Assembly: GCA_005882715.1 (NCBI GenBank)
Contig: VBEI01000005.1
Coordinates: 1-40,506, forward strand
DNA from: Chloroflexota bacterium
GTDB taxonomy: Bacteria; Chloroflexota; Dehalococcoidia; SM23-28-2; RBG-16-64-32
DNA length: 40,506 nt
Reading direction: 5' to 3'
Under the pieces are notes generated by a model. The model saw nothing but the letters and a program-made list of their open reading frames with translations, ran no database searches and was not told where the DNA came from. Of this stretch, positions 1 through 40,506 are shown in pieces. Each line of letters opens with the position of its first letter. Position 1 is the stretch's first letter. A program made the translations under genes and the position numbers.

Positions 1-1335
1 CTGCTGGACCAGGCTAAGGAGTCCGCGGAGACGGCTAAGTACGTTGGGCAGGCGAACAGCGTGATCAAGCAGAGGCGGCGGGCTTTGACAGCCGCAGTCG
101 AAGAAGCCGCGAATGCGCTGGGTAGCGTGGACGCCCGTTACCGCTCGCTGGGGGCTCAGCGAGAGGCTGCAGAGGCGGCGCTGGCCCGGCTTGAGGCGCA
201 AGTTTCGGCGAAGGCGGTGCAACTGCGCGGCCTGGAGATGGAGCTGACCACACTAACATCCAGCGTGGAGGCGGACGAGAAGGGCCTGCGCGAGGCGAGG
301 CAGCGGATGGAAAGCTTCGTGCAGTTCGTTCAACCCGGTGAGGAAGGCTCGCATCACCTTGAGGCAAGACAGCGCGACCTGCACTCTCAGGTGATGAGCT
401 CGCAGAACCGGCTGTTCGAGAGCGAGCGCCAGGCGCTGGAGGCGGAGGCGGAGGTGCGCCGCTGGGAGACGGAAGTGGACACCATGCGAGTGCGGATCGA
501 GGAGGACGGGCTGACATTGAGCGCGGACGGAAACATCCTTTTGGAGGACGCCAAAGAGGTAGCGGTGCCGTTCTGGCTGGCCGCCGGTCAGGAGCCGGAG
601 GAAGGCGAAGGTCCGTCCTGGGAAGGACGGCCGATGTCCGGGGGCGCACACATCGACCAGGAAGGGCTGCGCGGCCAGATCGAGAGGCTGCGAGCGCAGA
701 TCCGCAACCTCGGGCCGGTAAACGTCGAGGCCCGGGAGGATTACGAATCGCTAAGCGAGCGGCACAGCTTCCTCGCGGGGCAGTTGGAAGACCTCGCCGC
801 CGCCGAGAAGTCGTTGCACCGTGCGATTGAGGAGCTTACCACGCTGATGCGCAAGCGGTTCGAGACGACGTTCGAGAAGGTGGCGCGCGGGTTCGAGCAG
901 TATTTTAAGGCGTTCTTCGGGGGCGGGCAGGCGGAGCTAAGCCTAACAGACCCAAAAGACCCGTCGAACTCGGGGGTGGAGGTTGAGGCGCGCCCGCCGG
1001 GGAAACGAACGAAGACGCTCGCGCAGCTTTCCGGCGGGGAGAAGGCGCTCACCTCGGTGTCACTGCTGTTCGCGCTGCTCCAGGCAAACCCTTCGCCATT
1101 TTGCGTGCTGGACGAAGTAGACGCGATGCTGGACGAAGCGAACGTCGGCCGCTTCGCGTCTGCGCTGCATGAACTGGCGCAGCGGACGCAGTTCATCGTG
1201 ATCACACACAATCGCCGCACGATCGAGGTGGCCGATAGCATCTACGGAGTCTCGATGGCACCCGACGGCGCTTCGCGGGTGCTTTCGATGCGACTGGCGG
1301 ACCTGCCGGCGGGCCAGACCGTGGCGGCCAACTGA
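1..1335 (+). CDS. smc: Chromosome segregation protein SMC, C-terminal part (5' truncated by window edge)
   Basis: Frame is open from base 1; coiled coil then ABC signature LSGGEKALTSVSLLFALL and Walker B FCVLDEVDAMLDEANVGRF, ITHNRRTIEVAD. Confidence 0.95.
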   Translation: MLDQAKESAETAKYVGQANSVIKQRRRALTAAVEEAANALGSVDARYRSLGAQREAAEAALARLEAQVSAKAVQLRGLEMELTTLTSSVEADEKGLREARQRMESFVQFVQPGEEGSHHLEARQRDLHSQVMSSQNRLFESERQALEAEAEVRRWETEVDTMRVRIEEDGLTLSADGNILLEDAKEVAVPFWLAAGQEPEEGEGPSWEGRPMSGGAHIDQEGLRGQIERLRAQIRNLGPVNVEAREDYESLSERHSFLAGQLEDLAAAEKSLHRAIEELTTLMRKRFETTFEKVARGFEQYFKAFFGGGQAELSLTDPKDPSNSGVEVEARPPGKRTKTLAQLSGGEKALTSVSLLFALLQANPSPFCVLDEVDAMLDEANVGRFASALHELAQRTQFIVITHNRRTIEVADSIYGVSMAPDGASRVLSMRLADLPAGQTVAAN

Positions 1336-1405
1336 ACATGCTCGCTTTTCGGTAGAATAGCGGTCGGACGCTCGTTGCCGCCGTCCGCTCCGGCGAGGCG
1401 AACTG

Positions 1406-1810
1406 ATGCCCCAGCAACCGATTGAACTAATCCTCACCCGTCAGTGGGCGAGCTATTTGGCTGTGCCCGTCTGGGTTATGGGCGAAAACGGACATTTGTC
1501 GTACTACAACGAGCCGGCGGAAGCGGTCCTCGGCCGGCGCTTCGATGAGGCCGGGGAGATGCCCGCCGAGGAGCTGGCGACGATCTTTCAAACGACCCGT
1601 GAGGACGGTTCTCGGCTAAATTCCGAGTCGCTTCCGATAAACATCGCACTCTTGGAACGGCGGCCGGCCCACTTGCGTCATCGCTTCCGGGGGCTAGACG
1701 GACAGTGGCGGCTTGTGGACGTGAGTGCTTTTCCGATCGAGGGTCAGGGTGGACGGCATCTCGGCGCAGTTGCAATCTTCTGGGAAGTGGAGCCGGGCAC
1801 GGAGGGCTGA
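1406..1810 (+). CDS. Small stand-alone PAS domain protein
   Basis: 134 aa ORF with PAS-like pattern (VWVMGENGHLSYYNEPAEAVLGRRFDEAGEMPAEELATIF...VSAFPIEGQGGRHLGAVAIFWE); TAGAAT -10-like box at about 1352. Confidence 0.75.
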   Translation: MPQQPIELILTRQWASYLAVPVWVMGENGHLSYYNEPAEAVLGRRFDEAGEMPAEELATIFQTTREDGSRLNSESLPINIALLERRPAHLRHRFRGLDGQWRLVDVSAFPIEGQGGRHLGAVAIFWEVEPGTEG

Positions 1811-1828
1811 AGGGCAGGCATCGCAAGG

Positions 1829-2665
1829 ATGGACGTGACTCTGTGGGGCACAAGGGGCTCGCTGGCTTCGCCGGGACCTCAAACGGCGGGCTATGGGGGA
1901 AACACATCCTGCGTGGAAGTGAGGGGCGCAGATGGCCAGTTGCTCATACTTGATGCCGGGACAGGCATCCGACCGTTGAGCGCAACGCTGGGCGCCGAGT
2001 TGCGGCGCGTGGACATTCTGTTGACGCACCTGCATATGGACCATATACAGGGCCTCGGCTTCTTCGCCGGGCTCTACAAGCCGGACCTGGAGGTGCACGT
2101 CTGGGGCCCGCCGTCCACGACGCTGCACCTGCGCGACCGGCTCGCCCGCTACCTTTCGCCGCCTTTGTTCCCTGTGCAGATGCGTGACCTTCCGAGCCGG
2201 TTGATGTTACACGACGTCCCGCTAAGCGATTTTGAAATCGAGGCGATGGGTATCAAGGCAAGCTTGGTTTGCCATCCAGGCCCCACTGTTGGCTATAGGA
2301 TCAGTGAGAACGGGAAGGCGGTGGTTTACCTTCCCGATCACGAGCCGGCGCTCGGTGCGCGCCGTTTTCCGGGCGATGCGAACTGGACCTCGGGCTTTGA
2401 GCTCGCGGAAGAGGCAGACCTACTAATCCATGATGCGCAGTACACTCCCGAGGAGTATGCCGAGCATATCGGTTGGGGACATAGCTCACTGCCACAAGCC
2501 CTGGCGTTCGCGGCTAAAGCGGCAGCGCAAGAGGTCGTGACATTTCATCACGACCCCCAGCACAACGATGCGATGCTAGATAGGATGGTCGAACAGGCGA
2601 GAAGGGCCGTTAAGTTGCCGTTCACGCTCGTGGGCGGGACAGAGGGCGCGACGTTCGCGCTTTAG
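1829..2665 (+). CDS. MBL-fold metallo-hydrolase (RNase Z/PhnP-like)
   Basis: N-term WGTRGSLASPGP..YGGNTSCVEV, metal motif THLHMDH, C-terminal His residues. Confidence 0.88.
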   Translation: MDVTLWGTRGSLASPGPQTAGYGGNTSCVEVRGADGQLLILDAGTGIRPLSATLGAELRRVDILLTHLHMDHIQGLGFFAGLYKPDLEVHVWGPPSTTLHLRDRLARYLSPPLFPVQMRDLPSRLMLHDVPLSDFEIEAMGIKASLVCHPGPTVGYRISENGKAVVYLPDHEPALGARRFPGDANWTSGFELAEEADLLIHDAQYTPEEYAEHIGWGHSSLPQALAFAAKAAAQEVVTFHHDPQHNDAMLDRMVEQARRAVKLPFTLVGGTEGATFAL

Positions 2666-2701
2666 TCGCCCCGCGTTCACCGACCGGATGGAGTAAGGGT
2701 C

Positions 2702-3049
2702 ATGATCGTGGCGGTCGTCGATGATCTTATGGTCGGCGTGCGCATTGAAGAGGCGGCCAAGGCTATCGGAGCGAGGGCAGAGGCGGTCTCTTCGTACGAG
2801 GAGGCCAGGCAAAGCCTGCGCTCAGGGGTAGTGGAGAGTCTGGTCGTCGATCTGGCGATTTCCGGGCTTGATCTTGATAAGCTCGTCCGAGAGGCGCGCC
2901 AGGCGCGGGCCTGGCTAATCGCTTTCTATCCGCATGTAAATGTAGAGCTGCGACGTGCGGCCAAGCGAGCGGGGGTCGAGCGAATATATCCGCGCAGCCG
3001 GTTCTTACGCGATTTGCCGAATATTCTGCGAGAACGTTTAGATAAGTAG
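2702..3049 (+). CDS. Receiver-like (degenerate REC) protein
   Basis: 115 aa; N-terminal DD, VVDLAISG phosphoacceptor-like Asp, but IAFYPHV and IYPRSRF replace the usual Thr and Lys motifs. Confidence 0.65.
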   Translation: MIVAVVDDLMVGVRIEEAAKAIGARAEAVSSYEEARQSLRSGVVESLVVDLAISGLDLDKLVREARQARAWLIAFYPHVNVELRRAAKRAGVERIYPRSRFLRDLPNILRERLDK

Positions 3050-3093
3050 CAGATGTTGCCCCGTGCAGGACGCTGCCAATATCATCGAGACTA

Positions 3094-4143
3094 ATGGTCA
3101 GGCTATTCAGGCGAAAGAAGGACGAAGAACCGATCGGCGCAGAGGAAGACGCCGCTGGGGTTACGGCCGTAACCGAGGGGCCAGTACCGCCGCCCGAGGC
3201 GACGGCGCCGGAAGACGAAGCCGCGCCCGTCGATCAGGCAGTCGAGCGTACGCGGCGAACGTGGTTCAGCCGCATAGGAGGGATGTTCCGTCGCGGCTTG
3301 AACGAGGAGTTATGGGAAGAGCTGGAAGAGACCCTTGTCGCAGCGGATACCGGGGTGACGACTACGATTAAGGTCATCGATGATCTGCGGGAGCGTGTCA
3401 AGCAAGAGTCGATTCGGGATCCGGAGCAGGCCCTTGGCGTTCTGAAGGAAGACCTAATCGCGACGCTGGAAGTGGACACCGGCCGGGGTCAGATATGGCA
3501 CTCAAATGGGCATCGGCAGACGTTGCCCAGGCCGGCGATTATCCTGGTGGTGGGAGTGAACGGGACGGGGAAGACGACGAGCATCGGCAAGCTGGCGCAC
3601 GCTTACAGATCCCAGGGGAAGAAGTTGGTATTAGCCGCGGCGGATACCTTCAGGGCGGCGGCGATCGAGCAGCTGAAGGAGTGGGGACAGCGGACGGGCG
3701 TCGACGTGGTGGCACATAAGCAGGGCGCGGACCCGGGCGCGGTCGTCTTCGACGCGCTGTCTGCGGCGGAAAGCCGGGGCGCGGACGTGTTAATCATCGA
3801 CACCGCGGGAAGGCTGCACACAAAGGCGCACCTGATGGAAGAGCTGATGAAGGTGAACCGCGTTATCCAGCGCAAGTACCCGGAGGCGCCCCACGAGGTA
3901 TTGCTAGTCCTTGACGCGACGACAGGCCAGAACGCGATGCACCAGGCGAAGTACTTCACCGAAGCGGTCGGCGTAACCGGCGTCGTACTGGCAAAGCTCG
4001 ACGGGACGGCGAAAGGCGGCGTCATCTTCTCGATATGCGACCAACTCAGGGTGCCGGTGCGCTTCGTGGGTACGGGCGAGCGGCCACAGGACCTGGCGCC
4101 GTTCGAGCCGCGCGAGTTCGTCGAGGCGTTGTTCGCCTCGTAA
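3094..4143 (+). CDS. ftsY: Signal recognition particle receptor FtsY
   Basis: SRP GTPase motifs GVNGTGKTTSIGKLA, AADTFRAAAIEQL, DTAGRLHTKAHLMEEL, TKLDGTAKGG-like LAKLDGTAKGG, GTGERPQDLAPFEPREFVEALF. Confidence 0.97.
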   Translation: MVRLFRRKKDEEPIGAEEDAAGVTAVTEGPVPPPEATAPEDEAAPVDQAVERTRRTWFSRIGGMFRRGLNEELWEELEETLVAADTGVTTTIKVIDDLRERVKQESIRDPEQALGVLKEDLIATLEVDTGRGQIWHSNGHRQTLPRPAIILVVGVNGTGKTTSIGKLAHAYRSQGKKLVLAAADTFRAAAIEQLKEWGQRTGVDVVAHKQGADPGAVVFDALSAAESRGADVLIIDTAGRLHTKAHLMEELMKVNRVIQRKYPEAPHEVLLVLDATTGQNAMHQAKYFTEAVGVTGVVLAKLDGTAKGGVIFSICDQLRVPVRFVGTGERPQDLAPFEPREFVEALFAS

Positions 4144-4371
4144 GCGGACATCCCGTCGTTTTTGTCCTCAAGGGCGCCCCCATCCAATGGCCTCGCCCGC
4201 GCTCGCCCGAAGTGGGGAGCTGGGGGCCATCCCCAGACCCCGGTCTGACAGCCATCGAATTGTTATTGGGAAGCACGCCTTTTAGGGCGCCTGGGTGTAC
4301 CCCCGCTCGTGAAGAACGCCTGGCCGGCCCACGTCCAAGCCCGATAGTCGAGCTTCCGCTAGACTGACAGA

Positions 4372-6123
4372 GTGCAAGACGCGCCTGAGCGTGACATAAC
4401 GACTACACCCGCGGCGCCGGCCGTACACGCGGAAGGGCCCAACGCTCAGGTCAGAGCAGGGATTACCCTCAGCGTGGAAACGTTCATCTGGACAGGTCTT
4501 GTGCTGGCAGCGGGCGCGCTCCGGCTCCCACACCTGGGTAGGCCTCCGCTCACCGTGGACGAAGGGCTGCGTGCCTTCGATGCGACGCGGGTGGCCGGTG
4601 GGGATGTGCCCCAAACGTGGCGAGGCGATCTCTCGGAAGCGGCGACCTCGTACCTGTTCCGTATCTTTGGTGAGACGGACCTGCTTGTGCGGCTCCTACC
4701 GGCGCTTGCGGGTGTGGCGATGATCGGGCTCCTTTGGTTGGCAAGGCCGTATGCGGGGCGAGTTGGAACACTCCTAGCGGCGGGGCTACTAGCATTCTCG
4801 CCGATGTTGGTCATCTATTCGCGGTCAGGAACGGAGTTTAGCCTCGGGACATTGGTGGCCGGTCTGATCATGATTTCGCTGTTCGCCTACCTCCAGAACC
4901 CGAGGTCCGGGCTCGCCTTTCCGCTCATCTTTGGGCTGGCGCTGGCGCCGCTTACCGATGCGGTAGCGATGCTCGCCGCGCTGGCCGCACTCGTCTTCCT
5001 GGCGGTGGAGGCAGTGTTCTCCTCAAACAGCGACGTCAGGCACGCCTGGCAGACGTTCAGGCGGAGTCCGCTGCAGTGGGTGACGGCGCTTCTGATCGTC
5101 GCGGCGGCCCTTCAGTTCGGGATTACGCGTTTTGGTACTTCGCTGGAGGGGCTGGACTTGCCCGGGCTGAGGCTTTTCTGGGAGATGTTCGACATGCCGC
5201 GGGACTCGCGGCCGCCGGAGTACCATTTCGCGCTGTTGTTAGCCTACGATTGGCCGCTTCTGCTCGGGGGAACGGCCGGGTTTGTGTTCGTTGCGGTAAA
5301 GTTCTTGCGACAACCGAGGAAAACCACGGCGTTCGAGCGATTTCTGCTGCTCTGGACACTGGCGGCGGCATTCGCGCTGGCGCTTACGACGAGGCGAGAG
5401 GCTGGGCAGCTGCTGATGCTGCTGCTGCCGCTAGGGCTGCTGGCCGGGAGGCTAGCGGAGGAAATCGCGGCGCGGGCCGATTGGGCGGCCACATGCCGCT
5501 GGTGGCCGGCGGGCGCGGCGGTCGCCGCGGCTGCGGCCGCTGCTGCTGTACTCATGACGAAGTGGTCGTCCGGTAACGCGGATACAACAGAGCGGCTGAC
5601 CTTCCTTGCAGCCGTGGTCATCGGCGTGGCGCTAGTCGCTCTCGTCGCTATGAGGGCGCGGGCTGGGGCGATGCCGGCCGTGGCCGTGGTGGTTGCGCTC
5701 GCGGCGACCGTATTTGTCGCCCACTCGTCTCTCGCGGTCGCGTTCTCGGGTGGGACGGAGTTCGCGGTGGACCTTCGGCTCGCGCCTCGCGCAGATCAGC
5801 TGCGTGAGACGGTCGACAAGCTGGCGCGCGAACGGGGCGGAACGATTGTTGTCGACTCAGATCTGAGCGACGAACTCGGGTGGACGTTACGGGACTCGCC
5901 GGTGGTCTTCGGCGGACCGACCAATCGCGCTTCGGCGGTGGTCTCGAGGCCCAATGCAAACCCGGCGGGGTTCGTTGCGAGGGAGGAGGTCTGGCGAGTA
6001 GCCGAGGGTTGGTACCCGGACGAGGTGCTGGCGCCGCGCCGAATGTGGCGCTGGGTGTTGTACCGGGAGCCGTACTCGGACGTGAACGCCTTGGACGTGC
6101 GTATATTCGTCAGGACGATCTAG
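4372..6123 (+). CDS. Multi-TM glycosyltransferase family 39 (ArnT)/TIGR03663-like protein
   Basis: TVDEGLRAFDATRV near N-term, repeated hydrophobic segments, FRIFGETDLLVRLLPALAGV; GTG start. Confidence 0.75.
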   Translation: MQDAPERDITTTPAAPAVHAEGPNAQVRAGITLSVETFIWTGLVLAAGALRLPHLGRPPLTVDEGLRAFDATRVAGGDVPQTWRGDLSEAATSYLFRIFGETDLLVRLLPALAGVAMIGLLWLARPYAGRVGTLLAAGLLAFSPMLVIYSRSGTEFSLGTLVAGLIMISLFAYLQNPRSGLAFPLIFGLALAPLTDAVAMLAALAALVFLAVEAVFSSNSDVRHAWQTFRRSPLQWVTALLIVAAALQFGITRFGTSLEGLDLPGLRLFWEMFDMPRDSRPPEYHFALLLAYDWPLLLGGTAGFVFVAVKFLRQPRKTTAFERFLLLWTLAAAFALALTTRREAGQLLMLLLPLGLLAGRLAEEIAARADWAATCRWWPAGAAVAAAAAAAAVLMTKWSSGNADTTERLTFLAAVVIGVALVALVAMRARAGAMPAVAVVVALAATVFVAHSSLAVAFSGGTEFAVDLRLAPRADQLRETVDKLARERGGTIVVDSDLSDELGWTLRDSPVVFGGPTNRASAVVSRPNANPAGFVAREEVWRVAEGWYPDEVLAPRRMWRWVLYREPYSDVNALDVRIFVRTI

Positions 6124-6191
6124 AGGCAAACGCGCCGAGCGGACAAGCCAAGGGCAAGAGGTAATGAACTTTGGAGCGACGGGGCTGAAGA

Positions 6192-9100
6192 ATGAGTGAA
6201 CTCGTGCGACCGCTGCCGTTAGGAACGACCGCCGCAAGAACGCGCGACACATTCAGCACGCTAACCTTGCGACTCCCGTTGACCTGGGAGGCGGCGGCTT
6301 ACGGCGTGCTGATCGCGTGCGCTTTCGGGTTCCGGTTGTGGGACCTTGGGTCAAGGGCGATGCACCATGACGAGAGCCTTCACTCGTACTACGCCTACCA
6401 GATTCTTCAGGGGCACGGCTACGAGCACAGCCCCGTGCTGCACGGGCCGTTCCAGTTTTTCGGGACGGCATTGACGTTCTTCTTGACCGGCGGCGCGTCG
6501 GATACCTCGGCACGCATCCTGCCGGCGCTATTCGGCGGCGTCCTCGTGCTGCTGCCTCTGCTGTTCCGAAGCCGGCTCGGCCGACTAGGAGCGCTAGTGA
6601 CGGCTACGTTGATCGCCTTCTCGCCGACACTGATGTATTACAGCCGCTTCGCACGCGAGGACATCTACGCGGCCGTCTTCACGCTGGGGATCGTCATCTG
6701 CGTCTGGCGCTACATCGATGAGGAGAAGCCGCATTACCTCTACATCTCGGCCGCGCTGCTGGCGCTGAGCTTTGCCACCAAGGAGACGACGTTCGTCTTC
6801 ACGGCCATAATGCTGATTTTCCTCGACCTGTGGGCGGCATTGGAATTCGCCGGTCAGGCACGCGGGAGAGGATCGAGGATGGCGCGCGGGTCAGCCTTCC
6901 TGGGATACGCGCCGTTCGCTTGGGCGATCGCGGCGCTGTGGCCGTTCATCGGAGGAATCCGCAAACGGCTGGGGCTCCAGGAGCGGCATCCAGCCGTGGA
7001 TGTCCTGGTGATCATGGGCACGCTGGCGGGGCCGCAGTTCGCGGCCGCTGTGAAGGTCCCGCTGGAAGGTGCCGGAATGGAGATTAGTCCGGGGGCCGAC
7101 GAGCGTGCGCTGGCGATCCCGGTCGTGCTCGCGCTTGTAGCCGCGAGCGTGCTCGTGGGGCTGGCTTGGGACCGGCGAGTGTGGTTGACGGCGGCCCTCT
7201 GTTTTTGGGCGCCGTATGCCCTGCTCTTCACGGCGTTTCTTACCGACATCGACGGATTCGGCGGCGGCATCTGGCAATCTCTCGACTACTGGATCGGCCA
7301 GCACGGGGCGCAGCGCGGCGACCAGCCGGAGTTTTATTACTTGATGTTCTGGCCGGCGTATGAGTACCTGGCGCTTGCGCTCGCGGGACCGGCTCTCCTG
7401 TATTACTCGCTGCGCGGCGGGCCAGGCTCCTGGCTTCTGACGGTAATCACGGTGGTTGCTTTATTGTCTGCGTTCGGAGCGGACAGCTTCGCCGACGACA
7501 CGGCGGTTGAGGTCGCCCAATGCCTTGCGCTGGCTCTGGCGGCGGTGACGCTGTTTCTCGCGGTGAAAGGCGACATTTTCGAGCGCTTTCTAGTGTTCTG
7601 GACCGTAACGAGTCTCGTCGCCTACTCGCTCGTGGGAGAGAAGATGCCCTGGCTGACGGTCCACACGACTCTTCCGCTCGTAATCCTGGCGGGCTATAGC
7701 GCCGGGCGCTTCTTCTCGTGGCTGGTGGCGAGACGGAAAGCAGACGGAGGCGCGCAACGAAGCCGCTTCAGGCCCGGGCGGGCAGTGGCGATCGCGGTGG
7801 CAGCGCCAATCGCCGTCCTCGGGGTACTAAGCATGCGCACCGCCATCCTGGCGACCTACGACCACGGGGACGTGCCGCGCGAGTTCTTGTTCTATACGCA
7901 GACATCGCCTGACGTGCCAGACGTTGTGGAGCGCGTCGACCGCATCGCCGAATCCTCGGGAAGAGGGAAGGGCCTGCGCATTCAGGTCGATCGGACGGAC
8001 CCTTGGCCGTGGGCCTGGTACTTCCGTGACTACGACGTGAGTTTCGATGAGATGGGGGCGGAGTTCCGGCCGGAAGCGGATTCAGTACTGCTTCTTTCAG
8101 CTCCGAACGAGACGTACTCCAGCGCATACATCGACAGCTATCAGCCGTCGCAGCCGTACACACTACGCTGGTGGTTCCCGGAGGACTACCGAGGCATCGG
8201 CGAGAAGAAAGACCTGGCGGAAGGCATCGCTGATTTCGCGTCGAGCCTCAAGGCCGGCCATACTTGGGAGCGCTGGTGGGGCTTCTGGTTTCACCGCGAT
8301 ATCTTGCCGCAAGGTGGAGTGGAGGGCCGGCTGTTTGTGCCGTTGGAGTTCGAGGCGGTCGATCCCGGACCGTCATCATCCACGCCTGTGGGCCGAGGCG
8401 AAACCGCGACACGGCCGGCGGCGGACCTGGAGGGACGCTACATCATCGGGCGGCTCGGTGCGGAGCCGGGGCAGATGGACCTGCCGCTGGGGGTGGCGCT
8501 CGACGCTGGCGGCAATATCTACGTCGTCGATAGCGGCAACTCTCGGATCCAGAAATTCGATCCCCGCGGGAGGCCTTTAGCGGCAGTGGGCTCGGCGGGC
8601 TCGGCGCCCGGCCAGTTCAACCAGCCTTCCGATATCGCGGTCGACGCCGCCGGGAACGTTTATGTAGCCGACACATGGAACCACCGGATCCAAAAATTCG
8701 GCGCGGACCTGACACCTATCTTGGTTTGGGGGCAGGCGACAGGCGATCTAATCAACCCCGCGCCGGACAAGTTCTGGGGCCCGCGGGGGATCGCGATTGA
8801 CCACCAGGGCGACATCCTAGTAGCCGATACGGGCACCAACCGCATCCGCAGGTACACTCCAGACGGGACGCACCTTGGCGACTTCGGGCGGCGCGGCAAG
8901 GAGGCGGGGGAGTTCGATGAGCCGACGGGAATCGCGGTTGGCCCGGACGGGTCGATCTACGTGGCGGAAGGAGGCAACGCGCGCATTCAGAAGTTCGACG
9001 CCTCGGGGAAGTTCATTGCAGCGTGGCCGATCGAGGACTGGGGCGAGCGGAGCCTGCGCAACAAGCCGCGCATCGAGGCCCTGCCTGACGGCCGCCTGAT

Positions 9101-9302
9101 CGCGACCGACGCGCCGCATGCGCGGCTACTGTTGATCGGCAAAGACGGGCATGTGACGGCGCGGTTGGGCACGGTGGTGGAGGTGCCGCTGTTCTCGCCG
9201 GAGGGGGTGGCCTTCGACCCGGAGCATGGGTTTGTCTACGTGACGGACGGGCTGGCGGGGCACATACGGCGCTTCCCGTTCACTGACTTTGCGCTGCGTT
9301 AG
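6192..9302 (+). CDS. TIGR03663-like membrane glycosyltransferase fused to C-terminal NHL-repeat beta-propeller
   Basis: MHHDESLHSYYAYQILQGHGYEHSPVLHGPFQFF; many TM segments; C-terminal repeats such as GNIYVVDSGNSRIQKFDPRG, GNVYVADTWNHRIQKF, GDILVADTGTNRIRRYTPDG, GSIYVAEGGNARIQKFDASG. Confidence 0.88.
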   Translation: MSELVRPLPLGTTAARTRDTFSTLTLRLPLTWEAAAYGVLIACAFGFRLWDLGSRAMHHDESLHSYYAYQILQGHGYEHSPVLHGPFQFFGTALTFFLTGGASDTSARILPALFGGVLVLLPLLFRSRLGRLGALVTATLIAFSPTLMYYSRFAREDIYAAVFTLGIVICVWRYIDEEKPHYLYISAALLALSFATKETTFVFTAIMLIFLDLWAALEFAGQARGRGSRMARGSAFLGYAPFAWAIAALWPFIGGIRKRLGLQERHPAVDVLVIMGTLAGPQFAAAVKVPLEGAGMEISPGADERALAIPVVLALVAASVLVGLAWDRRVWLTAALCFWAPYALLFTAFLTDIDGFGGGIWQSLDYWIGQHGAQRGDQPEFYYLMFWPAYEYLALALAGPALLYYSLRGGPGSWLLTVITVVALLSAFGADSFADDTAVEVAQCLALALAAVTLFLAVKGDIFERFLVFWTVTSLVAYSLVGEKMPWLTVHTTLPLVILAGYSAGRFFSWLVARRKADGGAQRSRFRPGRAVAIAVAAPIAVLGVLSMRTAILATYDHGDVPREFLFYTQTSPDVPDVVERVDRIAESSGRGKGLRIQVDRTDPWPWAWYFRDYDVSFDEMGAEFRPEADSVLLLSAPNETYSSAYIDSYQPSQPYTLRWWFPEDYRGIGEKKDLAEGIADFASSLKAGHTWERWWGFWFHRDILPQGGVEGRLFVPLEFEAVDPGPSSSTPVGRGETATRPAADLEGRYIIGRLGAEPGQMDLPLGVALDAGGNIYVVDSGNSRIQKFDPRGRPLAAVGSAGSAPGQFNQPSDIAVDAAGNVYVADTWNHRIQKFGADLTPILVWGQATGDLINPAPDKFWGPRGIAIDHQGDILVADTGTNRIRRYTPDGTHLGDFGRRGKEAGEFDEPTGIAVGPDGSIYVAEGGNARIQKFDASGKFIAAWPIEDWGERSLRNKPRIEALPDGRLIATDAPHARLLLIGKDGHVTARLGTVVEVPLFSPEGVAFDPEHGFVYVTDGLAGHIRRFPFTDFALR

Positions 9303-9397
9303 TCTGCGCGCTTTTCGGTGGCTGCGTCTCCAAACACTGTCTTGTATGCTATGTGAGAATTGGCACAATCGTCCGTTCTTAGAATGGCAGCAAGCGC

Positions 9398-10000
9398 ATG
9401 TTTTCGCAGGCCAGTCATAATTCGCGGGTAACGCCGGTCGATCCGGTGGCGGGCAGCCCCGAGCTTCTTGTCCGCATCAGCGAGCTGATCGAGGACTTGT
9501 CCGCCGACCACGTCGATCTCTTGAAGGCGTTTCACCGCATCCAACACGAGTTCGGCTACCTGCCTCACGAAGCAGTGCCGCTGCTTGCGGGGAAGTTTCG
9601 GACGACGCCGGCGATCATCTTCGGGACCATCGACTTCTACTCTGAGGTGCGTACGGCGCCAGCGGCCGAGACGACGGTTGAGTGGTGCAGCGGGCCGGCC
9701 TGCCTGCTAAAGGGATCGCTGAACATCCGGCGCGCGCTGGAGGCGATCCTGGAATGCGAGATGAACCGGACGAGCTCCAACGGCAATTTCGGCCTGCGGC
9801 TGGTCCAGTGCGATGGCACCTGCCACCTGGCGCCGCTCGTTCGGCAGGACGGGCGGTACATCGGACCGCTGACGGTCAGCGAGTCGATCGAGTGGGCGCG
9901 GCGGCTTAAAGGCGAGGACGGAGCGGTGCAGACGGAGGGCGAGGGCGCCCCTGCGGAGGAAGAGTCCTCGCAGACGGCCCAAAAGGTGGAGTCGGAATGA
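9398..10000 (+). CDS. nuoE: NADH-quinone oxidoreductase subunit E-like, thioredoxin-like [2Fe-2S] protein
   Basis: FHRIQHEFGYLPHEAVPLLA, Cys pattern CSGPAC...CDGTCHLAP. Confidence 0.88.
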   Translation: MFSQASHNSRVTPVDPVAGSPELLVRISELIEDLSADHVDLLKAFHRIQHEFGYLPHEAVPLLAGKFRTTPAIIFGTIDFYSEVRTAPAAETTVEWCSGPACLLKGSLNIRRALEAILECEMNRTSSNGNFGLRLVQCDGTCHLAPLVRQDGRYIGPLTVSESIEWARRLKGEDGAVQTEGEGAPAEEESSQTAQKVESE

Positions 10001-11862
10001 CGCTGCCGACATACAAGGAGATGTGGCAGCAGGCCGACGAGGTCTGGACACGGACGGCAAGGCCGGCGCGTACGCTGATAAAGGTTGGCGTGGCCACCTG
10101 CTCGCGAGTCGTGGGGGCGGAGGAGACGCTCGAGACGCTCAGGAGGGAGGTCCAGGCGCGCAGGCTCGACGCCGACGTCATGCTGACCGGTTGTCTGGGG
10201 CTCTGCTACGCGGAACCACTCGTCGAAGTGATCCGGCCGAACGTCCCAGGTATCCTCTACCAGCTCATGACGGCAGACAAGGTGGCGTCGCTCCTGGAGA
10301 CGGCGGTGGCGGCGGACGGGAACGCGCGCGAGCATGCGCTGGCTGTAATGGGGGACAAAGAATTCGGCGGTCTGCCGGCCCTCGGTTCGCTCGAATTCAT
10401 GCGCGGGCAGGTACGCCGATTGATGGCGAATTGCGGCGTGACGGATCCCGAAAGCATCGACCACTATCTTGCGCGCGGAGGCTACGAAGGGCTAGTTGGT
10501 GCGCTGCGGCTGAAGCCCGTGGAAGTGATCGACGAAGTAAAGAAATCCGGGCTCTGGGGCCGCGGCGGCGCGGCGTTCTCGACGGGTCTGAAGTGGGAAT
10601 TTCTGTATAACGCCAAGCGTAAGCCGAAATACCTGATCTGCAATGCAGATGAGGGCGACCCGGGTTCGTTCGTCAACCGCAACCTGATGGAAAGCGATCC
10701 GCAGCTCCTGGTGGAAGGGATGATCATCGGCGGCTACGCCACAGAGGCGGACAAAGGATGCATCTACATCAGGGACGAGTACCCGTTACCGGTCGAAAGA
10801 ATGGAGCTGGCAGTCGCCCAGGCACGCGAGCGGGGCCTGGTGGGCGAAGGGATCCTGGGAAGCGACTTCTCTTTCGAGCTGGAGGTCGTGCGCGGCGCGG
10901 GGAGCTACGTCTGCGGCGACGAGACGGGGCTGCTGTCATCGCTCGAGGACAGGCGGGGGATGCCGAAGATCAAGCCGCCCTTTCCGGCTCAGGCCGGCGT
11001 CTTCGCGATGCCATCGAACATCAACAACGTCGAGTCTTACACCAACGTGCCCCTAATCATGCGCCACGGGGCTGATTGGTGGGCGGAGATGGGGTCCGAG
11101 AAGCACAAGGGCACGAAGATGTTTTCGCTCTCGGGCCAGATCCAGCGGGTGGGAATTCTGGAGGTGCCGCTCGGAACGCCGACCAGCGACGTCGTGATGC
11201 GTATGGGCGGGGGCCCGCCCAAAGGGCGCAAGTTGAAAGCCGTCCAGCCCGGCGGCCCGCTCTCCGGAGTCATACCGGCAAGCGACGTGGACATCCCACT
11301 GGAACCGGACCCCTATCGCGAGCGCGGGGTACTGATGGGATCGGGCGGGCTCGTGATACTGGACGACACGAACTGCATCGTCGACCTCTGCGTCTACTTC
11401 GAGTGGTTCGCGGAGGACGAATCGTGCGGTCGGTGCACGACCTGCTTCGCGGGGACGCGGCGGATGCTGGAGATCCTGCGCCGGATTAGCAGCGGGCGCG
11501 GGCGGCTGGCCGATCTGGAACTGATCAAACTTTTGGGGAGCATCGCGCAGAACGCGAACTGTTTTCACGGGCAGGGAGCGCCGACAGCCGTCATGTCTAT
11601 GTTCCGCTTCTTCGAGGGCGAGCTTTTGGAACATGTGGAGCGAAAGCGCTGCCCGGCGAAAGTATGTCGCGGTCTGGTGCGCTACGAGGTGCTTCACCAC
11701 TCGGACCGCCTGCCAGCGGCGGAGGCCATCTGTCCCACGAATGCGGTGGTGCGCGACAACGGGACATACAGGATCGACCAGCTGAAATGCATCAAGTGCG
11801 ACGCCTGCCGTGAACAGGCGCCTTATGCTATCGCGGTTGTAGACGAGTTCGCGCCCGCCTGA
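9997..11862 (+). CDS. nuoF: NADH-quinone oxidoreductase subunit F-like (HydB/HndC-type with N-terminal 2Fe-2S and C-terminal ferredoxin-like extension)
   Basis: GRGGAAFSTGLKWEF, CNADEGDPGSFVNR, ESCGRCTTCFAGTRRML; C-terminal YRIDQLKCIKCDAC; 4-nt overlap with upstream gene. Confidence 0.92.
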   Translation: MTLPTYKEMWQQADEVWTRTARPARTLIKVGVATCSRVVGAEETLETLRREVQARRLDADVMLTGCLGLCYAEPLVEVIRPNVPGILYQLMTADKVASLLETAVAADGNAREHALAVMGDKEFGGLPALGSLEFMRGQVRRLMANCGVTDPESIDHYLARGGYEGLVGALRLKPVEVIDEVKKSGLWGRGGAAFSTGLKWEFLYNAKRKPKYLICNADEGDPGSFVNRNLMESDPQLLVEGMIIGGYATEADKGCIYIRDEYPLPVERMELAVAQARERGLVGEGILGSDFSFELEVVRGAGSYVCGDETGLLSSLEDRRGMPKIKPPFPAQAGVFAMPSNINNVESYTNVPLIMRHGADWWAEMGSEKHKGTKMFSLSGQIQRVGILEVPLGTPTSDVVMRMGGGPPKGRKLKAVQPGGPLSGVIPASDVDIPLEPDPYRERGVLMGSGGLVILDDTNCIVDLCVYFEWFAEDESCGRCTTCFAGTRRMLEILRRISSGRGRLADLELIKLLGSIAQNANCFHGQGAPTAVMSMFRFFEGELLEHVERKRCPAKVCRGLVRYEVLHHSDRLPAAEAICPTNAVVRDNGTYRIDQLKCIKCDACREQAPYAIAVVDEFAPA

Positions 11863-11893
11863 ACGCCGCTCGCTCGTCGCGCGTCTGGCGCTT

Positions 11894-11911
11894 TTGAGCA
11901 TCTCTGCTCAA
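11894..11911. promoter_or_regulatory. Perfect inverted repeat upstream of PAS-LuxR gene (candidate operator)
   Basis: TTGAGCA-TCTC-TGCTCAA, followed 17 nt later by TATAAT at 11929-11934. Confidence 0.5.
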
Positions 11912-12049
11912 TTGACGGTAAGGCGTGCTATAATCCGCGTGCAAAGAACGAGGGTGCGCCTTCCCGACCCGGGGCGGTCCCGAAGGCCTGCGGAGCTGCT
12001 TCGTGGCTCCGCTCACCCAGTGCGCCTCTGCCTTTACCGGGGCTGTCCA

Positions 12050-13615
12050 ATGAGTGTAGTTGAAGGCGCCGGGCGCCGGCCCGGCGTGCGGACGACGAAA
12101 GCGGGCCTGCAGAGCGGCGTACCGAGCAGAGCTGGGCCGGTGCAACCGGACGCCAGCGGACAGCCGGCACCCTCAACGCTGGCCGTCGACTCTCCGTTCG
12201 GTTGGGCGGCGGCGCTCTACCGAAGCATCGTTGACACTTCCCCCGACGCGATCACGGTAACGACGATCGAGGGCAAGATAATTCTTTGCAACCAGCAAGC
12301 GGCGACGCTGCACGGCTTGCAACGAGTCGACGAGATGATCGCCCGTTCGGCCTGGGAGTTCGTGGCGGGAGAAGACATCGAGCGCGCCTCGCGGGATTTC
12401 CTGCGTATTTTGACGGAAGGTAGCATTCGGGACGTCGAGTATTCGCTGTTGCGTGCCGACGGCAGGCGGGTGCCCGTGGAACTTAGCGCATCGGCGATTA
12501 TTGATAAGGAGGGTAAACCGCGAGCGCTAATCAGCGTCGTTCGAGACGTTACGGAGCGGCGGACGGCCCAGGAGGCGCTGCGCCGGAGCGAGGAGCACTT
12601 CCGCCATCTAATCGAGAACGCGCCGGACTTGATCACGGTCATCGAGCCAAGCGGTGAGATTCGCTACCAGAGCCCGTCGGTACGACGGACGCTGGGGTAT
12701 ATGCCAGACGAGCTGGTAGGCACAAGCATCTGGCAAATTATTCATCCGGACGACCTGCGAGAGGTCGGGGATGCAATAGCACGAGGGCTCCTCGAGGTAC
12801 AGTCATCGGAATCGGGGCTGCCACACAAACTGCTTGTCTTCCGGGCGAGGCACAGAGATGGGCGCTGGCGCTACATGGAGGGGTCCGGCAAGGTGCTGAT
12901 GGAGGACGGCCGCGCATATGGGTTGATCAACTCGCGCGACATCACCGACCGGATCGAGGCGGAACGGGCGCTGGAAGCGAGCGAGCGGCGCAAGGCGGCT
13001 ATCTTAAAGACAGCTCTGGACGCAATTATCACCATCGATTACGAGAGCAAGATCCTCGAGTTCAATCCGGCGGCCGAGGCGATGTTCGGTCACGCTGCCG
13101 CCGAGGCGATAGGGAAATCGCTCGACGACCTGATCGTGCCACCTTCGCTGCAAGCCAAGCATCGGCCCGGGATGGAGCGCTACATGACAACCAGTGAGGG
13201 CCCGGTGCTGCGGAAGCGGATCGAGCTGACCGGGATGCGGGCGGATGGAAGTGAGTTTCCGGTGGAAATCGCCATCGTACCCATCGAGATGGCCGGGGCA
13301 ACGATTTTTACCGGCCACGTACGCGATTTGACCGAGCGCAAGCGAGCGGAAGAGGAGCTTCAGCGGGCCAGGGAGGAGCTGGAGAGTAGAGTCGAGCAGC
13401 GGTGGGGCGTGGAAGGTGCGTACGGACTGACTTTTCGCGAGCTGACCGTGTTGCACCTGGCGTCAAGCGGAAGGGCTGACAAGGAGATTGCGGCTACGCT
13501 AGGGATCAGCCCGCAGACCGTAAACAAACACGTGCAGCGGATACTGCACAAGATGGGCGCATCATCCCGCACAGAGGCGGTGGTGCGGGCGATCAAAGAG
13601 GGGGTCGTAGGGTAG
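12050..13615 (+). CDS. Multi-PAS sensor protein with C-terminal LuxR-type HTH (one-component regulator)
   Basis: Three PAS-like repeats plus YGLTFRELTVLHLASSGRADKEIAATLGISPQTVNKHVQRILHKMGASSRTEAV; track start 11894 is non-canonical and the in-frame ATG at 12050 is preferred. Confidence 0.88.
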   Translation: MSVVEGAGRRPGVRTTKAGLQSGVPSRAGPVQPDASGQPAPSTLAVDSPFGWAAALYRSIVDTSPDAITVTTIEGKIILCNQQAATLHGLQRVDEMIARSAWEFVAGEDIERASRDFLRILTEGSIRDVEYSLLRADGRRVPVELSASAIIDKEGKPRALISVVRDVTERRTAQEALRRSEEHFRHLIENAPDLITVIEPSGEIRYQSPSVRRTLGYMPDELVGTSIWQIIHPDDLREVGDAIARGLLEVQSSESGLPHKLLVFRARHRDGRWRYMEGSGKVLMEDGRAYGLINSRDITDRIEAERALEASERRKAAILKTALDAIITIDYESKILEFNPAAEAMFGHAAAEAIGKSLDDLIVPPSLQAKHRPGMERYMTTSEGPVLRKRIELTGMRADGSEFPVEIAIVPIEMAGATIFTGHVRDLTERKRAEEELQRAREELESRVEQRWGVEGAYGLTFRELTVLHLASSGRADKEIAATLGISPQTVNKHVQRILHKMGASSRTEAVVRAIKEGVVG

Positions 13616-13631
13616 AATGTCCTGTCCGGCG

Positions 13632-13647
13632 TACCTAAAAATAGGTA
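13632..13647. promoter_or_regulatory. NarL-like 7-2-7 palindrome
   Basis: TACCTAAAAATAGGTA; one mismatch from TACYYMT-NN-AKRRGTA. Confidence 0.45.
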
Positions 13648-13699
13648 TTGACTAGCGGGCGAACGTAACCGACGATAAGGGTGTCGCACCCTCCCTTGG

Positions 13700-13781
13700 G
13701 CAGCGGGCGACCCGTTCCGGTACGGGTTCGCCCAAATATGGCAGCGGGCGAGAACGGTTCCGGTATCGTTCTCGCCCAAAT
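13700..13781 (+). repeat. Tandem hairpin pair with shared flanks and loop core
   Basis: GCAGCGGGCGACCCGTTCCGGTACGGGTTCGCCCAAAT and GCAGCGGGCGAGAACGGTTCCGGTATCGTTCTCGCCCAAAT; both fold into 11-bp-class stems with TTCCGGTA at the loop. Confidence 0.7.
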
Positions 13782-13845
13782 CTTTTGTGCCGTAAACTCT
13801 TTGTCGCTTCCCGTTTGATTCCTTTCGCCCGGGCGCCGGCAGGGG

Positions 13846-13874
13846 TTGATTTTCTTAACCAATCGAGATAAATT
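13846..13874 (+). promoter_or_regulatory. Putative promoter for GAF-PAS-LuxR gene
   Basis: TTGATT - 17 nt - TAAATT. Confidence 0.4.
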
Positions 13875-14004
13875 AACGGCGCGGTAGGCAATTGCCGTAC
13901 CAAAGACCCTGTGCGCGCAAGCCGCAAGGAGCGGCGCGGGGCGGTAATAGGTGCGACCTTCCAGCGCTGCTGGTATTTGTACCGTCGCAGACCGGAGCGA
14001 CGAA

Positions 14005-15981
14005 ATGAAAGAGCCAGAGCAGTCGCGCTCGCATAAGACAAAGGGAGCGAAGGGTCAGCTCCAGGAGCTGATCGATGTAATCGCGCTACGCGCGTCAACT
14101 GCCGGTGTGGCTGAAGTTCAGGGCATTGAAGATGCCCTGCGATTCGTAGTCGACCGCATATGCCGCCACACCGGCTGGCCGGTGGGGCACGTCTACATGC
14201 CGGCGCCCGATTCTGAGGATGAGTACGTGAGCGCAGGCATCTGGCACCTCGATGACGCCGCGGCGCTCGAACGATTCCGCAAGGCCACGGAGCAGACGCG
14301 GCTCAATGGAGACGTGGGATTACCCGGCCGGGTCCTGTCGTCGGGCAGACCTGCCTGGGTGGTTGACGTAGGGCAGGAGCCGGGCTTCCCCAGAGCCGCA
14401 GCGGCCAGGAGAGCGGGCCTTAAGTCGGCGGTCGCGTTCCCAATTCAGGCCGGCGAACGGACCGGGGCAGTGGTGGAGTTCTTCTCGCGGGAGGTGATGG
14501 AGGCTAACGAGCATCTGCTCGAGGCGATGGTGAGCATCGGCACGGAGCTGGGAAGGGCTTTCGAACGCAGCCGTGAGTTGTCGATGGCGCAGCAGGCGGC
14601 GGAGCTATATCGGAGCGTTGTAGAAACTTCGCCGGACGCCATTATGGTCACGGACCTGAATGGCAGGGTGCTGATGTGCAACCAGCAGGCGGCGGCCCAC
14701 CACGGCGCGGAGGGGCCGGAGGCGATGCTGGGTCTCAGCGGCTTCGATTTCGTGGCACCGGAAGACCGGGAGCGCGCCGTTGAGAATGCGCGGCGCACGC
14801 TAGAGACGGGCGGAGTTCGCAACGTGGAATATACATTGGTCCGGCGGGACGGCTCGCGCATCCCTGCTGAATTGAGCGCGTCGCTGATCCGGGACCCGCA
14901 GGGACAGCCGCGCGCCTTCATCGCTGTTGTGCGCAACGTTGCTGAGCGAAAGAAGTCCGAGGACGCGCTGCGCCAGTCGGAGGAGAAGTTCCGCACGCTG
15001 ACGGAGATGAATGCGGCGGCAACGTTCGTCTTCAAGAAGGGCCGCCTCGTGTACGCGAATTCGGCGGCGGCGGAAATGACTGGATACAGCGTCGACGAGC
15101 TTCTGACCATCGACCCATGGAAGACCGTACACCCCGACTTCCGGGAGAGCCTGGAAGAGGCCTGGCGCGCAACCTTTGAGCGACCCGACCAACCGCCGCC
15201 GAGTGGGTTCGAGGTGAAGATCGTAACGAAGGACGGTGACGAGCGCTGGGTCGAGTACAGCGCCGACCTCGTGGATTGGGAAGGCGGCAGGGGAGTCCTC
15301 GGGACTGCTTACGACGTGACGGAGCGCAAGCAGGCGGAGCAGGCGCTGCGCGACAGCGAGGAACGCTACCGGGTGATGTACCAGGACAACCCCTCGATGT
15401 ACTTTACCGTGGACGCGGCGGGCAGGGTGCTTTCCGTGAACCAGTTCGGCGCGGAGCAGCTGGGCTATGCGCCGGAAGAGCTGGCCGGCACGCCCGTGCT
15501 AGAGGTCTTCTACGATGAGGACAAGGAGGATATCGCCCGCCAACTCCAGCTGTGCATGGACACGCCGGGGAAGATGTCGCACTGGGAATGCCGCAAGGTG
15601 AGGAAGGATGGGGAAGTGGTCTGGGTCAAGGAGGCGGCGCGCGCGACTTTAGACGTCAACGGCGAACTAATCGTGCTCATTGTGTGTGAGGACATCACAG
15701 AGCGCCGGCGGATGGAAGAAGAGCTGCGGAAGGCGAGGGAGGAGCTGGAAGGCAAGGTCGAGCGGCAGATGCAGCAGGGACGGGCCTATGGCCTTACCTT
15801 CCGCGAGCTAACTGTCCTTCACCTGGTTGCGGCCGGAAACTCCGACAGGGAGATGGCTGATAAGCTCGGCATCAGCCCTTTGACGGTGAGCAAGCACGTC
15901 GCCAACATCCTGTCGAAGATGGGGGCGTCCTCACGCAGCGAGGCGAGTGCGCGCGCGGTGCGGGAAGCGCTTCTCGTGTAG
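14005..15981 (+). CDS. GAF-multi-PAS sensor protein with C-terminal LuxR-type HTH, paralog of the preceding gene
   Basis: GAF-like N-terminus (WPVGHVYMPAP..., AVAFPIQAGERTGAVVEFFS), three PAS repeats, YGLTFRELTVLHLVAAGNSDREMADKLGISPLTVSKHVANILSKMGASSRSEA; ATG 14005 preceded by ggag. Confidence 0.88.
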   Translation: MKEPEQSRSHKTKGAKGQLQELIDVIALRASTAGVAEVQGIEDALRFVVDRICRHTGWPVGHVYMPAPDSEDEYVSAGIWHLDDAAALERFRKATEQTRLNGDVGLPGRVLSSGRPAWVVDVGQEPGFPRAAAARRAGLKSAVAFPIQAGERTGAVVEFFSREVMEANEHLLEAMVSIGTELGRAFERSRELSMAQQAAELYRSVVETSPDAIMVTDLNGRVLMCNQQAAAHHGAEGPEAMLGLSGFDFVAPEDRERAVENARRTLETGGVRNVEYTLVRRDGSRIPAELSASLIRDPQGQPRAFIAVVRNVAERKKSEDALRQSEEKFRTLTEMNAAATFVFKKGRLVYANSAAAEMTGYSVDELLTIDPWKTVHPDFRESLEEAWRATFERPDQPPPSGFEVKIVTKDGDERWVEYSADLVDWEGGRGVLGTAYDVTERKQAEQALRDSEERYRVMYQDNPSMYFTVDAAGRVLSVNQFGAEQLGYAPEELAGTPVLEVFYDEDKEDIARQLQLCMDTPGKMSHWECRKVRKDGEVVWVKEAARATLDVNGELIVLIVCEDITERRRMEEELRKAREELEGKVERQMQQGRAYGLTFRELTVLHLVAAGNSDREMADKLGISPLTVSKHVANILSKMGASSRSEASARAVREALLV

Positions 15982-16082
15982 TTATCAACACCAGCAAGAT
16001 TTTAAATAAGCCACAAAAATACTAGAAATCAGGTATTTACCAGCCTCTGCGGTTCCCTAAATAATTGAGGTACCCTCTTTTT

Positions 16083-16132
16083 GGGCTCCGCGGGCCGGGC
16101 GAGCCGCAACGCTTGGCCCGCTCCCTTTTTTT
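16083..16132 (+). terminator. Rho-independent terminator after GAF-PAS-LuxR gene
   Basis: GCGGGCC ... GGCCCGC stem followed by TCCC and T7. Confidence 0.65.
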
Positions 16133-16244
16133 ACAGGCCGTCTACCGAGGGGTTGTGACAGCCCGCGCTTCGATTTCATCTCGAGCGAGGCTATAATACG
16201 TGCCAAAGCCGTCGGACCGAAGCGTTCAAGGTGCAGCCGGCCGC

Positions 16245-18848
16245 GTGACAACCCCGCTTAGACGTCAGTACCTGGAGATCAAGCGCCGCTACCCGCACGC
16301 CATACTTTTTTTCCGTCTCGGCGACTTCTACGAGACGTTCGATGAGGACGCGGAGACGGTGGCGCGGGAGCTGGAGATCACGCTCACCTCGCGGCCGGTG
16401 AGCAAGAATCAGCGCGTGCCGCTGGCAGGTATACCACACCACTCCCTGGATTCCCATCTCGGCAAGCTGATCGCGCGGGGCTACAAGGTTGCGATCTGCG
16501 AGCAGATGGAGCCCCCAAAAGGGGGCAACCTGGTCGACCGCCAGGTAGTGCGGGTCGTGACGCCGGGGACTCTTGTTGAGGAGAACCTGCTGGCGGGAGC
16601 GGCCAACAACTTCCTCGCCGCCTATGTGCCGGAAGACGGGCTGGCCGGCCTCGCGCATGTCGACGTTTCCACGGGCGAGTTCGGCTGCTTTCAGGCAGAG
16701 GCGGCCGAGGCTGCCCTGGAGATCGAGAGGCTGGCGCCAGCGGAGTTGCTGCTGCCGCAGGGAATCACGCCGCCGGGGAACTCAACAGGGACGCTGACGC
16801 CGCTGGGCGGACACGCCTTCGAGGCAGAGGCGGCGGAGGCCCGGCTCCTTTCGCACTTCGGGACGGCTTCGCTGGACGGCCTGGGCCTCGCCGGGCAGAG
16901 CCTGGCGGCGCGCGCCGCCGGAGCGATCCTGGAATACCTCGAGGAGAACCAGCAGGCGGTTCTAAACCATATCTCGCGGCTCGCCTACCAGGGCGACGCG
17001 GGCTTCATGACGGTGGACGCCAATACGGCCCGCAACCTCGAGCTCTTCAAGCCCCTCATACCGGATTCGGAGCACTCACCGTTGTTGGGTGTGCTGGACC
17101 AGACCAAGACGGCGATGGGAGCGCGACTGCTCCGGCGCTGGCTCGGGCGGCCGCTTCTCGACATAACCGAGATACAGAAACGCCAGGACGGTATCCAGCT
17201 GTTTGTGGACTCCGCGGTGCGGCGGACGAGGACGGCGGCCATCCTCTCGAAGATCCCTGACCTCGAGCGGCTCCTAGCCCGCGTCTCGACGGCAGCGGCC
17301 GGTTCGCCGGCGGCGAGCGTGCCGCGGGACCTCGTCGCGCTGGGGAGAGGGCTGGACGCGGTCGACAAGCTGAGGGAGACGGTCGAACACGATCCATCTT
17401 CCGGCTCCGGGAAGCACGTGGTGCGCGAGGAGATGATCGCGGGCCTGCACCCCTGCCGGGAGGTGGTTGAGCTCGTTGGGGCAGCGATGACTGACGATCC
17501 GTCCGCGGATGGACAGGTGATCCGGCCGGGCTTCTCGAAGGACCTGGACTCGCTGCGCGAGACGGCGCGGGACGCGCGGCAGTACCTGGCCGAAATGGAG
17601 CGCCGAGAACGCGAACGCAGCGGCATCAAGTCGCTCAAGGTCGGTTACAACCGCGTCTTCGGCTACTACATAGAGGTCTCGAAGGCGAACGCGCGGGCGG
17701 TCCCGGAGGAATACCAGCGGAAGCAAACGCTGGTTGGTGGCGAACGCTATACGACGCCAGAACTACAGGAGCACGAGTACAAGGTGCTCCACGCGCAGGA
17801 AGAGCAGCAGGAGCTTGAGCGATCGCTTTTGCGACAGGTCTGCTCGCAGGTCGCCGCGCACGGGCAAAGGATTCTCGAGACGGCAGCGGCCGTGGCGCTT
17901 GTGGACGTCTCCTGTGGGCTGGCGGAAGCCGCCGGCAGCTACGGCTACGCGCGGCCGGTCGTGGATGACGGCGATGCGATTGTGATCCGCGACGGCAGGC
18001 ACCCGGCCGTCGAGCGCATGATGCCGGTAGGCACGTTCGTGCCGAACGATACGCAGTTGTCGTGCTCTGATGCGCAGGTCGTGCTGCTCACGGGTCCGAA
18101 CATGGCCGGGAAATCGACGTACCTACGGCAGGTGGCGCTGATCGTACTGATGGCGCAGGTCGGCTCGTTCGTGCCGGCGAGGGAGGCGCGGATCGGCGTC
18201 GTGGACCGCATCTTCAGCCGCATCGGCGCACTGGATGACATCGCAGCGGGGCGGTCGACGTTTATGGTCGAGATGCTCGAGACGGCCGCGATGCTGCACA
18301 ACGCCACGCCACGCTCGCTGCTGATCTTCGATGAGATCGGGCGCGGGACGAGCACTTACGACGGGATGGCGATCGCGCGGGCGGTGGTGGAGTTCATTCA
18401 CAACCGACCGGAGGCGGCGGCGAAGACGCTGTTTGCGACGCACTACCACGAGCTGACGGAGCTAGCGGCGTTCCTGCCGCGCGTCCGCAACTACAACGTC
18501 GCGGTGGCGGAAGAGGAGGGCCGGGTGGTGTTCCTGCACCGCATTTTGCCCGGCGGCGCCGACCGCTCGTACGGCGTGCACGTCGCCCAGCTGGCGGGGC
18601 TGCCGCGCCCGGTGATCGCGCGGGCCCAGGAGATTCTGGAGCAGCTCGAAACGGCGAAACCACCGGCGGCGTCCTCCGCGGAACGAGCGGAGAGGGCGGC
18701 CCAGCTGCCGCTGTTCGGCCGGGAGGACGGGCTGCGCAAGGAGCTTTCGGCGCTGGAGGTGGACGGGATGACGCCGCTGGAGGCGATGACGAAGCTTTAC
18801 GAGCTGGCAGAAAAGGCGAGGGGGGAGGAAGGCCGAAGGATGAAGTAG
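16245..18848 (+). CDS. mutS: DNA mismatch repair protein MutS
   Basis: RRQYLEIKRRYPHAILFFRLGDFYETF, LTGPNMAGKSTYLRQVALIVLMAQVGSFVPA, FDEIGRGTSTYDGMAIA, THYHELTEL; conserved start matches GTG at about 16245 (track start 16200). Confidence 0.97.
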   Translation: MTTPLRRQYLEIKRRYPHAILFFRLGDFYETFDEDAETVARELEITLTSRPVSKNQRVPLAGIPHHSLDSHLGKLIARGYKVAICEQMEPPKGGNLVDRQVVRVVTPGTLVEENLLAGAANNFLAAYVPEDGLAGLAHVDVSTGEFGCFQAEAAEAALEIERLAPAELLLPQGITPPGNSTGTLTPLGGHAFEAEAAEARLLSHFGTASLDGLGLAGQSLAARAAGAILEYLEENQQAVLNHISRLAYQGDAGFMTVDANTARNLELFKPLIPDSEHSPLLGVLDQTKTAMGARLLRRWLGRPLLDITEIQKRQDGIQLFVDSAVRRTRTAAILSKIPDLERLLARVSTAAAGSPAASVPRDLVALGRGLDAVDKLRETVEHDPSSGSGKHVVREEMIAGLHPCREVVELVGAAMTDDPSADGQVIRPGFSKDLDSLRETARDARQYLAEMERRERERSGIKSLKVGYNRVFGYYIEVSKANARAVPEEYQRKQTLVGGERYTTPELQEHEYKVLHAQEEQQELERSLLRQVCSQVAAHGQRILETAAAVALVDVSCGLAEAAGSYGYARPVVDDGDAIVIRDGRHPAVERMMPVGTFVPNDTQLSCSDAQVVLLTGPNMAGKSTYLRQVALIVLMAQVGSFVPAREARIGVVDRIFSRIGALDDIAAGRSTFMVEMLETAAMLHNATPRSLLIFDEIGRGTSTYDGMAIARAVVEFIHNRPEAAAKTLFATHYHELTELAAFLPRVRNYNVAVAEEEGRVVFLHRILPGGADRSYGVHVAQLAGLPRPVIARAQEILEQLETAKPPAASSAERAERAAQLPLFGREDGLRKELSALEVDGMTPLEAMTKLYELAEKARGEEGRRMK

Positions 18849-18890
18849 GAAGAAGGGGTGTCGGCGTGATATGGCTCGGCTAGCGGGCCG

Positions 18891-18932
18891 GGTAGTCCGG
18901 CTTGCGTTTGGCGACGGCAGCTTAAGACTACC
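18891..18932. other. Structured intergenic inverted repeat between convergent mutS and REC-GGDEF gene
   Basis: GGTAGTC (18891-18897) ... GACTACC (18926-18932) plus GCCGG-GTAGT-CCGGC local hairpin. Confidence 0.45.
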
Positions 18933-18966
18933 GAGCTACGTTCCGGCGGCTTGGCTGATGCCGGCG

Positions 18967-19926
18967 TTAGGCGACGCCAATTGAAGGGATTGTGTAGTCG
19001 CAGACCTGGTTCTTGCCGGTAAGTTTGGCTTTACGCAGAGCAGCGTCGGCGCGGTCGAGCAGAGTTGTCGGGCGGAGCTGGTTCATTGTGGCCGGCGAGA
19101 AGACGCCGATGCTCGCGGTGATCGCGATTCTGTGGCGACCCGCGTGCAGCTCCATCGCCGCGATGGCGAAGCGCAGACGTTCCGCGAGCTGCATTGCGCC
19201 TTCGAGCCCCGTCTCGGGGGCAAGAATGCAGAACTCGTCGCCGCCGTAGCGGGCCGCGATGTCTATCTCACGCACCGAGTTGCCGATCGCGATCGCTAAC
19301 TGGCGCAGGACAGAATCCCCCTCGAGGTGGCCGTGCCTGTCATTGACTTCCTTGAAATTGTCGAGGTCCAGCATGAGGCAGGATAGCGGGCTACCGTAAC
19401 GCTTGGCGCGGCGGCATTCCTTCTCCAGCGCGTCCCCCAGATAGTTGCGGTTGTAGAGGCCGGTGAGCGGGTCAGTAACGGCGCGCTTGTCCGTCTCCTC
19501 GCGCTGGCGCTCCTCCTCGGCTTCGAGGCGGGCCACTTCGAGCGCCTCGAGGATCGCGCGGGTAAGCGTCGTCGAGTTGATGCGTCCCTTGGCGCAGTAA
19601 TCGCGGGCGCCGCCGCGGATCGCGTCCTTGGCGATCAGCTCGTCGCCCTGGCCGGTAAGCATAATGACGGGCGGGACATTTTTCTTGCCGCTAATAGAGC
19701 GCAGGAAATCGAGCCCGTTCTCGCCCGGCAGGGAGTAATCGAGGAGGATGATATCGTAGCGTTCCGTCTCTAGGGCGCGCCGGCAGGACCTCGCAGATGT
19801 CACGTTATCCACTTCGAAGATAACTGTACTTTCCTCGAGCGCCGCCCGAACAAGGCCGACGTCTCCGGGGTTGTCTTCGACGACAAGCACGCGCAGGGTG
19901 GTCTTGGTCAACGTTTCCTCCCTCAC
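18967..19926 (-). CDS. Response regulator with GGDEF domain (REC-diguanylate cyclase)
   Basis: VLVVEDNPGDVGLV, ILLDYSLPGENGLDFL; RYGGDEF active site with upstream RxxD (REID) I-site. Confidence 0.93.
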   Translation of the reverse strand: MREETLTKTTLRVLVVEDNPGDVGLVRAALEESTVIFEVDNVTSARSCRRALETERYDIILLDYSLPGENGLDFLRSISGKKNVPPVIMLTGQGDELIAKDAIRGGARDYCAKGRINSTTLTRAILEALEVARLEAEEERQREETDKRAVTDPLTGLYNRNYLGDALEKECRRAKRYGSPLSCLMLDLDNFKEVNDRHGHLEGDSVLRQLAIAIGNSVREIDIAARYGGDEFCILAPETGLEGAMQLAERLRFAIAAMELHAGRHRIAITASIGVFSPATMNQLRPTTLLDRADAALRKAKLTGKNQVCDYTIPSIGVA

Positions 19927-20870
19927 ATTGCGGCAGCAGGGCGCGGCGGCTGTCCGCGCACCCGGTTCTTGCCTTCGACCTTTGCTTGCCTGAGCGCACG
20001 GTCGGCGCAGGCGAGCATCGTGTCGGGTGTCATCTCGTGTTCATCGCTCGAGGTGCAGGCGCCGATGCTAACGGTGATAGCTATCGCTCCGTCGCCGACG
20101 GCGAGGCCCTGTTCGGCGATCGAGTCGCAGATGCGCTCGGCGGCGAGCATCGCGGCGCTCTGGCTGGCTTCCGGCATGATGACGACGAATTCCTCGCCGC
20201 CGAAGCGGATCACCACATCGGTCTCGCGTACGCACTGGCTGATGGTCGCCGCGACCTGTTTGAGCGCGACGTCGCCGACGAGATGGCCGTGAATATCGTT
20301 GTAGGTCTTGAAGTCGTCCAGGTCGATCATCAAGCAGGCGAGGTCGCGCCGGTAGCGGCGGGCGCGGTTACACTCGCGATCGAGCGACTGCGCCATATAG
20401 CGGCGGTTATAGACGGCGGTCAGCTCGTCTGTGATGGCGAGGCGCTCCAGTTCCTCGCGTAGGCGCTTCTCCTCGCGGCCCCAGCGGTAGTTCTCGAGCG
20501 CCTGGTGGATCGCATGCGCGAGGATCTGGGAATTGATGGCGTTCTTGGGGAAGTAGTCGTAGGCGCCACTGTTCATAGCCTCCGCGGCGACGCGCCCGTC
20601 GCCCCAGCCGGTCAGCATGATCACCGGTGGCTGGTCACCGTCAACGTTCAGACGCCGAAGGAAGCTGAGGCCGTCCTCGCCCGGCAAGCTGTAGTCGAGG
20701 AGGAGCAGGTCGAATGGGATCGCGGCCATCCTGTCGAGGCATTCAGCCGTTGAGCGGACGCGCTCGAGGACGTAGTTGACCGCGGTGTACTTGCCGAGCA
20801 TTCGTTTGACGATCTCGGCATCGTGATCATTGTCCTCTACGAGAAGGACGCGCACTGATGTCCTGGCCAT
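19923..20870 (-). CDS. Response regulator with GGDEF domain (GGEEF variant)
   Basis: VLLVEDNDHDAEIV, LLLLDYSLPGEDGLSFL; RFGGEEF active site with upstream RxxD (RETD); ATGA-type overlap with downstream gene. Confidence 0.93.
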   Translation of the reverse strand: MARTSVRVLLVEDNDHDAEIVKRMLGKYTAVNYVLERVRSTAECLDRMAAIPFDLLLLDYSLPGEDGLSFLRRLNVDGDQPPVIMLTGWGDGRVAAEAMNSGAYDYFPKNAINSQILAHAIHQALENYRWGREEKRLREELERLAITDELTAVYNRRYMAQSLDRECNRARRYRRDLACLMIDLDDFKTYNDIHGHLVGDVALKQVAATISQCVRETDVVIRFGGEEFVVIMPEASQSAAMLAAERICDSIAEQGLAVGDGAIAITVSIGACTSSDEHEMTPDTMLACADRALRQAKVEGKNRVRGQPPRPAAAM

Positions 20871-21325
20871 TACGCCACTCCTCCGGAAGCGGTTGCCGGC
20901 GGCAGCGTAGCTATCACGATCCAGTACTCCTGGATTGCAGTCACCACCTTGATGAAGTCCTCGAAGCGGACGGGCTTCGAGATGAACGTATTCACCCCCA
21001 GGTCGTAGCTACGCACGACATCCTCCTCGCGCGTAGAAGTGGTGAGGACGATGACGGGGATGCGCCTGAGCTCGGGGTCGCCTTTGATCCGTGAGAGGAC
21101 TTCCCGGCCGTCGACGCGCGGCAGGTTGAGGTCGAGGAGGATTAGGCCCGGAAGAGACGTCTCGCTGCGGGAGCCGAACAGAATGTCGAGCGCTTCCTGA
21201 CCATCGCGGGCGACGGTCAGCTCGTTCTTCACCTGGCCCTTCGCTAGAGCGCGCCGGGTGATCTCGATGTCGTTCGGGTTATCCTCGACGAGCAAGATCC
21301 TAAACGGCGCGAGCGTACTTTCCAT
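20870..21325 (-). CDS. Single-domain response regulator (Rcp1/CheY-like)
   Basis: FRILLVEDNPNDIEITRRAL, LPGLILLDLNLPRVDGREVLSRIK, IPVIVLTTSTREEDV, FISKPVRFEDF. Confidence 0.93.
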   Translation of the reverse strand: MESTLAPFRILLVEDNPNDIEITRRALAKGQVKNELTVARDGQEALDILFGSRSETSLPGLILLDLNLPRVDGREVLSRIKGDPELRRIPVIVLTTSTREEDVVRSYDLGVNTFISKPVRFEDFIKVVTAIQEYWIVIATLPPATASGGVA

Positions 21326-23933
21326 CCTGTTCCTCCTGTCCGGGTTGCCTGGCCGCGGTGCGCGGTATCGTGAAGAGAAAGGTTGTGCCTTCGCCGGGCG
21401 CTGATTCCACCCAGATGCGTCCTCCGTGCGCTTCCACTACCTTCTTGCAGATGGCGAGGCCGACGCCGGTGCCCTCGTACTCTTCACGGTGGTGCAGACG
21501 TTGGAAGATCTTGAAGATCTTTTCGTAGTATTCCGGCGCGATGCCGATGCCGTTATCGCGTACGGCGAAAGTGAATACGCGGTTGTCCGAGCGGCAGCCG
21601 ACCTCGATCTTTGGCTGCGGCTTGTCGTTGTACTTTACGGCGTTCGAGATCAGGTTCTTGAAGACCTCACGTATGCGGGCCCGATCGCAGGGGACGGTAG
21701 GCATGTCCGGATCGATGAACAGCTCGACGCGCTTCTCCTGGAGGGCGAAGCTGAGCTCGAGGCTCACGTCCTGGACGAGCGAGCTCACGCCGACCGGCGC
21801 TTGGTCGAGGCGCGTGCGACCGATCCGCGAGAGCTGGAGCAGGTCGTCGATGAGGTCCTTCATACGAACGGCGCTCTCGCGCAGCACGTTGACGTAGCCC
21901 TGTCCCTGCTCGTCGAGCTTGTCAGCATAGTCCTCCGCGATGAAGCCGGCGAACGCCTCGATGCCCCTCAGCGGCTCCTTGAGGTCGTGCGAGACGCTGT
22001 GGGTGAAGTCTTCGAGCTCGGAATTGATGCGGGTCAGCTCCCGCGTCTGGTGCGCCAGCGCCTCCTCGGCCTGCTTGCGTTCAGTAATGTCGCGAACGAA
22101 GGCGCTGAAGATATGGCTACGGCCCCAGCGGATCGGCGAGATTGTCATCTCGATTGGAAAGAGGTGGCCGTCTTTGTGCAGACCTTCAAGCTCGACCCGC
22201 CGGTTGAGCATCGGACCTTCGCCGGTGAGTACAAAGCGGTGCAACCCTTCCAGGTGCGCTTCCCGATGCCCCGGAGGGATGACGGTGTCGGCCAGGGTGC
22301 GACCCACCGCCTCTTCTCGCTTCCAGCCGAAAGTAAGCTCTGCCTGCGGGTTCCAGTCCTTGATTACGTCGCCGGCGTCGATAGCCACGAAGGCGTCATT
22401 TGCCGTGTCGATAATCGACCGGGTCCGCATCTCGTTCTGGCGGAGGGCGTATTCGATCTGCTTGCGCTCGGTGATGTCCTGAGCGGTGCCCAGCAGCCGC
22501 ACCGGCTCGCCCTCGTCGTTGTGGACGACTTTGCCTTCGCCGTGTGCCATGCGGATTGCCCCGTCCGGCCGGACGATCCGATAGTCGAAGGCGAACGGGT
22601 CTCCGCTACGCAGTGTGCGGGCGATATTCTGCTCGACCTGTGTGCGGTCGTCCGGGTGGACCCTTTGTAGAAAGACCTCGTAGCCGGGTTGTACGTCGCC
22701 GGGCTCATAGCCGCACACGCGGAACATCTCGTCGGACCAAGTGACGGCGTTGGTTACGATATCCCACTCGGCGCTGCCCACGTGCGCGATCCGTTGTGCC
22801 TCCGCGAGCTGTGCTTGGCCCTTGTTCAGCTCATCCTGGGCGCGTTGCCGCTCGACATCGAGCCGGTAGAGCGAGCCGGAGTTCCACCAGGTGAGAGCAG
22901 CGAAACTGACGATGCTCCAGATGACGACGAGAAAGACGCCGAATGCGGGCCCGTGCAGGCCTGCCTCTTCGTCGAGCACCGTCACCCAGCCGAGCAGCAG
23001 GGGGATAAGGATAGCGGCCGGCAGGAGCCTGCGTGCCATAACGCCACCCGCGGCATCGCTGGTGACAATGGCGAGAAGACCGTGGTCCTGGCGGGTCAGG
23101 AGTATGCCGGACGAAAGGAGGAGGAAACAGAGCGTAGAGTGCAGCGCCATGGCCGTCGATGAGCCGCCGGCATAGAGCGAGCCGACGCCGTAGACGTAGC
23201 CGATGAACGCCGTCAGGGAGACCAGCGCCGCGAGGATCGTGAGCAGTTGCGCGACCGGATAGCAGCGCCGGACATCGAGCACCAACAGAGATACGCCAAT
23301 GAGGAAAAGGCAGAGCGCGGAGGTGGGCGCCATGCGGGCCGGGGCCGACGTGCCGAGGGCTCCGGCCGGTTCGCTGAAGAGCAAATGGTCGATATTCAGG
23401 TTCCAGCCGTAAAGGTATTCGCTGAGCGTTAGGAAGCCGATCACGGCCACCACGAATGCGGACGCAAGCGCAACGAAGCGCAGATGCCCGTTCGTGGGGC
23501 CTGTGGAGAGCAGGTGGAGAGTCACGCCGCTGAGGACGAACGCCATCGCCACATTTGGCTTCATTGAAACGAAACCGGAAGAGATGCTCTTGACAACGGT
23601 AAGATCCAATGCCCAGCCGGCGAGGACCAGCGCCCCGGCCAAGCTCACGGCCAGGCCTGCGCCCTTAGCAAACGATTGGAGCGCCAAGACCAGCCTGGGA
23701 TTGGGCGTAACGAACGGGAAGAGGTCGAACCGCTCCCATAGCGTCACAGAGACACGGTCCCCGCTCGCTGGCGGATGCTTGTTCGTAGCACGCGAGGAGG
23801 TCTGGCTTGAACCATTGCTCTCGTCCGCCGGCTCTTGCTGGACGGGGGTAGTGGACACCCGGCTGCGCTCTAGGATCGCAGCCGCGTGTTCGAGGTAGGT
23901 CATGCGCTTGACGCGCGATTCCGTTTCGGCCAA
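21300..23933 (-). CDS. Membrane-associated PAS-PAS sensor histidine kinase
   Basis: Multiple N-terminal TM segments, two PAS/PAC modules, HisKA box FTHSVSHDLKEPLRGIEAFAGF, HATPase motifs NLISNAVKYND, DNGIGIAPEY, GTGVGLAICKKVVEAHGG. Confidence 0.94.
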   Translation of the reverse strand: MAETESRVKRMTYLEHAAAILERSRVSTTPVQQEPADESNGSSQTSSRATNKHPPASGDRVSVTLWERFDLFPFVTPNPRLVLALQSFAKGAGLAVSLAGALVLAGWALDLTVVKSISSGFVSMKPNVAMAFVLSGVTLHLLSTGPTNGHLRFVALASAFVVAVIGFLTLSEYLYGWNLNIDHLLFSEPAGALGTSAPARMAPTSALCLFLIGVSLLVLDVRRCYPVAQLLTILAALVSLTAFIGYVYGVGSLYAGGSSTAMALHSTLCFLLLSSGILLTRQDHGLLAIVTSDAAGGVMARRLLPAAILIPLLLGWVTVLDEEAGLHGPAFGVFLVVIWSIVSFAALTWWNSGSLYRLDVERQRAQDELNKGQAQLAEAQRIAHVGSAEWDIVTNAVTWSDEMFRVCGYEPGDVQPGYEVFLQRVHPDDRTQVEQNIARTLRSGDPFAFDYRIVRPDGAIRMAHGEGKVVHNDEGEPVRLLGTAQDITERKQIEYALRQNEMRTRSIIDTANDAFVAIDAGDVIKDWNPQAELTFGWKREEAVGRTLADTVIPPGHREAHLEGLHRFVLTGEGPMLNRRVELEGLHKDGHLFPIEMTISPIRWGRSHIFSAFVRDITERKQAEEALAHQTRELTRINSELEDFTHSVSHDLKEPLRGIEAFAGFIAEDYADKLDEQGQGYVNVLRESAVRMKDLIDDLLQLSRIGRTRLDQAPVGVSSLVQDVSLELSFALQEKRVELFIDPDMPTVPCDRARIREVFKNLISNAVKYNDKPQPKIEVGCRSDNRVFTFAVRDNGIGIAPEYYEKIFKIFQRLHHREEYEGTGVGLAICKKVVEAHGGRIWVESAPGEGTTFLFTIPRTAARQPGQEEQDGKYARAV

Positions 23934-24148
23934 GCGGGCAGTCCGCCTTTCCGCGTGTCTTAGTCTCGTTATTGGCGTCTAAATGGGCCGCACCCTACAT
24001 ATAAGAGTCCCGAACAATCCCGCGTGTTACAGACATTTCCCAATGCGAGCGGACACCGTTTCCGCAGGCGAGACACGTAGCAACGCGGGGGGCGCAAGCC
24101 ATTTTTACTAGGCGAACGGACGTGCTAGAATCAGCGCGAGGAAACCGT

Positions 24149-25912
24149 TTGCCGATCCGCGTACTGCCGCCGGAAGTCGCCGCTCGCATCGCCGCCGGCG
24201 AAGTGGTGGAGCGTCCCGCTTCTGTGGTCAAAGAGCTCGTGGAGAATGCGCTGGACGCCGGCGCCTCTCGCATCGTCATCGAGGTGACATCCGGCGGGCT
24301 CGATTCAATACGAGTGAGCGACGACGGTTGCGGCCTCGAGGCACCCGAACTTCAGGTTGCATTTCAGCGTCACGCCACGAGCAAGCTCGCAAACGACGCG
24401 GACCTGGCAAGCGTTCTGACTCTCGGCTTCCGCGGCGAGGCTCTGCCTTCGATAGCGGCGGTGGCGGAGGTCGAGATGGTATCGCGGCCGGCCGCGACCG
24501 ATTCGGCGGCAAAACTCCGTCTCGTGCCCGAGGCGCCGCTCGAACTCTCCACCTGCGGCGCGCCGGTGGGCACATCGGTTACGGTCCGCCGGCTGTTCGC
24601 CCGCCTCCCGGCGCGGCGCAAGTTCCTGCGCTCAGCTGCGAGCGAGACAAACGGCGTGACGGCGGTGGTGAGCCACCACGCGCTCGCCTACCCGGAGGTG
24701 CGCTTCACGCTCACTCTCGACGGCAGGCAGGCGCTACAGACGCCGGGGAGCGGTGAGCCACGCGACGCTCTCGCTGCTGTCTACGGTGCGGAAGCGGCGG
24801 CGGCGATGCTGGAGGTCGGGAAGAAGGAACCGGGAACGGGGAATCGGGAGACTACGAGCGCCGTTTGCGTGGATGGGCTAGTGGGGCCGCCGCAAATTTC
24901 GCGTGCTGGGCGGCAGTACATCAGCATCATCGTGAACCAGCGCTGGGTCCAGAACCGGCGCCTCACCTTCGCCGTCGAGGAGGCGTATCAAGGGCTGCTG
25001 ATGGCGGGCCGCCATCCTCTGGCTGTCCTCCATTTACGAGTGCCCGCCGAGGAGGTGGACGTCAATGTCCATCCGACGAAGGCGGAGGTGCGTTTCCGCG
25101 ACGAAGGGGCCATATTCGGCGCCCTCCAGCGGGCGGTGCGCTCAGCGCTGCTCGCGGGCGCGTCAGTACGCGACGCCTCCAGCCTCGTAGGTGCGCCGCC
25201 ACTTGAGCTGTCACCGCAGCCTTCGGCGCCGCTGCTTTGGGAGCACGGCGTGCGCGTGGCCGCCGCGACAGCTCCCGATGCGCCCGCCGGCCGCCCGCCG
25301 GCCAACGGCGAGGCGTCCGGCGTCGCCGCTACGCCGTCGCAGGCATTGCCGGTGATGCGCGTTATCGGTCAGATGGGCGGCACCTATATCATCGCCGAGG
25401 GCCCGCACGGAATGTACTTGATCGACCAGCACGCGGCGCACGAGCGGGTGCTTTACGAACGCTTCTGGCGGAGGCGACAGGAGGGCGCGCCGGAGGTCCA
25501 GGGCCTGCTGGAGCCGTTGACGCTCGAGCTGTCGCCGCGCCAGCGGACGCTGCTCGCCGAGCAGGCGGAGGCCCTCGCCGGACACGGCTTCGACATCGAG
25601 CCATTCGGGGCCGGCGCCTCCGTGCTGCGGGCGCTCCCGCGGTCTCTTGCCCGCGGGGACGCCCGGCAGGCGGTGCTTGAGTTCGTCGACATGATGTTTG
25701 AGGAGGGTGAGGGCGACCGGCGCGACCGCGTGGCGATGTCGCTGGCCTGTCACGGGGCGGTCCGCGCGGGAAAGACGCTCTCGCTGGAGGAGATGCGAGA
25801 CCTGGCCGGGCAGTTGGAGGATTGCGAGGCGCCCAGCACCTGCCCGCACGGGCGGCCGACGATGATCCACCTGAGCGCAGAGACATTGGCGCGGGAATTC
25901 GGGCGGCGATAG
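24149..25912 (+). CDS. mutL: DNA mismatch repair protein MutL
   Basis: IRVLPPEVAARIAAGEVVERPASVVKELVENALDAGASRI, DDGCGL, GFRGEALPSI, QYISIIVNQRWVQNR, CHGAVRAGKTLS, CPHGRPTMIHL; likely TTG start at 24149 (track start 24122). Confidence 0.95.
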   Translation: MPIRVLPPEVAARIAAGEVVERPASVVKELVENALDAGASRIVIEVTSGGLDSIRVSDDGCGLEAPELQVAFQRHATSKLANDADLASVLTLGFRGEALPSIAAVAEVEMVSRPAATDSAAKLRLVPEAPLELSTCGAPVGTSVTVRRLFARLPARRKFLRSAASETNGVTAVVSHHALAYPEVRFTLTLDGRQALQTPGSGEPRDALAAVYGAEAAAAMLEVGKKEPGTGNRETTSAVCVDGLVGPPQISRAGRQYISIIVNQRWVQNRRLTFAVEEAYQGLLMAGRHPLAVLHLRVPAEEVDVNVHPTKAEVRFRDEGAIFGALQRAVRSALLAGASVRDASSLVGAPPLELSPQPSAPLLWEHGVRVAAATAPDAPAGRPPANGEASGVAATPSQALPVMRVIGQMGGTYIIAEGPHGMYLIDQHAAHERVLYERFWRRRQEGAPEVQGLLEPLTLELSPRQRTLLAEQAEALAGHGFDIEPFGAGASVLRALPRSLARGDARQAVLEFVDMMFEEGEGDRRDRVAMSLACHGAVRAGKTLSLEEMRDLAGQLEDCEAPSTCPHGRPTMIHLSAETLAREFGRR

Positions 25913-25991
25913 TCGCGTCACACAAGAGCGGGAAGCGTCATAGAACCGACCAGGGGCGGATGATTCACGTCGGCGGTGCTTGATCGACTGA

Positions 25992-27458
25992 TCAGGTTGA
26001 GCGGCTGCGAGCCCAGCGCAGGACTTTCGCGATGGCGTTCGCCGCCCGCGGGATCGTCGGAAAGACCGGAAACCCGGCCTGCCAGCATTTCTCCTGAAAA
26101 GCCGCGGTGCGCTCCATGCTCTCGACGTCGAGGGGTGGTCGCAGGACGACGACGATCGGCGTCCCGGAAGCCTCGCGCGCCTTCACCATCTGCTGGACCT
26201 GCATCTGCATGTAGTGAACTGGGTCGGCGCCGAGCATCGCCATCGAGCGGCGGCCGCGCCCCCAGCTAAAGCTTGTGTGGTAGAGGATCACGTCGATGTT
26301 CTCCGCCTCGCCGATGATGCGCAGCGTCTGCTCTAGCTTCGGCGGCTCGAAGATTGCGATCGTATCGACCGGGTTGCGCACGCTGGTGCCGGCGACCGGG
26401 TTTATCTCGCCTAGCGCTTTCTGGGTGCTCTCCGGCAGGACCGGGCACTGGAGACCGGCATCGTCGATCTCGTCAGCAGCGAAGACGCTGAACCCGCCTC
26501 CCCCACCGACCACTGCGACGCCCGGGCCGGCGGGCGCGCTCATGTAGCGGAAAGCCACCGCCAGGTCGGCCATCTCCTCGACGCTGTTGACGCGCACGGC
26601 GTTCAGCTGACGGCAGAGCGAGTCGAAGACGGCCAGGGAGCCGGCGAGGCTGGCCGTATGCGACATAACGGCACGGGTCCCCGCGGCCGTGCGCCCGCCC
26701 TTGAGAACAACGACCGGCTTGGCAGCCGCGGCGTCGCGGAGGGCTTGACGGAAGCGTCGGCCGTCCTTAACGCCTTCGATGTAGGCGCAGATCACGTTAG
26801 TCTTGGGGTCCCGAGCAAAGTATGAAAGCAGCTCACTCTCGTCGACGTCGGAAGCGTTGCCGTACGAGACGACTTTCGAGAAGCGGATGCCGCGCACGGC
26901 CGCTGTGTAGATCATCTCGCCGGCGTTGCCCCCGCTCTGCGAGATGAAGCCGACAGGGCCGCTCTCCGCGGGAAAGCCGGGCATGAAGGCAAGCTTCGAC
27001 TCGGGAACGTAGAGGCCCATGCAGTTGGGGCCGAAGACGCGAATGCCGGCACCCGTCAGACGCCCCACGACCTGCGTCTCGAGGTCGGCCATCTCGTCGT
27101 CGCCGGTCTCCCGAAAGCCGGCGGTGAAGAAGTGGACGCTGCGGACACCCTTGGCGATGCAGTCCTCGACCAGCCGGGGAACGATGCGCGCGGGGACGCT
27201 GGAGATCACGTGATCGACCGGCAACTCGATATCGAGCACGCTGGCGTAGCACTTGAGGCCTTCGATCTCCTGGTACTTGGGGTTGACGGCGTAGACGGCG
27301 GGGAAGCCCAGTTCCATCAGCGAGAGGAGGAACCCCAAGCCGACGCCGGCAAAGCCGGGCTGCTGCATGGAGACGCCGGCTATCGCGACGGAGCGGGGGT
27401 GGAAGATAGCGTCGAGGGAGGCGGTGGCGGTTCCCGGCTTCGTCTCAGCGGTGGTCAT
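25992..27458 (-). CDS. CoA-binding / NDP-forming acyl-CoA synthetase alpha-like protein
   Basis: FHPRSVAIAGVS, GPNCMGLYVP, GFISQSGGNAG, phospho-His-like MSHTASLAGS; no ATP-grasp segment in this ORF. Confidence 0.85.
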   Translation of the reverse strand: MTTAETKPGTATASLDAIFHPRSVAIAGVSMQQPGFAGVGLGFLLSLMELGFPAVYAVNPKYQEIEGLKCYASVLDIELPVDHVISSVPARIVPRLVEDCIAKGVRSVHFFTAGFRETGDDEMADLETQVVGRLTGAGIRVFGPNCMGLYVPESKLAFMPGFPAESGPVGFISQSGGNAGEMIYTAAVRGIRFSKVVSYGNASDVDESELLSYFARDPKTNVICAYIEGVKDGRRFRQALRDAAAAKPVVVLKGGRTAAGTRAVMSHTASLAGSLAVFDSLCRQLNAVRVNSVEEMADLAVAFRYMSAPAGPGVAVVGGGGGFSVFAADEIDDAGLQCPVLPESTQKALGEINPVAGTSVRNPVDTIAIFEPPKLEQTLRIIGEAENIDVILYHTSFSWGRGRRSMAMLGADPVHYMQMQVQQMVKAREASGTPIVVVLRPPLDVESMERTAAFQEKCWQAGFPVFPTIPRAANAIAKVLRWARSRST

Positions 27459-27583
27459 CGGACGAACGTTAACGTGCGCGTGAGGTTTGGAGCGAGTTTA
27501 GCAGCGAATTCGGCGAGCGGCAACGCTGTCGAGCAAGTCTCGCTTTGACTTCGCTGGAATCAGCCCGCGCTGGTGTCGGTCAT

Positions 27584-27600
27584 GCTCGACAAGCTCAGCG
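27584..27600. repeat. Copy of a CTCGACAAGCTCAG-type intergenic motif
   Basis: GTCATGCTCGACAAGCTCAGCGG in the gap upstream of acyl-CoA synthetase and downstream of MetE; resembles a widely seen TTCGACAAGCTCAG intergenic motif. Confidence 0.4.
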
Positions 27601-27633
27601 GAAATGGACGCGCTTAAGAGCTCTCTAGGGACG

Positions 27634-28629
27634 CTAGTCGATCTCTAGCTCGCGCTTGATGTCGCGGACGGCGTCGACCATCACCTGGAGCTTCGCCTCC
27701 GCCTCATCCGTAGTGCGGGTCTTGAGCCCGCAGTCTGGGTAGATCCAGAGCCGCTCCGGCGGGAAGAGCTTGAGGGTACGGCGGATGCCGGCCTTCACGT
27801 CCTCCACGTCCTCGATGAAGCGAGTGTGGATGTCCGTCACGCCCACGCCCAGGTCCTTGCCGCTGTCGAACGGCACCTGCTCCATCAGCTTCAGGTACTC
27901 GAAGTCCGTGTTCATGAAGGCGAGGTGGATCTGCTTGACGGGCAGCCGTAGCATGTCCGGGTAGATCTTCTCGACCTCGCCGTAACAGATGTGCGTGTGG
28001 AACTCGGCGTCGATGCCATCGACGGTGAGGTGCATCGCCTCGACAGCCAAATCGAAGTCCTCGGCCGGGCGGGTGTGGATCGCCGGCTCGTCGATCTGGA
28101 CGTACTTCGCGCCGGCCTTAACCAACTCCTCGACTTCGCGGCGGATGATCGGCGCCATGTCGAGCACTGCCTCGCGCCGCGAGGGGTAGTAGTCGTCGAA
28201 CGACCACTCGACCATCGTGTAGGCGCCGGTAAGCATGCCCTTGACTGGCCGGCGGGTAAGGCTCTGGGCGTAGCGCCACATGTCGACGGTCATCGGACCG
28301 GGCCAGGTGAGCTTATCGACGATGATTGGCTTGTGGTAGTAGCGGTTCCCGTAGGAGCGGACAAGGCCGCCGAGCTTCATGCCGCCGATCGGGTTGCCGC
28401 CGGGCTCGCCGGCGAAGTAGGCGACCATGTCGCCGCGCTCCATCTCGCCGTGCACGAGCACATCGAGGCCGATGCGCTCCTGGCTGCGGATCCAGTACTC
28501 CGTGGCCTTGCGCTCGAGCTTATCGAGCTCGGCGCGGTCGATCTTGCCCTGGGAGAACTGGGAGCGGGCCTGGGCGAGGTATTCGGGCTTGGGATAGGAG
28601 CCGACGGCGTTTGTGATCAGTGCGGGCAT
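27634..28629 (-). CDS. Cobalamin-independent methionine synthase catalytic-domain family (core MetE)
   Basis: TNAVGSYPKPEYL start; zinc-ligand motifs HTHICYGEVE and PDCGLKTR. Confidence 0.85.
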   Translation of the reverse strand: MPALITNAVGSYPKPEYLAQARSQFSQGKIDRAELDKLERKATEYWIRSQERIGLDVLVHGEMERGDMVAYFAGEPGGNPIGGMKLGGLVRSYGNRYYHKPIIVDKLTWPGPMTVDMWRYAQSLTRRPVKGMLTGAYTMVEWSFDDYYPSRREAVLDMAPIIRREVEELVKAGAKYVQIDEPAIHTRPAEDFDLAVEAMHLTVDGIDAEFHTHICYGEVEKIYPDMLRLPVKQIHLAFMNTDFEYLKLMEQVPFDSGKDLGVGVTDIHTRFIEDVEDVKAGIRRTLKLFPPERLWIYPDCGLKTRTTDEAEAKLQVMVDAVRDIKRELEID

Positions 28630-28742
28630 GGGTTACCTCATCTGGTGGTCATTCTCAGGGGTGAGACCTTCGGCTACGTGACTGCGAGAAGCAGCGAGCT
28701 TTCAACCCGCAGCGTTCACCTATCACCTTACCCCATCGACGC

Positions 28743-29717
28743 CTACGCGGCTACGGGCTCCGCCTTGCGCGCGCCGTCCACCATCCGCTTGAGCTTCTCG
28801 AAGGCGGTTTCGCGGGGGAGATATTCGAGGCCGCAGGACGGGTTGACATAAATACGGTCGGGTGTGACCGATTGGGACAGCCGGCGGATCGACTCCTCGA
28901 TCTGCTCGATCGACTCGATGCGAGTATTTCTGCCGTCGACGATGCCGGCGCCGAGCTTTTTGTCGAAGCGGACCGACTTTACGGCCTCCCAGTTATCGCG
29001 ACCGGACACGAAATCCAAGCCGATGGTGGCGACCGGGAGATCCAGCAGGGCGGGGAGGATGCCGGCGGCGCTGCCGAACCAGGTGTAGACGGCCGTTTCC
29101 GTCTGCACACCGTTCAGCATGCGCGTCAGAGCGCGCGAGAAGATATCGATATCGTCCTTGTTGAAGACGATCACAGGGTCGTTCACCTGGATGATTGGCG
29201 CGCCGGCCTCGGCAAGAGCCTGCACTTCATTTCGCAGTTCCTCTGCCAGCGCTAGCGCGAGCTTCTCCCGGCTGCCGTAGTGCTTGTCGAGCGACAGCGC
29301 TGCAAGCGTGTAGGGGCCCGTGATGATCGCTTTTAAGGGCTTGGCGCTGTTCTCGGCGGCGAAGCGGTAGTCGCGAACCAGGATCGGTTCGCGCCAGGAG
29401 ACGGGCCCGGTGACTTCCGGACGGCGGTAGTAAGTATTCGTATCGAGGTAGCGCTCGAGGCTGCCGATTTCAACCCCACCGAGGCGCCGCATGACATAAG
29501 TCTGGTCATCGTCCCAGCGCGCCTGGCCGTCCGTGATGACTTCGACCCCCGCCTCGATCTGCTCGCCGATCACCTCGACCGTCACCTCGTCCTCGATGCG
29601 CGCAAGCTCCTCGCTCGTTATTTCGCCGCGGTCGCGGCGGTTGATGGCCTGGCGCAGACGGGCCGGGCGGGGACGGTTCGGGATCTTGGGGTAGTTGCCG
29701 ACGACAGTTGTCTGCAT
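28743..29717 (-). CDS. MetE-family paralog with altered zinc-ligand motif
   Basis: TTVVGNYPKIPNRPRPARLR, NTYYRRPEVTGP, IVDGRNTRIES, NPSCGLEYLPR; VYTWFGSA where paralog has HTHICYG. Confidence 0.82.
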   Translation of the reverse strand: MQTTVVGNYPKIPNRPRPARLRQAINRRDRGEITSEELARIEDEVTVEVIGEQIEAGVEVITDGQARWDDDQTYVMRRLGGVEIGSLERYLDTNTYYRRPEVTGPVSWREPILVRDYRFAAENSAKPLKAIITGPYTLAALSLDKHYGSREKLALALAEELRNEVQALAEAGAPIIQVNDPVIVFNKDDIDIFSRALTRMLNGVQTETAVYTWFGSAAGILPALLDLPVATIGLDFVSGRDNWEAVKSVRFDKKLGAGIVDGRNTRIESIEQIEESIRRLSQSVTPDRIYVNPSCGLEYLPRETAFEKLKRMVDGARKAEPVAA

Positions 29718-29720
29718 GGT

Positions 29721-29852
29721 TCAGCCTTTCTCTTCTGTGGAAGATTTCAGCTGCTCGATCTCTTCCTTGACCTCGCTCAGCTCATCCTCGTCCTCACCGC
29801 GATCCTCCTCGAGCATCTTCAAGTACTCATCACGGCGGGAAAGCGCCAGGCG
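29721..29852 (-). CDS. Candidate small acidic protein, or C-terminal part of a frameshifted gene, directly upstream of MetE paralog
   Basis: Open minus frame RLALSRRDEYLKMLEEDRGEDEDELSEVKEEIEQLKSSTEEKG* ending 3 nt before the MetE start; GC-rich third positions; not in supplied ORF track. Upper bound is stop at 29853-29855; in-frame ATG at 29816. Confidence 0.45.
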   Translation of the reverse strand, partial: RLALSRRDEYLKMLEEDRGEDEDELSEVKEEIEQLKSSTEEKG

Positions 29853-29949
29853 CTACGGAACCAGAAGCCGAGTGGCGGGGCGAACCGAAGCGGAACCAGC
29901 GTTGCGGCAATGTCAGACAGGAATCAGCGCAGAAATACGAGCGAAAGCC

Positions 29950-29979
29950 AGTCTAGCATCGGGTATTGAACCCGGTCAA
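29950..29979 (-). promoter_or_regulatory. Putative sigma70-type promoter for the minus-strand MetE cluster
   Basis: Minus strand TTGACC - 18 nt - TAGACT, spacer contains perfect inverted repeat CGGGT-TCAAT-ACCCG. Confidence 0.5.
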
Positions 29980-30287
29980 ACGGGATCTGCAGTCCCGGGT
30001 AATATGTTCGCACTATATATGTTATGGTACCTGCCACGTGCAGCAGAGTGGCTGGGGGCTGCCCGGAAGCGCGCTCTTCCTGACGCGGCGTGAACCTGCA
30101 AGGACGGCGAGAGGACCTCGTGCGAACCACAGTCCTCAAATTGCCAGGCGGGTATGCCGGTGCTACACTAATTGGCGATTAGCACTCATCCGAAGCTGGC
30201 TTTACATCCGAACTATCTCACGAAGACAGACGGCGGCCTGCGGGCCGCCATTTATGTCAAAAGCTCTGAAATCGAGGTGACTGGCTG

Positions 30288-31523
30288 ATGTGGAAGACGA
30301 TCAAGCTTGGGACGGCGGCCGTCGCGCTGGCGTTCGTCATCCTCATGGTGGGGGTGGTCGGTTACGCGATTGGCGACACCGGCGCTTCGAGTTCGGGCAC
30401 CTCGCGCCAGGCGGAACAGAGTAGCCAGAGCCAGGGCTACTCTGTTCTGGATGAAATCCAAGGCATTCTGAAAGAGGACTTCGTCGCGCCCGATGCGGTG
30501 AACCCTGATACCTTGCAGAAAGGCGCGATCAACGGGCTCATTCAGTCGCTCGGTGATCCGCACACGGTATACATCTCGCCTGAAGACTTTGCGGTCGGGA
30601 TAGACATCATCTCCGGCGCTTTCCAGGGCATCGGTGCGCAGGTCGACCAGGACCCGGCCACGGGGCAAATCGTGATCGTCGCGCCCTTCCGCGATTCACC
30701 CGCGGAGAAGGCGGGAATACTGCCAGGCGACGTGCTGTTGTCGGTCAATGGCGAATCCGCCGAAGGCTGGACAGTGGCCGACGCCGTGAAGAAGATCCGG
30801 GGCCCAGAAGGAACTCAGGTTACGCTGTCGGTGCGTCACAGCGACAAGAGCGAGGCGCAGTTAACAATCGAGCGCGCCACCATTCAGATCCCGACCGTCT
30901 TTCCGGAAGAAGTGCGGGGACAAGACGGCAACCCGGTGAGCGATCTCGCCTATCTGGAAATCCAGCAGTTCACCGAGCAGACGGCAGGCGACTTGAATAA
31001 GGAACTGAAGCGTATACAGGACGCCGGCTACAAGGGGCTGATCCTGGACCTGCGGCGTAATCCCGGCGGCGGGCTGGACGCGACAGTTGATGTTGCCGAC
31101 ATGTTCCTGGACGATGGAGTCATACTCACCCAGGTGGACCGCAACGGCCACGAGACGGTCTACAACGCTAAGCCGGGCCACGTCACGGACCTGCCGGTGG
31201 CGGTTCTCGTCGGCCCCGGCTCGGCGAGCGGCTCGGAGGTCCTGGCGGGGGCTCTGCGCGACCATGGGCGGGCGAAGCTGATCGGCGAAAAGACCTTCGG
31301 CAAAGGCTCCGTCAACCATATTCGCAATCTGTCCAACGGCGGCGCCCTATACGTCACGATTGCGCGCTGGCGAACGCCCAACGGCGAATTGATCGAAGGC
31401 GTGGGGCTCCAGCCGGACGTGCCCGTCGCACTGACTCCTGAAGATGTTCAGGCCCACCGCGACCCTCAGCTCTTCGCCGCGATTGACTTTCTGCAAAACG
31501 GCGCGCAGGCGCAGCGCCAGTAG
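30288..31523 (+). CDS. S41 family carboxyl-terminal processing peptidase (PDZ-containing)
   Basis: N-terminal TM, PDZ AEKAGILPGDVLLSVNGESAEG, LRRNPGGGLDATVDVADMFL, GSASGSEVLAGAL, GEKTFGKGSVN. Confidence 0.93.
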   Translation: MWKTIKLGTAAVALAFVILMVGVVGYAIGDTGASSSGTSRQAEQSSQSQGYSVLDEIQGILKEDFVAPDAVNPDTLQKGAINGLIQSLGDPHTVYISPEDFAVGIDIISGAFQGIGAQVDQDPATGQIVIVAPFRDSPAEKAGILPGDVLLSVNGESAEGWTVADAVKKIRGPEGTQVTLSVRHSDKSEAQLTIERATIQIPTVFPEEVRGQDGNPVSDLAYLEIQQFTEQTAGDLNKELKRIQDAGYKGLILDLRRNPGGGLDATVDVADMFLDDGVILTQVDRNGHETVYNAKPGHVTDLPVAVLVGPGSASGSEVLAGALRDHGRAKLIGEKTFGKGSVNHIRNLSNGGALYVTIARWRTPNGELIEGVGLQPDVPVALTPEDVQAHRDPQLFAAIDFLQNGAQAQRQ

Positions 31524-31557
31524 TTTTATGTAAAGCCCTACCCTGCCGGAGAGCAGC

Positions 31558-32010
31558 TTGGGCGAGAAGACCGTTTCCGTCAATCGCAAAGCCACCCACG
31601 ACTACCACATCCTGCGCACCGTCGAGGCAGGGCTGTCGCTCCTGGGCACCGAGATCAAGTCGATCCGCGACGGCCACGTCAGCATTCGCGAGGCCTACGT
31701 CCGCCCGCAAAACGGCGAGATGTGGCTTGTGGGCGCGCATATAGCCCAGTACGCGCCGGCAGGCCGTGACAACCACGAGGCGACCCGCTCGCGCAGGCTC
31801 CTTCTGCATCGGAGGGAGATCAACGAGTTGGAGCGCGAGAGCCAGTCGGGTGGGACGACCGTCGTCCCCTTGAGGCTCTACCTCAAGGACGGCAGGGCAA
31901 AACTGGAGATAGCGCTGGCGCGCGGTAAGAAGTCTTATGACAAGCGCGAAGCGATCGCCAAGCGCGACGCGGACCGTCAAATGCAGCGCGCTCTGCGCAG
32001 ACGAAGCTGA
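31558..32010 (+). CDS. smpB: SsrA-binding protein SmpB
   Basis: VSVNRKATHDYHILRTVEAGLSLLGTEIKSIRDGHVSIREAYV, YLKDGRAKLEIALARGKKSYDKRE; likely TTG start. Confidence 0.95.
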   Translation: MGEKTVSVNRKATHDYHILRTVEAGLSLLGTEIKSIRDGHVSIREAYVRPQNGEMWLVGAHIAQYAPAGRDNHEATRSRRLLLHRREINELERESQSGGTTVVPLRLYLKDGRAKLEIALARGKKSYDKREAIAKRDADRQMQRALRRRS

Positions 32011-32031
32011 GCACGTTCGCCTCGTGCAACA

Positions 32032-32068
32032 AATCGCCCGTCGGCCGCTGCAGGGCCGGCGGGCGATT
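32032..32068. terminator. Bidirectional terminator between convergent smpB and TadG-like gene
   Basis: AATCGCCCGTCGGCC-GCTGCAG-GGCCGGCGGGCGATT, about 15-bp stem with one G-T. Confidence 0.7.
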
Positions 32069-32087
32069 CGCTTCGAAGGTTCAGTAA

Positions 32088-33176
32088 TTACTCAATCAGG
32101 CGGCGCACTGAGACCGAGCTGAGCGGGTCGAAGGCCCCGATGAAGCTGGCCGCCTGGGAGTAAATCGCGTCAACCATCGTGATCTGGACCTCCCAGTGGC
32201 CTTTGCCACCCGTGCAACTCGTGGCGCCGACGCAGGTGTAGCCCTGCAGAAAGGCGAGCGCCCATCCCTGGATCGTAACCGTCTTCACCGGGTCTCCGTT
32301 CAGCGTGACGACCGGAACAATTATGATCCGCGGGCTGGCCGGGCACGCCACTTCGTACTTTGGTACCCCGGAGGGGTTCGGGCCGAACACTTCGCCGAAG
32401 TCGTCCTTGCGATTGCCGTTCTTGTCGCAGCCGGCGGTGGGCTCGGCAGTCAGGCGCTGGTCAATGCCGTGTCCGGTGCCGCCCACTTTGTTGCCGTCCA
32501 GGGCGTCAATGACGGAAGTCTGGCATGCAGGCTCAGTCTGGCCCTGAGCGCAGTAAACGGTATCGGCCGTTCCGTCGATGATGTTGGATTGGTATTCGCT
32601 GGAGCCACCGCCATTACCATCGAGGTCCAGCGCGCCGTACCAGCCGGTGGGCCCTATGCCGGCACCCACCTTGACGCTACAGTTCATATCAACGATCGGG
32701 TTGCCTGCTGGGTCCAGGCAAGTCGAATCACCGAGTACTATCGCCCACGGCATCAAGTTATTGTTCCCCGACACCGACCCGATCCGGGCTGCCGCGCTGG
32801 CGCCGACACCGCTGCTGGTCTTACCGAGAACCCGGCCAAATATCCAGCTGAACTGACGCTCGACCTCGACGTACATCGTGTCGTTAGGGTAGTCAGTCGT
32901 ACGCACCTCTATCGTCTTGAGCTCGCCGGATGATACGCCGTGCTTCGCGGCCCATTCGGCCGCTTTAGACTTCGCGGCTGCCGGGTTCGCTGGTAGTTCA
33001 GCGACGCCGGCCAATGCAGCGGCGTCGGCCGTGTTCTGAAGGTGTCGCCGGTCCTCGAAGAAGAGGCCAAGGTCAATAGCCATGGCTGTGAAGCCCAGAA
33101 GGACTGTCAGGGCCAGGACGAAAATCAGAAGGGTCTGCCCTCGTTCGCGCCTGTCGACTGCTTGTGTTGTACTCAT
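32088..33176 (-). CDS. TadG/TadE-like Flp pilus-assembly type protein
   Basis: RRERGQTLLIFVLALTVLLGFTAMAIDLGLFFEDRRHLQNTADAAALAGVAEL. Confidence 0.82.
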   Translation of the reverse strand: MSTTQAVDRRERGQTLLIFVLALTVLLGFTAMAIDLGLFFEDRRHLQNTADAAALAGVAELPANPAAAKSKAAEWAAKHGVSSGELKTIEVRTTDYPNDTMYVEVERQFSWIFGRVLGKTSSGVGASAAARIGSVSGNNNLMPWAIVLGDSTCLDPAGNPIVDMNCSVKVGAGIGPTGWYGALDLDGNGGGSSEYQSNIIDGTADTVYCAQGQTEPACQTSVIDALDGNKVGGTGHGIDQRLTAEPTAGCDKNGNRKDDFGEVFGPNPSGVPKYEVACPASPRIIIVPVVTLNGDPVKTVTIQGWALAFLQGYTCVGATSCTGGKGHWEVQITMVDAIYSQAASFIGAFDPLSSVSVRRLIE

Positions 33177-33475
33177 AAGTGCTTTCCTCTCAAGGCTCTT
33201 TACCTGTTATGTAGGTTATCGTGGAGGTACGCCCGGTGTCGGTTTACCTGCAGTTAACGTTGGTGAATGCTCGGTTAAGGCTTTCAGGCGCAAGGTGGCA
33301 CAACTAAGCGAGGGCCTGTTCGTGCAGGTCGCCGCTTGTTCGGAGGAAGAGACACGCGCAGCAGTGCTCCCGCGCCCGCTTGGGTAAACGAGTCCCAGTT
33401 CGGCTGGGAGCTTGGTTAAGAGATTTATGTCGAGGCGGCAGCGCCGGATACTCAGGCGTGGTAAAATGATTGCAC

Positions 33476-33835
33476 GGGGACGAAAGGGTTCGACAGGGAA
33501 GGTTGAGCCCGGATTGCAGGCCGAGTTCGTCACCAACTCGAAAATCAGGTGGCGCTAAAAGTAACTGGCAGAACAAACCAGTACGCACTGGCTGCCTAAT
33601 CTAGGCTAGTCACGTTGGGTCCAGGCCTCACCCCGATGGGCAGGGCCCGACGCCGCAATGTCGGGGTGCTGTCTCTCCGACGCCGATGCAGAGAGACCTA
33701 AGACTTTTCGGCTGGCGCGGCGGCAAGTTAGCCGCGGACGTACGTCGCGCGAGATTGAAACGACGGCTAAGCCTGTAGGAGATTCGGGGAGGCTTTCCTC
33801 TGGACGAGGGGTTCGATTCCCCTCCGTCTCCACCA
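33476..33835 (+). ncRNA. ssrA: Transfer-messenger RNA (tmRNA, SsrA)
   Basis: 5' GGGGACGaaagGGTTCGACAGG; tag region ending ...YALAA (TACGCACTGGCTGCCTAA); 3' GAGGGGTTCGATTCCCCTCCGTCTCCACCA; TAAAAT -10 box about 9 nt upstream. Confidence 0.96.
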
Positions 33836-33847
33836 TGAATATTGCTG

Positions 33848-33881
33848 GCCCCTTCCGGCAACTAAACGCGCTGGAAGGGGC
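33848..33881 (+). terminator. tmRNA terminator-like hairpin
   Basis: GCCCCTTCC ... GGAAGGGGC 9-bp stem followed by TTATTGATTT. Confidence 0.65.
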
Positions 33882-34250
33882 TTATTGATTTATGTCCACC
33901 AAGCCCCGCCTGCCGGGGCGGTTCGGGACGCCGGCACGCGGTTTCGTGTACAGGGATAACACGACGGGGGTGGCGCCTGGGTGTAGCGGGGAGAGCTTCG
34001 TTCCGTCACGGGCACAGGACCACCCGCGACGGCGCGATTCACTGCGACCCGCGCCTTCGGACCTGGGTTCGCGGGTTGGCGTCTTTTCAGTGGCTGAGGC
34101 GATGAAGATAGCGGTCTAGGGCTCCACGCGGGGTTTGTCTCGGAGCATCTCGTTGGTGGGCGCCCGGATGACAAATCACTCTGCGGGTGAGGCAGTAGAC
34201 TAAAGGTGCTGGAGAACATCCCGTGTACGGCAAGCTAGGGACGAAGGAAC

Positions 34251-36998
34251 ATGAGTGACGTTGCACTACACGGACGCCTAATCGGCCGCGACCGGGAAAT
34301 GCGCGCTCTCGCGGATTTACTGGCCGGCATCCAGGAGCGCGGCGCTGCGGTCATAGTTCGCGGCGAGGCAGGCATCGGCAAATCCTCGCTGGTCGCAGCC
34401 GCGAGCGACAGGGCTCGAGAACGCGGAGTTCAGGTTCTGACGGCCGCGGCTGTTCAGTGCGAGACGCACCTTCCATTTGCGGGTCTGCACCAGCTTCTGC
34501 TCCCCATCCTTGCCGACGCCGATCACCTCCCGCCACCGCAGAGGCGAGCGCTTGATGCCGCGTTTGGAGTGGTCGACGAGAGGGCGCCCGAGCCCTTTGT
34601 TATCGCGCTGGCGACCCTGCACCTGCTTTCGGACGCCGCAGCCCGCGCCCCCCTGCTACTTATCGTTGAAGACGCCCACTGGCTGGACCGTCCGACGGCG
34701 GACGTCTTGACCTTCGTTGCCCGCCGTCTCGAGGGCGATCCCGTCCTTATGCTTGTAGCGATTCGCGACGGCTACGAGAGTCCACTCGATGCGGTCGGAC
34801 TGTAGGAGCTGCGCGTCGATCGCCTTGATGAGGCATCGGCTGCGGATTTGCTTGACGCGCACAACCCTGACCTGGATTCGGCCGTCCGAACTCGATTGCT
34901 CGAAGAGGCCGAGGGTAACCCATTGGCCTTAGTTGAGTTGCCGGCGGCTCTGAAAACCGACGACATTGCGGCGACGATGCACCCCGCATTGCTGCCGCTT
35001 ACCGCTCGCTTAGAACGGGCCTTCTCGGCGCGCGCATCAGAGTTGTCCGATTCAGCTCGTACCGCGTTACTGGTGGCCGCCGCGGACGATCAAGGGTTGT
35101 TAAGCGAAGTGCTGGCCGCGACGAGTATCGTCGACGGTCCAGAGCACGACGACGCAGTGCTCGCGCCGGCGATCGACGCCGGACTGGTCAAACTGGAAAT
35201 GCCGTACCTTCGCTTTCACCATCCTCTCGTCAGGTCGGCCATCTATCAGTCTGCGAGCATCTCCGAACGTGGGGCGGCGCACGCGGCGCTGGCTAAAGCG
35301 CTGACCCACGATCCAGACCGCCGGGCGTGGCACCTCGCTGCGGCCGCGACCGGACCAGACGAGAAAGTGGCGTTGGAACTTGACGAGGCGGCGGCCCGGG
35401 CGCAGCGGCGAGGGGCGACCGCCGTGGCGGTCGCGGCACTGGAAAGCGCAGCCCGGCTCAGCGACGACCCTACTCGCCGGGGCAGCCGGCTGCTACGCGC
35501 GGCCGAGCTAGCCTTCGAGCTGGGGCGACTCGACGTCGTGCTCCCTCTATTTCAAGAGGCGGAGCGGCTCGAACTGGCTCCCCTTGAGAGAGGGCGGATG
35601 ACGTGGATTCGGGAGATGATGGATCCTCGCAGCCTCGGTGACGTCGCGAGAGTACGTTCCTTAATAGACACCGCCGATCGTGCTCGCGAGGAGGGGGATA
35701 CTGATCTCGCGCTGAACCTCCTCATGCACGCAGCTGCCATGTGCTGGTGGACCGATCCCGGGAAGGAGGCGCGAGATAGCGCTGAGCGGGCTGGCTCTCT
35801 CGATAGCGACGCGAGGCTAGTGGTAATCCTTGCCTTCTCGGCGCCACTCGATCGCGGCCGGGTCGTAATCGATCACCTCGCACATGCGGCATCAGATAGC
35901 GGGAGAGATGCCTTATCCTCGGGATTGCTAGGCGGCGCCGCGACAATGATCGGCGCCTTCGATATCGCGGCCAGGTTCAACGCGGAGTCGGTCGCGGGCT
36001 TACGGGCGCAAGGCCGGCTGAACACTCTGGTTCGTGTGCTCTTCCACCATGCATGGTCGTCATTCAACTTGGCTGACTGGACGGTGGCCATTGCCGCGGC
36101 CGAGGAGGTCAGCCGCTTGGCTGAGGAAACCCGACAGCCAGACCTGGCGGCGGGAGCTCAAGTCGTCCAGTCGATGCTGGCAGCGGTGCGTGGAGAGACC
36201 GAAGTCGCGCAGGGTCTGGCTACGGAGGTCGAGCGGACTGTTCGGTCCAAGGGGTTTGGTTTCATGCTGGCCCTCGTTCAGATGGCGCGTGGCCTGACGT
36301 CCCTCTCTGGCGGGCTCCATGACGAGGCATATGGGCACTTGATTCGACTGTTCGACCATGCCGATCCCGCCTATCACCCCTTCGTTTGCGGATGGGGGAT
36401 GGCAGATCTCGCCGAGGCCGCGGTGCTCAGCGGAAACAGGGAGGCCGCACGGGCTCTCCTGGCAGAACAGCAGCCGATCGCTGATCAGGCCCCATCGACG
36501 TGGCTTCACATGGCTGTGCAATACGCCCGCCCGCTGCTGGCGGAGGACGAGGACGCCGAACCTTTATTCAAATCCGCCCTTGGTGCTGGCATGTCCCGGT
36601 GGCCTCTCTATTGGGCACGCTTGCAGCTGGCCTTCGGCATGTGGCTACGGCGTCAGCGACGCGCCGGTGAGTCACGAGTGTCGCTACGTGCCGCTCGTGA
36701 TGCGTTCGACGCTCTCGGCGCCCTCCCGTGGGGGGAGCGGGCCCGTCAGGAACTGCGCGCCGCAGGCGAGATGAGCCGTCGCCCATCGCCCGGCGCATTG
36801 GATTACCTCTCGCCTCAAGAGCTACAGGTCGCCTTGATGGCGGCCGAAGGAATGACCAATAGGCAGATCGGCCAGCAACTCTACCTGTCCCACCGAACCG
36901 TCAGTACCCACCTATACCGTATCTTCCAGAAGCTCGGGATCACTGCGCGGTCTCAGTTGCCTAATGCGCTGAGCACCCAGACCGTTTCCCCACTCTAG
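34251..36998 (+). pseudogene. MalT/LuxR-family ATPase regulator interrupted by one in-frame TAG at 34803-34805
   Basis: ORFs 34251-34805 and 34848-36998 are in the same frame; Walker A GEAGIGKSSL and Walker B LLLIVEDAHWLD in part 1; LuxR HTH LSPQELQVALMAAEGMTNRQIGQQLYLSHRTVSTHLYRIFQKLG in part 2. Confidence 0.85.
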
Positions 36999-37301
36999 CC
37001 GCTGGACGCCGCTGCACGTCAGCGCGCGTAAGCACCCATTAAGCCACAGGCGCAGAGCGTGCGACGTTTGATTAACGTGCAGAAGCCCGGCGTATATACG
37101 TCATGTTACGGATGCTGAACCCCGTCCGCGCCCGGCATTCTAGGGTTGTCGGTGCCCATACGTCCCTCAACCAAAGGAACCCTGGCAGAGCGATCCAGCT
37201 GATCTCAACAGAGTCATTTGACTGAAGCGAGCTTCCCCCGACCCGCCCTACCGTCGAGACTGCATCAGCCGAGTTTTCAAAGAAGCAAAGGGAGGTAAGC
37301 C

Positions 37302-38849
37302 ATGAGCGAGCAGGCGTACGTGCGGGAAGCGGCTGGGAAAGGCCCGTCGATTCGCTCCGATAGCGGCGAAGTCGCGTCAACCACCGCCCCACGCTGGCTA
37401 GCGCTCCTCGTGCTCTGCTCCGGGTTGCTGATGATCGTCCTCGACCAGACCATCGTCAACGTGGCGCTGCCGTCCATCCAAAGCGACCTCGGCTTTTCAC
37501 AATCGAGCCTCGCCTGGGTGATCAACGCTTACCTGATCGCCTTCGGTGGCCTCCTCCTTCTGGCTGGACGGCTCGGCGATCTCATCGGCCGCAAGCGTAT
37601 ATTTCTGATTGGCCTGGCCCTCTTTACCACCGCCTCGCTCTTGTGCGGAATTTCTTGGAGTCCCGCGATGCTCGTAGCGGCACGGTTCGTTCAGGGCGTT
37701 GGCGGCGCCATGACCTCTGCCGTGATCCTGGGCATGATCGTCACGCTATTTCCCTTGCCGCGCGAGCGGGCCCGAGCGATCGGTGTCTACAGCTTCGTTG
37801 CGAGCGGTGGCGCCGCCATCGGCCTTCTCGCCGGTGGCGCTATCACCGAGGCGATCAGCTGGAACTGGATCTTTTTCGTCAACCTACCGATCGGAATCGC
37901 GGCCTTCCTCACTGCTATCCGAATCCTCGGGACTGAGCAGGGAATAGGCCTCAGCGGGGGAGCCGACGTCAGTGGCGCCGTCCTCGTGACCGGCGCGCTG
38001 ATGCTCGGGGTATACACGCTCGTCGAAGCCGCGGACTATGGTTGGGCTTCCTTGCACACTGTGGGCCTCGGCGCCCTTTCGATAGCGTTGCTGGCGGCAT
38101 TCGTTGTTCGTCAGGCAACGGCGGCCAAGCCACTCCTTCCATTACGCATCTTCAAGTCGCGCAACGTCTCGGGCGCCAACGCTACTGTTGCGCTGATGAT
38201 CGGCGGATTCTTCGGGATGTTTTTCCTCGGAGCGCTGTACATGCAGCGCGTGCTCGGCTACGGTCCGGTCGAGGTCGGCCTCGCCTTCCTGCCCGTCGCA
38301 CTCCTAATCGGGACGCTCGCGCTGGGTTTCTCCGCGCGGCTGAACACGCGTTTCGGCCCCGGGACGGTGTTGGTCCCCGGCCTATCGCTCGGTGTGGCCG
38401 CGCTGGCGCTGCTCACGCGCGCACCCGTCGAGGCCGACTACGTCACCGACATATTGCCAGCGATGCTGCTGCTCGGCGTCGGCGCCGGCCTTTCCTTCCC
38501 GGCGCTGACGACCCTGGCGATGTCGGGCGCCACGCCCAGCGACTCGGGTCTCGCCTCAGGCCTAATCAATACAACGCAGCAGGTCGGCGGCGCGCTAGGT
38601 CTCTCGATTCTGGCGACACTCGCTACTTCACGAACGGATGCTCAACTCTCCGACGGAGTGAGCACGGCGTCCGCTCTCACCAGCGGCTACCATCTCGCCT
38701 TCGGCGTCGGGGCGGCCTTCATTGCGGCAGCGCTCGCGCTGGCGGTGGCATTGCTGCAGAAGCGGGCCGAACCGCGTGTCGAGAGTGCTCCCGAATCCGA
38801 GACCTCGCAGCCGATGATACCCGCAGTCTCTACGAGGCGTTGCCCATGA
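37302..38849 (+). CDS. MFS transporter, DHA2/EmrB-QacA-like
   Basis: VLDQTIVNVALPSIQSDLGFS, LAGRLGDLIGRKRIFLIGL, many TM segments; SD gggaggt. Confidence 0.93.
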   Translation: MSEQAYVREAAGKGPSIRSDSGEVASTTAPRWLALLVLCSGLLMIVLDQTIVNVALPSIQSDLGFSQSSLAWVINAYLIAFGGLLLLAGRLGDLIGRKRIFLIGLALFTTASLLCGISWSPAMLVAARFVQGVGGAMTSAVILGMIVTLFPLPRERARAIGVYSFVASGGAAIGLLAGGAITEAISWNWIFFVNLPIGIAAFLTAIRILGTEQGIGLSGGADVSGAVLVTGALMLGVYTLVEAADYGWASLHTVGLGALSIALLAAFVVRQATAAKPLLPLRIFKSRNVSGANATVALMIGGFFGMFFLGALYMQRVLGYGPVEVGLAFLPVALLIGTLALGFSARLNTRFGPGTVLVPGLSLGVAALALLTRAPVEADYVTDILPAMLLLGVGAGLSFPALTTLAMSGATPSDSGLASGLINTTQQVGGALGLSILATLATSRTDAQLSDGVSTASALTSGYHLAFGVGAAFIAAALALAVALLQKRAEPRVESAPESETSQPMIPAVSTRRCP

Positions 38850-38922
38850 GCACCGTCACCGCCGAACCTTTGGTGTCGCTCCCAATACAACTGCGGTCGC
38901 ACCGCAGACTAAGGAGGCTTCT

Positions 38923-39545
38923 ATGACCACGAATGACCTGGAATCAGCACAGGATGCTAGCACGATGATCGGTATCATCGGCGCCGGCAACCTTGGACAG
39001 GCCTTGGCGCGCACGGCGCTGCGGGCCGCCCGGAAGGTCGTGATCTCGAACAGCCGCGGCCCTGAATCTCTGGCACCAGTGGTCGCCGCTCTCGGCGCGG
39101 GCGTGTCGGCCGGCACGGTCCGTGAGGCGGCGGCAGCCAGCATCGTCGCAATCGCGGTGCCGTGGAGCAGCGTCCCCACAGCCGTCAGCGGGTTGCAATG
39201 GCACGGCCAGACTGTCATCGACGCGACGAACGCGTGGGACGCCGAACTCGGCGGCCGCACCTCCAGCGAGCTCGTCGCCGATCTCGTCCCGGGTGCCCGG
39301 CTGGTAAAGGCCGCAAACACGCTTTGGGCGGAGGTCCTGGGCGCCGATCCCCACGAGGCGGGCGGCCGTCGCGTGATCTTCCTGTCCGGCGACGACGCCG
39401 CGGCCAAGGCCTCGGTCGTCGAGCTGTTCGACGCCGCCGGCTTCTTCGTGATCGATGTCGGTGACCTGGTGACGGGCGGACGCATGCAACAGCAGGGGGC
39501 CCCCTGTCAGGTCAAAACCTCGTGGGGCTTGCCCCAGTCAGATAG
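38923..39545 (+). pseudogene. NADPH-dependent F420 reductase-like protein with apparent C-terminal frameshift (track ORF runs to 39630)
   Basis: MIGIIGAGNLGQALARTAL, VVISNSRGPESL, AVPWSSV, VKAANTLWAEVL; adding one G to G5 at 39495-39499 restores QQGGPLSGQNLVGLAPVR* ending at 39545. Confidence 0.75.
39495..39504. other. GGGGGCCCCC palindrome at apparent frameshift site
   Basis: Direct reading of sequence. Confidence 0.95.
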
Positions 39546-39626
39546 CGAGGCTCAGCGAGGTCCCGCCCGCAGGACGGGCCTCTGGGAGAAAGCAAATTGT
39601 CGAGGCACGATTGTGAGGAGAGAACA

Positions 39627-39722
39627 ATGATCGAGAAGCATATTGAGCGGACCGCGGACAGCAGCGAAGAAGGGACTCCGCCGGGTTGCTCTTCGAAGAA
39701 AAAGCAGAGGGCGTCCCAATGA
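39627..39722 (+). CDS. Candidate 31-aa small protein coupled to CDGSH gene
   Basis: SD gaggagag 6 nt upstream of ATG; MIEKHIERTADSSEEGTPPGCSSKKKQRASQ*; stop overlaps downstream start as ATGA; absent from ORF track because of its size. Confidence 0.5.
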   Translation: MIEKHIERTADSSEEGTPPGCSSKKKQRASQ

Positions 39723-40399
39723 CGCGGAAGGTTACCGTAACCCGAAACGGCCCCTACGTGGTTGAAGGCGCCATCCCGCTAGCCAATCAGACTATAGAAA
39801 GCGACTCCGAAGGCGGGTCCCGGGAGTGGCTTGAGGGACCAACGTTCGAGGTCGACGAAGTGTATAACCTCTGTCGCTGCGGGCAATCGTCGAACAAGCC
39901 GTTTTGTGACAGTACACACCTCAAGGTCGGGTTCGATGGTACCGAAACGGCCTCGAGGGCTCCGTATCTCGATCAAGCGGATGTCTTTGAGGGCCCGGCG
40001 ATGGATTTGACCGACGCTCAGCCGCTCTGTGCGAGCGGCCGATTCTGCGATCCCGACGGTAGCATTTGGAACCTGATCGAGCAGACCGACGACCCCGACG
40101 CAGTCAAGAAAGTGAAGCACCAGAGTGGTCATTGCCCGTCCGGGCGGCTGGTGGTCTGGGACAAGGCCACGAGGCAGCCGTACGAGCCGGTCTTCGAGCC
40201 TTCGATCGGCCTCGTCCAGGACCCGGTCGCGGGCGTCAGCGGTCCGATCTGGCTGAGGGGTGGGGTAACCATTGAATCAGCAGACGGCGCGGCCTACGAG
40301 ATACGGAACCGAGTTACCCTCTGTCGCTGCGGCGCCTCCAACAACAAGCCCTTCTGCGATGGTTCACACATCACGATCGGCTTCCAGGACGGCTCATGA
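39719..40399 (+). CDS. Double CDGSH iron-sulfur domain protein
   Basis: Two motifs CRCGQSSNKPFCDSTH and CRCGASNNKPFCDGSH, with an intervening Cys-containing segment LCASGRFC...GHCPSGRLVVWD. Confidence 0.9.
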   Translation: MTRKVTVTRNGPYVVEGAIPLANQTIESDSEGGSREWLEGPTFEVDEVYNLCRCGQSSNKPFCDSTHLKVGFDGTETASRAPYLDQADVFEGPAMDLTDAQPLCASGRFCDPDGSIWNLIEQTDDPDAVKKVKHQSGHCPSGRLVVWDKATRQPYEPVFEPSIGLVQDPVAGVSGPIWLRGGVTIESADGAAYEIRNRVTLCRCGASNNKPFCDGSHITIGFQDGS

Positions 40400-40506
40400 A
40401 CGGCCGGCGTGGCGCGCCAGACGGAGCTCTTCGCATTGCGGGCCAGCCGCCGAACCTCCCGGATGGATTCACCGACACCTTTACCAGCCGATACATCGAC
40501 ACAAAG
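40396..40506 (+). CDS. Alpha/beta hydrolase (epoxide hydrolase-like), N-terminus only, truncated by window end
   Basis: ATGA overlap with upstream stop; MNGRRGAPDGALRIAGQPPNLPDGFTDTFTSRYIDTK resembles alpha/beta hydrolase N-termini. Confidence 0.6.
   Translation, partial: MNGRRGAPDGALRIAGQPPNLPDGFTDTFTSRYIDTK

Follow-up and report, generated by a model that had tools for sequence, protein, structure and literature searches.

Twin hairpins in a predicted small RNA

Two adjacent hairpins in the intergenic region between two genes for LuxR-type sensor-regulators of an uncultured soil Chloroflexota bacterium are probably the body and terminator of a trans-acting small RNA, about 105 nt in length, which would run from position 13681 to about 13787 and be transcribed from a LuxR-box promoter of its own. 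The window, by which we mean the whole analysed stretch of 40,506 nucleotides, corresponds to contig C16 in a genome of 2.0 Mb that is 74% complete and whose close relatives are metagenome-assembled Chloroflexi/Dehalococcoidia genomes, including two congeners with soil-depth sample names (G001 and G002). It carries, in order, nuoE-nuoF, luxR1, the twin-hairpin unit (unit A), luxR2, a second unit (unit B) and mutS; the names nuoE, nuoF and mutS were assigned from the genes' own sequence, not via a family search. According to Pfam, luxR1 (11894–13615, forward strand; true start probably ATG 12050) encodes a PAS-PAS-PAS-LuxR(GerE) regulator with 3 PAS domains and 1 GerE domain, for which G001 and G002 each have an ortholog in the corresponding position, and luxR2 (13951–15981, forward strand; start probably ATG 14005) encodes a GAF-PAS-PAS-PAS-LuxR(GerE) regulator. 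The window also holds a tmRNA gene at 33476–33835, with the tag GRTNQYALAA.

Hairpin 1, GGGCGACCCGT-TCCGGT-ACGGGTTCGCCC (13705–13733, forward strand; 26/29 positions kept in relatives), and hairpin 2, GGGCGAGAACGGT-TCCGGT-ATCGTTCTCGCCC (13746–13777, forward strand; 32/32), are both preceded by GGCAGC and followed by AAAT, and both display the hexaloop UCCGGU closed by a U-A pair. They are joined by the linker AAATATGGCAGC (13734–13745, forward strand; 12/12 in relatives), copied from the flank of the first repeat. The inner stems are unlike in sequence and two pairs apart in length, the second repeat is 3 nt longer than the first, and the first contains a one-base bulge. The original prediction of twin hairpins with a common loop and flanks and with different yet pairing inner stems was confirmed at 13705–13733 and 13746–13777, and each hairpin folds as described and better than shuffled sequence (−21.4 kcal/mol, z = −2.6 for hairpin 1; −24.7 kcal/mol, z = −3.8 for hairpin 2). 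Two instances of the paired pattern GGGCGA-N-TCGCCC were counted in the window, both at this locus, compared to a mean of 0.34 in shuffled sequence (5/100 shuffles reach 2). Compensatory change between the copies, also proposed originally, stands insofar as every position pairs; with inner stems unlike in both sequence and length, the changes do not form a column-by-column compensatory set. Among the congeners, hairpin 1 shows 3 changes, of which A-U to G-U and G-C to G-U keep the pair and one falls in the bulge.

A box, a promoter and a probable terminator delimit the unit

Upstream of the hairpins lies a LuxR/NarL-type palindromic box, TACCTAAAAATAGGTA (13632–13647, forward strand), a perfect inverted repeat that abuts the −35 element of a sigma-70-type promoter consisting of TTGACT, a 17-nt spacer and GACGAT (13648–13676, forward strand). 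The −35 element is identical in the 3 species, and the layout of TTGAC, 17 nt and a −10 element was also seen in G005, G008, G010 and G011. The sequence near 13654 that had been read as a partial third copy of the hairpin is the spacer between the −35 and −10 elements; it is one of the less conserved parts in relatives (11/17 and 13/17) and forms no such hairpin. The 5′ end of the predicted small RNA A (about 105 nt; 13681–13787, forward strand) was placed from the −10 element and its 3′ end from the terminator. Near its start, the RNA would carry a pyrimidine-rich, anti-Shine-Dalgarno-like core, CGCACCCTCCCTTGGGCAGC (13685–13704, forward strand), matching CGC[AG](C)CCTC[CT]CTTG[GA]. The core folds to a predicted mini-hairpin with the loop UCCCUU in unit A and UCUUUUU in unit B; in the congener alignment, the 5′ mini-hairpin of the window, GGGTGTCGCACCC, is not kept in the relatives.

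A terminator scan picked out the hairpin 2 stem and the tail AAATCTTTT (13778–13786, forward strand), in which TCTTTT is kept in 3 species. A stem of 13 bp followed by the T-rich AAATCTTTT agrees with an intrinsic terminator with a short T tract, and hairpin 2 with this tail is probably the terminator of an independent unit, which probably also stops read-through from luxR1. As judged from sequence and conservation, the intergenic region contains a unit with its own promoter and terminator at 13632–13787. The original prediction included neither the box and promoter nor the pyrimidine-rich element, and it did not mention the further unit at 16020–16132.

The predicted RNA is more conserved than the adjacent gene

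DNA identity to the congeners across the region is 79%. Identity to G001 and G002, in that order, was 88 and 88% in the box, 100 and 100% in the −35 element, 65 and 76% in the spacer, 96 and 92% in the 5′ part of the RNA, 90 and 90% in hairpin 1, and 100 and 100% in both the linker and hairpin 2. Beyond the terminator it was 62 and 67%, compared to 81 and 82% in the luxR1 coding end. Predicted RNA A as a whole is 93–94% identical to its counterparts and the 3′ coding end of luxR1 81–82%; conservation is therefore higher in the predicted RNA than in the adjacent gene. The conservation peak comprises the box, the −35 element, the RNA and the terminator, with lower values on either side, and the single-stranded core and linker are conserved as much as the stems. 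The sequences from G001 and G002 are nearly identical to each other, so that effectively two lineages represent unit A. The original suggestion of a regulatory RNA selected for structure is supported by conservation above that of flanking coding sequence, by the conservation of both promoter and terminator, and by the related units found elsewhere.

These features bear on the alternatives. It is rather unlikely that the hairpins are a (double) transcription terminator of luxR1 alone. They do stand 90 nt past the luxR1 stop codon, and hairpin 2 has a T-rich tail; however, the stop codon is separated from the hairpins by the conserved box and promoter, a T run is missing from hairpin 1, the unpaired core and linker share the conservation of the stems, and promoter, core and terminator are found together after other luxR genes. 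The caveat raised originally, that the element might be no more than the upstream gene's terminator, is therefore right about the terminator-like character of hairpin 2 but at odds with the conserved promoter that separates luxR1 from the hairpins.

We also regard as unlikely that the region is the 5′ leader or attenuator of luxR2, with hairpin 2 as a conditional terminator. Such a leader would fit a terminator-like hairpin located on the same strand upstream of a regulator gene, but luxR2 has its own conserved promoter, TTGATT, 17 nt and TAAATT (13846–13874, forward strand; region 81–84% conserved in congeners), placed 60 nt beyond hairpin 2 and its tail. Moreover, the stretch from the terminator to this promoter is poorly conserved (62–67%), unit B and the second unit of G010 precede mutS and no luxR gene, and no riboswitch family matched.

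Very little speaks for a DNA-level element in which the palindromes serve as additional operators. Inverted repeats are bound by LuxR-type proteins, and two genes for such proteins flank the locus, but the hairpins differ from the box and are rich in GC, and conservation extends to the non-palindromic core and linker. The protein-binding hairpin named among the original candidates found no support.

A REP-like or mobile palindromic repeat inserted as a tandem pair is highly improbable. The two similar intergenic palindromes with common flanks resemble one, but the tandem unit is confined to three congeners, with one copy in each genome and always at the same place, and other GGGCGA-TCGCCC palindromes in the genome lack this loop and flank. 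REP elements have many copies with a common consensus, and the hairpins are not REPs because each of the 3 genomes has one tandem locus; the REP-like candidate was accordingly dropped. With a covariance model of the whole RNA, every one of the three congeners yielded a single locus, whereas the 390 other class genomes yielded nothing convincing; weak matches elsewhere (E = 0.02–0.09 per genome; 393 genomes searched) were attributed to chance. Finally, we give almost no credence to a short protein-coding gene, such as one from ATG 13738 (26 aa) or GTG 13681, since despite an open frame on the forward strand the peptide is wholly different between species past hairpin 2, hairpin 2 contains no third-position change, and the frame sequence is not common to related units in other genera.

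Predicted box-driven units in related genomes

A small RNA with its own LuxR-box promoter, the reading that we prefer, has relatives elsewhere. The sequence TACNNANNAATMNGTATTKAC, which joins the box to the −35 element, gave 8 matches without mismatch across the 393 genomes of the class; the family's 15 genomes account for 7 of these, and the reversed control gave 0 matches. Six of these 7 lie just 3′ of a PAS-LuxR gene (the window, G001, G002, G010, G005 and G011); the exception, in G008, precedes another gene. When one mismatch was allowed, 25 genomes of the order gave 10 matches, against 0 for the control, and 7 of the 10 directly follow a PAS-LuxR gene. At one locus of G008 (L020; G008:C59:94492-94512), the identical box and −35 element stand upstream of a gene apparently encoding a secreted protein, and the box regulon is therefore not confined to small RNAs.

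G010 has two tandem units and G005 has one, each composed of box, TTGAC, 17 nt, −10 element, core and a single GC-rich terminator hairpin. Their core reads CGC[AG]CCTC[CT]CTTG[GA], an element common to three genera. These units were first located by the box without regard to a luxR gene; the luxR neighbour, the core and the terminator hairpin emerged afterwards. The order luxR-unit-mutS recurs in G010, where nuoF is likewise upstream of luxR. In the same genome (L123; G010:C27:135200-139700), the luxR 3′ end and its small-RNA unit form a tandem duplication, with a short luxR C-terminal remnant before the second unit. The box is present without such an RNA in G011 and G008. Downstream of a PAS-LuxR gene in G008 (L103, after 2764; G008:C76) we observed a GC-rich repeat array (GTCGGGCGAACACGGG..GGCGTAGGGGCG), apparently a different kind of dispersed repeat.

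The second unit of the window, predicted small RNA B (16020–16132, forward strand; conserved in G001 and G002), lies between luxR2 and mutS and comprises the box TACTAGAAATCAGGTA, TTTACC, TAAATA, a diverged core, GGTACCCTCTTTTTGGGCTCC, and a strong terminator hairpin at 16090–16121 with a T run. Its promoter-profile E value is 6.9e-5, with B itself one of the training rows. The profile recovers all units (E = 4e-8 to 3e-4 per genome) and no further strong site; these matches are largely its own training rows and therefore show consistency. A regulator box is thus common to unit A, unit B, both G010 units and the G005 unit.

Pairwise unit similarity between genera, measured by shuffling, was weak: it was strong only for the first G010 unit against G005 (5/2000) and ranged from 59 to 285/2000 for unit A against the others, while unit B showed no pairwise similarity to other units. 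The core pattern CGCRCCTCYCTTGR alone occurs by chance in coding sequence: its matches outside the known units are mostly in open frames, and none of those read had a box or terminator. When all units were aligned with MAFFT, gaps were too numerous for a family covariance model. We consider unit A and its relatives to be a probable small-RNA family, driven by the LuxR box and marked by an anti-Shine-Dalgarno-like element.

Possible targets and mechanism

Both flanking regulator genes offer possible sites to RNA A, although complementarity to them exceeded chance only weakly. The luxR1 leader contains GAGGGUGCG, a 9-nt perfect complement of CGCACCCUC in RNA A, and the luxR2 leader contains GGUGCGAC, an 8-nt perfect complement of GUCGCACC; ACCGG, complementary to the hairpin loops, occurs in the ribosome-binding regions of both genes, and the complementary leader sites are largely kept in congeners. 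Shuffling of the longest run gave p of about 0.02 for luxR1 and 0.04 for luxR2, with two other genes of the window, among 23 leaders, scoring equally. Pairing energies with the luxR1 and luxR2 leaders were not significant, and no significant pairing with target leaders was found in G010. We hypothesize that RNA A feeds back on the flanking luxR mRNAs.

At another locus (L037:1480-1665; G000:C119:4641-4826), the box TACCTAATAATCGGTA precedes TTGACG-17-TAATGT and a candidate hairpin RNA of ~100 nt that ends in TAATCTTTT and is 83% conserved in G002:C75; it contains GAGGGTG, the complement of CACCCTC in RNA A. For this Dehalococcoidia family we tentatively entertain a multi-RNA circuit in which box-driven small RNAs directly behind PAS-LuxR genes would feed back on the mRNAs of their regulators and the C119 RNA (GAGGGUG against CACCCUC of RNA A) possibly acts as a sponge.

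In the mechanism that we propose, a LuxR-type protein of the neighbour family, with LuxR1 as a candidate activator, would bind the palindromic box and recruit RNA polymerase. Class II activators sit at the edge of the −35 element, and a LuxR/GerE-type protein at the box would, given the layout, adjoin this edge. The RNA would be released at hairpin 2, and the element with the loop UCCCUU, perhaps with both UCCGGU loops, could base-pair at ribosome-binding sites and so prevent several mRNAs from being translated, the mRNAs of both flanking regulators possibly among them as feedback. The tandem form probably arose when the terminator hairpin was duplicated with its GGCAGC flank, after which the inner stems would have diverged under selection for pairing. 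Only a single hairpin is present in the units of other genera, and the simplest account of the twin hairpin is therefore a duplication of the terminator, probably specific to the genus.

If this reading is true, an uncultured lineage has a family of small RNAs for which both a candidate regulator and a DNA box that can be read are at hand, and the box and promoter profile offer a handle for defining a regulon from genomes alone; the tandem hairpin would illustrate how a terminator can duplicate and diverge, yet keep its loop.

Comparison with known systems

Rfam gave no family match at either threshold (best sub-threshold model Atu_C4, 22.8 bits against 80), and in the open-licence literature we found no paper joining Dehalococcoidia with small RNA; unit A probably represents a new family within a type of gene-control RNA that is otherwise known. 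The hairpins share with REP elements (PMC12306157) the form of short extragenic palindromes with common flanks, but do not occur in many copies per genome.

Closer parallels are found in csRNAs, LhrC and NfeR1, whose C- or CU-rich elements pair with Shine-Dalgarno sequences (PMC3091779, PMC4132741, PMC10746234). LhrC1-5 of Listeria (PMC4132741) resemble the units as predicted here in being multicopy, in requiring the response regulator LisR and in having redundant CU-rich/UCCC sites for target binding; they differ in lineage, regulator type and copy arrangement, and their targets are established whereas ours are predicted. NfeR1/alpha-r14 of rhizobia (PMC10746234), from a lineage unrelated to this Chloroflexota, likewise has several hairpins with one unpaired motif and different stems, and an anti-Shine-Dalgarno motif. 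Its motif CCUCCUCCC is in each hairpin, whereas here the hairpins carry the loop UCCGGU and the pyrimidine-rich element is outside them. NfeR1 feeds back on ntrBC, the regulator that controls it (PMC10746234). The cia-dependent csRNAs of Streptococcus (PMC3091779) use CiaR and a direct repeat, in contrast to the LuxR/GerE-type neighbour and palindromic box of unit A; we claim no sequence kinship with them, unit A being known from its sequence, in which no AUG-complementary element was identified. The units as predicted here would resemble them in being driven by a response regulator via a conserved promoter repeat, with several per genome, and in combining a terminator hairpin and an optional second hairpin with a Shine-Dalgarno-complementary element.
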